Positions 1-64,000 of a stretch of DNA of 64,000 nt are shown one piece after another. Position 1 is the first letter of the stretch; each line of letters starts with the position of its first letter. Source of the DNA: Qipengyuania gaetbuli (GTDB taxonomy: Bacteria; Pseudomonadota; Alphaproteobacteria; Sphingomonadales; Sphingomonadaceae); NCBI RefSeq assembly GCF_020524765.1, contig NZ_JAIVLR010000001.1, positions 1,302,001-1,366,000 of the forward strand, written 5' to 3'. The position numbers and the translations under genes were made by a program. The notes under the pieces were generated by a model. The model saw nothing but the letters and a program-made list of their open reading frames with translations, was not told the origin of the DNA and ran no database searches.

Positions 1-1
1 C

Positions 2-1711
2 CCCCGCGCGGTCAATGGCTACAGCGTCGCGCGCGACGGCAGCCGGATCGCCATCTGGACCGACATCGCACGCAGTTGCACGCGTATCGATTGCGATGAC
101 AGCGCGAAGAAATACCTGCCCGGCCCCGGCGACGGTCGTCTCTACGAAGGCGATGGCGGGTTCTACCGCCACTGGGACAGCTGGGAGACACCGGGTACGC
201 TCAGCCGCGTATTCGCTTTCCCGCTCGAAAACGGCATCGCCACCGGCACGGGCACGCCCGTGGACGGGCCGCTCGGCGTAGGCGGGCCGAATGGCGACAC
301 GCCGACCATGCCCTTCGGCGGCGGCGAGGATGTTGCTTGGGCGGCCGATGGCAAGGGCGTGTTCTTCACCGCGCGCGAAGCCGATGCGAAGGAGCCCTAT
401 TCGACCAATCTCGACATCTGGTTCTCCGACCTGTCGGGCAATGCGCCGGTCAATCTGACCAAGGCCAACGAGGCGCTCGACGCGCTGCCGACCCCTTCGC
501 CCGATGGCCAGTACCTCGCCTATGTCGCCATGGAACGGCCCACTTACGAGGCGGACCGGCAGGTCATCATGCTGCGCGACCTCAAGACCGGCGTCACCAC
601 GCCGCTGACCGCGAGTTTCGACCGAAGCTTCGGCAGCATCGCCTGGACCCCGGATTCGCGCTGGATCGTGGCGAGTGCGCAGGACGTCCTCGATACGCCG
701 GCCTTCCGCATCGATCCGCGGACCGGCGCGGTCGAACGGCTCGACCTGATGGCCGGTAACGAGGCCCACATCGGCAATATCGTCCCGCTGCATGGCGGCG
801 ACCTGCTGTTCACCCGCGATTCGATCGGCGCGCCGGCCGAGCTGTACCTGTCGCGCGACTGGGCGCAGGCCAAGCCGCTGACGCAGGTCGCCTCGCAGGT
901 CGTCGGCAAGCTCGCGCCGGTCGTGGTCGAACGTTTCAGCTTCAAGGGCGCGAACGGCAACACCGTCTGGGGCCAGATCACCAAGCTCGACGGGTATGAC
1001 GGCAAGATGCCCGCTATCCTTTACGTCCATGGCGGCCCACAGGGCTCGTTCAACGACGGTTGGTCGAGCCGCTGGAACCCGCGTGTTGTCGCCAGCCAGG
1101 GCTATGCGGTCATCTCGGTCGATTTCCATGGCTCCACCGGATACGGTCAGGCCTTCACCGACGCGATCCGCAACGACTGGGGCGGTAAGCCGCTCGAAGA
1201 CCTCCAGCTTGGCCTTGCCGCCGCGCTCGAGCGGGACAAGCAGATCGACGGCACCCGCGCCTGCGCCATGGGGGCAAGTTACGGCGGCTACATGATGAAC
1301 TGGATTGCCGGGAAATGGCCCGACCGGTTCGACTGCCTGGTGCAGCACGACGGCCTCTTCGACATGCGCAGCTTCTATTACACCACCGAGGAACTGTGGT
1401 TTCCCAAGTGGGAATTCGGCGGAAACTATGCGGAGAACAGCGAGGAATACGAGCGTTGGAACCCGGTCAACCACGTCGACAAGTGGCAGACCCCGATGCT
1501 GGTGATCGCGGGCGAAAAGGACTTCCGTGTGCCCTACACGCAGGGCCTTGCCAGCTTCACGGCCCTGCAGGAGCGCAACATCCCGAGCCAGCTGCTGGTC
1601 TTCCCTTCGGAAAACCACTGGGTGCTGGGCGCCAAGAATTCGCTGCAGTGGCACAACACCGTGTTCGCCTGGCTTGACCGCTGGCTGAAGCCGGACGGCG
1701 CGGGTGAGTAA
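2..1711 (+). CDS. S9 family serine peptidase (prolyl oligopeptidase type), 5' truncated
   Basis: Serine exopeptidase of the dipeptidyl-aminopeptidase / acylaminoacyl-peptidase group. The frame is open to the window edge, so the start, any signal peptide and the first propeller blades lie outside; 569 residues are visible. TolB/WD40-like blades (for example SPDGQYLAY and TPDSRWIV) fill roughly the first 300 residues and the alpha/beta-hydrolase domain follows. The catalytic triad is readable: Ser in GASYGGYM (codon at 1277), Asp in EKDFRVPY (1520) and His in ENHW (1616). The stop overlaps the next start by eight bases (GTGAGTAA), which suggests coupled translation. Family membership is secure; the substrate cannot be told from sequence. 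Confidence 0.93.
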
Positions 1712-2075
1712 GCTAGAGAAGGCGCAAAGGGCCTTTGCGAAGATCGGCGCTTCAGGGCTGGAGCGCCAGATCTTCCTTTGCGCGGTCAGCGAGAAGCAGA
1801 AATGCTGCTCGCGCGACGAGGGCAAGGCGGCCTGGAACTATCTCAAGAAGCGGCTGAAGGAGCTGGGTCTCGCCGGGCCTGGCGGCAAGGTCCAGCGGAC
1901 CAAGGCCGACTGCCTCCAAGTCTGCGCCAAGGGGCCGATCGCCGTCGTCTGGCCCGATAACGTCTGGTATCATTCGTGCGATGAAGAGGTGCTGGAAGCG
2001 ATCATCCAGCGTCATCTGATCGGCGGGGTCCCGGTCGAGGAATACCGTCTGCGCGAACCGGACGGCGCCGACTAG
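1704..2075 (+). CDS. (2Fe-2S) ferredoxin domain protein, thioredoxin-like
   Basis: Small (123 aa) soluble protein of the thioredoxin-fold 2Fe-2S ferredoxin family. The expected four-cysteine pattern is present as C26, C35, C70 and C74 (the last two as CLQVC), with extra cysteines C34 and C92. Known members carry one 2Fe-2S cluster; the electron partner is unknown. The start is GTG inside the stop region of the upstream peptidase (eight-base overlap), so it is read from the same message. It converges with the membrane-protein gene on the other strand, the two ends overlapping by four bases. Sure of the domain, unsure of the role. Confidence 0.85.
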
Positions 2076-2371
2076 TCCTTGTCGCGCCAGCTGTCGCCGG
2101 TCGGGTCCTCGACGCTTTCGTCGTGGCCGGTGCCCGACGACAGGAACATCAGCCCCATCAGCGCGCCGGTCAGCAGCATGGTGAAACCGATGCCGAGCGC
2201 GATGGCGATGTAATAATGCACCGATGCCGCGCTGCCCTGCTTGTAGAGCAGGGCCATCGCGATGGCGACGATACCGACAGTCAGCAGGAACAGGAAGCGC
2301 ATCAGCCGCCGGAACCGCGCCCAGGCGAAGGCTGCCTGCTGGGGATCGTCGAGCGGCGATTTCTTGGTCAT
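2072..2371 (-). CDS. Small two-helix membrane protein, unknown function
   Basis: A 99-residue protein with a charged N-terminus, two hydrophobic segments (about residues 24-44 and 53-77) and a polar, acidic tail ending in SWRDKD, the pattern of a small inner-membrane protein with both ends on the same side. I do not recognise a named family, although the composition looks like conserved short membrane proteins of sphingomonads. It is transcribed divergently from the CBS-domain gene and overlaps the ferredoxin gene tail-to-tail by four bases. No function is inferred. Confidence 0.7.
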
Positions 2372-2482
2372 GCCCCCTCAATGGCGATGAGAAGCACGCG
2401 CTTCAACGGTTTCGCGCCGCCGGACTCGCCAATTGCGCCGGAAAATGTCATTCTTGCCGCACAGGCAACACAGGAGAGGCGC

Positions 2483-2914
2483 ATGAACATCGGCAATCTC
2501 ATCGAGGGGCGGGCGAGTTCCGACATCATCTCGGTGGAGGTCGGACAGTCCGTCCGCGAAGCCGTGCGTATCCTTGCCAGTAAGCGTATCGGCGCCCTGC
2601 CCGTGCTCGAACAGGGCCGTGTCGCCGGCATCTTTTCCGAGCGCGACGTGATTCACCGCCTCGCCGACGAGGGCGAGGCCTGTCTCGATCGAAGGGTCGG
2701 CGAAGTTATGACTTCGCCTGCCATCACGGTCGACCGGATGACGACCATCGACGATGCGCTGGGCCTGATGACCCGCCGGCGCATCCGCCACTTGCCCGTC
2801 ATCGAGACCGAGATGATGTGCGGGTTCATCTCCATCGGCGACTTGGTGAAGTTCCGATACGACGAGGTGCAGCACGAAGCCGAGGCCATGCGGGAATATA
2901 TCACGCACGGTTGA
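2483..2914 (+). CDS. CBS-domain pair protein
   Basis: A 143-residue protein that is essentially two CBS motifs in tandem (about residues 10-65 and 75-130), with the usual hallmarks IGALPVLEQGRVAGIFSERD and IRHLPVIE...GFISIGDLVK. Such stand-alone CBS pairs (Bateman modules) bind adenosine nucleotides and sense energy state in related proteins; the ligand here is inferred only from family. The start is the ATG preceded by AGGAGAG at 2472-2478; the frame stays open further upstream but without a better ribosome binding site. The partner it regulates is not evident from neighbours. Confidence 0.88.
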   Translation: MNIGNLIEGRASSDIISVEVGQSVREAVRILASKRIGALPVLEQGRVAGIFSERDVIHRLADEGEACLDRRVGEVMTSPAITVDRMTTIDDALGLMTRRRIRHLPVIETEMMCGFISIGDLVKFRYDEVQHEAEAMREYITHG

Positions 2915-2945
2915 GCAGCGGCCCGACACTCCCTACATCGCGCCC

Positions 2946-3275
2946 ATGGCCGAAACGCTCACCCTGACCCCGTCCGCTGCGAAGCGCGTCGCCGCGATTG
3001 CCGCCAAGCAGGCAAAGCCTGCAATCCTGCGCCTTTCGGTCGAGGGCGGGGGCTGTTCCGGTTTCCAGTACAAGTTCGACCTCGCCGAAGGTGCGGAAGC
3101 CGACGACAGCGTCAGCGAAACCGACGGCGTGCGCCTGGTGGTCGACCCGGTGAGCCTCGACCTTGTCGCCGGCAGCACAGTCGATTTCGTCGAATCGCTC
3201 GGCGGGGCGGCCTTCAAGGTCGAAAACCCGCAGGCAGCGGCCGGCTGCGGCTGCGGATCGAGCTTCGGGATTTAG
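2946..3275 (+). CDS. erpA: Iron-sulfur cluster insertion protein (HesB/IscA family)
   Basis: A-type Fe-S carrier, 109 aa, which accepts a cluster and delivers it to apoproteins in the cytosol. The three invariant cluster-binding cysteines are C37 in GGGCSGFQY and C101/C103 in the C-terminal GCGCGSSF. The length is normal for the family. Whether it is functionally ErpA or another A-type carrier (IscA/SufA) cannot be fixed by sequence; ErpA is preferred because it stands alone, outside any isc or suf cluster. It sits just upstream of exonuclease III on the same strand. Confidence 0.88.
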   Translation: MAETLTLTPSAAKRVAAIAAKQAKPAILRLSVEGGGCSGFQYKFDLAEGAEADDSVSETDGVRLVVDPVSLDLVAGSTVDFVESLGGAAFKVENPQAAAGCGCGSSFGI

Positions 3276-3313
3276 GTTAGACCCGGCGCGGCGTTTCGGG
3301 CATCACGCGGCCC

Positions 3314-4099
3314 ATGCGTATTGCCAGCTTCAACATCAACGGGATCAAGGCCCGCCTTCCGCGTCTCAAGGAATGGCTCGAGGAAACGCGTCCCACCGTC
3401 GCCTGCCTGCAGGAAATCAAGACGATGGACGACGGCTTCCCCGCCGCCGAGTTCGAGGAAATCGGTTACAAAGCGATCTGGCACGGGCAGAAAAGCTTCA
3501 ACGGCGTCGCCATCCTCGCCGATGGCGTGGAGCCGGTCGAAATCCAGCGCGGCCTCGGCATCGACGGCCCGAACGATGGCGAGGGAGAACAGGCACGCTA
3601 CCTCGAGGCCGAGGTCAACGGCGTGCGCATCTGCAACCTCTACCTTCCCAACGGCAATCCGCACCCCGGGTCAAAGTTCGACTACAAGCTCGCCTGGATG
3701 GGCAAGCTGCGGGAACGCATGAAGGCGATCTGGGACGAGGAAGTGCCCGCCGTGGTGCTGGGCGATTACAACGTCATTCCCGAAGACAAGGACGTCTGGT
3801 CGCCCAAGGCCATGGCATCCGACGCGCTGATGCAGCCCGAATCGCGCGATGCCTACAAGCGCCTGCTCGGCGATGGCTGGACCGATGCGATCGATACGCT
3901 CAATCCGCGCGGCGGCGTGTGGACCTATTGGGACTACCAGGCCGGTGCCTGGCAGCGCGATCACGGGTTCCGGATCGACCACATCCTGCTTTCGCCCGAG
4001 CTAGCCGATCGCATGACCGCTGCCGGTGTCGACAAGGAATATCGCGGCCGCGAGAAAGCCAGCGACCATACGCCCGTCTGGGTCGAACTTCGCAGCTGA
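3314..4099 (+). CDS. xthA: Exodeoxyribonuclease III
   Basis: AP endonuclease and 3'-5' exonuclease of base excision repair, 261 aa. Catalytic residues of the endonuclease/exonuclease/phosphatase fold are in place: N7, E34 (LQEIK), Y110/N113 (LYLPNG), D151/N153 (GDYNV) and the terminal SDHTPVW with D251 and H252. The length is standard. The start ATG gives the canonical MRIASFNING beginning. It converges with the SleB-type hydrolase gene, whose terminator hairpin lies between the two stops. Confidence 0.95.
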   Translation: MRIASFNINGIKARLPRLKEWLEETRPTVACLQEIKTMDDGFPAAEFEEIGYKAIWHGQKSFNGVAILADGVEPVEIQRGLGIDGPNDGEGEQARYLEAEVNGVRICNLYLPNGNPHPGSKFDYKLAWMGKLRERMKAIWDEEVPAVVLGDYNVIPEDKDVWSPKAMASDALMQPESRDAYKRLLGDGWTDAIDTLNPRGGVWTYWDYQAGAWQRDHGFRIDHILLSPELADRMTAAGVDKEYRGREKASDHTPVWVELRS

Positions 4100-4114
4100 G
4101 CGACCTCGCTATGG

Positions 4115-4148
4115 AAAAGGGCCGCCTCGCAGCACGGCGAGACGGCCC
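4115..4148 (-). terminator. Rho-independent terminator of the cell-wall hydrolase gene
   Basis: Read on the minus strand, a 12-bp stem (arms 4148-4137 and 4130-4119, including one G-U pair) with a six-base loop is followed directly by TTTT. It starts 24 bases after the stop of the hydrolase gene. On the plus strand one pair becomes a mismatch and no T-run follows, so it mainly serves the minus strand. Confidence 0.8.
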
Positions 4149-4171
4149 CAATCTGATCTCGGCTACCGGAC

Positions 4172-4825
4172 TTAACGGTAGAAGATGTGCGTATTGATCG
4201 TCGCGCGGGCGACCTTGCGCTTCGCCCAGCTCGGACGGACGTAATTCGCGTGGAAGTAGAGCGAATCGTCTGCAGCGCTGTCCCACAGGCCCTGATGCGC
4301 GATGCGGGCGATCGCCTTGGCCCGCTTCCAAGCAGCGGAGTGCTGCTTGATGCTGGGCATCCGGCCACCGCGCACGAAGCTGAACTGCGAACGCTGGTAG
4401 ACCACGCCGCAATAGCTCGACGGGAACTGGCGCGATTCGCTGCGGTTGATGATCACCTGCGCAACGGCAAGCTGGCCTTCGAGCGGCTCGCCGCGCGATT
4501 CGAAATAGATCGCGCCGGCAAGGCAGCGCATTTCTTCCGACAGCTGGCCGGCTGCGGGCATGGAGGCGACGAGGTCGTGCAGGCTGGCGGCCTGCATTGC
4601 GTCGTCGGAAATCTCGTCGGTGGATTCCGGTTCTTCCGGAATGTCCTGGACCACTTCGCCTTCGACGAAAACCGGGACAACCTCGTCGGTGAGGGCGGTT
4701 TCGGAGACAGTGGTATTACGGTCCGCTTCTGCAGCGAGGACCGTGGCGCCGGTTTCTTCAGCCCCGGCAAGGCTCGCAATAAGCGTCGCGGCAGTCGCCG
4801 CGGCGGCAAAAAAACTCTTTCGCAT
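4172..4825 (-). CDS. Secreted cell wall hydrolase, SleB/CwlJ-type
   Basis: Peptidoglycan hydrolase (Hydrolase_2 / SleB domain), 217 aa. An N-terminal signal peptide (residues 1-22, basic start, AAAATAATLIASLAGA core) is followed by an acidic, low-complexity linker to about residue 95. The catalytic domain then contains the family signature AGAIYFESRGE with the presumed catalytic Glu109, and VAQVIINR. In Bacillus this fold cleaves spore cortex; in non-sporulating proteobacteria it probably acts in wall turnover (family knowledge, not shown here). It is followed by a strong terminator. A weak GGAA precedes the ATG. Confidence 0.88.
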   Translation of the reverse strand: MRKSFFAAAATAATLIASLAGAEETGATVLAAEADRNTTVSETALTDEVVPVFVEGEVVQDIPEEPESTDEISDDAMQAASLHDLVASMPAAGQLSEEMRCLAGAIYFESRGEPLEGQLAVAQVIINRSESRQFPSSYCGVVYQRSQFSFVRGGRMPSIKQHSAAWKRAKAIARIAHQGLWDSAADDSLYFHANYVRPSWAKRKVARATINTHIFYR

Positions 4826-5025
4826 TATTCCGAATGACTAAGCGGTGAGCTCGCTGTCGCAGGCCGGGATCCACAGCGCGTTTCTGGCGCCATTTGGTCG
4901 GATCCGATTGCGGTCCTGCCGCTTGCTCCCCGTCTGCGTGCTAGCCTGCCGACCCCATTGCCGTTGCAAGCCGCCTACGCATCGAAGCTGGGCGGCCAAA
5001 TAGTCTCATTTGAAACCGTGTCAAG

Positions 5026-5364
5026 TTAACGGGCCCACTCTGCGACCAAGCGTTCCATTTCAGGGCCATCCAGTTCGAGAATCCAAAGATCGGGGTCACG
5101 GGCCATGCGGCGGGCCAGATAATCCTCGAAATCTTCTTTGTTTTCCGTATCTTGCTGCTTGGTACACTCGAAGATTCGGTCGCCATCGAGCCGCGGCAGG
5201 CGCTCCCAAAGCATTGTATTATTGCCACTATTGGTGGTTAATATCGCCAGGGTTCCCGCATCGCGTTCGCCCGAGCGGAGGACCGTTGCAAAGCCGCCCT
5301 GCTGCTGCGCTGCCCGGATCAGGCCCGTCACTTCGAGGTGGGTAGGGAGGCGCGCGCCCTCCAT
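5026..5364 (-). CDS. DUF1491 family protein
   Basis: Cytoplasmic protein of 112 aa matching the alphaproteobacterial DUF1491 family, recognisable by ARLPTHLEVTGLIR, GGFATVLRSGERDAGTL and the C-terminal DLWILELDGPEMERL. The function is unknown. The ATG start is preferred because GAGGA lies five to six bases upstream and homologues start just before ARLP; a TTG four codons earlier (5376) overlaps the thioesterase stop as TTGA and is the alternative. It is the last gene of the long minus-strand series running away from oriC. Confidence 0.82.
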   Translation of the reverse strand: MEGARLPTHLEVTGLIRAAQQQGGFATVLRSGERDAGTLAILTTNSGNNTMLWERLPRLDGDRIFECTKQQDTENKEDFEDYLARRMARDPDLWILELDGPEMERLVAEWAR

Positions 5365-5372
5365 GCCGGTCC

Positions 5373-5834
5373 TCAACCCGAATATCCGGCAAGGCTGGAG
5401 AGCGGGATGCGCGACTTCATGAACGTGCCGGTTCCGCGCCCGATTTCGTCGCCTTCTTCGTCCACCAGGCGCGATTCGGCCACAAACACGCGGCGGCGCC
5501 CGCTGACCCAGCGCCCCTCGGCCACGACCTTGCCGGTTCGCACCGGCTTGGTGAAGTGGAGGTTGAAGGATGTCGTCAGCAGGAAACGGTCGGTCACCAG
5601 GGTGTTCGCTGCATAGAAGGCCGCATCATCGAGCATCTTGAAATAGATGGTCCCGTGTGCGGCACCGGCCGCGTGATAGGCGGCTTCGGTCACGTCGAAT
5701 ACGATCCTTGCGCGGCCTTCGCCCGTCACCTCGAGCTGCGAGGCGAAGAGCGAGTTCACCGGGGCGGAAGCGTAGAGCCGCTCGAGCGCACGCCAGTGCC
5801 GCTCGGCCCCGCTGGTAGCCGCCTGGTTCATCAT
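5373..5834 (-). CDS. PaaI-family acyl-CoA thioesterase (hotdog fold)
   Basis: A 153-residue hotdog-fold thioesterase. The core segment HAAGAAHGTIYFKMLDDAAF corresponds to the PaaI/YdiI HGG...LAD helix, here with HGT and the acidic pair DD that supplies the catalytic carboxylate. The strand FNLHFTKPVRTGKVVAEGR is typical of the family. The substrate is likely an acyl- or aryl-CoA but is not predictable. Two adjacent ATGs (5834 and 5831) follow a GAAGGAAGG Shine-Dalgarno sequence; either may be used. It starts 11 bases after the hpf stop. Confidence 0.85.
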   Translation of the reverse strand: MMNQAATSGAERHWRALERLYASAPVNSLFASQLEVTGEGRARIVFDVTEAAYHAAGAAHGTIYFKMLDDAAFYAANTLVTDRFLLTTSFNLHFTKPVRTGKVVAEGRWVSGRRRVFVAESRLVDEEGDEIGRGTGTFMKSRIPLSSLAGYSG

Positions 5835-5845
5835 TCCTTCCTTCT

Positions 5846-6415
5846 TTACCGGGGCTCGACCCAGCCGATCGAGCCGTCGGGGCGGCGATAGACCATGTTG
5901 TGCGCTTCGGTAGCCCCGTTCTTGAACAGGATGGCGTTGGTGTTCTGCAAATCGAGCATCATCACGGCATCGGCAACCGAACATTCCGGGATGATCGCGC
6001 TGGTTTCCGCGATGATCGGCGGACTGTCGGCCGTGATTTCCTCTTCGGTATCCGGTTCGGGCGCGGCGAAGATGGTGTAGGCAGCCTCTTCCTCGCGCAT
6101 GGCGTGCTGCGCCTGTTCGTGGCGATCCTGGATGCGCCGCTTGTAGCGCCGCAGCTGCTTCTCGATCTTGCCGGCGGCCTGTTCGAAAGCCTGGTGAACG
6201 TCATGCGCCTCGGCATGGCCCTTGAGGATCAGGCCCTGCATCACATGCGTCACGATATCGGAGGTGAAAGACCCGCCGGGGCCCTTGCCCAGAGTGATAT
6301 GCGAGGAGATCGCGCGGTTGAAATACTTGTCGACGATGCCTTGCATGCGGTCTTCGACATGGCTCTGCAGGGCAGCGCCGGTGTCGATCTGGTGGCCTGA
6401 GACGCGAACATCCAT
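5846..6415 (-). CDS. hpf: Ribosome hibernation-promoting factor, long form
   Basis: RaiA/HPF family protein of 189 aa. The N-terminal domain (about 1-100) binds the decoding centre of idle 30S subunits; the C-terminal domain (about 130-189, ending NMVYRRPDGSIGWVEPR) mediates 100S dimer formation in long-form HPF. An acidic linker joins them. AGGAG seven bases before the ATG supports the start. In many proteobacteria hpf follows rpoN; here it follows dnaQ in the origin-proximal operon, which is a different context. Function assigned from domain architecture. Confidence 0.93.
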   Translation of the reverse strand: MDVRVSGHQIDTGAALQSHVEDRMQGIVDKYFNRAISSHITLGKGPGGSFTSDIVTHVMQGLILKGHAEAHDVHQAFEQAAGKIEKQLRRYKRRIQDRHEQAQHAMREEEAAYTIFAAPEPDTEEEITADSPPIIAETSAIIPECSVADAVMMLDLQNTNAILFKNGATEAHNMVYRRPDGSIGWVEPR

Positions 6416-6483
6416 ATGGTATCTCCTCTATCGCACCCTGCCGATCCCCGGTCCGGCTGTGTCGGCCGGGTGGGTACCTGAAC

Positions 6484-7170
6484 CTATCCCCAGAGCGGGT
6501 TTTCGATCCCGGACATGAATTTCCTGTGCCGCGCGAGTTCTTCCTCGCTCGGCGCGTGGGGCCGCGGCTCGCGCCGGGGGCGGTCGGGTGCCTGGCGCAC
6601 CGCAATGACTTCGCGTTCGACCCGGACCACCCGTTCGGCGGCCAGTTCGAGACCGATCTGCCTGCCACCCTTCAGCTCGACATAGACCTGCGCCAGAAGT
6701 TCCGCGTCGAGCAGCGCGCCGTGCTTCACGCGGTGGCTGCGGTCGATCCCGTAGCGCGTACACAGCGCATCCAGCGAAAGCTTGGCCCCCGGGTGGCGCT
6801 TCTTGGCGATGGCGACGGTGTCGACCATGCGGCTGGTGCACACCGCTTCGCGTTCGCACAGCGCCAGTTCGGCATTGAGGAAGGCGAAGTCGAACCCGGC
6901 GTTATGCGCGACCAGCGGCGCATCGCCGATGAAGTCGAGCAATTCGTGCGCAATGTCGCGGAACAGCGGCTTGTCCGACAGGAACGATGCCGAAAGACCG
7001 TGCACGGCTTCCGCGCCGGCGGGCATGTCGCGTTCCGGATTGTAATAGGTGTGATAGGTCGCGCCGGTGGGCACGAGATTGAGCAATTCGATGCAGCCTA
7101 TTTCGACCATCCGGTCGCCGGTCCTTGGATCCAGCCCGGTGGTTTCGGTGTCGAAGACGATCTCGCGCAT
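6484..7170 (-). CDS. dnaQ: DNA polymerase III epsilon subunit (3'-5' proofreading exonuclease)
   Basis: DEDDh exonuclease of 228 aa that proofreads for the replicative polymerase. Exo I is FDTETTG (D7, E9), Exo II is AHNAGFDF (D94), and Exo III is HGALLDAELL (H150, D155), so all metal ligands and the catalytic His are present. The tail after residue 170 is basic and Pro-rich with the polymerase-binding region. The dnaQ-coaE-aroE-maf order next to the origin is conserved in alphaproteobacteria. Confidence 0.95.
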   Translation of the reverse strand: MREIVFDTETTGLDPRTGDRMVEIGCIELLNLVPTGATYHTYYNPERDMPAGAEAVHGLSASFLSDKPLFRDIAHELLDFIGDAPLVAHNAGFDFAFLNAELALCEREAVCTSRMVDTVAIAKKRHPGAKLSLDALCTRYGIDRSHRVKHGALLDAELLAQVYVELKGGRQIGLELAAERVVRVEREVIAVRQAPDRPRREPRPHAPSEEELARHRKFMSGIENPLWG

Positions 7171-7211
7171 TGGCCCGACTATCGGACTCGCGCTGGCGGA
7201 TTACAAGAGGT

Positions 7212-7814
7212 TTAGCCGCGCTTTTCTTGGCGCAGCTTTTCGATGAGGGCGCGCACCGCCGCCTCGGTTTGCGCAAGGCTCGTACCAGTGTCGATCACGT
7301 GGTCGGCACGCTCGCGCTTCTCGATATCGGGCACCTGGATCGAGAGGATATGGGCGAATTTCTCGGGCGTCATGCCGGGACGCGCCAGCACGCGCTGGCG
7401 CTGCACTTCGGCCGGAGCCGACACGACGACGACCGCGTCGACGGCCTGCGATCCGCCCTTTTCGAACAGGAGCGGGATGTCGAACACCACCATGTCCTGC
7501 CCGGCGTGCTCGATCAGGAATGCCCCGCGTTTTTCGGCGACGGCAGGATGCACGATCGCCTCGAGCCGGGCGAGGGCTTGCGGATCGGCGAAAACCTGCT
7601 GTCCCAGCCGGTCGCGCAACACGCCTTCTGCACCGGTGCTGCCGGGAAATTCGCGTTCGATCGCATCGACCAGTTCACCGCCCGGGCCCTGCATGGCGCG
7701 CACCTCCCTGTCGGCGTCGAAAACCGGCACGCCGGCGCCCTCGAACATGGCGGCGACGGTGGACTTGCCCATGCCGATGGAGCCGGTAAGCCCGACGATG
7801 AGGGGGCGGGTCAT
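7212..7814 (-). CDS. coaE: Dephospho-CoA kinase
   Basis: Last step of coenzyme A synthesis: ATP-dependent phosphorylation of the ribose 3'-hydroxyl of dephospho-CoA. The P-loop GSIGMGKS spans residues 11-18, and the CoA-domain motifs FDIPLLFEKGG and VVVVSAP follow. Length 200 aa is standard. Its start codon overlaps the aroE stop as ATGA, so the two are translationally coupled. Confidence 0.95.
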   Translation of the reverse strand: MTRPLIVGLTGSIGMGKSTVAAMFEGAGVPVFDADREVRAMQGPGGELVDAIEREFPGSTGAEGVLRDRLGQQVFADPQALARLEAIVHPAVAEKRGAFLIEHAGQDMVVFDIPLLFEKGGSQAVDAVVVVSAPAEVQRQRVLARPGMTPEKFAHILSIQVPDIEKRERADHVIDTGTSLAQTEAAVRALIEKLRQEKRG

Positions 7815-8665
7815 GCCATCAGCCTTTGGCGCAATTCGGCATCGTGTCCGCGCGGGGGCTCCACACCGAAGAAATGGGTGAATGCAGCCGCGGCTTGCCC
7901 GATCAGCATGGCGAGACCGTCGATGGTCTCGAAACCTGCCGACCGCGCCTGCTGCAAGAATTCGGTTTCGACCGGATCGGTCACGATATCGTAGGCGACG
8001 GAACCGGGGGGCGCATGGCTCCAGTCGAATTCGAGCGGCGGCTGGCCGCGCATGCCGAGCGGGGATGCGTTGATGACCAGGTCGCAGCAGCCCTCCCGGT
8101 CGTCGAATGCGAAATCGGTGGGTTTGGCGAAATGGTCGAGCGGCGCGACATGATGCTCCCCGCCCGGATCGAGTTCGCCGAGCAATGCCTCCGCTTTGCC
8201 CGCATCGCGCCCGGCAAGAACGAGGGTGAAGCCTTCGCCCGCCAGTCCCGCAACGATGGCCCGCGCTGCGCCGCCGGTGCCGAGGATCCGCGCCATGCGG
8301 AAGTAATGCGTGGCCTTGAGGCGTTCGCGCAGCGGCTCGAGAAAGCCTGCGACATCGGTGTTGCGACCGACCAGTGCGCCGTCGGGTGCCCTGACAATGG
8401 TATTCACCGCACCGACACGGCGGGCAAGCGGCTCGAGCCGGTCAAGCAGCGAAATGACCGCCTGCTTGTGCGGCATGGTGACATTGCAGCCGCGCCAGTC
8501 CGGATCGCCGCGCCGTTCTTCCAGATAGGCGGCGAGATCGTCGGCGATCACGTGGTGCGCACGATATTCCGCATCGAGGCCGAGCTTGTCGATCCAGAAC
8601 CCGTGGATCGCGGGCGATTTCGACTGGGCAATCGGATCGCCGATGACTTCCGCATAAATCGTCAC
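7811..8665 (-). CDS. aroE: Shikimate dehydrogenase
   Basis: NADPH-dependent reduction of 3-dehydroshikimate in the aromatic amino-acid pathway; 284 aa. Shikimate-binding SKSP (15-18), catalytic Lys67 in NVTMPHKQ, Asp104 in GRNTDVAGF, and the dinucleotide loop GTGGAARA near residue 130 are present, with NASPLGM in the C-terminal half. The GTG start is chosen because it overlaps the maf stop (GTGA) and gives the normal [17 protein letters not shown] beginning; longer in-frame extensions lack a ribosome binding site. Confidence 0.94.
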
Positions 8666-9258
8666 GAGGGCAGGGCGCCTTCCTCGCGCAGCGCGTCCAA
8701 TACCTGCAGCAAAGGCATGCCAAGCACGGTGAACTGGTCGCCCATGATGCTGTCGAACAATTGGACGCCGGGACCCTCGATCCGGAACACGCCGACGCAG
8801 TAGGAAACCTCGGGCCATTCGGCATCGAGATAGGCCTCGATGAATTCCTCGGAGAGTTGGCGGACCTTCAGCCGGGCGAAGTCCGATCCCATCCACACGA
8901 TGCGCCCGTCTCGCGCCAGCGCGGCGGCGCTGTGCAGCGTCATGGCCTTGCCAGAAAAGAAGCGCAGGTGTTCTGCCGCCTGTTCGCGCGTCGCCGGCTT
9001 GTCGAACCGCCGCCCCTCGACCTCAACCAGAGAATCGCTGCCGAGAACGAGGCCCTTCGCCTCCACCGCAGTTGCCTTCGCCGCAGCCAGCGCCTGCGCG
9101 ATTTCGGCCGGTTCCGCGTCTTCCATTTCCGCCTCGAGTGCGCGCTCGTCCACGTCGCCAGCACGCGCCTCGAAAGCGACGCCTGCCGCTTCGAGCATCG
9201 CCTTGCGCGAGGCAGAGTTCGAGGCGAGGATGATGCCTTCGCCTGCAATCGCGCTCAT
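8662..9258 (-). CDS. maf: Maf family nucleotide pyrophosphatase
   Basis: House-cleaning nucleoside triphosphate pyrophosphatase of 198 aa. The Maf signature [17 protein letters not shown] opens the protein, and the catalytic aspartate lies in [12 protein letters not shown]. The family hydrolyses dTTP/UTP or modified nucleotides such as m7GTP; having S rather than T in GSDSL hints at the YceF (m7GTP) branch, but this is not decisive. ATG overlaps the ppsR stop (ATGA). Confidence 0.9.
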
Positions 9259-10145
9259 ATTGCCTTGCCTCCTTCGAATTCGCCTGCCGCCTTGTGGCTG
9301 CGTTCGCTGCACAGACGGATGATTGCAGCTGCGGTTTCCTCGATCGAGCGGCGCGTCACGTCGATTACCGGCCAGCCATTGTCGGCGAACATGCGGCGGG
9401 CGAAGGCAACTTCCGACTTCACCCGTTCGTTGTCGATATAGGCGGTCTGTGACTGCTCGTTGAGCGTCAGCAGGCGATTGCGGCGGATCTGGACCAGCCG
9501 TTCGGGCGCGGTGGTCAGGCCCACGACGAGCGGCTTCTTCAGTTCGAACAGCTTGGGCGGCGGCGGGCTTTCCACCACCAGCGGGATATTGGCCACCTTG
9601 TAGCCGCGGTTGGCGAGGTAGATGCTGGTCGGCGTCTTGGAACTGCGCGACACACCGGCAAGGATGATGTCGGCCTCTTCCCAGTTCTCCCAGCCGATCC
9701 CGTCGTCATGGGCGATAGTGAATTGGATCGCCTCGACCCGTTCGAAATAGGCCTTGTCCATCTGGTGCTGGCGGCCGGGCCGACCGTGCGCCTCCTGGCC
9801 CAGCGCCTTTTCCAGCGCTTCGGTCACGCGGTCGAGGATCGGCACGGCGGGCAGGCCGTTCTGGGTGCACACTTCCTCCAGCCGCGCGCGGGCTTCGGGA
9901 TTGACGAGAGTGAACAGGACGAGGCCCGGATTGGCCTTGAGTTCGGGCACGATGCGGTCGAGATGCTGACGCGAGCGCACCATCGGCCAGAAATGCCTGA
10001 CGACATCCGCATCGTCGAACTGGGCGAGCGCGGCCTTGGCCAGCATTTCCAGCGTTTCACCGGTGGAATCGGACAGCAGGTGGAGGTGGATGCGGTCGGT
10101 TATGGTTGCGACTTTCGGCCTGTGGAGAAGCGCCGGATAAACCAC
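9255..10145 (-). CDS. ppsR: PEP synthase / PPDK regulatory protein (DUF299), origin-flanking
   Basis: Bifunctional serine/threonine kinase and Pi-dependent pyrophosphorylase that switches phosphoenolpyruvate synthase or pyruvate phosphate dikinase off and on. [15 protein letters not shown] marks the N-terminus and [15 protein letters not shown] is the P-loop. The start is uncertain: homologues begin close to the [11 protein letters not shown] segment, but no ATG is available there. The only standard codon nearby is GTG at 10145, without a clear Shine-Dalgarno sequence; an ATG at 10220 would add 25 poorly conserved residues. In Caulobacter this gene (RP001/DUF299) borders the chromosomal origin opposite hemE, as here. 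Confidence 0.9.
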
Positions 10146-10353
10146 GGGACAGGTCTGCCGACAAGTTCGGGGATGAATTCCCTCCCCGCTACGAGTCCTG
10201 TTCGGGGGCGATTCCCGCACAGCAAATCCGATTTATGCGCAGGCTGGGGACAGCAGGGATAAGTTTGACTCGACTCAAGCCATCTGCCGAGTCGCAATCC
10301 GCCCCTCGCCCTTTCCCTTGCTGGAGAAATCAGGCAGGGGGCCGCTATGCCCA

Positions 10354-10362
10354 TTATCCACA
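10354..10362 (+). promoter_or_regulatory. Consensus DnaA box
   Basis: TTATCCACA, an exact match to the high-affinity DnaA-binding consensus, 18 bases before the AT-rich block and 61 bases before the hemE start codon. Confidence 0.85.
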
Positions 10363-10380
10363 GGGCCAACAGACTCCTTC

Positions 10381-10410
10381 AACTCTTATAATAATCATTT
10401 TTATTGGATT
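10381..10410. other. AT-rich candidate DNA-unwinding element
   Basis: Thirty bases containing only five G or C, against a strongly GC-rich background. It follows the DnaA box at the distance expected of a duplex-unwinding element and abuts hemE. It could also include promoter elements for hemE. Confidence 0.65.
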
Positions 10411-10423
10411 GGACTCTCTCTCG

Positions 10424-11449
10424 ATGCCCGGCCTCCTGCTCGACACTCTGAACGGCAAGCGCGCGGACAAGGTGCCGCTCTGGCTCATGCGCCAGGCTGG
10501 TCGGTACCTTCCCGAATATCGCGAACTGCGCGCCGAGAAGGGCGGCTTCCTCGCCATGGCATATGACAGCGAGGCGGCGTGCGAGATTACCTTGCAGCCG
10601 ATCGACCGGTTCGGTTTCGACGGGGCGATCCTGTTCTCCGATATCCTGATCGTGCCGCACGCCATGGGCCAGCACCTGGAATTCCTCGCCGGCGAAGGTC
10701 CCAAGCTCTCGCCGCCGCTGGTCGATGCCGCGCTCGAAGGGCTGGCGGCCAACCATTCGCGCTACGAGCCGATCTACCAGACCGTGCGCCTGTGCCGTCA
10801 GCGGCTGCCCGAAGGCGTTACCATGCTGGGCTTTGCCGGCAGTCCCTGGACCGTCGCCACCTACATGGTCGCAGGCGAGGGCAGCCGCGACCAGCACGAT
10901 GCCCGCGCGCTCGCCTATCGCGATCCGGGCAAGCTCCAGGCAATCATCGATGCCATCGTCGGCGACACGGTCGAATATCTTTCCGGCCAGATCGAGGCGG
11001 GTGCCGAAGCGGTGCAATTGTTCGATTCCTGGGCCGGGAGCCTTGCGCCCGACGAGTTCGAACGCTGGGTCATCGCGCCCAATGCCGCGATCGTCGCTGC
11101 ACTGGCACAGCGCCATCCCGATACGCCGGTGATCGGCTTCCCCAAGGGTTCGGGCGAAAAGCTGCCCGCCTATGCCCGCGAGACGGGCGTGAAGGCGGTC
11201 GGTGTGGACGAAACGCTCGATCCGCTGTGGGTCGCACGCGAATTGCCCGCCGGAATGGCCGTACAGGGCAATCTGGACCCGCTTTTACTGCTTTCGGGTA
11301 GTCCGGCCCTCGAAGGGCGCATCAAGGCAATCCTGGAGGCTTTTTCGGACCGGCCCCATGTCTTCAACCTCGGCCACGGGATCGACCGGCGCACGCCGAT
11401 CGAAAACGTCGAGCGGCTGATTGCCACCGTGCGCGGCTGGCAGGGGTGA
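10424..11449 (+). CDS. hemE: Uroporphyrinogen decarboxylase
   Basis: Decarboxylates the four acetates of uroporphyrinogen III to give coproporphyrinogen III in heme synthesis; 341 aa. Substrate-binding LMRQAGRYLPEYR with R23 and R27, FSDIL with Asp73, and a C-terminal FNLGHGI motif are present. The ATG giving MPGLLLDTLNGK is used; the frame is open 106 codons further back across the origin, but that stretch is not coding. Directly downstream is hemJ, a later step of the same pathway. No clear Shine-Dalgarno sequence is visible. Confidence 0.95.
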   Translation: MPGLLLDTLNGKRADKVPLWLMRQAGRYLPEYRELRAEKGGFLAMAYDSEAACEITLQPIDRFGFDGAILFSDILIVPHAMGQHLEFLAGEGPKLSPPLVDAALEGLAANHSRYEPIYQTVRLCRQRLPEGVTMLGFAGSPWTVATYMVAGEGSRDQHDARALAYRDPGKLQAIIDAIVGDTVEYLSGQIEAGAEAVQLFDSWAGSLAPDEFERWVIAPNAAIVAALAQRHPDTPVIGFPKGSGEKLPAYARETGVKAVGVDETLDPLWVARELPAGMAVQGNLDPLLLLSGSPALEGRIKAILEAFSDRPHVFNLGHGIDRRTPIENVERLIATVRGWQG

Positions 11450-11480
11450 CGAAGCGCCGCGCAATGACTAGATCGAACCC

Positions 11481-11924
11481 ATGCAGGACGTTCTTGCGAT
11501 GACCTATCTCTGGCTCAAGTCCGGGCACATCATCTTCATGGTCTTCTGGATGGCAGGCCTGTTCATGCTGCCGCGCCAGATGATCTATTGCCACGACGCC
11601 GCGGCCGGATCGGAAGAAGAGGCGCTGTGGGCCAAACGCATGGGCCTGCTGCGCAAGATCATTCTCACCCCCAGCCTTATAGTCGTCTGGGTGCTGGGTC
11701 TGCTGCTGGCCATGCAGAGCGGCGCGTTCAGCCAGGGCTGGTTCCATGCCAAACTGCTGCTCGTAATCGTGCTGACCGGCTATCACGGCATGATGGTTGC
11801 CCGGTCCAAGGCGATGGCCCGCGGAGAACGTCCGCTGACCGAGAAGCAGCTGCGCGTCTATGGCGAGGTGCCGGGCATCCTGCTTGCCTTCATCGTCGTG
11901 CTGGTGGTCGTCCGCCCGTTCTGA
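11481..11924 (+). CDS. hemJ: Protoporphyrinogen IX oxidase HemJ
   Basis: Integral membrane enzyme (UPF0093/CopD-like) of 147 aa that oxidises protoporphyrinogen IX to protoporphyrin IX in bacteria lacking HemG/HemY. Four hydrophobic segments are visible; the first carries the family motif KSGHIIFMVFWMAGLFMLPR with the conserved heme-ligand His, and a second signature lies in WFHAKLLLVIVLTGYHG. Its place 31 bases after hemE supports the assignment. ATG six codons downstream (MTYLWLK) is an alternative start. Confidence 0.9.
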   Translation: MQDVLAMTYLWLKSGHIIFMVFWMAGLFMLPRQMIYCHDAAAGSEEEALWAKRMGLLRKIILTPSLIVVWVLGLLLAMQSGAFSQGWFHAKLLLVIVLTGYHGMMVARSKAMARGERPLTEKQLRVYGEVPGILLAFIVVLVVVRPF

Positions 11925-11952
11925 GCGGGGATCCGGCAACCGCGTTTGCCGA

Positions 11953-11981
11953 TTGACGGCGCGCGGGCGCAGTCCTATTTC
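11953..11981 (+). promoter_or_regulatory. Candidate promoter of rho
   Basis: TTGACG at 11953-11958 and TATTTC at 11976-11981, separated by 17 bases, resemble a housekeeping sigma-70-type promoter. It would give a rho leader of about 100 bases. Recognised by eye only. Confidence 0.4.
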
Positions 11982-12087
11982 ACACCCATCACCGGCAAAT
12001 GGCACCGCATGACTGACGGCGCCGGGTCCGCTTTCCCCAAGCCCATACCGACCCGCCGGCCATTTCCAGATTTATCGAGTAAAATTT

Positions 12088-13353
12088 ATGCATCTCAAAG
12101 ACTTGAAAGCGAAAACGCCCGCAGACCTCGTGGCAATGGCCGAGGAACTGGGCGTCGAAGGCGCATCGACCATGCGCCGGCAGGACCTGATGTTCTGCAT
12201 CCTTCGTGAGCTCGCCGAAGACGAGGAGTACGAAGAAAAGATCATGGGTATCGGCACCATCGAGGTGCTGCAGGACGGCTTCGGCTTCCTGCGCAGCCCC
12301 GAGGCGAACTACCTTGCCGGTCCCGACGATATCTACGTCTCGCCCAACCAGGTCCGCAAATGGGGCCTGCGCACGGGCGATACCGTCGAAGGCGAAATCC
12401 GAGCCCCCAAGGAGGGCGAGCGCTATTTCGCCCTGACCAAGCTCTACCAGGTCAATTTCGACGATCCGGATGCGGTGCGTCACCGCACCAATTTCGACAA
12501 CCTCACGCCGCTCTATCCCGAAGAGAAGCTGACGCTCGACACGCTTGATCCCACGGTCAAGGACAAGTCGGCCCGCGTGATCGACATCATCTCGCCGCAG
12601 GGCAAGGGCCAGCGCGCGCTGATCGTCGCCCCGCCGCGCACGGGTAAAACCGTGCTGCTGCAGAACATCGCCAAGGCGATCACCGACAACCACCCGGAAG
12701 TCTTCCTGCTGGTCCTGCTCGTCGACGAGCGTCCGGAAGAAGTCACCGACATGCAGCGCAGCGTGAAGGGCGAGGTCATTTCCTCGACCTTCGACGAACC
12801 GGCCAATCGCCACGTGCAGGTTGCCGAAATGGTCATCGAAAAGGCCAAGCGCCTCGTCGAGCACAAGCACGACGTCGTCATCCTGCTCGACTCGATCACC
12901 CGCCTCGGCCGCGCCTACAACACCGTAGTGCCCAGCTCGGGCAAGGTGCTGACCGGCGGTGTCGACGCCAATGCACTGCAGCGCCCGAAGCGCTTCTTCG
13001 GTGCAGCGCGCAACATCGAGGAAGGCGGTTCGCTGTCCATCATCGCCACCGCGCTGATCGACACCGGCAGCCGCATGGACGAAGTCATCTTCGAAGAATT
13101 CAAGGGCACCGGTAACTCGGAAATCGTCTTGGACCGCAAGGTCGCGGACAAGCGCATCTTCCCGGCGCTGGATGTCGGCAAGTCCGGCACCCGCAAGGAA
13201 GAGCTGCTGGTCGAGAAGGACAAGCTGTCGAAGATGTGGGTCCTGCGCCGTATCCTCATGCAGATGGGCACGGTCGACGCGATGGAATTCCTGCTCGACA
13301 AGATGAAGGATTCCAAGACCAACGAGGACTTCTTCGCCAATATGAACCAGTAA
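12088..13353 (+). CDS. rho: Transcription termination factor Rho
   Basis: Hexameric RNA-dependent ATPase/helicase of 421 aa. Domains in order: N-terminal helical region ([14 protein letters not shown]..., 1-48), cold-shock-like RNA-binding domain (about 50-120, [13 protein letters not shown]), and RecA-type ATPase with Walker A APPRTGKT near 182-189, a hydrophobic run ending in [11 protein letters not shown], and the arginine-rich C-terminal part. Length is normal for alphaproteobacteria. The promoter-proximal leader of about 100 bases may allow autoregulation, as known for rho elsewhere. Confidence 0.97.
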
Positions 13354-13398
13354 GGAAAAGGGGCGCCCGGCAGGAAATCCCTTCCGGGTGGGGGGCTA

Positions 13399-13788
13399 GT
13401 GAAGAGGATTGTCTATCGCAGCACCATCGCTGCAGCAGTCGACAGCACCGAGGTGTTCAACATCATCGACACCTCCAACCGCCGCAATCCTGCGCGCGGG
13501 ATCACCGGCTTCCTGCTGCACGATGGCGAACGGTTCCTCCAGTTCCTCGAAGGGCCGCCGCTGGAAGTCGAAGGGCTGCTCGCCGAGATCGAGCGTGATC
13601 CCCGCCATACCGACCTGGTCATCGTCTACGACGAAGGGGCGCAGGAACCCTGGTTTCCCGACTGGGCGATGAAGCGGCTGATCAACTTCACCGGCCCGCC
13701 CGCCATCGACCAGCTGCGCGAGGAACTGGCCGGAAAACCGGATGGTGACCGGGTGTTAGGGCTGGTCGAGGATTTCCTGCGCGCTTGA
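13399..13788 (+). CDS. Stand-alone BLUF-domain blue-light photoreceptor
   Basis: A 129-residue protein consisting of one BLUF (FAD blue-light) domain plus a short C-terminal helix region. All photochemical residues line up with AppA: Tyr6 (VYRST, AppA Y21), Asn30 (RRNPARGITG, N45), Gln48 (FLQFLEG, Q63) and Trp89 (FPDWAM, W104). No output domain is fused, so it probably acts through protein-protein contacts. GTG start, weakly supported by an upstream G-run. It lies 45 bases after rho on the same strand, possibly by read-through, and converges with an NTF2-like gene. Confidence 0.9.
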   Translation: MKRIVYRSTIAAAVDSTEVFNIIDTSNRRNPARGITGFLLHDGERFLQFLEGPPLEVEGLLAEIERDPRHTDLVIVYDEGAQEPWFPDWAMKRLINFTGPPAIDQLREELAGKPDGDRVLGLVEDFLRA

Positions 13789-13803
13789 GCCGCAGGTGCC
13801 GTT

Positions 13804-14205
13804 TCAGCCGGCTTTCTGCCTTTCGAGCTGGGCAGCCATCATTTCCCAGACCTTGTTCACTGCCTTGAGCGGTCGGACCATGACCTTGAAATCGGCAATC
13901 ATGCCGTCCTCGTCGAAGCGGATGAGGTCGATACCGTTGACCTTGATGCCGTCCATCTCGGTGGTGAATTCAAGCATGGCATTCTCTCCGTCCACCAGTT
14001 CGCGGACATAGGTGAAGCTGTCGTTGCCGAGCGTCTGTCCCGCGGCAGAAAGATAGGCGACGACGATCTCGCGCCCTTCCTGGGGGGTGTGGACGACCGG
14101 CGAATGGAACACGGCATCGGGCCGCATGATCGCTGCGAGCTCGGCCGGGTCGGACCCGTTCTCGATAACCTTGTGCCAGCGCGCGAGGCCTTGTTCCGCA
14201 CTCAT
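13804..14205 (-). CDS. NTF2-like / SnoaL-like family protein
   Basis: A 133-residue cone-fold protein: WHKVIENGSDPAELAAIMRPDAVFHSPVV is the typical opening and the domain ends in polar helices. Members include isomerases, hydrolases and scaffolds, so no reaction is assigned. ATG is preceded by AGGAGA. The start overlaps the stop of the upstream FMN-binding protein gene (TGATG), so it is the third gene of a minus-strand operon with a dienelactone-hydrolase-like enzyme. Confidence 0.8.
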   Translation of the reverse strand: MSAEQGLARWHKVIENGSDPAELAAIMRPDAVFHSPVVHTPQEGREIVVAYLSAAGQTLGNDSFTYVRELVDGENAMLEFTTEMDGIKVNGIDLIRFDEDGMIADFKVMVRPLKAVNKVWEMMAAQLERQKAG

Positions 14206-15791
14206 CAATGTCTCCTGAAACTGTTGGCCCGCGCCGCTTCCCAGTGGCGGGCGAGGGGAGTCGAGGACGGCTTGTCCAGCAATACGCCGGGTTCCGCGAA
14301 GTAGTAGATCTTGTCGAAGGCGTCCGAGCGTGCGCCGTTGATGCGCTCGCGCATGTCCATCGGCTGCATCTGCCATGGATTGTCGAGGCCCATGGCGATG
14401 GTGATTTCCTTCAGAGCATGCAGCGTCTGGCGCTGGAAACGGGCGACGCGCGGCGCCTTGTCCTCGACTACCAGGCCGCGCTGGCGCCAGGCGTCCTGCG
14501 TGGCAATCCCGGTCGGGCAGGTACCCTTGTGGCAGTTCATCGACTGGACGCAGCCGAGCGAGAACATGAAAGGCCGGGCGGCATTGCACCAGTCTGCACC
14601 CAGGGCGAAGCTCTTGGCCATCTGGGCGCCCGAATGGATCTTGCCGGAGGTCGCAATCTTGACCTTGTCGCGGAATTCCGTGCCGACGAGCATGTTGCGC
14701 ACGAAAATCTGCCCTTCGCGCAGCGGCATGCCAACCGAATTGCTCAGTTCGAGCGGGGCGGCACCGGTACCGCCTTCGGCCCCGTCCACCGTGATGAAAT
14801 CGGGGTGCAGTCCGGTCTCGATCATCGCCTTGCCTATGGCGAAAATCTCGTGCGGCTGGCCGACGCACAGCTTGATGCCGGTGGGCTTCCCACCCGACAG
14901 GTCGCGCAGGCGAGTCACGAATTCCAGCAATTCGATCGGCGTATCGAATTCGGGATGGGCTGCCGGCGAGGTTACAGTCTCGCCGACAGGCACGCCGCGC
15001 GCCTCGGCGATTTCGGGCGTGACCTTTATACCGGGCAACACACCGCCATGGCCGGGCTTGGCGCCCTGGCTCAGCTTCAATTCGATCATCTTGACCTGAT
15101 CGCTTGCGGCATTGTCGCGGAACTGCTCGGGATCGAAGCGGCCGTCCTTTGCGCGGGCGCCGAAATAGCCGCTGCCCAGTTCCCAGATGAGATCGCCGCC
15201 CGGTTCGCGGTGGTACTTGCTGATCGATCCTTCGCCGGTGTTGTGCGCGAAATTGCCGAGTTTTGCCCCTGCATTGAGAGCCTCGATCGCTTTCGCAGAC
15301 AGCGAACCGAAGCTCATCGCCGAGATATTGAGCAGCGAGGAGGAATAGGGCTTCGCGCAGGTCTTCTCTCCCACAGTGACCCGCCATTCCTCGGGTGTAT
15401 CGCGCGACGGGGCAATGGAGTGGCCGACCCACTCGTATTCGTCTGAATAGACGTCGAGTTCGGTGCCCATCGGATGCGAATCGAGATCGCCCTTGGCCCG
15501 CGCATAGACCAGGGCGCGCGCCTGGTGGCTGAAGGGGCGTCCCTCCAGATCGTCTTCCACGATGTAGGACTGCGCAAAGGGGCGCAGGTCTTCCATTACC
15601 CACCTGATGCGGGCGACGAGCGGGTAATTTCTCCTAAGTGTATGTTTTTCCTGTGCAAAATCCCATATTGCGAGGAGTAGGCCAGGCAGGAGGATCCATA
15701 AGGTCCAGCGTGCCGGTTCGAATATCCAGGCCGCGCCGACCAGCACGTAGAGGGCGACCGGGATGATGTAGCGGAAGGGAAGCCTTTCCAC
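14205..15791 (-). CDS. FMN-binding glutamate-synthase family protein, membrane anchored
   Basis: A 528-residue protein with two N-terminal hydrophobic helices (about 7-43) followed by the FMN/Fe-S synthase domain of glutamate synthase (from about residue 130). Seen: LLNISAMSFGSLS, KPGHGGVLPGIK, FITVDGAEGGTGAAP (FMN phosphate loop) and the 3Fe-4S cysteines in GCVQSMNCHKGTCPTGIA. The N-terminal glutaminase domain of GltB is absent, so classical GOGAT activity on glutamine is unlikely unless a partner supplies ammonia. Many alphaproteobacteria carry such copies with unknown substrate. Confidence 0.88.
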   Translation of the reverse strand: MERLPFRYIIPVALYVLVGAAWIFEPARWTLWILLPGLLLAIWDFAQEKHTLRRNYPLVARIRWVMEDLRPFAQSYIVEDDLEGRPFSHQARALVYARAKGDLDSHPMGTELDVYSDEYEWVGHSIAPSRDTPEEWRVTVGEKTCAKPYSSSLLNISAMSFGSLSAKAIEALNAGAKLGNFAHNTGEGSISKYHREPGGDLIWELGSGYFGARAKDGRFDPEQFRDNAASDQVKMIELKLSQGAKPGHGGVLPGIKVTPEIAEARGVPVGETVTSPAAHPEFDTPIELLEFVTRLRDLSGGKPTGIKLCVGQPHEIFAIGKAMIETGLHPDFITVDGAEGGTGAAPLELSNSVGMPLREGQIFVRNMLVGTEFRDKVKIATSGKIHSGAQMAKSFALGADWCNAARPFMFSLGCVQSMNCHKGTCPTGIATQDAWRQRGLVVEDKAPRVARFQRQTLHALKEITIAMGLDNPWQMQPMDMRERINGARSDAFDKIYYFAEPGVLLDKPSSTPLARHWEAARANSFRRH

Positions 15792-15805
15792 GACCCGTGC
15801 CCGTC

Positions 15806-16501
15806 TCAGCCGAGGTGCTGCGCAAAGAAGGCGCTGGTGCGCGAATCGGCCAACTGGGCCGCCTCTTCGCTGCGGCGCTTGCCGAATTCGGTCGCGAAAC
15901 CGTGATCGAGGCCTTCGTAATCGTGCAGCGTGACCTTGGGATGATCGCCGAGGCCGTCATGCATGGCTTTCTGCGTCGCCTTGTCGACGAAGCCGTCTTC
16001 GGTCGGGATGTGGAGCATCAGGGGATTGGCGATGGCGTGCTTTTCGCGCAGCAGATTGTCGATCCCGACCGCATAATAGCCGACCGAGGCATCGCTGTCG
16101 GTGCGCGCCGCGGTCATGTAGGCAAGCCGTCCGCCGAGGCAGTAGCCGACCGCGCCGACCTTGGCGCAGCCTTGCGAGCGGGCGTAGCGGATGGCCGCCT
16201 CGATATCGCGGACGCCGTGGTCCTGGTCGAATTTGCCGAACAAATCCAGAGCCTTGCCCATTTCCGCCTCAATATCGGGATCGAGCTCGATACCGTCTTC
16301 GAACTGCCAGAACAGGTCGGGGGCCACGGCGAGGTAGCCATCTTCGGCCAGCTTGTCGCACTTGCGGCGGATGCCGGCATTCACGCCGAAGATTTCCTGG
16401 ATGACCACGATGGCGGCACGCGGAGTGCCTTGCGGGCGCGCGACATAGGCGTTGAAGCTGTTCTCGCCGTCCAGTGTGGAAATGCTGACCAACTCGCTCA
16501 T
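15806..16501 (-). CDS. Dienelactone hydrolase family protein
   Basis: Alpha/beta-hydrolase of 231 aa. The nucleophile is Cys in GYCLGG, followed by Asp in TEDGFVDK and His in LDHGFA, the DLH triad. VVIQEIFGVN is the usual early signature. It may cleave dienelactone or other esters; no aromatic degradation genes surround it. ATG with GGGAGAG upstream is chosen over a longer open frame. It is the first gene of the operon leading into the FMN-binding protein (14-base gap) and is divergent from the DUF6489 gene. Confidence 0.88.
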   Translation of the reverse strand: MSELVSISTLDGENSFNAYVARPQGTPRAAIVVIQEIFGVNAGIRRKCDKLAEDGYLAVAPDLFWQFEDGIELDPDIEAEMGKALDLFGKFDQDHGVRDIEAAIRYARSQGCAKVGAVGYCLGGRLAYMTAARTDSDASVGYYAVGIDNLLREKHAIANPLMLHIPTEDGFVDKATQKAMHDGLGDHPKVTLHDYEGLDHGFATEFGKRRSEEAAQLADSRTSAFFAQHLG

Positions 16502-16615
16502 TGCGTATTCTCTCCCTTGATCGATTGCAGGCCTAGCGCTTGCGGTGCGGGGCTGGCAAACCCAGATAGTGTCAGACACCAGAAGTGCGCTCCAGCACTC
16601 AACGGAGGAAACGCG

Positions 16616-16879
16616 ATGAAGGTCCATATCGAAATCGACTGCACGCCGGAGGAGGCGCGGACCTTCATGGGCCTGCCCGACGTGGGGAAGGCGAACGCTG
16701 TCTATGTCGACATGATGTCGAAGGCGATGAAGGGCGTGTCCAACACTGACCAGCTGCAGGAATATGCCAAGCAGCTCGCTCCCATGGGCCAGGCCGGCTT
16801 CAAGCTGTTCCAGAGTTTCATGGAAGGCGCCAATGCCGCGCGCACTTCCTCCAAGGCGGACAAGCCGTCCGACGACTGA
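16616..16879 (+). CDS. DUF6489 family small protein
   Basis: An 87-residue protein starting MKVHIEIDCTPEEARTFMG, the hallmark of a small sphingomonad family of unknown function (DUF6489). It is mostly helical with a polar Ser/Lys/Asp tail. The ATG follows GGAGGA at 16604-16609. The gene is 14 bases upstream of mnmE and may share its transcript. Without a characterised relative, no function is inferred. Confidence 0.8.
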   Translation: MKVHIEIDCTPEEARTFMGLPDVGKANAVYVDMMSKAMKGVSNTDQLQEYAKQLAPMGQAGFKLFQSFMEGANAARTSSKADKPSDD

Positions 16880-16893
16880 GTCCAGCGCCGCCA

Positions 16894-18168
16894 GTGACCG
16901 ACACCATATTCGCGCTCTCCAGCGGGTCGCCGCCCGCCGCCATCGGCGTGATCCGCATCAGCGGGCCGTCTGCGGCGAAGGCTCTCGAGAGGCTGGCTGG
17001 GGGCCTTCCTGCGGCGCGCACCGCCTCATTGCGCGTGCTGAAGGACGGTGAGGGCGGAGTGCTCGACAGGGCGCTGGTCCTGTTCTTCGATGGTCCACGC
17101 ACCGCGACAGGCGAAGATCTGGCCGAAATACACTGTCACGGGGGCAGGGCAGTCGTTGCCGCGATCGAGCGCGCGCTTGGCACGATGGAGGGCTTGCGCC
17201 GCGCGGAACCGGGCGAGTTCACGAGGCGCGCCTTTGCCAATGGGGTGGTCGATCTGGCGGAGGCCGAAGGTCTTGCCGATCTCCTGTCGGCGGAAACCGA
17301 ATTGCAGCGCCGTGCAGCGGAGGCGTCGGCTGGAGGGCAGCTTTCCCGACAGGTCGAAGCCTGGCGCGATCGCCTGCTTGGCCTCTCCGCCCAGGTCGAG
17401 GCCGCGCTCGATTTCTCGGACGAGGACGATGTGGAGGCGCTTCCGCCCGAATTCACCGATGCGGCGGCATCGCTGGCAGCCGATTGGCGCGCAGCCCTCG
17501 ATGCCCCCCGTGCAGAGCGCCTGCGCGACGGCATCAGGGTGGTTTTTGCCGGCCCGCCCAATGCTGGCAAATCTTCGCTTTTCAACGCCTTGCTCGACGA
17601 AGGGGCCGCTATCGTCTCCGAGGAAGCCGGAACGACCCGCGACGTTATCGAGCGTCCGGTCGCCTTTGGAGGGGTGCCGTTCATCCTCGTCGATACGGCT
17701 GGACTGCGGGAAAGTGGTGCCGGCTCCATCGAAAGTATCGGCATAGACCGCGCAAGGCGTGAACTCGATCGCTCGGATATCATCCTGTGGCTGGGCGATG
17801 AGGGGCAGGGACCGGCCGGGTCGCTCGAGATTTCACCCAAGAGTGATATTGAAGGGGCGGCCAAGTCGAACGCTGCGCATTACGTATCGGCGCAGACGGG
17901 CGAGGGCGTCGAGGCACTGATTGCAGACCTGGTGCAGCGCGCTCGCCAGTTGCTACCCAAACCCGGCCTCGCGGCATACAACCAGAGACAGGCGGAATCG
18001 CTTTCGGATGCGTATGACGCAATCGAAGGTATTTCGGCGGGGGAGGACCTGCTCCTGATCGGCGAGAGATTGCGAATTGCGCGGCGTGCGCTCGACGGTT
18101 TGCTCGGTCGGCATTCGACAGAAGATGTACTCGACGCCCTGTTCGGCCGCTTCTGCATCGGGAAGTAG
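16894..18168 (+). CDS. mnmE: tRNA modification GTPase MnmE
   Basis: GTPase of the MnmEG complex that installs 5-(carboxymethyl)aminomethyl on wobble uridine 34 of tRNAs. 424 aa with an N-terminal folate-binding domain ([20 protein letters not shown]), a helical domain, and an inserted G domain: P-loop near 219-227 (GPPNAGKSS), [13 protein letters not shown]. The invariant C-terminal FCIGK ends the protein (C421-K424). The start is GTG. A parS site begins one base after its stop. Confidence 0.96.
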
Positions 18169-18184
18169 TGTTTCACGTGGAACA
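18169..18184. other. parS: parS site 1
   Basis: TGTTTCACGTGGAACA fits the ParB-binding consensus TGTTNCACGTGNAACA exactly. It lies between mnmE and mnmG, 2.5 kb before parA. It is the reverse complement of parS site 2. Confidence 0.92.
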
Positions 18185-18229
18185 TCTTCGGCTTTGACGC
18201 TTGGCGCAAAGGCAATTATCGGCCCAACC

Positions 18230-20083
18230 ATGCAGTCCTTCGAAGTCATCGTTATCGGCGGCGGCCATGCCGGCGTCGAGGCCGCCTGTGCCTCGGCGCG
18301 CATGGGTGCGCGCACCGCGCTGGTGAGCTTCGACCTGTCCAAGATAGGCGCGATGAGCTGCAACCCCGCGATTGGCGGTCTGGGCAAGGGCCACCTCGTC
18401 CGCGAGGTCGATGCGCTGGACGGGGTGATCGGCCGCGCTGCCGATGCGGCGGCAATCCATTATCGGATGCTCAACCGCTCGAAGGGAAGCGCCGTTTGGG
18501 GGCCGCGTATCCAGGCCGACCGCCGACTTTTCCATGCGGCGGTGCAGGACATCGTGGCGCGGCAGGATAACCTCACCCTTGTCGAAGGCGAGGCTGCTGC
18601 CTTGAAGCTTTCGAATGGCCGCGTCACCGGTCTCGAACTTGCCGACGGGTCTGCGCTGGAAAGTGCTGCGGTTATTCTCTGCACCGGGACTTTCCTGGGA
18701 GGCACGCTGTTTCGCGGCGAGGAACGGTTCGAAGGCGGACGGATCGGCGAGAACGCTGCCCATCGCCTTGCCGCCCAATTGCGCGATGCTGCCTTGCCGA
18801 TGGCTCGCCTCAAGACCGGCACCCCGCCACGTCTCGACGGGCGCACCATCGACTGGGCGCGCCTGGAAGAGCAGCCCTCCGATGGCGAGATGTGGACGAT
18901 GTCGTCCCTTTCGGAGGGGAGGGTCAATCCGCAGGTGTTCTGTGCGATCACGCGCACCAATGAACGGGCACACGACCTCATCCGGGCCAATCTCGACCGT
19001 TCGCCCCTGTTTTCCGGTGCCATCGGTGCGGCGGGGCCGCGCTATTGCCCTTCCATCGAGGACAAGATCCACCGATTCGGCGACAGGGACGGCCACCAGG
19101 TCTTCCTGGAACCGGAAGGGCTATCGACGCATCTTGTCTATCCCAATGGCATCAGCACATCGCTTCCGACGGATGTGCAGCTCGGCATGCTTCGTGCCAT
19201 GGAGGGCCTCGAGCGGGTGGAGATGGAGGTTCCGGGCTATGCGGTCGAGTACGACCATATCGACCCGCGCGCCCTCCGCTCCACGCTGGAGGTTCGGGAC
19301 ATTCCCGGCCTTTACTGTGCGGGGCAGATCAACGGAACCACGGGATACGAAGAAGCCGCCGCTCAGGGACTGGTGGCCGGTATGGAGGCGGCAGCTGCCG
19401 TTCTTGGATGTGAGAGTGCCAAGCTGGACCGGTCAAATTCCTACATCGCGGTGATGGTCGACGATCTCACGCTTCAGGGCGTCACCGAACCCTATCGCAT
19501 GCTCACCGCGCGCGCGGAGTACCGCTTGCGGCTACGCGCCGCCAACGCAGACACGCGCCTCACCCCTCTCGGGCTTGCAGCAGGGCTTATCGGGGAGGAG
19601 CGCCGTGAGTGGTTTGCCCGCCGTAGCGAGCGCCAGCAGGTCATCCAGAATTTGTTCGATGCCCCGATATCTGCGCGTGCGCTGACGGATGAAGGCAGCA
19701 CGGTGCGTCTCGACATGGGAACCCGCCCCGCAGCCGAATGGCTTCGCGGCGGACACGTTTCAATCAGAACCCTCGCCGATCTTGTCGAGGGCCTGGATCC
19801 GGCCGATCCGCTCGCCATAGAGATGGCGGAAGATGCCTTCTACGCGCCCTATCTGGAGCGGCAGGATGCGGAGCTGCGCGAACTGCGGGCGGGTGAAAAC
19901 CTGCGCATTCCTGACAGCTTCGCCTATGCCGCGATCCCGGGGCTTTCCAACGAAATGGTCGAGCGACTGTCAGCGGCCCAGCCCGCCTCCCTCGCCGCAG
20001 CGGGCCGCGTGCCCGGCGTTACTCCATCTGCGCTTGCAGCGTTGCTTGTGCATGTGAAGCGGGCGCAGGGGGTTGCGGCATGA
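18230..20083 (+). CDS. mnmG: tRNA uridine-5-carboxymethylaminomethyl modification enzyme MnmG
   Basis: FAD-dependent partner of MnmE, 617 aa. The dinucleotide-binding loop is [10 protein letters not shown] (10-19) and the family signatures [18 protein letters not shown] and [16 protein letters not shown] are present, with the C-terminal helical domain intact. The ATG giving [12 protein letters not shown] is used. Its stop overlaps the rsmG start (ATGA). Adjacent to its partner gene mnmE, with parS site 1 between the two. Confidence 0.97.
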
Positions 20084-20712
20084 TCGGCGATGAAGGCAGC
20101 GCGCGCCAGTATGTCGCCCGGTTCGCCGATGCAGCTGCGCTCGAACGCCTGGAACGGCTCGGCAGCGCACTTGCGCAGGAAAACAAGCGCCAGAACCTGG
20201 TGGCCAAGGCCTCGCTTGATAGCATGTGGTCGCGGCACTTTGCCGATTCGGCGCAGCTTCTCGACCATGTTCCACGTGAAACATCGGGACCGTGGCTGGA
20301 CCTCGGGACGGGGGCGGGCCTTCCGGGGCTCGTCATCGCAGCTCTCCGCCCTGAGATGGAGGTTGTGCTCGTCGAATCGCGCAAACTGCGAGTTGCCTGG
20401 CTCGAGCGGATGAGGGACGAACTTGATTTGGCAAACTGTCATATCGAGGGCAGCCGGTTGGAACTGGTCGAAAGTTTTCCGGCAGGCGTGATTTCAGCAC
20501 GAGCCTTCGCTCCGTTGCCGAAACTCCTCCGGTTATCCGCACGCTTCTCCACAGAGCGGACGCATTGGGTGTTGCCCAAGGGGCGGTCGGCAGCGCAGGA
20601 AGTGCAGGAACTTCCAAAAACGCTCCGAAACATGTTCCACGTGGAACAATCTGTTACGGATAGCGAGGCCGGAATGGTCGTTGGCAGGGGCAAAGTGAGG
20701 GAAAAACAATGA
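20080..20712 (+). CDS. rsmG: 16S rRNA (guanine527-N7)-methyltransferase RsmG
   Basis: SAM-dependent methyltransferase of 210 aa acting on G527 of 16S rRNA. The SAM loop is [13 protein letters not shown] and the downstream [12 protein letters not shown] fits the family. Two parS sites lie inside the coding sequence and encode HVPRE and MFHVEQ, which explains those otherwise non-conserved residues. Coupled by ATGA to mnmG upstream and parA downstream. Confidence 0.94.
20268..20283. other. parS: parS site 2 (inside rsmG)
   Basis: TGTTCCACGTGAAACA, exact match to the consensus and the reverse complement of site 1. It lies within the rsmG reading frame. Confidence 0.93.
20633..20648. other. parS: parS site 3 (inside rsmG, perfect palindrome)
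   Basis: TGTTCCACGTGGAACA, a perfect 16-bp palindrome matching the ParB-binding consensus. It lies 61 bases before the parA start codon. Confidence 0.95.
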
Positions 20713-21500
20713 TTACCGTCGCAATTGCCAACCAGAAGGGCGGAGTGGGCAAAACCACGACCGCCATCAATATCGCAACTGCGATGGCCGCCACCGGCTG
20801 GAAAACCCTGCTCATCGACCTCGATCCGCAAGGAAACGCTTCGACTGGGATGGGGATTGAAGGCTCGGCGCGCGAATACACCAGTTATGACCTTCTTCTC
20901 GAAGAAGCATCGCTGGCCCAGTGCGCCCAGCCGACGGAAATTCCAGGGCTGGATATCGTGCCGGCAACCCAGGACCTGTCCGGCGCCGAGGTTGAACTCG
21001 TCTCGGTGGAAGATCGCACCGCGCGCCTTTCCAAGGCTCTGGGCCAGGCCGGGAAGGGTGGATTCGCCGGATACGACATCTGTTTCATCGATTGCCCGCC
21101 TTCGCTGGGCCTGCTGACGCTGAATGCCTTGGGCGCGGCGGACACACTGCTCGTGCCCCTGCAATGCGAGTTTTTCGCCCTGGAAGGCCTTAGCCAGCTC
21201 TTGCAAACGGTGGAGCGGGTGCAGCAGCGCTTCAATCCCGATCTCGGCATTGTCGGCGTTGCGTTGACGATGTTCGACCGCCGTAACCGCCTGACCGACC
21301 AGGTGGCCGACGATGTTCGCGATTGCCTCGGCAATCTGGTTTTCGAAAACGTCATTCCGCGCAATGTTCGCCTGTCGGAAGCGCCGAGCCACGGGATGCC
21401 CGCGCTCGTCTATGACCACAATTGTCCCGGCAGCCGCGCCTACATCGGATTGGCGCGCGAGCTGATCGGGCGCCTGCCGGAAAGAAGGAAGGCCGCATGA
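20709..21500 (+). CDS. parA: Chromosome partitioning ATPase ParA (Soj)
   Basis: Deviant Walker-type ATPase of 263 aa that moves ParB-parS complexes during chromosome segregation. Walker A KGGVGKTT with signature Lys10 and Lys15, switch I DLDPQGNAS, and Walker B CFIDCPPSLG are intact. No N-terminal DNA-binding extension, as expected for a chromosomal ParA. Stop overlaps the parB start (ATGA). Three parS sites lie within 2.6 kb upstream. Confidence 0.96.
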   Translation: MITVAIANQKGGVGKTTTAINIATAMAATGWKTLLIDLDPQGNASTGMGIEGSAREYTSYDLLLEEASLAQCAQPTEIPGLDIVPATQDLSGAEVELVSVEDRTARLSKALGQAGKGGFAGYDICFIDCPPSLGLLTLNALGAADTLLVPLQCEFFALEGLSQLLQTVERVQQRFNPDLGIVGVALTMFDRRNRLTDQVADDVRDCLGNLVFENVIPRNVRLSEAPSHGMPALVYDHNCPGSRAYIGLARELIGRLPERRKAA

Positions 21501-22435
21501 GCCAAGCTATCGACCGCAAGAAGAAACTCGGCCGTGGCCTCGGCGCGCTTCTGGGCGAGGTCCAGCGCGAAGAGCCGCTAATCAATTCCTCGAGCGAAAG
21601 CAGTGATTTAACCGGTTCGACGCCTGCTCAAGCCACATCCGGGCTCGCCAGCATTCCGGTTGCGGATATCGAACCCCTACCCGGGCAGCCGCGTACCCAT
21701 TTCGACAGCGATGCGCTGGACGAGCTTGCGGCCTCGATCGCCCAGCGCGGCGTTATCCAGCCGATTATCGTCACGCCGCGAAGCGGGGGGCGCTATCGCC
21801 TCGTTGCCGGCGAACGTCGCTGGCGTGCAGCGCAGCGCGCAAGGCTCCACCAGATACCCGCCATCGTCCGCGAACTCGATCAGCGCGAAGTTCTGGCGCT
21901 GGCGCTGATCGAAAACCTCCAGCGCGAAGATCTCAACCCGCTGGAAGAAGCGCGGGCATATCAGAAGCTTGCTGATGACGAGGGGATGACCCAGGCGGAA
22001 ATCGCCGGCCTTGTCGACAAGTCGCGCAGCCACGTCGCCAATCTCCAGCGCCTGCTGGCGCTTCCCGAGGACGTCCTTGCCCTCCTTGCGAACGGCAGGC
22101 TTTCCATGGGCCATGCCCGCGCGCTGATCGGCAACGAGGGCGCATCGGAACTCGCCTCGCGCGCGGTGAAGGAAGGTCTTTCGGTCCGCGAAGTCGAGAA
22201 GATGGCGCGCAAGGGCGGGGCTTCTGCCAAACCGCGCAAGTCGCGTCCCAGCGTGCCCGAAGCCGAGACCGATGCCGATATCGCGGCGGTGCAGGGGCAT
22301 CTGGAGGAATTTCTCGGACTGCCGGTGCAGATCAGGACCGACGGCACGCCGAATACCGGTACGGTGACCATTCGCTACCGCACGCTCGACCAGCTGGACC
22401 TTATCTGCCAGCGCCTGACCGGCGGCGATATCTGA
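21497..22435 (+). CDS. parB: Chromosome partitioning protein ParB (Spo0J)
   Basis: parS-binding CTPase clamp of 312 aa. LGRGLGALLGE opens the protein (11-21, ParA-contacting region); the CTP-binding motif GERRWRAAQ starts at residue 105; LIENLQREDLNPLEEA follows; the helix-turn-helix is MTQAEIAGLVDKSRSHVANL; the C-terminal dimerisation domain is present. The ATG overlapping the parA stop is chosen, preceded by AAGAAGGAAGG. Together with parA and three nearby parS sites it forms a complete segregation locus. Confidence 0.96.
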   Translation: MSQAIDRKKKLGRGLGALLGEVQREEPLINSSSESSDLTGSTPAQATSGLASIPVADIEPLPGQPRTHFDSDALDELAASIAQRGVIQPIIVTPRSGGRYRLVAGERRWRAAQRARLHQIPAIVRELDQREVLALALIENLQREDLNPLEEARAYQKLADDEGMTQAEIAGLVDKSRSHVANLQRLLALPEDVLALLANGRLSMGHARALIGNEGASELASRAVKEGLSVREVEKMARKGGASAKPRKSRPSVPEAETDADIAAVQGHLEEFLGLPVQIRTDGTPNTGTVTIRYRTLDQLDLICQRLTGGDI

Positions 22436-22438
22436 GCC

Positions 22439-22469
22439 AGGGCGGACGCTGTGACGTCCGTTCCGCCCT
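22439..22469. terminator. Hairpin between convergent parB and glycine-zipper genes
   Basis: Seven-base arms AGGGCGG (22439-22445) and CCGCCCT (22463-22469) enclose a second short stem (GGACG / CGTCC). It is placed right after the parB stop and at the 3' end of the opposing gene. The T-run is poor, so it may be a weak or Rho-assisted terminator. Confidence 0.4.
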
Positions 22470-23214
22470 ATTCCTTGGTTTCGACCTCGACCTCGACTTC
22501 GCGATAAACCGCCTTTTGGGGTACGGTCACCGTGACGGGCACGAGCATGTATTCCTGTCCGTAATAGGCAGGGGCTCCGCGCAGCTCGCCCGACTGTGCG
22601 CTGGCCATGTAATCGTCGAGATAGGCCTCGCATTCGCCATAGGCCTCGGCCGAAGGTTGCGCATCGCCCTCCACTGCATCGCCGATAGCTGCGCCGGCCA
22701 GCCCGCCTGCGACCACTCCGGCGACGGTGCCGAGCGTGCGATTTCCGCGACCCGCGATGCGGTTGCCGAGGACGCCGCCCAATGCAGCGCCTGCCAGCGC
22801 ACCGATAACTTCGCCGCGCTTGTCGTCTTCATAGGTCGAGAGCCGGTCGCGGCACTCGGCAAGCCAGGCGGCGCGATCGAACTGGACGATGCGTCCACCT
22901 GGCGGAACCGGGAAGGCGCCGGCACCGCCAGATGGAACATAAGTCATTGAGCGTACGGTATTTGCAGGCATGGAGTGGAACCGGTGGACGGTCCCGTCCT
23001 GCTGCACCCAGTCGGCGCCTGCCTGCGCCGGATCGCGGCGGATGATGATCCGCTCGATAACGACCGGTTCGCCCTGGGGGGTGACGGCTTCGGCGGGCAG
23101 CATGACCCGCTCCTCGATCTCGATGACTCTTTCGGCCGGCTTGGCTTCCTGTGCGAGGGCAGGAGCGCCGGAAATGGCTGCAAGGCCGGCAAGGGCAAGG
23201 GCGGTACGGTTCAT
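22468..23214 (-). CDS. Glycine-zipper 2TM-domain envelope protein
   Basis: Exported protein of 248 aa: signal peptide 1-21 (ending APALAQ), a polar N-terminal part, then a glycine-zipper segment GALAGAALGGVLGNRIAG and GVVAGGLAGAAIGDAVEG (about 140-183) that forms paired membrane helices in the Rick_17kDa/SlyB-like superfamily. No lipobox Cys follows the signal. These proteins are thought to affect outer-membrane integrity, but the exact role is unknown. Confidence 0.82.
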   Translation of the reverse strand: MNRTALALAGLAAISGAPALAQEAKPAERVIEIEERVMLPAEAVTPQGEPVVIERIIIRRDPAQAGADWVQQDGTVHRFHSMPANTVRSMTYVPSGGAGAFPVPPGGRIVQFDRAAWLAECRDRLSTYEDDKRGEVIGALAGAALGGVLGNRIAGRGNRTLGTVAGVVAGGLAGAAIGDAVEGDAQPSAEAYGECEAYLDDYMASAQSGELRGAPAYYGQEYMLVPVTVTVPQKAVYREVEVEVETKE

Positions 23215-23314
23215 GACGGGCGCTCCACGCGGGGATTGGCGATTTCAGGCGAAACTATCACCCGCACGCAAGACCGGCAAAAAAGCTGCACCTGCGTCCC
23301 CTTTCGGGGCAGAA

Positions 23315-23797
23315 TCAGATCCGGTTGGCGAGGATTTCCGCCAAGCGCTCGATTCCCGCGCGGTCATCCTGGTCGAAGCGGGCCTTCGACGGGCTATCGA
23401 GATCGATGACGGCGATAACCTCGCCGCCACGCATGACCGGTACGACGAGTTCCGAATTCGTGATCGCATCGCAGGCAATGTGTCCGGGGAAGGCGTGGAC
23501 ATCCTCGACCAGCTGCGTTTCGCCGTTTTGTGCCGCGGCCCCGCATACGCCGCTGCCCAGCGGGATGCGGATGCAGGCCGGGCGGCCCACGAAGGGGCCG
23601 AGTACCAGCTCACCGTCCACCATGCGGTAGAAACCCGCCCAGTTGAGGTCGGGCAGGAAATCCCACAGCAGGGCAGCGATATTGGCCATGTTCGCCACTA
23701 CGTCGGCCTCGCTCGACGTCAACGCGTCGGCGGCATCGACCAGCTGGCGATAGGCTTCGGGCTTGGGGCAATCCGGGGCGGGGCGGAAATCGAACAT
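23315..23797 (-). CDS. msrC: Free methionine-(R)-sulfoxide reductase
   Basis: GAF-fold enzyme of 160 aa that reduces free Met-R-sulfoxide, using thioredoxin. The three redox cysteines are C75, C85 and C109, with exactly the 10- and 24-residue spacing of the E. coli enzyme (84/94/118). LGSGVCG and VIDLDSP complete the signature. Role: oxidative damage repair. It is divergent from the PQQ-type dehydrogenase gene with a 77-base gap. Confidence 0.93.
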   Translation of the reverse strand: MFDFRPAPDCPKPEAYRQLVDAADALTSSEADVVANMANIAALLWDFLPDLNWAGFYRMVDGELVLGPFVGRPACIRIPLGSGVCGAAAQNGETQLVEDVHAFPGHIACDAITNSELVVPVMRGGEVIAVIDLDSPSKARFDQDDRAGIERLAEILANRI

Positions 23798-23874
23798 ACC
23801 GAGCGATCTAGGCGAAAGAGCCGCGCTTGCAAGGGGCGTTGCGAGCGCGGCGGGCCTGTCGTATCGCCTGCATC

Positions 23875-25326
23875 ATGAGCATTCTCAAGAAGCTGGGCAT
23901 CGCCCTTCTCGTCATCGTCGCGATCCTTGCCATCGCGTTCTATTTCCTCTCGCGCGGGGATACGGCCGATATTCCGTTCGACGAGGTGGTCGGCACCGAT
24001 CCGCGTCTTGACGAACCCGATGCGGAAACATTCCCGACAGTCGCCATCGCCGAGCCGGTGGGCTGGGCAGAGGGCGAAGCGCCGGATGCTGCAGAAGGTC
24101 TGGCCGTAAACCGCTTCGCCGAGGGGCTGGAGCACCCGCGCACGGTGCAGGCGCTGCCCAATGGCGATATCCTCGTGTCGCTAACCCGCGCTCCGGCCAA
24201 GGACGAGGGCGGGATTACCGCATGGATTGCGGACTTGCTGATGAGCCGCGCCGGTGCCGGCGGCGAATCGCCCAACCAGGTCGTCCTGCTGCGCGATGGC
24301 GACGGCGACGGTGTTGCCGAAACGCGCAAGGTGCTGCTCGACGGGCTCGATTCGCCTTCGGGCCTCGCATGGGGCGACGGCACGCTCTACGTCGCCAATC
24401 ACGACGAGGTCCTGGCCTATCCTTATAATCTGGGTGCTGACGGCGTGTCCGGCGACCCGCGCAAGATAACCGATCTGGCGCCGGCCGGCGGGCACTGGAT
24501 GCGCAACCTTGCGCTCCACCCCGAAGGCGACCGCCTCTACATCGCAGTCGGTTCCGATACGAACATCGCCGACAAGGGCATGGAGGCCGAAGAAGGCCGC
24601 GCGCTGATCTGGGAAGTGAACCTCGAGACCGGCAGGCGCCGCGTCTTTGCAGGCGGCCTCCGCAATGCCAACGGCCTCGATTTCAGCCCGTGGTCCGGCG
24701 AACTCTGGACCACCGTGAACGAGCGCGACATGCTCGGCTCCGACCTCGTGCCCGACTACCTCACCAATGTACCCGTCGGCGCCCAGTACGGCTGGCCCTG
24801 GGTCTATTTCGGCGACAATTTCGACCGCCGGGTGAAATACCCCTATCCGAGCTACATCAACTACGTGCGCACCCCCGAATATTCACTCGGACCGCACGTG
24901 GCTGCGCTGGGCCTCGTATTCAGCCGCGAAGGGGCTGCGCTGGGCGACAAGTTCTCGAGCGGCGCTTTCATCGCGCGCCACGGTTCGTGGAACCGCAAGC
25001 CGCCTTCGGGCTATGACGTGGTCTATGTCGCCTTCGACGATCGCGGCAATCCGACCGGACAACCAGTCGAGGTCCTTGGCGGCTTCCTGACCGGTGACGG
25101 CACGACGCGCGGGCGGCCGACCTGGGTCGAATGGGCTGGCGACGGCTCGCTCCTCGTCAGCGACGATACCGCCGGCATCATCTGGCGTGTCAGCGCGCCC
25201 GGCGCGAAGCCGCAGGCTGCGATCGAGCGGGTTACCGGCCGCCGCTTGCCGCCCCAGCGCGAACTCCGCGGGCAGGAGGCGACATTCGGGCGCGACGATT
25301 ATGCGCGGCAGGTGACCGCCGACTAA
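23875..25326 (+). CDS. PQQ-dependent sugar dehydrogenase / sorbosone dehydrogenase family protein
   Basis: Membrane-anchored or exported six-bladed propeller of 483 aa. One N-terminal hydrophobic segment (about 5-25) without a clear cleavage site, then repeated blade motifs (LEHPRTVQALPNGDILVS, DSPSGLAWGDGTLYVAN, GGHWMRNLALHPEGDRLYIA, RNANGLDFSPWSGELWTTVNE). This is the GDH-B/sorbosone dehydrogenase fold; actual PQQ binding and substrate are inferred only from family. The first ATG of MSILKKLGIA is used. No PQQ synthesis genes are nearby. Confidence 0.82.
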   Translation: MSILKKLGIALLVIVAILAIAFYFLSRGDTADIPFDEVVGTDPRLDEPDAETFPTVAIAEPVGWAEGEAPDAAEGLAVNRFAEGLEHPRTVQALPNGDILVSLTRAPAKDEGGITAWIADLLMSRAGAGGESPNQVVLLRDGDGDGVAETRKVLLDGLDSPSGLAWGDGTLYVANHDEVLAYPYNLGADGVSGDPRKITDLAPAGGHWMRNLALHPEGDRLYIAVGSDTNIADKGMEAEEGRALIWEVNLETGRRRVFAGGLRNANGLDFSPWSGELWTTVNERDMLGSDLVPDYLTNVPVGAQYGWPWVYFGDNFDRRVKYPYPSYINYVRTPEYSLGPHVAALGLVFSREGAALGDKFSSGAFIARHGSWNRKPPSGYDVVYVAFDDRGNPTGQPVEVLGGFLTGDGTTRGRPTWVEWAGDGSLLVSDDTAGIIWRVSAPGAKPQAAIERVTGRRLPPQRELRGQEATFGRDDYARQVTAD

Positions 25327-25347
25327 AGTTGCGCCGCGCGACTTGCG

Positions 25348-27087
25348 TCAGCCGAGCAGGGCTTCGGTGTCGATCGCGTAGAGCGCTTCGGCGCCTGCCA
25401 TGGCCGACGTTCGCAGGCCCGCAGCCTCCGGCACGATCCGGTCGAGGAAGAAACGCACGCTTGCAGGCTTCGTGACGGCAAGCGACGGCGCAGCGCCCGC
25501 TTCCACCGCGCGAAGCTGGCGCACCAGCTGCCAGCCTGCGACCGACACGGCGAGCATGGTGGTGAAGGGAACGCTGCCGGCCAGACGGTCGTCGAGGCTG
25601 GCTTCATCGCTCATCCAAGCGGCGACGGCAGCGCAATCCTTGGCGAGGGCTGCCAGCGCCGGTTCGTCGGCGCAATCGCGCGCGATGTCCTCTGTCAGCG
25701 ATACCAGCGACTGTCCGCCGTCGAGTCCAAGCTTGCGGGTGACGAGATCGGCGGCCTGGATGCCGTTGGTACCCTCGTAGATCGGGGCGATGCGCGAATC
25801 GCGCCAGTGCTGGGCCGCGCCGGTTTCCTCGACGAAGCCCATGCCGCCGTGGACCTGGATCCCGAGGCTCGCGACCTCGGTTCCGATATCGGTGCCCCAT
25901 GCCTTGATCAGCGGGGTCAGGACCTCGCCGCGCGCCCTGGCGGCTTCATCGCCCAGCACACCGCGATCGACTTGTCCGGCGGTGTAATAGAGCAACGCGC
26001 GCGCACCTTCGGTCAGTGCCTTCATGCGCAGGAGCATGCGGCGCACGTCGGGATGTTCGACGATGGCCACGGGGTTCTTGTCGGGCGAGCCTGCGCGGGC
26101 CGACTGCACGCGGTCCCGCGCATAGCCGAGCGCCTGCTGCGTCGCGCGCTCCCCGATCTGGACGCCCTGGTTGCCGACATTGATGCGCGCGTTGTTCATC
26201 ATCGTGAACATGGCCGCGAGGCCGCGGTTGGGCGCGCCGACCAGTTCACCGATGCACTCGTCATTGTCGCCATAGCTCATGACGCAGGTGGGCGAGGCGT
26301 TGATGCCGAGCTTGTGTTCGAGGCTGACGCAGCGCACATCGTTGCGTGGACCGAGCGAACCATCTGAATTCACGTGATATTTCGGCACGACAAAAAGCGA
26401 GATGCCGCGGCTGCCCTCGGGCGCGTCGGGCAGGCGCGCAAGGACGAGGTGGATGATGTTCTTCGACAGCTCGTGCTCGCCCCAGGTGATGTAGATCTTC
26501 TGGCCCTTGATCCGGTACTTGCCCGAATGCTCGCCTTCTTCGATCGGCATGGCGGTCGCGCGCAGCGCGCCGACATCGCTGCCGGCCTGCGGTTCGGTCA
26601 GGTTCATCGTGCCCGACCATTCGCCGCTCACCAGCTTCGGCAGGTACTTGTGCTGCAGGTCCTCCGAACCGTGATGCTCCAGCGCCTCGATCGCGCCCAC
26701 GCTGAGCATCGGGAGCAGGTTGAACGCCATGTTCGCCGTGCCGAGGTTCTCGAGCACGTTGCAGGCAAGCGTGAAGGGCAGGCCCTGTCCGCCGAATTCC
26801 GCAGGCGAGGCAATCGCGTTCCAGCCCTGCTCGACATAGGCTTCGTAGGCTTCGGCATAGCCCTCGGGCAGACGCACGACGCCGTTCTCCAGCTTCGCTC
26901 CTTCCAGATCGCCCACGCGGTTGAGCGGCGCGAACTCGCCGGCGGCAAACTGGCCCACGCCCTCGACGATGGCCTCGACCATGTCGGGCTCGGCAGCGGC
27001 GAATTTTTCCGTTCTCGCCAGTTCCTCGATCCCGGCATTGACGCGGATGGCGAGCAGCTGGTCCTGGGTGGCTGGAGTGTAAGTCAC
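25348..27087 (-). CDS. Acyl-CoA dehydrogenase, long FadE-type
   Basis: FAD enzyme of 579 aa performing alpha,beta-dehydrogenation of acyl-CoA. Contains NLTEPQAGSDVGA (FAD/substrate signature), IYITWGEHEL, the C-terminal IHGG-like GIQVHGGMGFVEE, and YEGTNGIQAADL with the presumed catalytic Glu. The C-terminal extra domain places it with the ~600-residue class used for longer chains. GTG start with AGAGGAA eight bases upstream; no conserved sequence precedes it although the frame continues. Divergent from tsaC. Confidence 0.92.
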   Translation of the reverse strand: MTYTPATQDQLLAIRVNAGIEELARTEKFAAAEPDMVEAIVEGVGQFAAGEFAPLNRVGDLEGAKLENGVVRLPEGYAEAYEAYVEQGWNAIASPAEFGGQGLPFTLACNVLENLGTANMAFNLLPMLSVGAIEALEHHGSEDLQHKYLPKLVSGEWSGTMNLTEPQAGSDVGALRATAMPIEEGEHSGKYRIKGQKIYITWGEHELSKNIIHLVLARLPDAPEGSRGISLFVVPKYHVNSDGSLGPRNDVRCVSLEHKLGINASPTCVMSYGDNDECIGELVGAPNRGLAAMFTMMNNARINVGNQGVQIGERATQQALGYARDRVQSARAGSPDKNPVAIVEHPDVRRMLLRMKALTEGARALLYYTAGQVDRGVLGDEAARARGEVLTPLIKAWGTDIGTEVASLGIQVHGGMGFVEETGAAQHWRDSRIAPIYEGTNGIQAADLVTRKLGLDGGQSLVSLTEDIARDCADEPALAALAKDCAAVAAWMSDEASLDDRLAGSVPFTTMLAVSVAGWQLVRQLRAVEAGAAPSLAVTKPASVRFFLDRIVPEAAGLRTSAMAGAEALYAIDTEALLG

Positions 27088-27135
27088 GGGTGCATTCCTC
27101 TTGGCTTTCTGCAGCGTCAGATATAGCGCGCGGGC

Positions 27136-28071
27136 ATGGGCGGCAAATACGCTACGGAAACGCTTCAGGCCGACGAAGGTGGCATCGCCCGCGCGGCTGC
27201 GATTCTGCGCGAGGGCGGCCTTGTCGCCGTTCCGACAGAGACGGTTTATGGTCTTGCTGCACGGGCCGACTGCGACGCGGCGGTGGCGCGGATCTACGAG
27301 GCGAAAGGGCGCCCCAGCTTCAATCCACTGATCGTCCATGTCTCGACTATCGAACAGGCAAGGAGGCTGGCGCACTTCAGCGCCGTGGCGGAGGCCTTGG
27401 CAGAAGAGCACTGGCCCGGGCCCATGACACTTGTGCTTCCGCGCCGCGAGGATGCGGGACTTGCGGCGGCAGTCAGCGCCCGCCTCCCTACGATTGCGCT
27501 GCGCATGCCCGATCACCCTGTCATGCGCGGGGTGTTGCAGCAGGCCGGGGCGCCGATTGCCGCACCTTCGGCCAACCGCAGCGGCTTCATCAGCCCGACC
27601 AGCGCGGCCCATGTGCTTGCGTCGCTCGACGGGCGGATCGATGCGGTGCTCGATGGAGGCGAATGTCGTGCCGGACTCGAATCGACCATCGTGGCAGTGC
27701 GCGAGGACGGCGTTCTTGAAGAACTGCGACCCGGCCCGGTCAAAGTCGCGCCGCGCGACTCTTCCGCGGACGGCGGCGGTATCGAGGCGCCGGGCCAACT
27801 GGCGAGTCATTATGCACCCGGCAAGCCCGTTCGTCTGGAGGCTGTGGACGCACAGCCGGACGAATTCCTGATCGGTTTCGGCGCAATTGCGGGCGATTGC
27901 ACGCTTTCGGCAAATGGCGACCTGATCGAGGCGGCGTCACGCCTTTATGCCTGTCTTCACGAAGGCGCACGGTCGTATAAGCCGCGCATCGCGGTTGCAG
28001 CGGTTCCCCACGATGGGGTGGGCATTGCCATCAACGACCGCCTGAGAAGGGCGGCGACGCCTTCGGACTAA
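27136..28071 (+). CDS. tsaC: L-threonylcarbamoyladenylate synthase (Sua5-type)
   Basis: Makes threonylcarbamoyl-AMP from Thr, bicarbonate and ATP for the universal tRNA t6A37 modification. 311 aa: YrdC domain (about 15-205; GGLVAVPTETVYGLA, KGRPSFNPLIVH, SANRSGFISPT) plus the C-terminal Sua5 domain linked by PGQLASHYAPGKPV, so it is the long Sua5/YwlC form rather than short TsaC. Overlaps the opposite-strand lipoprotein gene by four bases at the 3' ends. Confidence 0.93.
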   Translation: MGGKYATETLQADEGGIARAAAILREGGLVAVPTETVYGLAARADCDAAVARIYEAKGRPSFNPLIVHVSTIEQARRLAHFSAVAEALAEEHWPGPMTLVLPRREDAGLAAAVSARLPTIALRMPDHPVMRGVLQQAGAPIAAPSANRSGFISPTSAAHVLASLDGRIDAVLDGGECRAGLESTIVAVREDGVLEELRPGPVKVAPRDSSADGGGIEAPGQLASHYAPGKPVRLEAVDAQPDEFLIGFGAIAGDCTLSANGDLIEAASRLYACLHEGARSYKPRIAVAAVPHDGVGIAINDRLRRAATPSD

Positions 28072-28397
28072 TCGTCTTCGGGCTCGACCGGGATGGTGGG
28101 CAGGATCTGCTGCATCTGGGCATAGGTGTCGCGCGCATTGCTGCAGGACCGCTGTTTGCCCTTTTCGCATTCGTCGAGCTGCTTCTCGTACTGGCGTTCG
28201 AGCTTGGCCAGCTGCTCCTCGCGCCTACGGATTTCCCGGCCGCGCTTCTCGTCCGCCTCCGACTGGCTGGTCGTGGCAAGGTCCACGCCCTTGCTGACGA
28301 CTCGGACCGGCGCAGTCGCGACGTCGACGAGCGTGCCGACGCAGGCGCTGGTTCCCATGGCGGCGAAGGGGAGCACAAAAAAGGCCAGGCGGCGCAT
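28068..28397 (-). CDS. Small exported protein with coiled coil, possible lipoprotein
   Basis: A 109-residue protein with a hydrophobic N-terminus ending TSAC at residue 19, close to a lipobox (consensus L-A/S-G/A-C), so lipidation is plausible. The mature part has a strongly charged helix (EKRGREIRRREEQLAKLERQ) likely to coil, then two further cysteines in ECEKGKQRSC. AAAGGAA precedes the ATG. I do not recognise a characterised family; the function is unknown. The GIN-domain lipoprotein gene is just upstream on the same strand. Confidence 0.75.
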   Translation of the reverse strand: MRRLAFFVLPFAAMGTSACVGTLVDVATAPVRVVSKGVDLATTSQSEADEKRGREIRRREEQLAKLERQYEKQLDECEKGKQRSCSNARDTYAQMQQILPTIPVEPEDD

Positions 28398-28450
28398 CGA
28401 AATTCCTTTCACTGCGCCGCCTAGCCGAATTTCCCTTATCAGGCGATGAA

Positions 28451-29260
28451 TTAGGCTTCCGGAGCCTCCGGTGCTTCCGGAGCTGCCGGCGGTTCGGGTG
28501 CCTCGGCCTTGGCCTTGGTGGTGCCGCCCTTGCAGGTCAGCTTGCCCGATCCGACCGACGATACGGTGCAGGTCGCATTGCCGTTCACGGTCACACTGCC
28601 TGCGCCGACAATGCTGGCATCGACCGTGCCGTCGGAATCGAATTCCGCATCGCCCGATCCGACCACCGAGATATCGGCGGAGCCGGCCTTGAGGCCGCCC
28701 ATCTTGCTGCTGCCAGAGCCGGCCACGGTCAGGTCGAGCTTGTCCGTACTGCCGGTCGCCTCGAAATCGCCCGAGCCGGCGATAGTCACGTCGAGGCTGC
28801 TGACGTCCATTTTCGCGACCTTGACCGAACCCGATCCGGCTACCGTGACGTCTGCGTTCTCGTCCATGCGATCGGCCTCGATCGTGCCCGAACCGGCCAG
28901 GACCATGGCCTTGAGGCTGGGCATGGTGACCCGCACGGTGGCGCGGCCGAGATCCTTGCCGCTGTCCTTGGCGCGCGAGATCGCCAGCGCGTCCTTTTCG
29001 ATGTGGAAACGCATGGCGTCCACGGCCGCCTGGTCGCCGGTTACGTCGATGTCGAGTGCTGCGCCGTGAGTGACAATCACGTTGTCGGGGGCGGCAAGGA
29101 CGATTTCGGTCGGCGCGGCTCCGCTCGTGTCGAGTTCCGCCAGCGGCACGCCTTCGCCATCGCCGATCTGGATGTTGACCCCGTCGCAACCTGCAACGAG
29201 TGCGCCCGCCGCCAGTGCTGCGAACGGAGCGAGTCCCTTGAGAATCCTGGTAATCATCAT
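28451..29260 (-). CDS. GIN-domain (DUF2807) putative lipoprotein
   Basis: Exported 269-residue protein. A signal peptide ends in the lipobox LVAGC (Cys25), predicting lipidation. The rest is a right-handed beta-helix-like array with the repeating unit V-x-GSG about every 18-20 residues (VLAGSGTIE, VAGSGSVKV, IAGSGDFEA, VAGSGSSKM, VVGSGDAEF, VGAGSVTV), typical of the GIN/DUF2807 adhesin-like domain. The tail is APE/PPA-rich, ending in three PEA repeats. The role is unknown; surface or periplasmic. Confidence 0.85.
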   Translation of the reverse strand: MMITRILKGLAPFAALAAGALVAGCDGVNIQIGDGEGVPLAELDTSGAAPTEIVLAAPDNVIVTHGAALDIDVTGDQAAVDAMRFHIEKDALAISRAKDSGKDLGRATVRVTMPSLKAMVLAGSGTIEADRMDENADVTVAGSGSVKVAKMDVSSLDVTIAGSGDFEATGSTDKLDLTVAGSGSSKMGGLKAGSADISVVGSGDAEFDSDGTVDASIVGAGSVTVNGNATCTVSSVGSGKLTCKGGTTKAKAEAPEPPAAPEAPEAPEA

Positions 29261-29336
29261 GCGGCCTTCCCTCTGCCTGTCCCGCTAGTCCGTATTGGCG
29301 ATATAATACAGCGAGAGGGTGGGTTCAACCCATACG

Positions 29337-29364
29337 AAAAGGGCCGCCCCTTGCGGAGCGGCCC
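29337..29364 (-). terminator. Rho-independent terminator of carD
   Basis: On the minus strand arms GGGCCGC (29364-29358) and GCGGCCC (29347-29341) with a ten-base loop are followed directly by TTTT. It lies 30 bases after the carD stop. Confidence 0.8.
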
Positions 29365-29394
29365 CTTCGTCGAAGCAGCAATGGCCTTGGCCGA

Positions 29395-29928
29395 TCAGGC
29401 CTCTTCGGTGTTCTCGTAATATTGCGGCGCATGTTCGCGCAGCACGTCGAGGATCTTCTCGAGCGCGGTCGCTTCGTCGGTCTTCTCCATCGCCGCGAGT
29501 TCGCGGGCGAGACGGCTCGACGCCGCTTCGAAGATCTGGCGTTCCGAATAGCTCTGTTCCGGCTGGTCGTCCGGGCGGAACAGGTCGCGGGTCACTTCGG
29601 CGATCAGGACGATTTCGCCCGAATTGATCTTCGCTTCATATTCCTGGGCCCGGCGCGACCACATGGTGCGCTTGACCTTGGGCTTGCCCTTCAGGGTTTC
29701 CATCGCTTCCTTGAGCGTCTTGTCCGACGACAGCTTGCGCATGCCGATCGATTCGACCTTGTTGACCGGAACGCGCAGCGTCATGCGTTCCTTCTCGAAG
29801 CGGAGCACGTAGAGGTCGAGCTGCATGCCGGCGATTTCTTCGCTTTGCAGTTCGATGACACGGCCAACGCCGTGCTTGGGATAGACAACGTAGTCGCCAA
29901 CGTCGAAGGCATCAGCCTTGCTCGCCAT
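29395..29928 (-). CDS. carD: CarD/CdnL family RNA polymerase-binding regulator
   Basis: Global transcription factor of 177 aa that binds the RNAP beta subunit through its N-terminal Tudor-like domain (FDVGDYVVYPKHGVGRVIEL, 8-27) and stabilises open promoter complexes, notably at rRNA and growth genes. The helical C-terminal domain contains MWSRRAQEYEAKINSGE. In Caulobacter the homologue CdnL is growth-limiting. Its own terminator follows. The helicase-S4-fdxA-carD order is conserved in alphaproteobacteria. Confidence 0.93.
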   Translation of the reverse strand: MASKADAFDVGDYVVYPKHGVGRVIELQSEEIAGMQLDLYVLRFEKERMTLRVPVNKVESIGMRKLSSDKTLKEAMETLKGKPKVKRTMWSRRAQEYEAKINSGEIVLIAEVTRDLFRPDDQPEQSYSERQIFEAASSRLARELAAMEKTDEATALEKILDVLREHAPQYYENTEEA

Positions 29929-30250
29929 GTATCAATCCTTTCTCGGGGTGGAAGGCTTGGCCAAGCGGCAAAAAAGACCTGTCCGCACCCGGGGGGAGGC
30001 ATGCGGCATAACGGTCAACTTGCGGATTGGTTGCTCTTCCGGCCCTTTCGATTCTCACATCTGGCCGGGAGCACACCGGCGCAGTTGTTGCATTATATAG
30101 CACAGCTTGTGGATTATTGCGAGTCTTTGACGCTTTCGGGCCCGGGCAATCGAATCTTCCGATGGCGCACGAGCCATCGCAGCCGGCCGCGGGAAGCCGG
30201 CTTCTAAAGTCAGCAGGGAATGCAGCTGCGCCGGAAGGCGGCGGCGGCGA
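29929..30250. other. 322-bp intergenic region between fdxA and carD
   Basis: No credible gene. Contents: carD leader; a minus-strand TATAAT (30097-30092) that could be a -10 element for carD about 165 bases upstream, though no good -35 was seen; TGTGGATTA at 30108-30116, one mismatch from an inverted DnaA box; three dispersed GANTC sites (30050, 30121, 30152); and two tandem hairpins near fdxA (described separately). Confidence 0.5.
30160..30202. repeat. Two tandem hairpins downstream of fdxA
   Basis: CGATGGC/GCCATCG (30160-30166, 30173-30179) and AGCCGGC/GCCGGCT (30181-30187, 30196-30202), both perfect 7-bp stems separated by one base. They begin about 50 bases after the fdxA stop. No T-run follows on the minus strand, so termination is possible but not shown. 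Confidence 0.5.
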
Positions 30251-30589
30251 TCAGTCGCCTTCGCCGGGTTCGGTGCTGAAGTACTTGTCGAACTTGTCCT
30301 CTTCACCCTTGTGATCGTCGGCGTCCGCCGGCGGTTCCTTCTTCTGGGTGATGTTCGGCCATTCGGCGGAATACTTGGTGTTCAGCTCGAGCCACTTCTC
30401 GAGATTGTCCTCGGTATCGGGGAGGATCGCCTCGGCCGGGCATTCGGGTTCGCACACGCCACAGTCGATGCATTCCGACGGGTTGATGACGAGCATGTTC
30501 TCGCCCTCGTAGAAACAGTCGACGGGACAGACCTCGACGCAATCGGTGTATTTGCATTTGATGCAGGCGTCGGTGACGACGTAGGTCAT
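30251..30589 (-). CDS. fdxA: Seven-iron ferredoxin FdxA
   Basis: Electron carrier of 112 aa with one 3Fe-4S and one 4Fe-4S cluster. Cysteines C9, C12, C17, C21, C25, C40, C43, C46 and C50 reproduce the Azotobacter FdI pattern shifted by one: C9/C17/C50 for the 3Fe cluster, C21/C40/C43/C46 for the 4Fe cluster, C12 and C25 extra. The C-terminal 50 residues are acidic. It is part of the helicase-S4-fdxA-carD neighbourhood; the physiological partner is unknown. Confidence 0.94.
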
Positions 30590-30617
30590 GGTGCGATAAT
30601 TCCCTGTCTCGCTATGG

Positions 30618-30896
30618 CTAAGGTGCTGCTATTCCGCTTTGCCCGCCCGGGTCAAGTTCGCGATAGCAGGCCGCTGCTTCGCGCGGCGGACCGCGGCGCG
30701 TCGGCAACTCCACAACCTCGATCAGGCGCACCGCGTTCCCCAGCGGGAGAGTGAGCACATCACCGATGGCAATGTCCCGGCTGGCGCGGGTCACGCGCTC
30801 GCCATTACGGCGGATGTGTCCCTCTTCGACCAGCCTTTGAGCCGCGCTTCGTGTGCGCACGAAGCGCAGGAAGCACAGCAGGCGGTCGATCCGCAC
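30618..30896 (-). CDS. S4-domain RNA-binding protein (Hsp15-like)
   Basis: A 92-residue protein, largely a single S4 domain (about 2-62): [25 protein letters not shown] and [20 protein letters not shown]. It resembles Hsp15/HslR, which binds 50S subunits carrying nascent chains; that specific role is an inference. GTG start three bases beyond the helicase stop, with GAGA just upstream, indicates one transcription unit with the RNA helicase. Confidence 0.86.
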
Positions 30897-30898
30897 TC

Positions 30899-33415
30899 TC
30901 AGCCGTGTTTCATGAGGTCGGCAAGGCCGGCAAAAGCACTGCCTTCGCGCGGTTTCGCCGGTGCGGGCGCGGGGCGCCGGTTCTGCTTGCGCCGTGCCGC
31001 GGGGCGCCATTCCCACTGGTCGGGACGCGGCGGCCCGAAGGCGCCTTCGGCCAGGGGGCGGGCGCGCTGGACGCGAAAGCCTGCCTGGCCCAGCAGGCGC
31101 TCGGCATTCTTTTCCTCCAGCCCGATCGAGATGGGCAGGGCAAGGTCGAGCACGAAGCGCCGCTTGCCGCCAGCCTTGGTCCGCGCATCATGCGCGGCGC
31201 GGAAAATCTTTTCCGCCAGGTCCAGCCGGATCGCCTGCGTCCCGGCATGGCGATAGCCCGAGGGCAGCTTCTTCTCATCCGGGATGACCGGCAGCATCGC
31301 GTCCTGAAGCGGACGCCGGTCGATGCCGAGTGCTGCGAGCAGCTGGCGCGGGGCGGGCTTGAGCAGCAGCGGCGAATAGATGTCGAGCGCGCCGAAGGTC
31401 ACGCCGATCTTGCGCAGGAAGGGGCGCATTTCCTTCGGCAGGTGTTCGAGCCCTGCCTGCTCGCGCGTAACGAAGCCGTGCCCGGCGATGAGGTTGAGCA
31501 GCAGCGCGCGCGCCTGCGACCCGGCATCGGGATTGGTCGCGGCAACATGCATCCGGTGCAGCGGTTCGAGCGGTTCGAGCTTGCTGTCCAGCCAGGTGCC
31601 GAGCGCGGCCATCAGCGCCTTGCGCGATGCCTCGGGCAAGGTCGCGAGTTCGCGGGCAGGCTCGAGCTCCGGCTTCAACTGTCCGTCTCGCGGATTGAGC
31701 TTGGCCAGCATGTGGCCCTTCCACCGGATCGCCCCGCGCGACAATTCCACGTCCGCCATATCGGAGGCGGCGAGCGCTTCGGCGCGTTTGCCCAGAATGC
31801 GCGGCAGGGCCTTCTCCGCTGCGGCCAGCAACATCTTGCGGTCGGCATGGTTGGCGGCCTGGTCGACGACGAAGCGGAACCCGTCCACATGGCCGAGCGC
31901 TTCGTCCTCGACGCGCAGTACGCCTTCTGCGTCCAGCGCGATGGGGAGCAGCCCCGCGTCCTGTCCCAGCGATTTCATCAGGATTGCCGTCCTCCGGTTC
32001 ACGAATCTTTCGGTCAGCCGCGCATGGAGCGCGTCCGACAGTTTTGCTTCCACGCCTCTTGCCCGTGACGCCATTTCGTCACGCGCCAGCACCCAGTCGG
32101 GACGCTGGCAGATATAGGCCCAGCTGCGAATCGCGGCGATCCGCCCCTGGAGCGTATCGATGTCGCCGCTCGTATTGTCGAGTTCCGAGATCCGCGCGGC
32201 AACGTAGTCCGCGCCGATATAGCCCTCCTGCAGATCCTGCCACAGCCGTGCGACGAAGCGGGCATGCACGTCGGGCCCGCGCTGGCGGAAATCGGGCAGC
32301 GAACAGGCCTCCCAGAAGCGCCTCACCTTGCCGTGCCCGCGGATCGTGGCGGCAAAGGGCTCCTCGGCCAGCCGTTTCAGCGTGGCGAGGTCGATCGCTT
32401 CGGGCGCAAGCCGCAAGGCCTCGTGCGATGGAGACGTCTCGAGATCGGCGATAAGCGCCGCGAGCGAATCGAACCGCGGCTCCGCCTCTCGCCAGAACAG
32501 CTTGGTGATCGGGGCGAAACGGTGCTCCTCGATCGCGTAGATCTCTTCCTCGGTGAATTCGGGCGAGGGGCCGAACTTGCCGCCCGCCCCGGCAAGCGTG
32601 CCGAAAGTGCCGTCGCGCTGGTGGCGCCCGGCGCGCCCGGCGATCTGCGCCATCTCTGCGGGATGCAGCCGCCGCATGCGCACCCCGTCGAACTTGGTGA
32701 GGCCGGCAAAGGCGACATGGTTCACGTCGAGGTTGAGGCCCATGCCGATGGCGTCGGTGGCGACGATGTAGTCCACCTCACCATTCTGGAACAATTCGAC
32801 CTGCTTGTTGCGTGTTTCCGGTGAAAGCGCACCCATGACCACCGCGGCGCCGCCGCGAAAGCGGCGCAGCATCTCGGCAACCGCGTAGACCGCTTCGGAA
32901 CTGAACGCGACGACGGCGCTGCGCGGCGGCAGGCGCGAAAGCTTGCGCGGGCCGATATGGGTAAGCGTGGAAAAGCGCGGCCTGGCGGAGATTTCCGCCT
33001 TGGGCACCAGCGCCCGGACCATCGGCTCCAACGTGGCCGCGCCGAGGATCATCGTTTCCTCGCGCCCGCGCGCATTGAGCAGGCGGTCTGTGAAAACGTG
33101 CCCCCGCTCGCGGTCGGCGGACAATTGCGCCTCGTCCAGCGCGACGAAGGCCCGCTCGCCCGCATCGCGCGGCATCGCTTCGACCGTGCAGCACAGATAG
33201 CGTGCGCCGGGCGGCTCGATCCGCTGTTCGCCAGTGATGAGCGCGACCGATTTCTCGCCCTTTATCGCCACGACCCTGTCGTAGACCTCGCGCGCGAGCA
33301 GGCGCAGCGGGAAACCGATCGCACCGCTCGAATGCGCGCACATGCGCTCGATGGCGAGGTGGGTCTTGCCGGTATTGGTGGGCCCGAGGACCGCCTTGAT
33401 CGGGGCGTCGTTCAC
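30899..33415 (-). CDS. SUV3-like DEAD/DEAH RNA helicase
   Basis: An 838-residue superfamily-2 helicase related to mitochondrial SUV3. Motif I is GPTNTGKT (11-18), motif II is DEAQ, then VVAFSSEAVYAVAE, DAIGMGLNLDV (motif V) and QIAGRAGRHQRDGTFGT (motif VI, arginine finger). The C-terminal third contains basic low-complexity sequence ending in PAPAKPREGS. Alphaproteobacterial homologues probably act in RNA turnover; direct evidence here is only the motifs. GTG start. The following S4 protein and FdxA genes are co-oriented. Confidence 0.9.
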   Translation of the reverse strand: MNDAPIKAVLGPTNTGKTHLAIERMCAHSSGAIGFPLRLLAREVYDRVVAIKGEKSVALITGEQRIEPPGARYLCCTVEAMPRDAGERAFVALDEAQLSADRERGHVFTDRLLNARGREETMILGAATLEPMVRALVPKAEISARPRFSTLTHIGPRKLSRLPPRSAVVAFSSEAVYAVAEMLRRFRGGAAVVMGALSPETRNKQVELFQNGEVDYIVATDAIGMGLNLDVNHVAFAGLTKFDGVRMRRLHPAEMAQIAGRAGRHQRDGTFGTLAGAGGKFGPSPEFTEEEIYAIEEHRFAPITKLFWREAEPRFDSLAALIADLETSPSHEALRLAPEAIDLATLKRLAEEPFAATIRGHGKVRRFWEACSLPDFRQRGPDVHARFVARLWQDLQEGYIGADYVAARISELDNTSGDIDTLQGRIAAIRSWAYICQRPDWVLARDEMASRARGVEAKLSDALHARLTERFVNRRTAILMKSLGQDAGLLPIALDAEGVLRVEDEALGHVDGFRFVVDQAANHADRKMLLAAAEKALPRILGKRAEALAASDMADVELSRGAIRWKGHMLAKLNPRDGQLKPELEPARELATLPEASRKALMAALGTWLDSKLEPLEPLHRMHVAATNPDAGSQARALLLNLIAGHGFVTREQAGLEHLPKEMRPFLRKIGVTFGALDIYSPLLLKPAPRQLLAALGIDRRPLQDAMLPVIPDEKKLPSGYRHAGTQAIRLDLAEKIFRAAHDARTKAGGKRRFVLDLALPISIGLEEKNAERLLGQAGFRVQRARPLAEGAFGPPRPDQWEWRPAARRKQNRRPAPAPAKPREGSAFAGLADLMKHG

Positions 33416-33602
33416 ACCCGACTAGGTGGCAGCGCCCCCCGCCATGCGCAACTGCCCGTCGCCCGATACGCGCAATTGACCGCATTCCCGACGAAAAGAC
33501 GTCGCGGTTAAGGCGATCTTTACCTTGATTCCGCCATGGATTAGGTCGCTTTACGAATGCACGGGCTGGGCGCTGATACGCGCTCGCGACGGAGGGTTTC
33601 AG

Positions 33603-35210
33603 GTGTACGAGTCCGACAAGGACGAGGAACCGCAATCGGTATCGATGCTTGCTGGCGGCTCCGCAGGGGCGGCCGCAATCGCCATGCCCGGCGCGCAGGC
33701 GACGTCTTCCGCCTCCCGTTTTTCGCTCGGCACGCTGCGCGACCAGCTGTTCGCGCGGATCGAGACGCTCGATATTGCACCGGATCTCGGCGCCGACATC
33801 GGCTCCAAGCGCTGGTTCCGCGGCCTTGGCACATTCGTCGGCCTGTCGGTGGTCGCGCTGGCTTTCTGGCCCGACTTCGCTCCGCTCGAGGCGGCATCGC
33901 CGCTGCCCGACGACAAGCCGGTTCTCGACGAATACCACAGTCAGGCGATCCTGCCACTGGCGCTGGGCGCCGATACCGGTCGCCGCATGGGCCCGAGCAA
34001 CCTCGTGCGACCGCTGGCCGAAGCGCCCGAGCGGCCGCAGCTGCAGATGCTCGCCACGCTATCCTCGCCCGACAGTTTCGAGCGCACGCTGCTGCGCGCA
34101 GGGGTAGGCCGTGACGAGGCGCGCCAAGTGCTGTCCATGGTACAGGGTGCCATCCCGCTCGGCGAGCTCGAACCGGGTACGCAGATCGACATCACCTTGG
34201 GCCGCCGGCCTGCACCGGGCGTATCGCGCCCGCTCGAAGACCTCACGTTCCGCGCGCGGTTCGACCTCGAACTGTCGGTCTCGCGCCTCGATCCGGGAGC
34301 GGAACTGACGCTGGCGAAGAAGGCCATCCGCGTCGACGACACGCCGCTGCGCATCCGCGGCACGGTGGGCGACAGCCTCTACCGCTCCGCCCGCGCGGCC
34401 GGTGCACCGTCGAGCGCGATCCAGGCCTATCTCAAGGCTCTGTCGCAGCAGGTGAATCTCGAACGCGACGTGCGCGCCACCGACAGCTTCGACATCATCG
34501 TCTCGCATCGCCGAGCCGCCACGGGCGAGCGGCAGGCGGGCCAGTTGATCTTCGCAGGGCTCGAACGCGGCTCGCGCACGCCGATCCAGCTGATGCGCTG
34601 GGGCAAGGACGGCCAGTTCTACGAAGCTTCGGGCGTGGGCGAGGAGCGCGGCGGCCTCGTCGCGCCGGTGCCCGGGCGGATGTCCTCCAGCTTCGGCATG
34701 CGGCGTCACCCGATCCTCGGCTATCGGCGCATGCATTCGGGAGTCGACTTCAAGGCCGGCCACGGCACGCCGATCGTCGCCGTGACCGACGGGCAGGTGA
34801 CCGGTGCGGGCCGTATGGGCGGCTGCGGCAATGCGGTGCGCCTGCGCCATGCAGGCGGGATCGACACGCGTTACTGCCACATGAGCCGCATCGCGGTGAA
34901 CCGCGGGCAATCGGTGCGCCGGGGACAGGTCATCGGCTATGTCGGCTCGACCGGCTTGTCGACCGGCGCGCACCTCCACTACGAAATGTACCGCAGCGGC
35001 CGCGCGGTGAACCCGGCCTCGGTCAAGTTCGTGACCCGCGCCCAGCTGTCGGGAGCCGAGCTGCAGCGCTTCCGCGAAACGCTGCGCCGGATCAAGACGG
35101 TGGAGGCAGGCGCCGCGCTCGAAGACCTCGCGCCCACGGCCGAGGAAATCGCCAGCGAAACGCCCTTGCGCGAAATCGACAAGCTCGACGCGCCCAAGAC
35201 GGTCGGCTGA
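33603..35210 (+). CDS. M23 family metallopeptidase (LytM), membrane anchored
   Basis: Peptidoglycan endopeptidase of 535 aa. One transmembrane segment (about 78-95, GTFVGLSVVALAFWP) is preceded by a cytoplasmic stretch; a LysM/OapA-like region lies in the middle; the C-terminal LytM domain has zinc ligands H378 and D382 (MHSGVDF) and H457/H459 (AHLHYEM), so it should be catalytically competent. GTG start chosen because GGAGGG lies six bases upstream; a TTG 26 codons earlier lacks one. Next gene is hemB. Confidence 0.88.
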   Translation: MYESDKDEEPQSVSMLAGGSAGAAAIAMPGAQATSSASRFSLGTLRDQLFARIETLDIAPDLGADIGSKRWFRGLGTFVGLSVVALAFWPDFAPLEAASPLPDDKPVLDEYHSQAILPLALGADTGRRMGPSNLVRPLAEAPERPQLQMLATLSSPDSFERTLLRAGVGRDEARQVLSMVQGAIPLGELEPGTQIDITLGRRPAPGVSRPLEDLTFRARFDLELSVSRLDPGAELTLAKKAIRVDDTPLRIRGTVGDSLYRSARAAGAPSSAIQAYLKALSQQVNLERDVRATDSFDIIVSHRRAATGERQAGQLIFAGLERGSRTPIQLMRWGKDGQFYEASGVGEERGGLVAPVPGRMSSSFGMRRHPILGYRRMHSGVDFKAGHGTPIVAVTDGQVTGAGRMGGCGNAVRLRHAGGIDTRYCHMSRIAVNRGQSVRRGQVIGYVGSTGLSTGAHLHYEMYRSGRAVNPASVKFVTRAQLSGAELQRFRETLRRIKTVEAGAALEDLAPTAEEIASETPLREIDKLDAPKTVG

Positions 35211-35250
35211 CATTGCGCCGTCGCCGCGATTGCGGCAGACGGTGCGCATC

Positions 35251-36249
35251 ATGACCAACGCTTCCTATCCCGCCACGCGGATGCGCCGCACGCGCGCCCA
35301 CGACTGGAGCCGCAGGATGCACCGCGAAACGGTGCTGACCCCGGCCGATCTCATCTGGCCGCTCTTCGTCACCGAAGGCACGGGGGTGGAAGAGCCCGTC
35401 GCCAGCCTGCCGGGCGTCTCGCGCTGGTCGATCGACGGTATCGCCAGGCGCGCGCGGGAAGCGGCCGATCTCGGCATTCCCTGCATCGCGCTGTTCCCGA
35501 ACACGCCGCAGGGCAAGCGTAGCGACGACGGGGCCGAAGCGCTCAACCCGGATAATCTCATGTGCCGTGCGATCAAGGCGGTGCGCGATGCCTGCGGCGG
35601 GGATATCGGTATCCTCACCGATGTCGCGCTCGACCCCTATACCAGCCACGGGCAGGACGGGCTGATCGATGCGAATGGCTATGTCCTCAACGACGAAACT
35701 GTCGCGGTGCTGGTCGACCAGGCGGTCACGCAGGCCGAAGCCGGGGCCGACATCGTCGCGCCGTCCGACATGATGGACGGCCGCGTGAAGGCGATCCGCA
35801 TGGCGCTGGAAATGAACGGGCATCCCAACGTCCAGATCATGAGCTACGCGGCTAAATACGCCTCGGCTTTCTACGGCCCGTTCCGTGACGCCGTGGGGTC
35901 CGGCGGCCTGCTGAAGGGCGACAAGAAGAGCTACCAGATGGATCCGGCGAACGGCGACGAGGCCCTGCGAGAAATCGCGCTCGACATCGCCGAAGGTGCT
36001 GACAGCATCATGGTCAAGCCGGGCCTTGCCTATCTCGACGTGATCTGGCGCGCCAAACAGCAGTTCGGCGTGCCCGTCTTTGCCTACCAGGTCAGCGGTG
36101 AATACGCGCTGATCGAAGCAGGCGCGGCAGCCGGTGTCGGTGATCGCGAGGCGCTGCTCATGGAAAAGCTGGTCGCCTTCAAGCGCGCGGGCTGTTCGGG
36201 CGTGCTGACCTACCATGCACCGCTGGCAGCCCGACTGCTGAATGGCTGA
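35251..36249 (+). CDS. hemB: Porphobilinogen synthase (delta-aminolevulinic acid dehydratase)
   Basis: Condenses two 5-aminolevulinates to porphobilinogen; 332 aa. Schiff-base lysines are K202 (SYAAKYAS) and K256 (MVKPGLAYLD). The metal site segment is DVALDPYTSHGQDG: the three zinc cysteines of the yeast/E. coli type are A126, D128 and D136 here, which marks the Mg-dependent class known from Pseudomonas and Bradyrhizobium. First gene of a five-gene overlapping operon; the next start overlaps its stop by eight bases (ATGGCTGA). Confidence 0.96.
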   Translation: MTNASYPATRMRRTRAHDWSRRMHRETVLTPADLIWPLFVTEGTGVEEPVASLPGVSRWSIDGIARRAREAADLGIPCIALFPNTPQGKRSDDGAEALNPDNLMCRAIKAVRDACGGDIGILTDVALDPYTSHGQDGLIDANGYVLNDETVAVLVDQAVTQAEAGADIVAPSDMMDGRVKAIRMALEMNGHPNVQIMSYAAKYASAFYGPFRDAVGSGGLLKGDKKSYQMDPANGDEALREIALDIAEGADSIMVKPGLAYLDVIWRAKQQFGVPVFAYQVSGEYALIEAGAAAGVGDREALLMEKLVAFKRAGCSGVLTYHAPLAARLLNG

Positions 36250-36790
36250 GTTCCGGCACGAGACCGACCGGCTGGTCCTGCGCGACTGGCGCGATGAGGA
36301 CTGGGGGCCGTTCTGGGCCGCCACCAACACGCCTGCAGTCATGCGCTGGTTGGGCGGCGTTGCCGACGATGCCAAGCGGCAGGGCGCACAGGACCGCCTG
36401 CTGTCCTACACCCGCGACCACGGTCACACCTTCTGGGTGGTCGAGCGCAAGGACGATGGCGCAATCCTGGGCTTTTGCGGGCTCAAGCGCTGCAACCAGC
36501 AGGGCGGTCCGATCGGCATGATGGAAGTTGGCTGGCGCCTGCGCGAAGATGCCTGGGGCAAGGGCTATGCGAAGGAAGCGGCCAAGGCCTCGCTCGACCT
36601 CGCCTTCGAGCGCTTCGGCGCGGACGAGGTCGTTGCGCTCACAGTCATGGGCAACGAGGGCAGCTGGGGGCTGATGAAACGGCTCGGCATGCGCCGGCGC
36701 GAGGATCTCGATTTCGCGAACGCCGATTTCGACAAGGATAACCCTGTCATCATCGTCTATTCCATCGCGCGCGGCGATTGGCATGGCTGA
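36242..36790 (+). CDS. GNAT family N-acetyltransferase, copy 1
   Basis: A 182-residue acetyl-CoA-dependent acyltransferase of the RimJ/RimL-like branch (ETDRLVLRDWRDEDWGPFWA start; acetyl-CoA loop region REDAWGKGYAKEAAKA near 100-115; C-terminal RREDLDFANADFD). Target unknown; RimL-type relatives act on ribosomal or small-molecule amines. Clearly paralogous to the next gene, sharing RREDLDF and the same eight-base junction ATGGCTGA on both sides. Confidence 0.88.
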   Translation: MAEFRHETDRLVLRDWRDEDWGPFWAATNTPAVMRWLGGVADDAKRQGAQDRLLSYTRDHGHTFWVVERKDDGAILGFCGLKRCNQQGGPIGMMEVGWRLREDAWGKGYAKEAAKASLDLAFERFGADEVVALTVMGNEGSWGLMKRLGMRRREDLDFANADFDKDNPVIIVYSIARGDWHG

Positions 36791-37340
36791 CATCATCGCC
36801 GAAACCGACCGCCTGATCCTGCGCACCATCGAAGAAAGCGATGCGGCCGAGCAATACCGCCTGCTCAACACGCCGGCCGTCATGGCCCGGCTGGGCGGCC
36901 CCAAGGAACTGCACGAGATCGAGGCGAAGCACGCCAAGGCCATGCAGTGGTACGCCACGCGCGGCTTCAGCTTCCTGATGCTGGTCGAGAAAGACACTGG
37001 CGAGCTGGTCGGCCATGCCGGCATCAAGCTGGTCGACAACCCGCTGGCGAAGAACCAGGGCGATCACGAGATCGGCTGGCTTATCCGCGAGGACCGCTGG
37101 CGGCGGGGCTATGCCGAAGAGGCGGTGCGCGCCATCGTCGACTGGGCCCTCGGGCGCGTGGGTGCACCGCATGTCGTCGCGCTGACGAGCGACCTCAACG
37201 TGGCCAGCTGGAAGCTGATGGAAAAGCTCGGCATGGTTCGCCGCGAGGATCTCGATTTCGAGGACCCGAACTTTCCGCCAGAGGACCGCAAGACCATCCT
37301 TTACAGCATGACAAGAGACCAATGGGAGAAGGCCCAGTGA
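36783..37340 (+). CDS. GNAT family N-acetyltransferase, copy 2
   Basis: A 185-residue paralogue of the preceding gene: ETDRLILRTIEESDAAEQY opening, acetyl-CoA loop REDRWRRGYAEEAVRA and terminal RREDLDFEDPNFPPEDRK. Overlaps copy 1 by eight bases and the carbonic-anhydrase-like gene by four (GTGA). The tandem arrangement points to an old duplication followed by divergence. Substrate unknown. Confidence 0.88.
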   Translation: MADIIAETDRLILRTIEESDAAEQYRLLNTPAVMARLGGPKELHEIEAKHAKAMQWYATRGFSFLMLVEKDTGELVGHAGIKLVDNPLAKNQGDHEIGWLIREDRWRRGYAEEAVRAIVDWALGRVGAPHVVALTSDLNVASWKLMEKLGMVRREDLDFEDPNFPPEDRKTILYSMTRDQWEKAQ

Positions 37341-37903
37341 CCAGGCCCGGCGTCAATATCGTACCGATCCACGGCAAGGTGCCGAACATCCACGAGAGCG
37401 CGTTCATCGCACCCGGCTGCACCATCATCGGGGACGTGACGATCGGGGCGGAAAGCTCGATCTGGTACAATTGCGTGCTGCGCGCCGATGTGAGCCGCAT
37501 CGTCATTGGTGAGCGGACCAATGTGCAGGACGGCAGCGTACTCCATTGCGATCCGCCGCGCCCGGGCGACCCCGATGGCTCGCCGCTCATCATCGGCGAC
37601 GACGTCCTGATCGGGCACATGGCAATGGTCCACGGCTGCCGGATCGAGGACCGCGGCTTCGTCGGCCTCGGCGCGATTGCCATGAACAAGGCCGTCATCG
37701 GCAGCGACGCCATGCTGGCAGCAGGCGCCATGCTCACAGAAGGCAAGGTCATGGGCGCGCGCGAGCTGTGGGGCGGTCGCCCGGCGCGCAAGATGCGCGA
37801 TCTCGACGACATGGCCGTGGCCGGCATGCGCATGGGCACGGCCCATTATGCGGAGAACGCGAAGCACCACGCTGCCGCCGTCGATGAAGCGCTCAAAGGC
37901 TGA
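37337..37903 (+). CDS. Gamma carbonic anhydrase family protein (left-handed beta-helix)
   Basis: A 188-residue trimeric hexapeptide-repeat protein. The three zinc histidines are in place: H70 (GSVLH), H94 (LIGHMA) and H99 (MVHGC). Repeats of I-G-x4 begin at about residue 28. Catalytic glutamates of Cam are not obvious, as in many bacterial YrdA/PaaY-like members, so hydration of CO2 is possible rather than certain. GTG start overlaps the GNAT stop (GTGA). Overlaps the DUF167 gene by 20 bases. Confidence 0.9.
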   Translation: MTRPGVNIVPIHGKVPNIHESAFIAPGCTIIGDVTIGAESSIWYNCVLRADVSRIVIGERTNVQDGSVLHCDPPRPGDPDGSPLIIGDDVLIGHMAMVHGCRIEDRGFVGLGAIAMNKAVIGSDAMLAAGAMLTEGKVMGARELWGGRPARKMRDLDDMAVAGMRMGTAHYAENAKHHAAAVDEALKG

Positions 37904-38165
37904 CCTTCCAGAAGCCGGCGAATTGCTCGCCCTGCTCGATGACCGCCAGCGTATCGCCGTCCGGGTCACGCCCGGCGCACGGAGCGAGGCGGTCACTATC
38001 GAGGAGGGCCGCGTGCTCGTGAAAGTGCGCGCCAAGCCGCAGGACGGTGCGGCGAACGAGGCCGTTATCCGCCTCCTCGCCCACGCACTCGGCATCGCGC
38101 CGTCGCGCATCGCGATGTTGCGCGGCGCGACTTCGCGCGAGAAGCTCTTTCGGGTCGAGGCCTAG
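37884..38165 (+). CDS. DUF167 (YggU) family protein
   Basis: A 93-residue cytoplasmic protein with the family signature RIAVRVTPGARSEAVTIEEG and VKVRAKPQDGAANEAVIRLLA. The fold is known from structural genomics but the function is not. Last gene of the hemB operon; the ATG lies inside the preceding gene (20-base overlap) and no better start exists. The stop overlaps the DUF1993 gene end on the other strand. Confidence 0.88.
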   Translation: MKRSKADLPEAGELLALLDDRQRIAVRVTPGARSEAVTIEEGRVLVKVRAKPQDGAANEAVIRLLAHALGIAPSRIAMLRGATSREKLFRVEA

Positions 38166-38674
38166 CCCGCAGGCCGCGCATAGCGCGCGAGGAAGCCGAC
38201 GAAATCGATCTTGCCCAGATCCACGCCTTCCTTGCGCAGGATGGCGTAGGCGGTTGCGGCGTGGAAGTAGAAGTTGGGCATCGTCCAGTCGCGCAAATAC
38301 TCATGCGCGGCCATCACGAAGCGCATGCCGTTGGGCAGGGTCATGTCGATTTCCGCGTCATGCGCCGCGGCTTCGCGTTCACCGGCAGAACCCACATGCT
38401 CGCGTGCCCTGGCCAGCATGGCGCGGACCTCGTCGAAGCTGGCAAGGGCTGTCTCTTCGTGCGGAATGTCCATGCCCCACACCCGGCCGAGCGCCATGTA
38501 GACCTGGTTCACCGCGATGCGGAATTGCGATTCCAGCGGGAGCATGTCCTCGGCGAGCCGGCCCTCGACCAATCGCTCGTCGGACACTCCCGCCTTCTGG
38601 GCCTTGGCCGCGAGATGGTCGAGCGTGCCGAGGATGTTGCCGAAAGTGGCGATTGCGGCGGACGAATAGGACAT
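38162..38674 (-). CDS. DUF1993 family protein
   Basis: A 170-residue helical protein of the DUF1993/DinB-like group. Recognisable by ILGTLDHLAAKAQKAG and the C-terminal HEYLRDWTMPNFYFHAATAYAILR, where His and Tyr residues recur as in the family. Some annotation systems call it a putative damage-inducible or metal-binding four-helix protein; no function is established. Convergent with the hemB operon. Confidence 0.85.
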   Translation of the reverse strand: MSYSSAAIATFGNILGTLDHLAAKAQKAGVSDERLVEGRLAEDMLPLESQFRIAVNQVYMALGRVWGMDIPHEETALASFDEVRAMLARAREHVGSAGEREAAAHDAEIDMTLPNGMRFVMAAHEYLRDWTMPNFYFHAATAYAILRKEGVDLGKIDFVGFLARYARPAG

Positions 38675-38701
38675 GGTTCTCTCCCGTGAGGCCCATACCA
38701 G

Positions 38702-39367
38702 CTAGGTCGGCGCCGACCCCATATCAATAGGGTTGGCCCGTTCGATCAGAAAGGCCGCACCGAAGAGAATGACGGCCAGAGCGCACAACAGCGGCGGCGC
38801 AATGACCTGATTGTGGGCGTACACCCAACCTCCTCCAAAAGCACCTATCGCCAGGGCAAGCCACAGCAGACCGTATCCGCGCATGCTTGGTGCGGTCCGG
38901 CCCGTCAGCCTTGCCGCAATCCCTTGTCCGAAGCGCACGAGCGCGCCCGTCATATATGTAACGCCGACCGTGACCTCGCCATCCTTGGAAAAGACGTTGT
39001 TGGCGAGGCCCATCGCGCAGGCCGCCGGAACGAGGAAGCCGAGGGTGTAACCACCTGAATGGGCCAAAGCGCCTAGGCCCAGCAGTGCGGACACGCCCAT
39101 CAAGAGCAAGCGTTTGCGACACGCAGGCCATCGCCCGGCGACAATTGCGCCCATGATCACGCCCCCGATGAAACTGCCGATGATCGTCAGCGGCAAGAGG
39201 ACCGTACCCGCGGCTGTGGCGAAGTCCACGCCCAGCCTTGTCGTATTGCCCGACATGAACGATGCAAAATAGCCACCCGTGGCGAGGAACCCTGTCGCGT
39301 CGACCGCACCAGCAAGGAAGGCGAGGCCGATGGCCAGCTTCTGGCGGGCGGGGTCGTAGCGATGCAC
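38702..39367 (-). CDS. YoaK/DUF1275 family membrane protein
   Basis: A 221-residue inner-membrane protein with about six hydrophobic segments and the DUF1275 opening LAFLAGAVDATGFLATGGYFASFMSGNTTRLG. Family members are putative transporters of unknown cargo. It stands alone between the DUF1993 gene and the DNA ligase gene, 30 bases after the ligase stop on the same strand. Confidence 0.88.
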   Translation of the reverse strand: MHRYDPARQKLAIGLAFLAGAVDATGFLATGGYFASFMSGNTTRLGVDFATAAGTVLLPLTIIGSFIGGVIMGAIVAGRWPACRKRLLLMGVSALLGLGALAHSGGYTLGFLVPAACAMGLANNVFSKDGEVTVGVTYMTGALVRFGQGIAARLTGRTAPSMRGYGLLWLALAIGAFGGGWVYAHNQVIAPPLLCALAVILFGAAFLIERANPIDMGSAPT

Positions 39368-39397
39368 GGCAACAGCTTGCCCTGAATCGCCCCGAAA

Positions 39398-40990
39398 TCA
39401 ATCCCTGATCAACAACCGCAGCGCCTCGATCCGGTCCGCTTCGTGCGGCGGCTTGTCCCAGCGGATGCGGCGGATGCGCGGGAAGCGCATGGCGAGCCCG
39501 GACTTGTGGCGCCTGCTCTCGTGCACGCTGTCGAAAGCGACCTCGAACACCAGGCTCCGGTCGGTCTCGCGCACCGGGCCGAAGCGGTTGACCGTGTTCT
39601 GGCGCACGTGGCGGTCGAGCTTCTTCAGCTCCTCGTCGGTGAAGCCCGAATAGGCCTTGCCCACCGGCAGCAGGTCCGCGCCCTGGTCGGGATCGCCGTC
39701 CCAGCAGCCGAAGGTGTAGTCGGAATAGAAGCTCGACCGCTTGCCGCTGCCGCGCTGGGCATACATCAGCACGCAATCGACCAGCAGCGGGTCGCGCTTC
39801 CACTTGTACCAGTATCCCACGCGCCGCCCGGCGATATAAGGACTGTCCTTGCGCTTGAGCATCAGCCCCTCGATCGCATCGTCGCGGCTGCCTTCGCGGA
39901 TCTGCGCGAGGTGCTCGAAGTCGCGCGCCTCGACCACGCTGCTGATATCGAAATGGCTGTCCGGCAGGCGCGCCATCAGCGCCTCGAGCCGGGAGCGCCG
40001 CGCGGTCCATGCGCGTTCGCGCAAGTCATCGCCTTCGACGATCAGCGCGTCATAGAGGCGCACGAAAGCCGGGTATTCGGTGAGCATCTTCTTCGAGACT
40101 GTCTTGCGGCCGAGCCGTTGCTGCAGCGCATTGAAGCTGGCCGCCCCGCCTTCTTCACCGCCCTGCACGCTGCCGCGCACGAGCAGTTCGCCGTCGAGCA
40201 CCGCGTTGAAGGGCAGCACGTCGAGCAATTCGGGGAAGGTCGCGGAAATATCGTCGCCCGAGCGCGAGTAGAGCCGCGTCTCGCCGCCTGCGCGCACCAG
40301 CTGCACGCGGATGCCGTCCCATTTCCACTCTGCCGCATAGTCTGCAAGGTCGACCACCGTGTCCTCGAGCGGGTGGGCCAGCATGAAAGGGCGGAAGGTC
40401 GGCAGGTTCTCTGTATCCGGCGGGGGTTTGCCGTGCGCAGCCCAGTCGAACAGTTCCGCATAGGGCGGCTGGAGCCCGTGCCAGTACTCCTCCACCTCGT
40501 CGACCGACACGTCGAAAGCCTGCGCGAAGGCGGTCTTGGCGAGCCGACTCGATACGCCGATGCGCATCCCGCCGGTCGCCAGCTTCAGCAGCGCATAACG
40601 GCCCGAGGCATCGAGCCGGTCGAGCAGCCTGGGAAGCTCCGTCACCACGCTTTTGCGCGTCATGGCCGAAAGCAGCTCGACCGTTTCGCTGACACTTGGC
40701 GGAGAGGGCGGATCGGCGGGGGCGGGCCACAGCAGGCTCGCCGTTTCCGCCGTATCGCCGACAAAGTCGCGGCTCAGTGTCCACAACACCGGATCGACCC
40801 GCTCCTGCATCAGATTGCGGATCGTCGAGCTTTTGACGGCCGGAAAATCGAGCCCGTCGGACAGCGCTGCCAGCGCCCAGCCGCGGTCGGGATCGGGCGT
40901 CGCGCGCAAGTACTCGGCAATCAGCCGCAGCTTTTCGTTGCGCGAGCGCGTGTAGACCAGCGCATCGACCAGGGCGGCGAATTCTTCCAC
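39398..40990 (-). CDS. ATP-dependent DNA ligase
   Basis: Repair ligase of 530 aa. N-terminal DNA-binding domain (1-185), adenylation domain with nucleotidyl-transfer lysine K223 in EWKWDGIR, VLDGELL, EGLMLKRKDSPY, then the OB domain with YWYKWKRD. This is the stand-alone bacterial LigB/LigC-like enzyme found with the 'ligase-associated' exonuclease rather than the essential NAD-dependent LigA. GTG start two bases after the exonuclease stop. Non-essential DNA repair is the inferred role. Confidence 0.92.
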   Translation of the reverse strand: MEEFAALVDALVYTRSRNEKLRLIAEYLRATPDPDRGWALAALSDGLDFPAVKSSTIRNLMQERVDPVLWTLSRDFVGDTAETASLLWPAPADPPSPPSVSETVELLSAMTRKSVVTELPRLLDRLDASGRYALLKLATGGMRIGVSSRLAKTAFAQAFDVSVDEVEEYWHGLQPPYAELFDWAAHGKPPPDTENLPTFRPFMLAHPLEDTVVDLADYAAEWKWDGIRVQLVRAGGETRLYSRSGDDISATFPELLDVLPFNAVLDGELLVRGSVQGGEEGGAASFNALQQRLGRKTVSKKMLTEYPAFVRLYDALIVEGDDLRERAWTARRSRLEALMARLPDSHFDISSVVEARDFEHLAQIREGSRDDAIEGLMLKRKDSPYIAGRRVGYWYKWKRDPLLVDCVLMYAQRGSGKRSSFYSDYTFGCWDGDPDQGADLLPVGKAYSGFTDEELKKLDRHVRQNTVNRFGPVRETDRSLVFEVAFDSVHESRRHKSGLAMRFPRIRRIRWDKPPHEADRIEALRLLIRD

Positions 40991-40992
40991 GC

Positions 40993-41997
40993 CTAGTCGT
41001 CCTCGTCCTCGTAACCGGCCAGCGCCAGCGCGCGGGCGCGGCGCTGGTGGAGCTGGCACCAGCGCAGCAGTGCGTCCTCGCGGCCGTGGGTGATCCAGTT
41101 TTCCTGTGCGGCGACTTCCTCGATCGTGCGGGTCAGCTCGCCCCAGTCGGCGTGATCGGAGATGACCAGCGGCAGCTCGACATTGCGCTGCCGGGCGCGC
41201 TGGCGCACGCGCATCCACCCGCTCGCCATGGCAGTGATGGGATCGGGCAGGCGGCGGCTCCACCGGTCGTTGAGGGCGCTGGGCGGGCACACGACGACGG
41301 CGCCGCGCATGTCGTCCTTGGAATAGTCCGCAACGAGCCGGAGTTCGCCGAGGTCCACGCCGTGTTCTTCGTAGAGGCGGCACATCTTCTCCATTGCACC
41401 GTGGAGGTAAATCGGGTCGCGGTGCCCTGCGCGCCGCAGTTCGGCGATCACGCGCTGTGCCTTGCCCAGCGCATAGGCGCCGACCAGCACGCAGCGGTCG
41501 GGATGCGCGGCGAGCCGTTCGAGCAGCTTGGCCATCTCCTCTTCGATCGGCGGGTGGGTGAACAGCGGCAGGCCGAAGGTCGCCTCGGTGATGAAGATGT
41601 CGCACTTCGTCACCTCGAAGGGCGCACAGGTGGGATCGGCGCGGCGCTTGTAGTCGCCCGTCACCACCACGCGCTCGCCCGCGTGCTCGAGCAGGATCTG
41701 CGCGCTGCCCAAGACGTGGCCTGCGGGCACATAGGTCGCATCGACACCGCCGGGCAGGCGGATCGTCTCGCCATAGGCGACCGGGGTCGCGCCGGCAGAA
41801 GTCGCGTAGCGCAACTTCATGATCGCCAGCGTCTCTGGCGTGGCGACCGTCTGGTCGTGCCCGCCGCGCGCATGGTCGGCATGGCCGTGCGTCACCAGGG
41901 CCTTGTCGACCGCGCGCGAGGGATCGACCCAGCAGTCTGCGGGGACGATGTGGATGCCGTGCGGCTCGGGTCGGATCCAGGAAAAGGAGGCGGCCAT
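40993..41997 (-). CDS. Ligase-associated DNA exonuclease (metallo-beta-lactamase fold)
   Basis: A 334-residue MBL/beta-CASP nuclease. Metal site HGHADH (H37, H39, D41, H42), VPAGHVLGSAQ, GDYKRRADPTC, and C-terminal VISDHADWGEL are those of the SNM1/PSO2-related ligase-associated DNA-damage-response exonucleases. ATG preceded by a purine-poor but acceptable context; longer open frame rejected. Operonic with the following ligase; in many bacteria this pair is joined by an Lhr-like helicase and PdeM, which are not in this window. Confidence 0.9.
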   Translation of the reverse strand: MAASFSWIRPEPHGIHIVPADCWVDPSRAVDKALVTHGHADHARGGHDQTVATPETLAIMKLRYATSAGATPVAYGETIRLPGGVDATYVPAGHVLGSAQILLEHAGERVVVTGDYKRRADPTCAPFEVTKCDIFITEATFGLPLFTHPPIEEEMAKLLERLAAHPDRCVLVGAYALGKAQRVIAELRRAGHRDPIYLHGAMEKMCRLYEEHGVDLGELRLVADYSKDDMRGAVVVCPPSALNDRWSRRLPDPITAMASGWMRVRQRARQRNVELPLVISDHADWGELTRTIEEVAAQENWITHGREDALLRWCQLHQRRARALALAGYEDEDD

Positions 41998-42032
41998 CCC
42001 CGCACCAACGGCAGGGAGGCGCGCCGGTTTCC

Positions 42033-44060
42033 TTATTTGTCCCTGTACTTGTCGAACCAGGCGATGACTGCCGCGCCCTTGGCCGCCTGCTGGCTCGGGC
42101 TCATGGTCAGATCGCTGTGGCTTGCGCCGGGCATCACGACCAGCGCAGTGTCGACACCCAGCACCTTCAGCGCGCCGTAGAACTGCTCTGCCTCGCTTCG
42201 CGGGGTGCGATAGTCCTCCTCGCCCACCAGCATCAGCGTCGGGGTCTTGATGTTGGCCGCATTCGCAAGCGGCGAACGGCGCCAGTAGTCCTCGGGCCGC
42301 TCCCACGGCTGGCCCTTCATCCAGTACTTGCCGAAGAAGGCGTAGCCGTCGCTCATCAGGGCCATGTTGGTCCAGTTGATGACCGGCTTGTAGGAGGCGG
42401 CCGCGGCGAAGCGGTCGGTCTTGCCGACGATCCACGCGGTCAGGATGCCGCCGCCCGATCCGCCGGTGACGAAGAGGTTGCCTGCATCGGCATAGCCCGC
42501 GGCCACCGCTGCATCGACTGCCGCCATCAGCTCGTCATGGTTGGAGATCGGGTAATTGCCCTCGATCCGGTCGGCAAAAGCCTGGCCGTAGCCGGTCGAA
42601 CCGCCCGGATTGGTGTAGAGCGTGGCATAACCGGCTGAGGCGTAGATCTGGTAGTCCGAGGAGAAGCTCGGGCCGTAACCGGCATAGGGGCCGCCGTGGA
42701 TTTCGAGGATCATCGGCAGCGGCTTGCCTTCCTGCCAGTCGGCGGGAAGCACGATCCAGCTGGGGATCTTCGTCCCGTCGGCCGCCGTTACCTGCAGTTC
42801 CCGCACCTGTGCGAGGCGCTTGCCCGACAGTTTCAGGTCGTTGAGCGAGGTCAGGCGCGTGGCCTTGCCGCCGCGCAGCACCGATACGTCGGAGGGCCTC
42901 AAAGTGCTGCCGCTGGTGTAGGCGAGCACGCCGCCATCGGACACGCTCCACTGCCCGCCCGCATAGGGGCGCGTGTAATAGGTATCGACCAGCTCCGCGC
43001 CGAGCGGGCTGACGCTGCCGCCCAGCGATACCTTGGCGACCTTGTAGGTGCCTTGGTCCTCGTAGCCTGCGAAGAGGCCTGCGGCGTTCCATTCGAGCGA
43101 GGTCACGTCGCGGTCGAAACCGCTGGCGATCCGGCGCTTGTTCGACCCGTCGCGGTCCATCACGTAGATGCCGTTCTGGACATAGGCCATCGCCTGGTCG
43201 TCATAGCCAAGGTAGGCGATCTGCCGTCCGTCGGGCGAAACTTGCGGATTGGCATCGGGACCGTCGCGGTCGGTCAGCGCGGTAATCGCGCCAGAGGTCA
43301 CGTCGATCGCATAGACCTCGCTGTCGACGCCGCTCAGCTCCCAGTCCTCGTCGCGATTGCCGCTGATAAGGATGGTGCGCCCGTCGGGCGTCCATTCGAG
43401 GCCGCCGCCGTGATTGCGGTCGCCATGGGTCAGCTGGCGCGGCGCGCCGCCGACTGCATCGACGAGGAAGACCTGCGTGAAGCCCGGCGTGAGATAGCCG
43501 GCCCCGTCATAGCGATAGGTAACGCGGTCGATAATCTGCGGCCCCGGTTTCCACTTGGCGCCTTCGGGCGGCGAAAGCGGCGAGCCGAGCTTGAGCGGTT
43601 CGGACGGGATATCGGCCGAATAGGCGATGCGCTTGCCATCGGGCGACCATGCCAGCGATTGCGGCGCGCCGGGCAGGGCCGTGATGTTCGCGCTCTGCCC
43701 GCTGGCCATCCAGCGCACGTGCAGTTCAGGCCCGCCGCCGCTGTGGGTCGAGACATAGGCGAGGCGATCGCCGCCCGGTGACCAGCGCGGGCTGGAGTGC
43801 GAGCCTTCTCCCGTTACCAGCGGCGTTTCCGCCCCGCTCGCCACGTCGATCATCCAGATCGAGGAAACCGCGGCATCGGTCATGATATCGTTGGTCCGGC
43901 GCACATAGGCGATGCGCTTGCCATCCGGGCTGATCTGCGGATCGGCCGCCACGCTGAGGCCGAACAGGTCCTCTGCGGTAAAGGCCGGGCTGGGCGCATC
44001 CTGCGCATAGGCCGGTGCGGCTAGCGCGAGGCCGAGCGCGGCGAAACAGGCGTATCTCAT
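42033..44060 (-). CDS. S9 family serine peptidase, exported
   Basis: A 675-residue prolyl-oligopeptidase-family enzyme with a signal peptide (1-20, ending APAYAQ). TolB/PD40-type propeller repeats (ISPDGKRIAYVRR, WSPDGKRIAYSAD, WTPDGRTILISG) span about 25-400; the hydrolase domain follows. Nucleophile Ser535 in GGSGGG, Asp in EEDYRTP and His in ASHSDL form the triad. The ATG before MRYACF is used, with GGGGAGG seven bases upstream; that ribosome binding site lies inside a terminator hairpin (described separately). Confidence 0.93.
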   Translation of the reverse strand: MRYACFAALGLALAAPAYAQDAPSPAFTAEDLFGLSVAADPQISPDGKRIAYVRRTNDIMTDAAVSSIWMIDVASGAETPLVTGEGSHSSPRWSPGGDRLAYVSTHSGGGPELHVRWMASGQSANITALPGAPQSLAWSPDGKRIAYSADIPSEPLKLGSPLSPPEGAKWKPGPQIIDRVTYRYDGAGYLTPGFTQVFLVDAVGGAPRQLTHGDRNHGGGLEWTPDGRTILISGNRDEDWELSGVDSEVYAIDVTSGAITALTDRDGPDANPQVSPDGRQIAYLGYDDQAMAYVQNGIYVMDRDGSNKRRIASGFDRDVTSLEWNAAGLFAGYEDQGTYKVAKVSLGGSVSPLGAELVDTYYTRPYAGGQWSVSDGGVLAYTSGSTLRPSDVSVLRGGKATRLTSLNDLKLSGKRLAQVRELQVTAADGTKIPSWIVLPADWQEGKPLPMILEIHGGPYAGYGPSFSSDYQIYASAGYATLYTNPGGSTGYGQAFADRIEGNYPISNHDELMAAVDAAVAAGYADAGNLFVTGGSGGGILTAWIVGKTDRFAAAASYKPVINWTNMALMSDGYAFFGKYWMKGQPWERPEDYWRRSPLANAANIKTPTLMLVGEEDYRTPRSEAEQFYGALKVLGVDTALVVMPGASHSDLTMSPSQQAAKGAAVIAWFDKYRDK

Positions 44061-44061
44061 G

Positions 44062-44091
44062 AAAAAACCTCCCCTGCGGCAACAGGGGAGG
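44062..44091 (-). terminator. Terminator hairpin after clpA that contains the S9 gene's ribosome binding site
   Basis: On the minus strand a perfect 9-bp stem (arms 44091-44083 and 44076-44068, six-base loop) is followed by TTTTTT and then C-ATG of the S9 peptidase. The 3' arm CAGGGGAGG is also the Shine-Dalgarno sequence of that gene. It sits 44 bases after the clpA stop, so it should end clpA transcription and would block translation initiation in read-through RNA. Confidence 0.82.
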
Positions 44092-44134
44092 TTCAATCAC
44101 ACGGAAGCGATTCTGGCTAGAGCGGGCGGGCCGC

Positions 44135-46516
44135 TCAGCTTTCGCCCTTGGTTTCGCTGGCGTCGGCCTCGGGCTTCTTCTTGGGCGCGGCCTTCTTCTT
44201 GGCAGCAGGCTTGCGCTTGGGCTTGGCCTTGGCCTTGGGCGGTGCCGGGGTCAGTTCGAAGCTCGGCCTGCCTTCCTTCAGCGTCACCGCGACCTCGCCG
44301 CCGTCGGCCAGCTTGCCGAACAGCAGTTCCTCGGCCAGCGGCTGCTTGATCTTTTCCTGGATCAGGCGGCCCATCGGGCGCGCGCCGTAGAGCTTGTCGT
44401 AACCCTTGTCGGCGAGCCAGGCGCGGCTTTCCTTGTCGAACTGGATGTCGACGTTCTGTTCGGCCAGCTGCAGCTCGAGCTGGAGGATGAACTTGTCGAC
44501 CACGCGCGCGACGGTCTGCTTGCCGAGATAGGCAAACGGCACGATCGCATCGAGACGGTTGCGGAATTCGGGGGTGAACATGCGTTTCACCGCCTCTTCG
44601 CTCGCATCTTCCTTGCTTACGTCGCCGAAGCCGATGCCCTGCCGTGCCATGTCGGACGCGCCGGCATTGGTCGTCATGATGAGCACCACGTTGCGGAAAT
44701 CGACCGTCTTGCCGTGATGGTCGGTCAGGCGGCCGTTATCCATCACCTGCAGCAGGATGTTGAACAGGTCCGGATGTGCCTTCTCGATTTCGTCGAGCAG
44801 GAGGACGCAGTGCGGGTTCTGGTCAACCGCATCGGTTAAAAGACCGCCCTGGTCGTAACCAACATAGCCCGGAGGCGCACCGATCAGGCGGCTCACCGAG
44901 TGGCGTTCCATGTATTCCGACATGTCGAAGCGCTTGAGCTCGATGCCCATGATGCTGGCGAGCTGGCGGGCGACTTCGGTCTTGCCGACGCCGGTCGGGC
45001 CGGAGAACAGGAACGAGCCGATCGGCTTGTCCGGATCGCGCAGGCCCGCGCGGCTCAGCTTCATCGCCGTCGACAGCCTCTCGACCGCGGCATCCTGGCC
45101 GAAGACCACGTGCTTCAGGTCGCGCTCGAGGTTTTCGAGTGCCTTCTTGTCGTCGCTCGACACCGACTTGGGCGGGATGCGCGCCATGGTCGCGATCACG
45201 GCCTCGATTTCCTTGGCGGTGATCTTCTTCTTGCGGCGGCTGGGCGGCACCAGCATCTGCATCGCGCCGACCTCGTCGATCACGTCGATCGCCTTGTCGG
45301 GCAGCTTGCGGTCGTTGATGTAGCGCGCCGACAGCTCGACCGCGGTCTTGATCGCATCGGGCGTGTACTTGACCTTGTGGTGGTCTTCGAACGCGCTGCG
45401 CAGGCCCTGAAGGATCTTGATCGTATCCTCGATGGTGGGCTCGTTCACGTCGATCTTCTGGAACCGGCGCAGCAGCGCGCGATCCTTTTCGAAGTGGTTG
45501 CGGAATTCCTTGTAGGTGGTCGAACCAATGCAGCGGATCGCGCCGCTCGACAGCGCAGGCTTGAGGAGGTTCGAGGCGTCCATCGCCCCGCCGCTGGTCG
45601 CACCTGCGCCGATCACCGTGTGGATTTCGTCGATGAAGAGGATCGCGTCGGGCATGCCCTCGAGCTCGTTCACGACCTGCTTCAGCCGCTCCTCGAAATC
45701 GCCGCGATAGCGCGTGCCGGCCAGGAGCGCGCCCATGTCGAGCGAGTAGATCACTGCATCGAGCAGCACTTCGGGCACGTCGCCTTCGACGATCTTGCGT
45801 GCAAGACCTTCGGCAATGGCGGTCTTGCCGACGCCCGGATCGCCCACGTAGAGCGGGTTGTTCTTCGACCGGCGGCACAGGATCTGCACGGTGCGATCGA
45901 CTTCCGGCCCGCGGCCGATCAGAGGATCGATGCGCCCGTCCTCGGCCTTCTTGTTGAGGTTGACGGTGAACTGGTCGAGCGCGGTTTCCTTCTTGTCGGC
46001 GGGCTTGGCCTGTTCGGCTGCCTCGTTGCCCTGCGCTTCTTCCGCGCCCTGCGGCGGGCGCGCCTCGACCTGCTTGCCGCCCTTGCCGATGCCGTGGCTG
46101 ATAAAGCTCACCGCGTCGAGGCGGCTCATGTCCTGTTGCTGCAGGAAATAGACGGCATAGCTGTCGCGTTCGGAGAACAGCGCCACCAGCACGTTGGCGC
46201 CGGTCACCGTGTCCTTGCCCGAAGACTGGACGTGGAGGATGGCGCGCTGGATCACGCGCTGGAAACCGGCGGTCGGCTGCGGGTCGGCGCCGTCGTCGGA
46301 CTTCAGCGACTGGTATTCCTGTTCCAGGTACTGGGTCACCACTGCCGTCAGCTCGCCCAGGTCGACACCGCAGGCGGTCATGACCTGCGCTGCGTCCTCG
46401 TCGCCGATCAGCGCCAGCAGCAGGTGTTCGAGCGTCGCATATTCATGGCGACGTTCGCCCGCATCGCTCAGCGCGGCGTGGAGGGTCTTTTCGAGATTGG
46501 CAGCGAAACTTGGCAT
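44135..46516 (-). CDS. clpA: ATP-dependent Clp protease ATPase subunit ClpA
   Basis: Hsp100 unfoldase of 793 aa that feeds ClpP. N-terminal Clp-N domain (1-145), first AAA+ module with Walker A GDPGVGKTAIAEG, second with GPTGVGKTEVA, and a ClpP-binding loop expected before the C-terminal D2-small domain. The tail has an unusual Lys/Ala/Pro-rich segment (about 752-793, e.g. PKAKAKPKRKPAAKKK) beyond the usual ClpA end. No clpS is adjacent; the neighbour upstream is a DUF1192 gene. Confidence 0.95.
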   Translation of the reverse strand: MPSFAANLEKTLHAALSDAGERRHEYATLEHLLLALIGDEDAAQVMTACGVDLGELTAVVTQYLEQEYQSLKSDDGADPQPTAGFQRVIQRAILHVQSSGKDTVTGANVLVALFSERDSYAVYFLQQQDMSRLDAVSFISHGIGKGGKQVEARPPQGAEEAQGNEAAEQAKPADKKETALDQFTVNLNKKAEDGRIDPLIGRGPEVDRTVQILCRRSKNNPLYVGDPGVGKTAIAEGLARKIVEGDVPEVLLDAVIYSLDMGALLAGTRYRGDFEERLKQVVNELEGMPDAILFIDEIHTVIGAGATSGGAMDASNLLKPALSSGAIRCIGSTTYKEFRNHFEKDRALLRRFQKIDVNEPTIEDTIKILQGLRSAFEDHHKVKYTPDAIKTAVELSARYINDRKLPDKAIDVIDEVGAMQMLVPPSRRKKKITAKEIEAVIATMARIPPKSVSSDDKKALENLERDLKHVVFGQDAAVERLSTAMKLSRAGLRDPDKPIGSFLFSGPTGVGKTEVARQLASIMGIELKRFDMSEYMERHSVSRLIGAPPGYVGYDQGGLLTDAVDQNPHCVLLLDEIEKAHPDLFNILLQVMDNGRLTDHHGKTVDFRNVVLIMTTNAGASDMARQGIGFGDVSKEDASEEAVKRMFTPEFRNRLDAIVPFAYLGKQTVARVVDKFILQLELQLAEQNVDIQFDKESRAWLADKGYDKLYGARPMGRLIQEKIKQPLAEELLFGKLADGGEVAVTLKEGRPSFELTPAPPKAKAKPKRKPAAKKKAAPKKKPEADASETKGES

Positions 46517-46658
46517 TCGGATCCTACTTTCGAGGGACTCGCAGAAGGGCGAGACAGGGTGAGCCTAGGGTATCAAGCTTGACGAATGCTGACCGGACGG
46601 CAGCGTGGGAAAGCGATATGGGAAGCGGGCGGCGCAATTTCAGCCCCCCGCGCACGCC

Positions 46659-46859
46659 CTAGCCCTTTCGCCCGAACAGGGCGTCGGCCGCATCGCGGTG
46701 TGCGGCGGCTTTCAGGCGGTGTTTCTCGACGCGGGCGATTTCGTCCTCGAGCAGGCGGATCCGCTCTTCCAGTTCGTCGATCGAATAGGGGGACAGGTCC
46801 TCTGCGGCGAGCTTGCTCGCGGCGTCGCCCTTGGGGCGCGGACGGTCGTCGTCATCCAT
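46659..46859 (-). CDS. DUF1192 family small protein
   Basis: A 66-residue acidic, helical protein. It matches the alphaproteobacterial DUF1192 family (AAEDLSPYSIDELEERIRLLEDEIARVE), predicted to form a short coiled coil. Function unknown. Start at MDDDDRP. It is divergent from the quinone oxidoreductase gene and lies 142 bases upstream of clpA on the same strand. Confidence 0.83.
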   Translation of the reverse strand: MDDDDRPRPKGDAASKLAAEDLSPYSIDELEERIRLLEDEIARVEKHRLKAAAHRDAADALFGRKG

Positions 46860-46983
46860 GCGGCCATGCTCTTCCTTTGGGCGGTTGCTGTCAACACGCC
46901 CAGACGGTAATGCACCGCCGCGTGGCGCAGGGGCCACGATTTTGCGACGGGGGCGATACTTGGCCGACAATCCGCCGGAAACG

Positions 46984-47970
46984 ATGACCGCGATGGGTTT
47001 CGATGCACCCGGCGGGCCGGAGGTCTTCCGCCCCGAAACGCTGCCCGTACCGGTCCCCGGTCCGATGCAAGTGCTGATCAAGGTCGACCATGCCGGTGTG
47101 AACCGCCCCGACGTGATCCAGCGGCAGGGCTTCTACCCGCCGCCGCCGGGCGCCTCGCCCATTCCCGGGCTCGAGGTGTCGGGCACCGTCGTCGCCATCG
47201 GCGAGGGCGCTGCCCCCGAAATGCTCAACCGGCGCGTCTGCGCACTGGTGTCGGGAGGGGGCTATGCCGAATACTGCCTCGCCCATGCCGGCCACTGCCT
47301 CCATGTCCCGCACGGCATGGACATGGCCGCCGCGGCCGCCATTCCCGAAACGCTGTTCACCGTGTGGCACAATGTGTTCGAGCGCGGCTGGGCGCGCGAT
47401 GGCGAGACCCTGCTGGTTCATGGCGGGACCAGCGGCATCGGCACCATGGCGATCCAGCTGGCCAAGGAATTCGGCCTCAGCGTAGTCACTACCGCCGGCA
47501 GCGAGGACAAGTGCGAGGCTGCCCGCCGGATCGGAGCGGACCTTGCGATCAATTACAAGACCGAGGATTTCGTCGAGCAGGTCAATGCCTTTACCGACGG
47601 GCGCGGTGCCGACGTGGTGCTCGACATGGTTTCGGGCGACTACGTGCAGCGCAATCTCGACTGCCTCGCAGTGGACGGGCGGCACGTGACCATCGCTGTG
47701 CTCCGCGGGCTCAAGGCCGAAATCAACATGGCCAAGCTGATGAGCAAGCGGCAGACCATGACCGGCTCGACGCTGCGCCCGCGTTCGGACGAGTTCAAGG
47801 CGCTTCTCGCCGACGAGATCTACAACCACGCCTGGCCGCTGTTCGAGGACGGAACCATCGCGCCGGTGATGGACGAGATTTTCCCGCTGGCCGAGGTCTC
47901 CGCTGCCCATGCGCGGATGGAAGCGGGCGATCACATCGGCAAGATCGTCCTCAAGGTCGGCAATGGCTGA
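46984..47970 (+). CDS. NAD(P)H-quinone oxidoreductase (zinc-independent MDR family)
   Basis: A 328-residue medium-chain reductase of the PIG3/quinone-oxidoreductase branch. NADPH loop is GGTSGIGTMAIQLAK and the N-terminal NRPDVIQRQGFYPPPPG is diagnostic. No catalytic zinc cysteines. It likely reduces quinones or enones in detoxification. Its last codons overlap the GST start by eight bases (ATGGCTGA). The ATG giving MTAMGFDAPGG is used; a start slightly upstream cannot be excluded. Confidence 0.9.
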   Translation: MTAMGFDAPGGPEVFRPETLPVPVPGPMQVLIKVDHAGVNRPDVIQRQGFYPPPPGASPIPGLEVSGTVVAIGEGAAPEMLNRRVCALVSGGGYAEYCLAHAGHCLHVPHGMDMAAAAAIPETLFTVWHNVFERGWARDGETLLVHGGTSGIGTMAIQLAKEFGLSVVTTAGSEDKCEAARRIGADLAINYKTEDFVEQVNAFTDGRGADVVLDMVSGDYVQRNLDCLAVDGRHVTIAVLRGLKAEINMAKLMSKRQTMTGSTLRPRSDEFKALLADEIYNHAWPLFEDGTIAPVMDEIFPLAEVSAAHARMEAGDHIGKIVLKVGNG

Positions 47971-48577
47971 GTACACGCTCCACGAGGATCCGCGCAGCGG
48001 CAATTGCTACAAGATCAAGCTGACCGCCGCGCTGGTGGGCGTGCCGCTGGCCCTGCGCCAATACGACATCATGGCAGGCGAAACGCGCACCGCTGAATTC
48101 CTCGAACAGGTCAATCCCAACGGGCGCATCCCGGTGCTCCAGGTGGACGATCGCTTCCTGCCCGAAAGCAATGCCGCCTGCTGGTACCTCGCCGAAGGCA
48201 GCGCGCTGGTTCCCGAAACGCGGTTCGAACGTGCCGACATGCTGCGCTGGATGTTCTTCGAACAGTACAGCCACGAACCCAATATCGCGACCTTGCGCTT
48301 CTGGCTTCATTTCGTGGGCGAGGACAAGCTGACCGAACAGCAGGATGCGCAAATCATGGCCAAGCGTATCGCCGGATGCGAGGCGCTGGCGCTGATGGAC
48401 GCACATCTCGCCGCGCGCGACTGGTTCGTGGGCGACAGCGTCACGCTCGCCGACATCGCGCTCTATGCCTATACCCATGTCGCGGGCGACGGCGGCTTCA
48501 AGCTGGACGAATACCCGGCGATCCGCGCATGGCTGGCACGGGTAGAGGGTTTGCCCGGCTACATCGCGATGGCCTGA
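47963..48577 (+). CDS. Glutathione S-transferase family protein
   Basis: A 204-residue GST-fold protein: thioredoxin-like N-terminal domain with the cis-proline GRIPVLQVDD and SNAACWYLAE, then the all-helical C-terminal domain with LADIALYAYTHVAGDGGF. The catalytic residue is probably Ser in RSGNCYK or the Cys beside it. Coupled to the quinone oxidoreductase, suggesting a common detoxification role (inference). Confidence 0.9.
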   Translation: MAEYTLHEDPRSGNCYKIKLTAALVGVPLALRQYDIMAGETRTAEFLEQVNPNGRIPVLQVDDRFLPESNAACWYLAEGSALVPETRFERADMLRWMFFEQYSHEPNIATLRFWLHFVGEDKLTEQQDAQIMAKRIAGCEALALMDAHLAARDWFVGDSVTLADIALYAYTHVAGDGGFKLDEYPAIRAWLARVEGLPGYIAMA

Positions 48578-48673
48578 CTCCGAACGGTAGCAAAGACGCG
48601 CAAGTGTAACCGCGCTGCGATGCCGGTGTCATAATGGAATGGCATGGAGCTTCCCGAACAGGGGAGGCCTTGC

Positions 48674-49579
48674 ATGACCGAACTGACGCCCGATCTCACC
48701 GCTTTTGCCAATGTTTCCAGCTTCCTGCCCGTCCGGCCGAAGGTGCCCGAGCGCACCAGCCTCGACGAGCGGCGGCGCTTCCGCACGATCTGGATCAGCG
48801 ACATCCACCTCGGCACCAAGGGCTGCAATGCAGAGCTGCTGATCGACTTCCTCGACCACACCGACAGCGACACACTCTACCTCGTCGGCGACATCATCGA
48901 CGGCTGGCGGCTGAAGAAGAAGTTCTACTGGCCGGCTGAGCACAACGACATCGTCTGGCGCATCCTCAAGCGCGCGCATCGCGGCACGCGGATCGTCTAT
49001 ATCCCGGGCAATCACGACGAGATGGTCCGCCCCTTTGCGGGGATGAATTTCGGCGGAGTGGAGATTGCGCGTGCCGCGTTCCACGACACGGCCGACGGGC
49101 GCCGCCTGATGGTGCTGCACGGGGACGAGTTCGACACGATCATGCTGGCGCACCGCTGGCTCGCCTTCGTGGGCGACGCGCTCTACCACGCGATGATGCG
49201 GCTCAACACATGGGTCGCCTCGGTCCGCAAGCTGTTCGGCCTACCCTACTGGTCGATTTCCAAGGCAGCCAAGCACAAGGTCAAGAACGCCGTCGAGTTC
49301 ATCTCGAAATTCGAAGCGATCGTCGCCCGCGCGGCTGGCGAGCGCGGGGTGGACGGCGTCGTGTGCGGCCACATCCACACTGCCGATATCCGCGACTTCG
49401 ACCACGGCGGGACTTCGATCGCCTATTATAACGACGGCGACTGGGTCGAAGGCTGCACCGCGCTGGTCGAGCATTTCGACGGCAGCATGGAAATCCTCCA
49501 CTGGCCGGAAGAGATCGCGAAACGCGAGGCGGAAAAGGCGGCCGTGATGGAGGCCGGGACCGCGCTGGAGGCTGCGTGA
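48674..49579 (+). CDS. LpxH-like metallophosphoesterase
   Basis: A calcineurin-fold phosphoesterase of 301 aa. Metal motifs: SDIHLGTKGC (D43, H45), VGDIIDGW, PGNHDE, HGDEFD and CGHIHTADI. Related proteins are often annotated UDP-2,3-diacylglucosamine diphosphatase, but LpxH proper lacks the long extra C-terminal helices seen here, so the substrate is unsure. ATG with GGGGAGG seven bases upstream chosen over an ATG ten codons earlier. Overlaps the glycosyltransferase start (GTGA) and forms a conserved pair with it. Confidence 0.85.
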   Translation: MTELTPDLTAFANVSSFLPVRPKVPERTSLDERRRFRTIWISDIHLGTKGCNAELLIDFLDHTDSDTLYLVGDIIDGWRLKKKFYWPAEHNDIVWRILKRAHRGTRIVYIPGNHDEMVRPFAGMNFGGVEIARAAFHDTADGRRLMVLHGDEFDTIMLAHRWLAFVGDALYHAMMRLNTWVASVRKLFGLPYWSISKAAKHKVKNAVEFISKFEAIVARAAGERGVDGVVCGHIHTADIRDFDHGGTSIAYYNDGDWVEGCTALVEHFDGSMEILHWPEEIAKREAEKAAVMEAGTALEAA

Positions 49580-50655
49580 ACGCGCACATCGCTCTCGATC
49601 CCTTGGCGGCGACCGGCACGGGCAAGGCCTTGCGCATTGCCATCGTGACCGATGCCTGGCTGCCGCAGATGAACGGGGTCGTGCGCACGCTGACCACGAC
49701 CTGCGACCTGCTGCGCGCAAGCGGGCACGAGGTGATGGTGATCTCGCCTGACCTGTTCGCCAGCATTCCGTGCCCGACCTATCCGGAAATCCGCCTGGCG
49801 CTCGCAAGGCCCGGCGTGGTTGCGCGGATGCTGCGCGAGTTTTCCCCCGGGGCCATCCATGTCGCGACCGAAGGCCCGCTGGGGCTTGCCGCACGCCGCT
49901 ATTGCGCGTCTGCAGGAGTGAGCTTCACCACCGCCTATCACACGCAGTTTCCCGATTACGTCGCCCGGCGGACCAGCCTGCCGAGCGAATGGTTCTGGCG
50001 CTACATCAGCTGGTTCCACCGCCCCGCCAGCAGGGTGCTGGTCGCGACCGGCAGCATCCGCGAGGAACTGCGCGCTCATGGCCTCGAAAAGCTGCACCAC
50101 TGGAGCCGCGGCGTGGACCTTGCTTGCTTCACGCCCGACGCGCCCGTTCCTGCCGAATTCGCCCACCTGCCGCGGCCGGTCCAGCTTTACGTCGGCCGGG
50201 TCGCAGTGGAGAAAAATCTCGAGGCGTTCCTCGATTGCGCGCATCCGGGCAGCAAGGTCGTGGTGGGCGACGGGCCTGCGCTGGCAGGTTTGCGCGCCCG
50301 CTATCCCGATGCCCTTTTCCTCGGCCGCAAGAGCGGGCGCGAGCTGGCTGGATGCTATGCCGGCGCAGACGTGTTCGTCTTTCCCAGCCTCACCGACACT
50401 TTCGGACTGGTCATGATCGAGGCGCTGGCCTGCGGCACGCCCGTCGCCGCTTTCCCGGTTGCGGGCCCGCGCGATATCGTGACGGACGAGGTGGGTGCGC
50501 TCTCTTTCCAGCTCGACCGGGCGATCGACGCGGCGCTCTATTGCGAGAGCGCGGCCTGCGTGGCACTCGCCCGGCGGTATTCGTGGGAAGCGGCGACCGC
50601 GCAATTCCTCGACGGGCTCGCCGCACTGCCGCCCGACGCGCTGCCTGCCGCCTGA
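49576..50655 (+). CDS. GT4-family glycosyltransferase
   Basis: A 359-residue GT-B enzyme. N-terminal acceptor-side motif DAWLPQMNGVVRTL, YVGRVAVEKNLEAFLD at the linker, and the donor-binding E-x7-E region PSLTDTFGLVMIEALACG. Similar to glycosyltransferases that modify diacylglycerol or mannose acceptors; paired here with a metallophosphoesterase, suggesting a lipid or envelope sugar pathway (inference). Starts at a GTG overlapping the previous stop (GTGA). Confidence 0.88.
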   Translation: MNAHIALDPLAATGTGKALRIAIVTDAWLPQMNGVVRTLTTTCDLLRASGHEVMVISPDLFASIPCPTYPEIRLALARPGVVARMLREFSPGAIHVATEGPLGLAARRYCASAGVSFTTAYHTQFPDYVARRTSLPSEWFWRYISWFHRPASRVLVATGSIREELRAHGLEKLHHWSRGVDLACFTPDAPVPAEFAHLPRPVQLYVGRVAVEKNLEAFLDCAHPGSKVVVGDGPALAGLRARYPDALFLGRKSGRELAGCYAGADVFVFPSLTDTFGLVMIEALACGTPVAAFPVAGPRDIVTDEVGALSFQLDRAIDAALYCESAACVALARRYSWEAATAQFLDGLAALPPDALPAA

Positions 50656-50717
50656 GCCGGCGGGCGCGCGTTGCGCCTTGCCGAATCCGCGCCTCTCGCC
50701 TACATGGGCGGGGCAAT

Positions 50718-50750
50718 GGCCGCTCCGCGAGGGGCGGCCCTTCTATTTTC
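50718..50750 (+). terminator. Rho-independent terminator before trcR
   Basis: GGCCGCTCC and GGGGCGGCC (9 bp, one G-U pair) around a GCGA tetraloop, then a T-rich run CTTCTATTTT. It closes the phosphoesterase-glycosyltransferase operon and insulates trcR. Confidence 0.75.
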
Positions 50751-50772
50751 AAGTCTGAGAAAAGGCGCTTTC

Positions 50773-51489
50773 ATGGCCGACCAACCCACTCCGCTGATGC
50801 CGCACGCGACCGCCACCTGGCTGGTCGACAACACCGGCCTCTCGTTCGAGCAGATCGCCGAATTCTGCGGCCTCCACATCCTCGAAGTGCAGGCCATGGC
50901 CGACGACCTGGCAGGCAGCAAGTACACCGGCCGCGACCCGCTCCACTCGGGCGAACTGACGCAGGCCGAAATCGACCGCGGCCAGGCCGATCCGGAATAC
51001 CGCCTCAAGATGCAGCGCGCACCCGTCGCCGTCAGCCGCACCAAGGGCCCGCGCTACACGCCGGTGTCCAAGCGCCAGGACAAGCCGGACGGCATCGCCT
51101 GGATCCTGCGCAACCACCCCGAAGTCTCGGACGCGCAGGTGTCCAAGCTGATCGGTACCACGCGCAACACGATCACCGCGATCCGCGAGCGTAGCCACTG
51201 GAACATCCAGAACATCAATCCCAAGGACCCGGTCACGCTGGGACTGTGTTCGCAGCGCGAACTCGACGCCGTTGTCGCCAAGGCCGCCAAGAAGGCCGGC
51301 ATCGAAGGCGCTGCAGCCGTGGCGGATTCGGGCAGCGACCGCGAAAAGCTGATCGAGGAACTGCGTGCCGAACGCGACGCCAATGAAAAGGCCGCCGCCG
51401 AAGCCGCACAGGAAGCCGAGGCCGAGGAATGGCTCCGCGCCAAGCGTGCCGCCGAGGAAGAAGGCGAAGCACCCGCCGAAGAAGCCTGA
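50773..51489 (+). CDS. trcR: Cell-cycle transcriptional regulator TrcR (DUF1013)
   Basis: A 238-residue DNA-binding protein family known in Caulobacter as TrcR, a regulator of cell-cycle genes. Two helix-turn-helix-like segments are visible: WLVDNTGLSFEQIAEFCGLH (about 15-34) and SDAQVSKLIGTTRNTITAIR (about 120-139). The last 60 residues are Ala/Glu-rich and helical. The ATG before MADQPTPLMP follows a terminator, so the gene has its own promoter. Also closed by a strong terminator. Confidence 0.88.
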   Translation: MADQPTPLMPHATATWLVDNTGLSFEQIAEFCGLHILEVQAMADDLAGSKYTGRDPLHSGELTQAEIDRGQADPEYRLKMQRAPVAVSRTKGPRYTPVSKRQDKPDGIAWILRNHPEVSDAQVSKLIGTTRNTITAIRERSHWNIQNINPKDPVTLGLCSQRELDAVVAKAAKKAGIEGAAAVADSGSDREKLIEELRAERDANEKAAAEAAQEAEAEEWLRAKRAAEEEGEAPAEEA

Positions 51490-51512
51490 CGGCACAAGGC
51501 ATAGCCAATTCG

Positions 51513-51550
51513 AAGGGCGGGCGAGGCAGATGGCTTCGCCCGCCCTTTTT
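51513..51550 (+). terminator. Strong rho-independent terminator after trcR
   Basis: A perfect 12-bp stem, AAGGGCGGGCGA (51513-51524) with TCGCCCGCCCTT (51536-51547), eleven-base loop, and TTTTT at 51546-51550. It lies 24 bases after the trcR stop. Confidence 0.88.
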
Positions 51551-51586
51551 GCTTGCGTTTAGGGGCAGATAGGCCATGCTACTGAC

Positions 51587-53260
51587 ATGGATGTAAGCAA
51601 GCTGCCCAATTACCATCCCGTCCCCTGGGACACGCGTTTCGAAGCCATCGCGCTGCCCGACATGTTCGCGCGCACGGCGACCGCCGCGCCGGATGCCCCG
51701 CTGCTGCATTTCCTCGGCCGCACCTATCCCTATTCCGAACTGCACGAGCAGGCCCGCCGGTTCGCGCTCGGCCTGATCGCCCGCGGCATTGCGCCCGGCG
51801 ACCGGGTCGGCCTGTTCCTGCCCAACGTGCCGAGCTACGTCGCCGCCTATTACGGCGCGATGCTGGCAGGCGCCGTCGTGGTGAATTTCTCGCCGCTCTA
51901 CTCGGTCGACGAACTCAGCACGCAGGTCGCCGACAGCGGCACGCGCCTGCTGGTGACGGTGGACGTGCCCGAACTCTACGGCACGGCGGAAAAGGTGCTC
52001 CACGCCTCGCAGCTCGAAACGCTGGTGGTGAGCTCGCTTTCGGGCATGCTGCCGAAGCTCAAGGGCCTCGCGCTCAAGCTGTTCGCGCGCAGCAAGATCG
52101 CGAAGGTCGCTTATGGCGACGGGGTGATCGCGTGGGACGATCTCCTTTCGCAAGGTGCTGCCAGCAAGGCCGCATTGCCTCCGCTCGATCCGCAAGGCCT
52201 CGCCCTGCTGCAATATACCGGCGGGACCACGGGCACGCCCAAGGGCGCGATGCTGACCCATGCGAACTTGTCGATCAATGCGCAGCAGACCGCGGGCCTC
52301 AACCCCTTCGGCGACCCCGCGGGCGAGGTCTTCATGGGTGCGCTGCCGTTCTTCCATGTCTTCGCCAACACCGCGCTGCTCAATCACGCGGTGGTGACCG
52401 GCGCATCGATCGCCATGGTCCCGCGCTTCGATACGAAGCAGGTGCTGCAGACGATCGAGAAATACGGGGCCACCGGCTTCCCAGGCGTGCCGACCATGTT
52501 CCAGGCGCTGCTCGACCATCCCGATCTTGCGAAGACCGACCTCTCGACGCTCAAGGTCTGTATTTCGGGCGGAGCGCCGCTGCCCGGCCCCTTGCGCGAG
52601 AAGTTCGAGGCAGCCACCGGCGTGCGATTGGTAGAGGGCTACGGCCTCACCGAAAGTTCGGGCGTGGTCTCGGCCAACCCCTACGAAGGCAAGCGCAAGC
52701 CCGGCACCATCGGGCAGGTCGTCATGGGGACCGAAGTCCTGCTGCTCGACAAGGAGAATCCCGAGGTGATCGCCCCGGGCGGCGAACCGGGCGAACTGGC
52801 GCTGCACGGCCCGCAGGTCATGCAGGGCTACTGGAACAGGCCCGACGCGGCGAAGGACGTGTTCTTCGAACATTTCGGCAAGCGCTGGCTGCGCACCGGC
52901 GACGTTGCCACGGTGGACGAGGAAGGCTTCCTCGCCATCGTCGACCGGATCAAGGACATGATCGCGGTGGGCGGGTTCAAGGTCTTCCCCAGCCAGGTGG
53001 AAGACGTGCTGCTCGAACACGAGGCGGTCAAGGAAGCGCTCGTGATCGGCGTTCCGGATGAATACCTCGGCGAATGCCCCAAGGCCTATGTCACGCTGAA
53101 CGCCGGTGAAGGCGCCACCGGCGATGCCCTGCGCGAATGGCTCAACGCCCGCATCGGCAAGCACGAGCGCGTGTGCGACGTCGTCATCCGCGAAGAGCTG
53201 CCCAAGACCATGATCGGCAAGCTCGACCGTAAGGCCCTGCGCGCCGAAGTCCTCGACTGA
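51587..53260 (+). CDS. fadD: Long-chain fatty acid-CoA ligase
   Basis: An AMP-forming acyl-CoA synthetase of 557 aa. ATP loop YTGGTTGTPKGAM, adenylate motif EGYGLTESSG, hinge WLRTGDVA and C-terminal lysine in PKTMIGKLDRKALR. Chain-length preference is inferred from family resemblance to FadD. It would feed beta-oxidation with the acyl-CoA dehydrogenase elsewhere in the window, though not co-transcribed. Convergent with the bactofilin gene. Confidence 0.92.
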   Translation: MDVSKLPNYHPVPWDTRFEAIALPDMFARTATAAPDAPLLHFLGRTYPYSELHEQARRFALGLIARGIAPGDRVGLFLPNVPSYVAAYYGAMLAGAVVVNFSPLYSVDELSTQVADSGTRLLVTVDVPELYGTAEKVLHASQLETLVVSSLSGMLPKLKGLALKLFARSKIAKVAYGDGVIAWDDLLSQGAASKAALPPLDPQGLALLQYTGGTTGTPKGAMLTHANLSINAQQTAGLNPFGDPAGEVFMGALPFFHVFANTALLNHAVVTGASIAMVPRFDTKQVLQTIEKYGATGFPGVPTMFQALLDHPDLAKTDLSTLKVCISGGAPLPGPLREKFEAATGVRLVEGYGLTESSGVVSANPYEGKRKPGTIGQVVMGTEVLLLDKENPEVIAPGGEPGELALHGPQVMQGYWNRPDAAKDVFFEHFGKRWLRTGDVATVDEEGFLAIVDRIKDMIAVGGFKVFPSQVEDVLLEHEAVKEALVIGVPDEYLGECPKAYVTLNAGEGATGDALREWLNARIGKHERVCDVVIREELPKTMIGKLDRKALRAEVLD

Positions 53261-53275
53261 GGCGCACACAAGAAG

Positions 53276-53308
53276 AAGGCCGCCCTGCGCCATGCGCAGG
53301 ACGACCTT
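53276..53308. terminator. Hairpin between convergent fadD and bactofilin genes
   Basis: Core stem CCTGCGC (53284-53290) and GCGCAGG (53294-53300) with a three-base loop, extended by imperfect outer pairs (AAGG...CCTT). It follows the fadD stop by about 16 bases and could serve both convergent genes; T-runs are modest on each side. Confidence 0.6.
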
Positions 53309-53338
53309 CGTCCTCTCCTAGCTTGTCAGACGCGCCGC

Positions 53339-53797
53339 TCAGTTGGCGACGGTAAGCTCCGGCTGCTTGGCCTGCTGCGCGGGGGCGGCGGCCTTCACCG
53401 ACTTGTCGCGGTGGGCGAAGCGGCCTTCGACCTGTGCGCCCTGTTCGATGGTCAGCGCGTCGTAATAGACGTCGCCGGTAATCTTCGCGCTCTTCAGGAT
53501 GACCAGTTCGCGGGCCGTGATCGAGCCGTTGACCGTGCCGGCCAGGCGAGCGGTTTCTGCCTTCACGCCGCCGGTGATCGTGCTGGTTTCGCCCTGCACG
53601 AGGCTGGAGCAGGCGATGTCGCCTTCCACGCTGCCGTCGATGTGCAGGTCGGCCGAAGCCTTGATATCGCCCTTGATGGCGAGATCGGAACCGAGAACGG
53701 AGAAGGTCGAGTTGCTCTTGCTGGCCATGGGAATGCTGCGTCCGGAATTAGTTGGCGTCGGCGAGCTCAGGGGCTCGGCGGATTTCTTCGAGAACAT
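53339..53797 (-). CDS. bacA: Bactofilin (polymer-forming cytoskeletal protein)
   Basis: A 152-residue bactofilin (DUF583). The central beta-helix core (about 32-128; STFSVLGSDLAIKGDIKASA, HIDGSVEGDI) is bracketed by disordered tails. The start giving MFSKKSAEPLSS is preferred because it matches the usual bactofilin N-terminus and lies inside the upstream peptidase gene (50-base overlap); an internal ATG 23 codons later gives MASKSN. With the M23 peptidase it forms the well-known bactofilin-endopeptidase pair that shapes cells. Confidence 0.92.
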   Translation of the reverse strand: MFSKKSAEPLSSPTPTNSGRSIPMASKSNSTFSVLGSDLAIKGDIKASADLHIDGSVEGDIACSSLVQGETSTITGGVKAETARLAGTVNGSITARELVILKSAKITGDVYYDALTIEQGAQVEGRFAHRDKSVKAAAPAQQAKQPELTVAN

Positions 53798-54965
53798 GGG
53801 GGGCGGTCTCCAGGAAAGTACGCGGGTTGACCGCGCGATTGTTGATCCGGACCTCGAAGTGGAGGTGCGGACCGGTCGAGCGACCCGTGCTGCCGATGGC
53901 ACCGATGGTCTGGCCCGGCAAAACCTGCTGGCCGACCTTGGCATTGAACTTCGACATGTGCGCATAGCGCGTCATCAGGCCGTTGCCGTGGGTGATTTCG
54001 ACCGTGTTGCCGTAGCCGCCCTTGCGGCCGACGAAAGTGACGCGGCCCTTGGCGGCGGCGTAGATCGGGGTGCCGGTGGCGCCCTTGAAGTCGAGGCCGC
54101 TGTGCATTGCGGCGCGGCCGTTGAACGGGTCGCGGCGATAGCCGAAGCCCGACGAGATCAGGTCCTTGCGGGCCGGGGCGAACTGCGGGACGCCTTCGAG
54201 CGCCTGTTCGAGCGCGGCCATGCGCGCCATCGACAGGCCGAGGCGTTCGAAGCGCGGATCGATCGAGCCGTCGGCATCGGTGGCAAGCCCTTCGAGCGGA
54301 CCACCCATCGCCTGGTTGCGGCTGGAACGGATGACCTGGGCGGGATTGAGCTGGAGCTGCTTGAGCGCTTCGGCGGCACGCTGGGCGCGCCAGTCGGCAT
54401 AGCGGGTGAGGCCTTCGACCACGGCCAGCTGGCGGGCTTCGATGCGGGCGAGTTCTGCGGCCTGCGGGAAGGCGGCGCTGACCTTCTCGACCGTGGCGGC
54501 GGCTTCGCCGGTGCTGTCGGACACGGCGGTGTCGACCTTCATTTCCTCGGGCAGCAGTTCGGCCACGCCCTCGATGAATTCCATGCGGCGGTCGAGGTCG
54601 GCGCTGACTTCCTCGAGATTGTCGCCATAGGCGGCGAGGCGTTCTTCCGAGGTCGCGACCTTGGCTTCGCGGTCGAGCAGCGAGAGGCGGTCCGAAGCGG
54701 CACGGTACTGCGCCCAGCCGGCGACCGCCATCGACACCGCCCACACGAACAGCACCGCCACGGCGATTGCCGCAGCGGTCATCTGCACACGCGAGGAGAT
54801 GGTGATGAAGCGGACCTGGCCTTCGGAGCGCATGAAGAACTCGCGATCCGGGAACCAGCTCTTGATACGGGCGATGCGACCGCCCTGTGCGATGTTGTTA
54901 TCCAAAACGACCCGTCCCTTGGTCTTTGACCCTTGGGTGGGATCGCTAACAACAGTTCCCGGCAA
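53748..54965 (-). CDS. M23 family metallopeptidase, bactofilin-linked
   Basis: A 405-residue single-pass membrane LytM peptidase. Cytoplasmic N-terminus to about 60, transmembrane segment (about 63-84, AAAIAVAVLFVWAVSMAVAG), a helical periplasmic region with coiled-coil character, and the LytM domain with zinc ligands in HSGLDFKG and HLHFEV. TTG start has AGGA seven bases upstream; an ATG 44 codons downstream would be too short to keep the conserved DNNIAQGGRIARIK segment. First gene of the operon with bacA. Confidence 0.9.
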   Translation of the reverse strand: MPGTVVSDPTQGSKTKGRVVLDNNIAQGGRIARIKSWFPDREFFMRSEGQVRFITISSRVQMTAAAIAVAVLFVWAVSMAVAGWAQYRAASDRLSLLDREAKVATSEERLAAYGDNLEEVSADLDRRMEFIEGVAELLPEEMKVDTAVSDSTGEAAATVEKVSAAFPQAAELARIEARQLAVVEGLTRYADWRAQRAAEALKQLQLNPAQVIRSSRNQAMGGPLEGLATDADGSIDPRFERLGLSMARMAALEQALEGVPQFAPARKDLISSGFGYRRDPFNGRAAMHSGLDFKGATGTPIYAAAKGRVTFVGRKGGYGNTVEITHGNGLMTRYAHMSKFNAKVGQQVLPGQTIGAIGSTGRSTGPHLHFEVRINNRAVNPRTFLETAPHVLEEIRRAPELADAN

Positions 54966-54969
54966 AGGC

Positions 54970-55148
54970 GAATCCTGACCCCACCGAATCCACGAGTCGA
55001 AGAGTAAGCGGGACGAGTCGTTTCATCTGCGCGAAATTTCCGAACTTTTGCGGGAACCATTCCCTAAGTCGTTGTTTACCATGCGTCCACCGATTCGGCC
55101 CGATTCCGTCCCAATGACAAGGGTTTATGCGCCTGCTAGGGCCGATTC
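54970..55148. promoter_or_regulatory. GANTC-dense divergent promoter region (M23-bacA / nadD)
   Basis: Seven GANTC sites at 54970, 54986, 54994, 55015, 55092, 55102 and 55144 within 179 bp, two groups flanking a 72-base gap. The region lies between the divergent starts of the M23 peptidase and nadD. GANTC methylation by CcrM controls promoters in Caulobacter; comparable density occurs in this window only at oriC. Confidence 0.7.
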
Positions 55149-55820
55149 ATGAGCGGCTCGGGAACAGCGTGGCGAATCGGTCTGTTGGGTGGCAGTTTCA
55201 ACCCGGCCCATGGCGGGCACCGGCGCATCTCGCTGTTCGCGCTCGAAGCGCTCGGCCTCGACGAGGTGTGGTGGCTGGTTTCGCCGGGTAACCCGTTGAA
55301 ACCCAAGGCGGGCATGGCCCCGCTCTCCGCGCGGCTCGCCTCTGCGGCGCAGCAGGCGAGGCGCGCCCCGATCCGCGCCACCGCGATCGAGCGCGAGCTT
55401 GGCACGCGCTACACGGTGGACACGCTGGGCGCGATCCAGCGGCGCTATCCCAAGTTCGAATTCGTCTGGCTGATGGGGTCGGACAATCTCGCCCAGTTCC
55501 ACCTGTGGCGCGACTGGCGGCGAATTGCACGCAGGATGCCGATTGCGGTGATCGCGCGGCCCGGCTATGATGCGGATGCTGTCGCGAGCCCCGCGATGGC
55601 CTGGCTGAGGCGCTACCGCGTCCCGCTCGCCAGCTTTGCAAATGGGGGCGAATGGAGCGCACCGGCACTGGTGACATTGCGTTTCGATCCCGACCCGCGT
55701 TCGGCAACGGCCATCCGCCGCGCCGACCCCGACTGGGCATCGCACCACGCCGGTTTTTCCCCGCGAGACCAGGTGACACACCGCCTCATTCCTCACGAGG
55801 AGGAAACGACTGCGCCATGA
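55149..55820 (+). CDS. nadD: Nicotinate-nucleotide adenylyltransferase
   Basis: Adenylates nicotinate mononucleotide in NAD synthesis; 223 aa. Nucleotidyltransferase motif GGSFNPAHGGH (HxGH form) and the C-terminal signature RSATAIRRA (ISSTxIR type) are present, with WWLVSPGNPLK between them. The ATG begins exactly after a GANTC site. First gene of the nadD-rsfS-rlmH-envC-ctpA series, an arrangement typical of alphaproteobacteria. Confidence 0.94.
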   Translation: MSGSGTAWRIGLLGGSFNPAHGGHRRISLFALEALGLDEVWWLVSPGNPLKPKAGMAPLSARLASAAQQARRAPIRATAIERELGTRYTVDTLGAIQRRYPKFEFVWLMGSDNLAQFHLWRDWRRIARRMPIAVIARPGYDADAVASPAMAWLRRYRVPLASFANGGEWSAPALVTLRFDPDPRSATAIRRADPDWASHHAGFSPRDQVTHRLIPHEEETTAP

Positions 55821-55877
55821 TGCGCGTTGTCCTTTCCATGGCCTCAGCCCCTGCATCTTGGAGTACAGTGCACGCCT

Positions 55878-56294
55878 ATGACACAGGCGCATACCGACCC
55901 GGCGCGTACCGGGACCGACACGGCGAAGGTCGTCCGCATGGCTGATGCCGGCGACGCCCTGCTTTCGCTCGTGCTCAAGCAGCTCGACGACGACCAGGCC
56001 CAGGAGGTCGTGACCATCGACCTCGAGGGGAAGACCTCGATTGCCGATCACATGGTGATCGCATCGGGCCGTTCGACCCGCCAGGTGGCCTCGATGGCGC
56101 AGAAGCTGGCTGAAGAGATCAAGAAAAACGGCTTCGGCCCGGTGAAGCTCGAAGGGCTTCCGGCCGCGGACTGGGTCCTGATCGATGCCGGCGATGTCGT
56201 GGTGCATCTCTTCCGCCCCGAAGTCCGCAGCTTCTACAACTTGGAGCGCATGTGGGCCTTCGGTGACGCGCCGCCGGTAGCCGGTACGGCCTGA
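55878..56294 (+). CDS. rsfS: Ribosome silencing factor RsfS
   Basis: A 138-residue protein binding uL14 on the 50S subunit to block subunit joining in poor conditions. Domain (about 25-130) with VTIDLEGKTSIADHMVIASG and DVVVHLFRPEVRSFYNLERMW, the family hallmarks. The ATG giving MTQAHTD is used; a later ATG (MADAGDALL) would still keep the domain. 57 bases after nadD. Confidence 0.94.
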   Translation: MTQAHTDPARTGTDTAKVVRMADAGDALLSLVLKQLDDDQAQEVVTIDLEGKTSIADHMVIASGRSTRQVASMAQKLAEEIKKNGFGPVKLEGLPAADWVLIDAGDVVVHLFRPEVRSFYNLERMWAFGDAPPVAGTA

Positions 56295-56302
56295 CGGTTT
56301 CG

Positions 56303-56399
56303 CGCAGCCGCATCCGCGGCTGCGTCCTCGGCGCTGTTCCTCCGCTGCGCTTCGGGCGCCTGCGGGCGGGCGGTCGCCCTTGCCGGGCCTGCAGCCCGG
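56303..56399. repeat. Palindrome-rich element between rsfS and rlmH
   Basis: Three adjacent inverted repeats: CGCAGCCGC/GCGGCTGCG with an ATCC loop (56303-56324), a GGGCG/CGCCC pair near 56366-56379, and CCGGGC/GCCCGG (56383-56399). The first could terminate transcription weakly (no T-run). The cluster has the look of a REP/BIME-like intergenic palindromic unit, though only one copy is present in this window. Confidence 0.45.
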
Positions 56400-56427
56400 T
56401 CTGTCACTGTCTGTCGAGGTTCGCGCT

Positions 56428-56850
56428 TTGCTGCTCCACGTCATTGCTCGCGGAAAGATTGCCCGCTCGCCCGAGGCGGAGCTGGTTGCGCGCTATGAGA
56501 AGCGGCTCACGTGGCCGGTGAAATTCACCGAGCTGCCCGATACGGGCGGGCGGATTCCCGAACCCCAGACCCCGTGCAAGACCGTCCTGCTCGACGAGCG
56601 GGGCAGGGACCTTCCGTCCGAGGAACTGGCCGCGATTCTCGAACGCTGGCGCGACGACGGGATGCGCGAATGCCGCTTCGTGCTCGGCGCGGCGGACGGG
56701 CATTCGGAAGAGGAGCGGCGCGAGGCGGACCTGCTGCTTGCTTTCGGCAAGGCGACCTGGCCGCACCTGCTTGCCCGCGCGATGCTGGCCGAACAACTCT
56801 ACCGTGCGACGACGATCATCGCCGGACACCCCTATCATCGCAGCGGCTGA
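56428..56850 (+). CDS. rlmH: 23S rRNA (pseudouridine1915-N3)-methyltransferase RlmH
   Basis: SPOUT-class methyltransferase of 140 aa. LLHVIARGKIARSPEAELV at the start; knot region FVLGAADGHSEEERREADLLL; C-terminal LLARAMLAEQLYRATTIIAGHPYHRSG shows the family end with YH. TTG start chosen: GAGG lies eight bases upstream and the length equals the usual 140. An upstream TTG (56380) lies in the palindromic element and is rejected. Confidence 0.93.
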   Translation: MLLHVIARGKIARSPEAELVARYEKRLTWPVKFTELPDTGGRIPEPQTPCKTVLLDERGRDLPSEELAAILERWRDDGMRECRFVLGAADGHSEEERREADLLLAFGKATWPHLLARAMLAEQLYRATTIIAGHPYHRSG

Positions 56851-56868
56851 TGCGGCAGGAGTGACGCC

Positions 56869-58092
56869 ATGATCCGTGTCGCCCTCTCGCTCATGGCCGC
56901 GTCGCTGGCGCTTGCTGTCGCGCTGCCCGGCATCGCCATGCCCGGAAGCAGCGATGCGGCGCGCTTCGCCGATGCCGCCGATGCGCGCGAGGCGCTGGAA
57001 GCCGCCCGCCAGCAGCAGCGCAATGCCCGTGCCCGCGCCGAGCGGCTGGAGCGCCAGTCCGTCCGCTCGGAAGCTACGGCGGAAAAAGCGCAGGCCGATG
57101 CCGCCGCGCTGGCCGCGCGCGTGCAGCAGTCCGAAGCGGCTATCACTGCCGCCGAGGCGGAGCTGGCGCTGGTGGAAGGCCAGCGGCTCGCACTCGACCG
57201 CCAGCTGGCCCGCAAGCGCGAACCGCTGATGCGCCTGACCGCCGCGCTCCAGACCATGGCGCGCCGTCCGCTGGCGCTGGCGGCCTTGCAGCCCGGTTCC
57301 CTCGAGGACGTCGTCCACACCCGCGCCGCGCTGGCGTCTGCCATGCCGGTGGTGAGGGAGCGGACCCGCGCGCTGCGGGGCGATCTCGACCGGGCCCGCG
57401 CGCTCGAGAAAAGCCGCGCCGACACGCTCGGCAGCCTCCGTTCGGCGCAGGCAAACCTGACGTCACGCCGCAAGGAACTCGTGGCGCTGGCGGAGAAAGA
57501 GCGCGTGCTGGCCCGACGCGCTGCTGGCGGCGCATCGCGCGAGGCGGAACGCGCGCTGGTCCTTTCGGAAGAAGCGCGCGATCTCGACGCGCTGGTCGGC
57601 GAGCTCGAACTGGCGGGCGCCCTGCGCGTACGCCTCGCGGCGCTTCCCGGTCCTGTCCTGCGCCCCGAAGAGGGCAAAGTCGCTGCGCCGCAGCCCGTCG
57701 CCGTGCCCAGTCCCGATTCGACCGAAGCGCCCTCGCGCTACCTCCTGCCGGTGGCAGGCCGCGTGGTGGCAGGTTTCGGCGAAGCGAGCGTCGCCGGCTC
57801 GCGCACCTCGGGCATCGCCATCGCCCCGCGTCCGCGCGCGCAGATCGTGTCGCCGGGTGCCGGGCGCGTCGCTTTTGCGGGGCCCTATCGCGGCTTCGGC
57901 TCGATCGTGATCGTCGAGCACGGCAATGGCTGGACCAGCCTCGTCACCGGCCTCGGCAATGTGGCGGTCGAGGTGGGCCAGCAGGTCACAGCCGGTTCGC
58001 CATTGGGGCAGGCACCGCTGCGCAGGCCCGAAATCGCGCTGGAATTGCGGCGCGAGGGGGAGCCGGTCAATCCGCTCGACCACCTGCGCTAG
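56869..58092 (+). CDS. EnvC-like murein hydrolase activator (degenerate LytM)
   Basis: A 407-residue periplasmic protein: signal peptide (1-23), then about 230 residues of Ala/Arg/Glu-rich coiled coil (AREALEAARQQQ through AEAELALVEGQ), and a C-terminal LytM domain. The zinc ligands are lost: the HxxxD position reads RTSGIAI and the HxH position reads IALELR, so it should activate amidases rather than cleave, as EnvC does. Found between rlmH and ctpA, as in many alphaproteobacteria. Confidence 0.88.
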   Translation: MIRVALSLMAASLALAVALPGIAMPGSSDAARFADAADAREALEAARQQQRNARARAERLERQSVRSEATAEKAQADAAALAARVQQSEAAITAAEAELALVEGQRLALDRQLARKREPLMRLTAALQTMARRPLALAALQPGSLEDVVHTRAALASAMPVVRERTRALRGDLDRARALEKSRADTLGSLRSAQANLTSRRKELVALAEKERVLARRAAGGASREAERALVLSEEARDLDALVGELELAGALRVRLAALPGPVLRPEEGKVAAPQPVAVPSPDSTEAPSRYLLPVAGRVVAGFGEASVAGSRTSGIAIAPRPRAQIVSPGAGRVAFAGPYRGFGSIVIVEHGNGWTSLVTGLGNVAVEVGQQVTAGSPLGQAPLRRPEIALELRREGEPVNPLDHLR

Positions 58093-58195
58093 GCCGTCGG
58101 TCGAAAACCGTGCCTTGAAGCGACACAAAACGGCTCATCTTTCATTCACGCCCCGCGCGCTATAGAATGGTCGCAGCTTGCAAGGATTTGGTTTG

Positions 58196-59536
58196 ATGAA
58201 GATTGCCGAACTGGCCCGTTCCGCCGCCCTCGTGACCGCCGTCGCGCTCATTCCCGCGACGACCGCCGGTCTCGCGCAGGTCGATGGCAAGGCAGGCCCC
58301 GAATTCGGCAAGCTGTTCGCAGTCTACCAGCGCATCAAGGCAAGCTATGTCGAGCCGGTATCCGACGACGTGCTGATCAACGGCGCGATCGACGGCATGC
58401 TCGCCGCGCTCGACCCGCATTCGGCCTATCTCGACGGTTCCGACCTCCAGCGGCTGGAGACGATGATCGACGGCAATTATTCCGGTCTCGGCCTGTCGGT
58501 CGTGAGCGAGGATGGTGCGGTCAAGGTCATCTCGCCCTTCCGCGGCAGCCCGGCCGACCAGATGGGCGTGAAGGCGGGCGACTACATCACCCACCTCGAC
58601 GGCGAGCTGATCTACGGCCTCGAACTCGACGAGGCAGTGGCGCGCATGCGCGGCAAGGCCGGCACCGCGATCAAGCTAACCATCTTCCGCCCGGGCCGCG
58701 AAGAGCCGTTCGACGTCAGCGTGACGCGCGGCGTGATCGAGCTCGAACCGGTCACCTGGGAGCTGGAAGACGGCCGGATCGGCCACATCATGGTCAACGA
58801 ATTCTCGCGCGATGTCGGCGCCGACGTCTACGGCGCGTGGAAGGATTTGCAGAAGCAGGCCGCCGGCCGCCTCAACGGCCTCGTGCTCGACCTGCGTTCG
58901 AATCCCGGCGGCTCGCTCGACGAAGCGGTGGCGCTGTCCGACCTGTTCCTCTCGCAGGGGCAGATCGTGTCGCAGCGCGGCCGTGCCCGCGGCGAATCGA
59001 TCAGCTATGACGCGGAAACCGTGTTCCGCGGCGATATCGCGGAAGGCATCCCGATCGTGGTGCTTATCGACGCAGGCTCGGCCTCGGCCAGCGAAATCGT
59101 CGCCGGCGCGCTGCAGGACCATCGCCGCGCGGTGGTCATGGGCGAACGCAGCTTCGGCAAGGGCAGCGTCCAGTCGCTGCTCCCGCTCGGCCGCGAAGCC
59201 GCGCTGAAGCTGACGACGGCGCGCTATTACACGCCCAAGGGCCATTCGGTGCAGGAAGGCGGCATCAACCCCGACATCACCGTGCCCCAGCTGTCCGATC
59301 CCGACCTTGCCAAGCGCAACAAGTTCATCATGCGCGAAAGCGATTTGCGCGGCCACCTGATCAACGAGCTCGGCCTCAAGGACGAGGACCTGGAAAGCGA
59401 CAAGCGCGCCGATCCGCGCTTCCAGCAGACCGCTGCCGAGCTTGAAGAGCAGGGCATCAAGGACTTCCAGCTGCACTATGCGCTGCAGACGCTGCGCCGG
59501 ACCTCGCCGAGCTCGGTTGCCGTGCGCAAGAAGTAG
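58196..59536 (+). CDS. ctpA: C-terminal processing peptidase, S41 family
   Basis: A 446-residue exported serine protease. Signal peptide 1-26 (ending AGLAQ), PDZ domain (about 95-175; GLGLSVVSEDGAVKVISPF) and S41 catalytic core with Ser297 in GSASASEI and Lys322 in FGKGSVQ, 25 residues apart as in CtpB and Tsp. It trims C-termini of envelope proteins. ATG after GTTTG; upstream TTG rejected. The EnvC-like gene lies immediately upstream, and dsbB follows by 18 bases. Confidence 0.93.
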   Translation: MKIAELARSAALVTAVALIPATTAGLAQVDGKAGPEFGKLFAVYQRIKASYVEPVSDDVLINGAIDGMLAALDPHSAYLDGSDLQRLETMIDGNYSGLGLSVVSEDGAVKVISPFRGSPADQMGVKAGDYITHLDGELIYGLELDEAVARMRGKAGTAIKLTIFRPGREEPFDVSVTRGVIELEPVTWELEDGRIGHIMVNEFSRDVGADVYGAWKDLQKQAAGRLNGLVLDLRSNPGGSLDEAVALSDLFLSQGQIVSQRGRARGESISYDAETVFRGDIAEGIPIVVLIDAGSASASEIVAGALQDHRRAVVMGERSFGKGSVQSLLPLGREAALKLTTARYYTPKGHSVQEGGINPDITVPQLSDPDLAKRNKFIMRESDLRGHLINELGLKDEDLESDKRADPRFQQTAAELEEQGIKDFQLHYALQTLRRTSPSSVAVRKK

Positions 59537-59554
59537 GGCTAGCACCCGCCCGGT

Positions 59555-60034
59555 ATGACCGACACGTCCCCGACGCAGCTGGCCCAGCGGCTGGCGCTGG
59601 CGATCCCCGCAGCCCTGCTGGCAGGCGCCTATATCTCGCAATACGGCTTCGGCCTGTTCCCGTGCGAAATGTGCTGGTGGCAGCGCTGGCCGCACTTCGC
59701 CGCGCTCGCGCTGGCGCTGGTGTCCTTTGTCGCCCCGCCGAAGAAGCTCTGGATCGCGCTGGCGGCAGGCGGCATCCTCACCTCGGGCGCCATCGGCTTC
59801 TTCCATGCCGGCGTCGAATACGGCTGGTGGGAAGGGGTGACGTCCTGCGCCGCGATCCCGCTACCGGATTCGGGCGAAAGCGCGCTCGATGCGATCATGA
59901 ATACGCCGATGGTCCGCTGCGACGAGGCACCGTGGACGCTGCTGGGCGTTAGCCTTGCAGGTTTCAACTTCCTCTTCTCGGTACTGGGCGGGCTGTTCAT
60001 CTTCCGCCTGCTGGCAAAGGACAAGGCGGCATGA
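59555..60034 (+). CDS. dsbB: Disulfide bond formation protein DsbB
   Basis: Four-helix inner-membrane protein of 159 aa that reoxidises DsbA and passes electrons to ubiquinone. Redox pair C37/C40 (PCEMCWWQRW), second pair C98 and C122 in the second periplasmic loop. Hydrophobic segments at about 12-29, 43-60, 65-84 and 127-152. Its stop overlaps the coq7 start (ATGA), coupling it to a ubiquinone-synthesis gene, which fits its electron acceptor. Confidence 0.93.
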   Translation: MTDTSPTQLAQRLALAIPAALLAGAYISQYGFGLFPCEMCWWQRWPHFAALALALVSFVAPPKKLWIALAAGGILTSGAIGFFHAGVEYGWWEGVTSCAAIPLPDSGESALDAIMNTPMVRCDEAPWTLLGVSLAGFNFLFSVLGGLFIFRLLAKDKAA

Positions 60035-60558
60035 GCAAGACACCCGACCACATCGCCCGGATGATCCGCGTCGACCAGGCGGGTGAATTCGGCGCTACCC
60101 GCATCTATGCCGGCCAGCTTGCCGTCATGGGCGACCGCGGCCCGCACTCGGCGGAAATCGCCGGAATGGCGGAACAGGAAGCCGGGCACCGCGCGAAGTT
60201 CGATGCGCTGATGGCGCGCCGCGGCGTGCGCCCGACCGCGCTGCAGCCGTTCTGGGATCGCGCGGGTTTCGCGCTTGGTGCAGTAACCGCGCTGATCGGT
60301 CCGGAAGCGGCGATGGCCTGCACCGCCGCCGTCGAGACGGAAATCGACAAGCATTATTCCGACCAGCTCGACCAGCTCGCCGAAACCAACGAGGATCCCG
60401 AACTCGCCGCGATGATCGAGGAATTCCGCGAGGACGAGCGCGAGCATCGCGATGCCGCCCTGGCCGCAGGGGCGGAGCGTGCGCCCGCCTATCCGGTGCT
60501 CTCGGGCCTTATCCGGATGGGGTGCCGCGCGGCGATCCGGATTTCGGAACGTATCTGA
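60031..60558 (+). CDS. coq7: Demethoxyubiquinone hydroxylase
   Basis: Di-iron monooxygenase of 175 aa hydroxylating demethoxyubiquinone in ubiquinone synthesis. Metal ligands are readable: E19 (GEFGATRIYAG), E50/H53 (EQEAGH), E102 (VETEID), and E136/H139 (DEREHRD). Length and ligand spacing match the Coq7 family. ATGA overlap with dsbB. Confidence 0.93.
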   Translation: MSKTPDHIARMIRVDQAGEFGATRIYAGQLAVMGDRGPHSAEIAGMAEQEAGHRAKFDALMARRGVRPTALQPFWDRAGFALGAVTALIGPEAAMACTAAVETEIDKHYSDQLDQLAETNEDPELAAMIEEFREDEREHRDAALAAGAERAPAYPVLSGLIRMGCRAAIRISERI

Positions 60559-60646
60559 CGCGGTGCGGGCCCGCTCGTGGCCCGCTTCATTGACTATTCA
60601 CGCGAAGACGCGCCTAATCGCGCCATCCGCATTCCACGAGGTTCCC

Positions 60647-61240
60647 ATGTCGAAGCCCCTTATCGCCCTTGCCGCCACCGCAGCCGCATTCGCCGCGACG
60701 CCCGTCGCCGCGCAGCAGCCGGTCGACACCGGTGACGAGCGCTACAACATGGTCGTGGTCTATGGCGACGATGCCTGCCCGCCCAGCGAAGGCGACACGA
60801 TCATCGTTTGCGCACGCAAGGCGGAAGCCGAACGCTACCGCATCCCCGAGGCTCTGCGCACTTCGGGCAGCCCGGCGAACGAAAGCTGGGCCTCGCGCGT
60901 GGAAAGCCTCGAGATGGTCGGCGCATCGGGCATCATGTCCTGCACCCCGACCGGCCCGGCAAACTTCACCGGTTGTACCGAGCAATTCATCAACCAGGCC
61001 TATGCCGAAAAGCGCGAAGGCAGCGATGTGCGCTTCTCGCAGATCATCGCCGAACAGCGCGAGGAACGCCTCTCGACCATCGATGCCGATGCCGAACGCA
61101 CCCAGCGCGACGTCGAGATGATCGAGCGCGAATACATGGAACGCCTCGCCCGCGAACGCGGCGAGCCGCTTCCGGGCGACGAGCCTGCCCCGACCACCGA
61201 GCCAACCGTGGTTGCCGAGGTTCCCGACCAGCCCGAATAA
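60647..61240 (+). CDS. Secreted four-cysteine protein, unknown function
   Basis: A 197-residue exported protein: signal peptide about 1-22 (ending PVAAQ). The mature part carries four cysteines, C44 (DACPPSEGDTIIVC), C55, C99 (MSCTPTG) and C110 (GCTEQF), presumably two disulfides, followed by an acidic, helical, Pro/Glu-rich tail. The DACPPSxGDxIxVCARxxExERYRIPEALR motif resembles short periplasmic proteins I have seen in sphingomonads, but I cannot name the family or a function. GAGG precedes the ATG. Downstream of dsbB-coq7, upstream of wecB. Confidence 0.8.
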   Translation: MSKPLIALAATAAAFAATPVAAQQPVDTGDERYNMVVVYGDDACPPSEGDTIIVCARKAEAERYRIPEALRTSGSPANESWASRVESLEMVGASGIMSCTPTGPANFTGCTEQFINQAYAEKREGSDVRFSQIIAEQREERLSTIDADAERTQRDVEMIEREYMERLARERGEPLPGDEPAPTTEPTVVAEVPDQPE

Positions 61241-61254
61241 GGTCTATGGCCTGT

Positions 61255-61270
61255 TAACCGTTTCCGGTTA
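61255..61270. repeat. Inverted repeat upstream of wecB
   Basis: TAACCG-TTTC-CGGTTA, a perfect 6-bp dyad 13 bases before the wecB start codon, in the only gap between the four-cysteine protein gene and wecB. Could be an operator or part of a leader hairpin. Confidence 0.4.
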
Positions 61271-61282
61271 CAGCGCAGCCTC

Positions 61283-62407
61283 ATGACTGCGCGTCCCAAG
61301 ATCCTCACCGTTTTCGGCACCCGTCCCGAAGCGATCAAGCTGTTCCCGCTGGTCCATGCGCTGGAAGCGGACGACCGCTTCGACAGCCGGGTCTGCGTGT
61401 CCGCACAGCATCGCGGGATGCTCGACCAGGTGCTCTCGATTGCGGGAGTCGCGCCGGACCACGATCTCGACCTGATGACGCCGGGCCAGTCGCTCGACGA
61501 ACTGACCGCCCGCGCGCTCACCGGCATCGGCAAGGTGCTGGACGCCGAACAGCCCGACTGGGTGGTGGTGCAGGGCGATACGACCACAGTGATGGCCGGC
61601 GGGCTCGCGGCCTATTACCGCCAGATCCGCGTCTGCCATGTCGAGGCGGGCCTGCGCAGCGGCAATATCTACCATCCCTGGCCCGAAGAGGTGAACCGCC
61701 GCGTGGTGGGCACCTTTGCCGCGCTCCACTGCGCGCCGACCGAAACCAGCGCTGCGGCCCTGCTGAAAGAGAATGTCGACGCTGCCACCGTCCATGTGAC
61801 CGGCAATACGGTGATCGACGCGCTCAAATGGGTGACACGGCGGATCGAGGAGCAGCCCGAACTCGCCTCCGGCCTTGCGGGCCTTGAGGCACGCTTTGCG
61901 GGCAAGCGGATCATCGGCATGACCAGCCACCGTCGCGAGAATTTCGGCGACGGGATGCAGAATATCGCCGATGCGGTTAAGCGTATTGCCGCTCGTGATG
62001 ACGTTGCGGTTATTTTTCCGGTCCATCTGAACCCCAACGTGCGCGCCGTGATGAACGAGCAGCTGGCGGGTCTCGACAATGTCGCGCTGATCGAGCCGCT
62101 CGACTATCCGCACTTCGCGCGCCTGCTCGACATCAGCACGTTGATGCTGACCGACAGCGGCGGCGTGCAGGAAGAAGCGCCCGCGCTGGGCAAGCCGGTG
62201 CTCGTCATGCGCGAGACGACCGAACGGCCCGAAGGCGTGGAAGCAGGCACCGCCAAGCTGGTCGGCACCGATGCCGACACGATCGTGCGCGAGACCACCC
62301 GATTGCTCGACGATGCGGAGGCCTACGCCGCCATGGCGCGCGCGCACAATCCGTTCGGTGACGGGCATTCCGCGCAGCGCATCTGCGACCTGCTGGCAAG
62401 CGCCTGA
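61283..62407 (+). CDS. wecB: UDP-N-acetylglucosamine 2-epimerase (non-hydrolysing)
   Basis: Converts UDP-GlcNAc to UDP-ManNAc; 374 aa. VFGTRPEAIKLFPL opens the GT-B-like fold, HVEAGLRSGNIYHPWPEEVNR is the substrate region, and LTDSGGVQEEAPALGKPVLVMRETTERPE carries the catalytic/UDP residues. Paired with the dehydrogenase that follows, it provides UDP-ManNAcA for a surface polysaccharide. Confidence 0.95.
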   Translation: MTARPKILTVFGTRPEAIKLFPLVHALEADDRFDSRVCVSAQHRGMLDQVLSIAGVAPDHDLDLMTPGQSLDELTARALTGIGKVLDAEQPDWVVVQGDTTTVMAGGLAAYYRQIRVCHVEAGLRSGNIYHPWPEEVNRRVVGTFAALHCAPTETSAAALLKENVDAATVHVTGNTVIDALKWVTRRIEEQPELASGLAGLEARFAGKRIIGMTSHRRENFGDGMQNIADAVKRIAARDDVAVIFPVHLNPNVRAVMNEQLAGLDNVALIEPLDYPHFARLLDISTLMLTDSGGVQEEAPALGKPVLVMRETTERPEGVEAGTAKLVGTDADTIVRETTRLLDDAEAYAAMARAHNPFGDGHSAQRICDLLASA

Positions 62408-62419
62408 TTCACCATTACT

Positions 62420-62431
62420 GGTAAATTTACC
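62420..62431. repeat. AT-rich perfect palindrome between wecB and wecC
   Basis: GGTAAATTTACC, a 12-bp perfect palindrome 49 bases before the wecC start codon, the only AT-rich spot in the gap. Candidate operator or CtrA/other regulator site; recognised only by symmetry. Confidence 0.4.
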
Positions 62432-62480
62432 TTCGCGCGCTAGGACTGCGGGCGAACTTCTGACGGGACTTTTTCAAGAC

Positions 62481-63746
62481 ATGCGTGGCGACATCAAACC
62501 CGACGTCTGCGTCATCGGCCTCGGTTACATCGGCCTGCCCACGGCGGCGATCATCGCGCGTGCAGGTTGCCGCGTGCACGGCGTCGATGTGACGCAGACC
62601 GTGGTCGACACGATCAATCGCGGCGAAATCCATATCGAGGAAGTCGATCTCGACGGCCTGGTGCAGGCGGTGGTCCAGCGCGGCTTGCTCAAGGCCTCGA
62701 CCGAGATCGCGCCCGCCGATGTCTTCGTGATTGCTGTGCCGACGCCGTTCGCCAAGGACGGCAACCACACGCCTGACACGTCATATGTCATGGCCGCGGC
62801 GGAAAACGTAGCGTCGGTGCTCAAGAAGGGGGACGTGGTGATCCTCGAATCAACCTCGCCTGTCGGCACGACCGAGGCGATGCGCGATGCGATCGCTGCC
62901 AAGCGGCCCGATCTCGCCATGCCCGGCCTCACCGACGGCCAGCCGGACATCAGCCTCGCCTATTGTCCCGAGCGCGTGCTGCCCGGCAAGATCCTCGAGG
63001 AACTGACACATAACGATCGCTCGATCGGCGGCATCACCCCGCGCTGTGCACGCAAGGCGCTCGCCTTCTACAAGCGCTTCGTGAAGGGCGAGTGCGTCAC
63101 CACCGATGCCCGCAGCGCGGAAATGACCAAGCTGGTCGAGAACAGCTTCCGCGACGTGAACATCGCCTTCGCCAACGAATTGTCGATGATTGCCGACAAG
63201 CAGGGTCTCGACGTGTGGGAGGTGATCCGCCTCGCCAACCGGCACCCGCGCGTGAATATCCTCACGCCCGGCCCCGGCGTCGGCGGCCACTGCATCGCGG
63301 TCGACCCGTGGTTCATCGTCCACGGCGCGCCCGAAGAAGCCAAAATCATCCGCCAGGCGCGCGAGACCAACGATGCCAAGATGCACCACGTGCTCGCCCG
63401 TGCGAAATCACTGGTGGAGGGCAATCCGGGCGCGAAAATCGCCTGCCTCGGCCTCGCCTTCAAGGCCAACATCGACGACTTCCGCGAAAGCCCGGCACGC
63501 TATGTCGCGGCCAGCATCGCCCGAGAATATGGCGAGCGCGTGCAGGTCGTCGAGCCCTATGCCGGCGAACTGCCTAAGGAATTCGACGGTACCGGCGCGG
63601 AGCTGGTCGACATCGACACCGCGCTGGAAGAGAGCGACGTGATCATCGTCCTCGTCGATCACGACGTCTTCAAGGTCATTCCGCCCGAAGAGCGCGAGAA
63701 CAAGGCTGTCTACGACACGCGCGGTATCTGGCCGGACGCCGCCTAG
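62481..63746 (+). CDS. wecC: UDP-N-acetyl-D-mannosamine dehydrogenase
   Basis: Oxidises UDP-ManNAc to UDP-ManNAcA with two NAD; 421 aa. NAD loop GLGYIGLPTAA (14-24), VAVPTPF-like AVPTPFAKDGNH, catalytic Cys in GPGVGGHCIAVDP, and LGLAFKANIDDFRESPA in the C-terminal domain. ATG giving MRGDIKPD is used. Follows wecB by 73 bases; converges with fabI, which is cut by the window end. Confidence 0.95.
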   Translation: MRGDIKPDVCVIGLGYIGLPTAAIIARAGCRVHGVDVTQTVVDTINRGEIHIEEVDLDGLVQAVVQRGLLKASTEIAPADVFVIAVPTPFAKDGNHTPDTSYVMAAAENVASVLKKGDVVILESTSPVGTTEAMRDAIAAKRPDLAMPGLTDGQPDISLAYCPERVLPGKILEELTHNDRSIGGITPRCARKALAFYKRFVKGECVTTDARSAEMTKLVENSFRDVNIAFANELSMIADKQGLDVWEVIRLANRHPRVNILTPGPGVGGHCIAVDPWFIVHGAPEEAKIIRQARETNDAKMHHVLARAKSLVEGNPGAKIACLGLAFKANIDDFRESPARYVAASIAREYGERVQVVEPYAGELPKEFDGTGAELVDIDTALEESDVIIVLVDHDVFKVIPPEERENKAVYDTRGIWPDAA

Positions 63747-63762
63747 GCCCCCGGCCGGGACA

Positions 63763-64000
<238 letters not shown>

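Follow-up and report, generated by a model that had tools for sequence, protein, structure and literature searches.

The 64,000-nucleotide stretch of Qipengyuania gaetbuli DNA analysed here (the window) covers bases 1,302,001-1,366,000 of contig C1, in a genome of 2,798,678 bases and four contigs (1,685,147, 966,973, 145,292 and 1,266 bases). Two genes diverge from a short gap in its left part: ppsR (DUF299, kinase-pyrophosphorylase) on the minus strand at 9255-10145, and hemE (uroporphyrinogen decarboxylase) on the plus strand at 10424-11449, with its ATG at 10424. Pfam assignments on both sides (Kinase-PPPase, E 4.7e-97, match from residue 21; URO-D, E 2.1e-108) confirm the divergent pair with a non-coding gap that had been recognised from the sequence. 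The first bounds given for this gap were 10146-10423, but the conserved region starts about 25 bp further left. The ppsR start at GTG 10145 is doubtful, and the true start probably lies nearer 10100. In many relatives ppsR aligns only from about residue 18, and the box TTCTCCACA and most of one conserved block sit inside the N-terminus that had been assigned to ppsR. The gene has no ATG where many relatives seem to start; the options are GTG 10145 or a rare ATA.

The genes on both sides had been described as leaving the gap codirectionally, which is mostly correct. The Pfam names on the left are all on the minus strand (Kinase-PPPase, Maf, shikimate dehydrogenase, CoaE, an exonuclease) and those on the right all on the plus strand (URO-D, UPF0093, Rho, MnmE, GidA, GidB, a ParA-type protein, ParB); the description fails for frames at 13804-15791, with a glutamate-synthase domain and a SnoaL-like domain, which face the gap. 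The reading frame of hemE is open over the whole gap (10106-11449), so an automated gene call might mistake the probable origin for the beginning of hemE.

Sequence elements of the gap

In agreement with the original prediction, a motif search found a perfect DnaA box, TTATCCACA, at 10354-10362 on the plus strand. It is the sole perfect copy within the window. The left box, TTCTCCACA (10121-10129, minus strand), has 1 mismatch and the weak DnaA-like box TTATGCGCA (10233-10241, plus strand) has 2, so that several boxes are present only in a modest sense; their small number counts against an origin. The perfect box is not enriched genome-wide, since it occurs 5 times in 2.80 Mb and its reversed control 13 times, and the 6 matches with at most 1 mismatch in the window were equalled in 9 of 100 shuffles. 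At the observed genome frequency, however, any one gap of 278 bp would contain a perfect box with a chance of about 5e-4 (hand arithmetic). Among 340-bp stretches of the window, 0.7% have at least three matches with at most 2 mismatches, as this one does.

The AT-rich block that had been noted in the gap, at about 17% GC, was borne out. It lies at 10381-10410 with 5 G+C in 30 bases (16.7%) and is the lowest-G+C 30-mer of the window as well as the sole stretch with at most 5 G+C in the 384 kb of full local data (all bases 1,102,001-1,486,000). Alignments show the AT-rich end also in relatives. The block is a probable duplex unwinding element. On its bottom strand, 7 triplets with a middle A (10385-10405) form a run of candidate DnaA-trios, with a shuffle P of 0.01. 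Across 33 loci, the bottom-strand run exceeded the control on the opposite strand in 21 and fell short of it in 6. Just 4 of the 33 loci passed the shuffle at 0.05, and we therefore keep the trios as a suggestion only. The conserved GGGCCAACAGACTCC (10363-10377, plus strand), which includes one GANTC site, lies between the perfect box and the AT-rich end. The perfect box is followed first by a GC-rich spacer and then by the AT-rich triplets, the order of the basal unwinding system (BUS) of Bacillus subtilis; however, the triplet run here begins 22 bp past the perfect box, and the published DnaA-trio search permits no more than 16 bp (PMC8287927, available part of the text).

Seven GANTC (CcrM) sites start at 10193, 10210, 10267, 10272, 10289, 10372 and 10412. 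The sample mean is 0.38 per 340 bp, and the 340 bp from position 10033 are the second GANTC-densest in the 384 kb. The densest such stretch, with 8 sites at 54835-55175 of the window, lies where an M23 peptidase gene (53748-54965, minus strand) and an open frame at 55149 (plus strand) diverge; it is perhaps a promoter pair controlled by CcrM and GcrA. With GTNAC as the background control, GANTC reached 13.5 per kb in 75 related gaps versus 2.1 in their flanks, while GTNAC stood at 1.6 versus 2.1 per kb; at least 3 GANTC sites were present in 64 of the 75 gaps. A class-wide draw gave a hemE match in 98 of 115 genomes. From the best 29 loci besides the window's own, 4 were dropped for want of a divergent ppsR, leaving 25 gaps, 2 of them from the window's family. 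GANTC was enriched here too (6.4 per kb versus 1.2 in flanks), with GTNAC also up (2.9 versus 1.8), and a high GANTC density as a speciality of sphingomonads was accordingly discarded.

There is no TTAA in 10100-10440 and thus no TTAA-N7-TTAA CtrA site there, and the full CtrA motif occurs in 1 of the 75 related gaps. The same interval holds no match with at most 1 mismatch to WATCAANNNNTTR, which we take to be the IHF consensus; a more degenerate site would escape this search.

Conservation of the gap in relatives

The hemE loci compared are the best 80 named matches listed, from which the nearest records are possibly absent. The five best named among them, Citromicrobium, Tsuneonella, Pontixanthobacter, Croceibacterium and an Erythrobacteraceae MAG, share 73-77% hemE protein identity with the window, which probably puts the organism in this part of Sphingomonadales. 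In 75 of these 80 loci ppsR lies divergently upstream of hemE. The exceptions are locus L093, whose 139 bases before hemE are too few to show a ppsR, and four loci labelled Sphingomonas (L090, L123, L124 and L132), with no ppsR match within 2.5 kb upstream of hemE.

An alignment of 32 near loci and an alignment of the window with 20 fetched stretches revealed a conserved non-coding footprint. It runs in the order TGTGGA box, ATAAACCACGGGA, GACAAG, TTGAC, GA(G/T)TCG, GGGCAG, TCCACAGGGCCAACAGACTCC, AT-rich end and hemE, and varies in single alignment rows. The cores of both outer boxes are conserved in near relatives; that of the left one, TGTGGA, reaches at least 90% across the 32 aligned near loci. 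On the right, 33 of 76 gaps, window included, have the core TCCACA no more than 110 bp from hemE. Two of these 33, again counting the window, have the perfect 9-mer; relatives retain the TCCACA core instead. The core is missing at this distance in 43 of the 76 gaps, nearly all from the Sphingomonas side, which counts against the gap as an origin; in the 17 rows shown, the Sphingomonas-side boxes are placed more centrally in the gap.

The block ATAAACCACGGGA (10137-10149) is present in one copy each in 54 of 196 genomes of the order, against 12 copies of its reversed control in 11 genomes. It was found in 13 of 16 genomes of the window's genus, and 18 of 20 fetched copies, including all 12 from the same genus, sit at the ppsR-hemE gap; the copies in L187 and L193 lie elsewhere. 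With 54 of 196 genomes, the block was rejected as a signature of the whole order. GACAAG (10160-10165) follows ATAAACCACGGGA at a spacing that a pattern search found identical in 25 of the 32 near loci. Most simply, the ATAAACC-GACAAG pair would be the ppsR promoter on the minus strand (CTTGTC ... TTTAT), or possibly a regulator site. The conserved TTGAC (10265-10269, plus strand) is a putative -35 element of a promoter towards hemE. A promoter scan returned one site only, on the minus strand and overlapping the perfect box, and none at these proposed promoter blocks.

Position of the gap in the genome

As a marker of replication direction we used GGGNAGGG, the FtsK (KOPS) motif of E. coli, which the FtsK of this organism may also read; its strand bias was seen directly in the genome. 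In a sparse sample of 418 kb, window included, the motif turns from mostly minus to mostly plus along C1. On C2 it is plus as far as the dif match, and on C3 it is minus. This sample places the switch in a 2-lnL interval of 1,145,745-1,307,340, which ends 5 kb short of the gap and counts against it. In the full local data of 384 kb, where the motif was counted from fetched stretches, the best switch point is 1,304,595-1,307,340 and the 2-lnL interval 1,304,595-1,319,803 (15 kb). The gap (1,312,146-1,312,423) lies inside this interval at 0.27 lnL below the best point; only the full local data include it. The counts are 13 plus and 30 minus to the left of the gap and 23 plus and 2 minus to its right. 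A replichore switch thus falls within 15 kb that hold the gap. For about 0.8 Mb around the gap cumulative GC skew hardly changes, and its minimum within the 384 kb, in a weak skew, lies at 1,453,845, about 141 kb from the gap. GC skew, a check suggested with the original prediction, thus does not mark the gap, and it was dropped as an origin locator because it is too weak.

Three parS-like sites were found at 18169-18184 (C1:1,320,169; 1 mismatch), 20268-20283 (C1:1,322,268; 1 mismatch) and 20633-20648 (C1:1,322,633; 2 mismatches). They are all that the genome holds at up to 2 mismatches, and form a cluster 7.7-10.2 kb from the gap, close by as expected of a chromosomal origin. The parA and parB genes follow on the plus strand at 20709-22435 (Pfam AAA_31, E 7.7e-59; ParB_N, E 9.7e-34; HTH_ParB, E 3.3e-30). 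Exact matches to the parS sequence TGTTYCACGTGRAACA lie 5-19 kb from hemE in all 5 named relatives, C1 being taken in each as the contig that bears the hemE match.

The dif core (at most 1 mismatch) has one match in the genome, an exact one at C2:956,708, and the control has 0. The polarity of GGGNAGGG flips there, with 30 plus and 1 minus before and 0 plus and 2 minus after in the sample. This polarity suggests that C2 follows the end of C1 and is itself followed by C3, which leads back to the start of C1. Given this contig order, the arms from gap to dif measure about 1.33 and 1.47 Mb (hand arithmetic), and dif is nearly opposite the gap. The same holds in relatives. Among the 5 named ones, dif was exact in 3, found only as 1-mismatch matches in Sphingomonas phyllosphaerae, and not found at up to 1 mismatch in Erythrobacter ani; it was exact in 8 of 8 further relatives. 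With both sites on one contig, the gap-to-dif distance comes by hand arithmetic to 46.8% of a near-whole-genome contig in Erythrobacter sp. NAP1, to 52.5% (G194), 54.7% (G259), 49.2% (G167), 49.6% (G142) and 50.2% (G245) of such contigs in other genomes, and, from rounded genome totals, to about 51% (G309), 51% (G304), 52% (G231), 53% (L073) and 59% (L117).

Discussion

Overall, our data indicate, with a probability of about 0.95, that the main chromosome has its oriC in the ppsR-hemE gap, between about 10120 and 10415. This reading is based on the elements of the gap, their conservation and the layout of the whole genome. The original prediction of an origin rested on the gene neighbours, one box and the AT-rich block; it is now supported by the switch of GGGNAGGG, the parS cluster, a dif match that lies near-opposite in relatives and, given the suggested contig order, in this genome, and the conserved footprint.

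As stated in that prediction, the origin of Caulobacter crescentus (Cori) lies between the same two genes: the available part of PMC1914354 places it between hemE and the COG1806/DUF299 gene, with DnaA boxes and an AT-rich stretch. The gap described here shares these traits, namely a non-coding divergent ppsR/COG1806-hemE gap, DnaA boxes and an AT-rich region of predicted unwinding, and several GANTC motifs are likewise present in Cori (PMC3973325). In contrast, five DnaA boxes, five CtrA sites and an IHF site are reported for Cori (PMC1914354, partial text), whereas we found three boxes, no TTAA and, at up to 1 mismatch, no IHF match. The missing CtrA motif excludes only the CtrA-regulated subtype of hemE-type origin, because hemE-type origins without a CtrA motif are published (in the accessible text of PMC1914354).

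Within the family, the oriC of Sphingopyxis granuli TFA also adjoins hemE, and DoriC predicts likewise for most Sphingomonadaceae; in a comparison of Sphingopyxis strains the gene order is conserved, and DnaA boxes as well as a putative DUE are seen (PMC4741004, as far as its text is available). According to the available text these predictions rest on Ori-Finder and comparison; the present analysis contributes motif polarity, parS and dif. The origin of Novosphingobium sp. PP1Y is near hemE and also near a DnaA gene (PMC4059872, available part), whereas here dnaA is on another contig (C2) than the gap (C1). A conserved position of dnaA near ori is reportedly lacking in Sphingomonadales (PMC8116508, part of the text). 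A hemE origin is thus already published for Sphingomonadaceae (PMC4741004) and Caulobacter (PMC1914354), each in the part available, and with the location in print for the family our finding of oriC is right but ordinary.

The gap could instead be a mere divergent promoter region with DnaA-regulated promoters, with the origin elsewhere, for example at dnaA; we consider this very improbable, though it is the best of the alternatives. Its blocks of fixed spacing do resemble promoter parts, GANTC is over-represented more than 1.5-fold in alphaproteobacterial intergenic regions (PMC3973325, available part), and the region upstream of dnaA itself has 7 GANTC in 455 bp (L022 2430-2884, C2). However, the strand switch, the parS cluster and the dif match speak for the gap. 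The sampled GGGNAGGG sites are plus on both sides of dnaA (C2:50.7 kb), although a single sampled site represents the left side on C2. Upstream of dnaA there is one box at up to 2 mismatches, which has 2. An origin next to dnaA, which the original prediction had given as an example of a location that would overturn it, therefore finds no support, with no switch in the sparse samples and one poor box.

Slightly less probable still is an origin near the gap at another point of the 15-kb switch interval, such as the parS cluster. The width of that interval leaves room for it, and the parS-like site at 1,320,169 is just outside, with the other two slightly further. Against it, the gap itself has the AT-rich extreme of the 384 kb and the conserved non-coding footprint with its boxes, and the mapped origin of Caulobacter is the ppsR-hemE gap (PMC1914354, partial text). 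Hardly worth entertaining is a coding gap, as a long N-terminal extension of hemE: the listing of open reading frames does show the frame 10106-11449, but the distance from the right-hand box to hemE in 33 gaps steps through 58, 59, 60, 61, 62 etc. and not by threes, the blocks of the gap are conserved as DNA, and the Pfam match begins at residue 5 of the protein from ATG 10424.

Binding of DnaA to its boxes, opening of an AT-rich stretch, bidirectional forks and segregation through ParB and parS belong to the general biology of DnaA-dependent origins. With the ppsR-hemE gap as oriC, DnaA would bind the outer boxes (10121-10129, minus, and 10354-10362, plus) and the weaker sites between them. 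It would extend from the right-hand box over the GC-rich spacer and open the AT-rich block just before hemE. Forks would then depart both ways, and ParB on the parS sites 8-10 kb off would move the new copy. Once the fork has passed, the GANTC sites probably signal the hemimethylated state, and they may act on two divergent promoters via GcrA, which this genome encodes, and CcrM.

No CtrA switch like that of Caulobacter is apparent. A further reading would have a Sphingomonadales origin without the CtrA switch, in which dense GANTC together with GcrA and CcrM times initiation or transcription at the origin, and to which ATAAACCACGGGA-N10-GACAAG belongs in part of the family. We regard this as unlikely, and GANTC methylation as a timing device is speculative. 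Loss of CcrM left initiation undisturbed in Caulobacter, where CcrM is not required for initiation control (PMC3973325), which counts against such timing.

Taken together, placing oriC in the ppsR-hemE gap fixes the likely replication map of this genome. It gives the hemE location support that is independent of Ori-Finder, on the Erythrobacter/Novosphingobium side of Sphingomonadales. Moreover, the conserved footprint, with its many GANTC sites and almost no CtrA motifs, makes the timing of initiation in sphingomonads a testable question.
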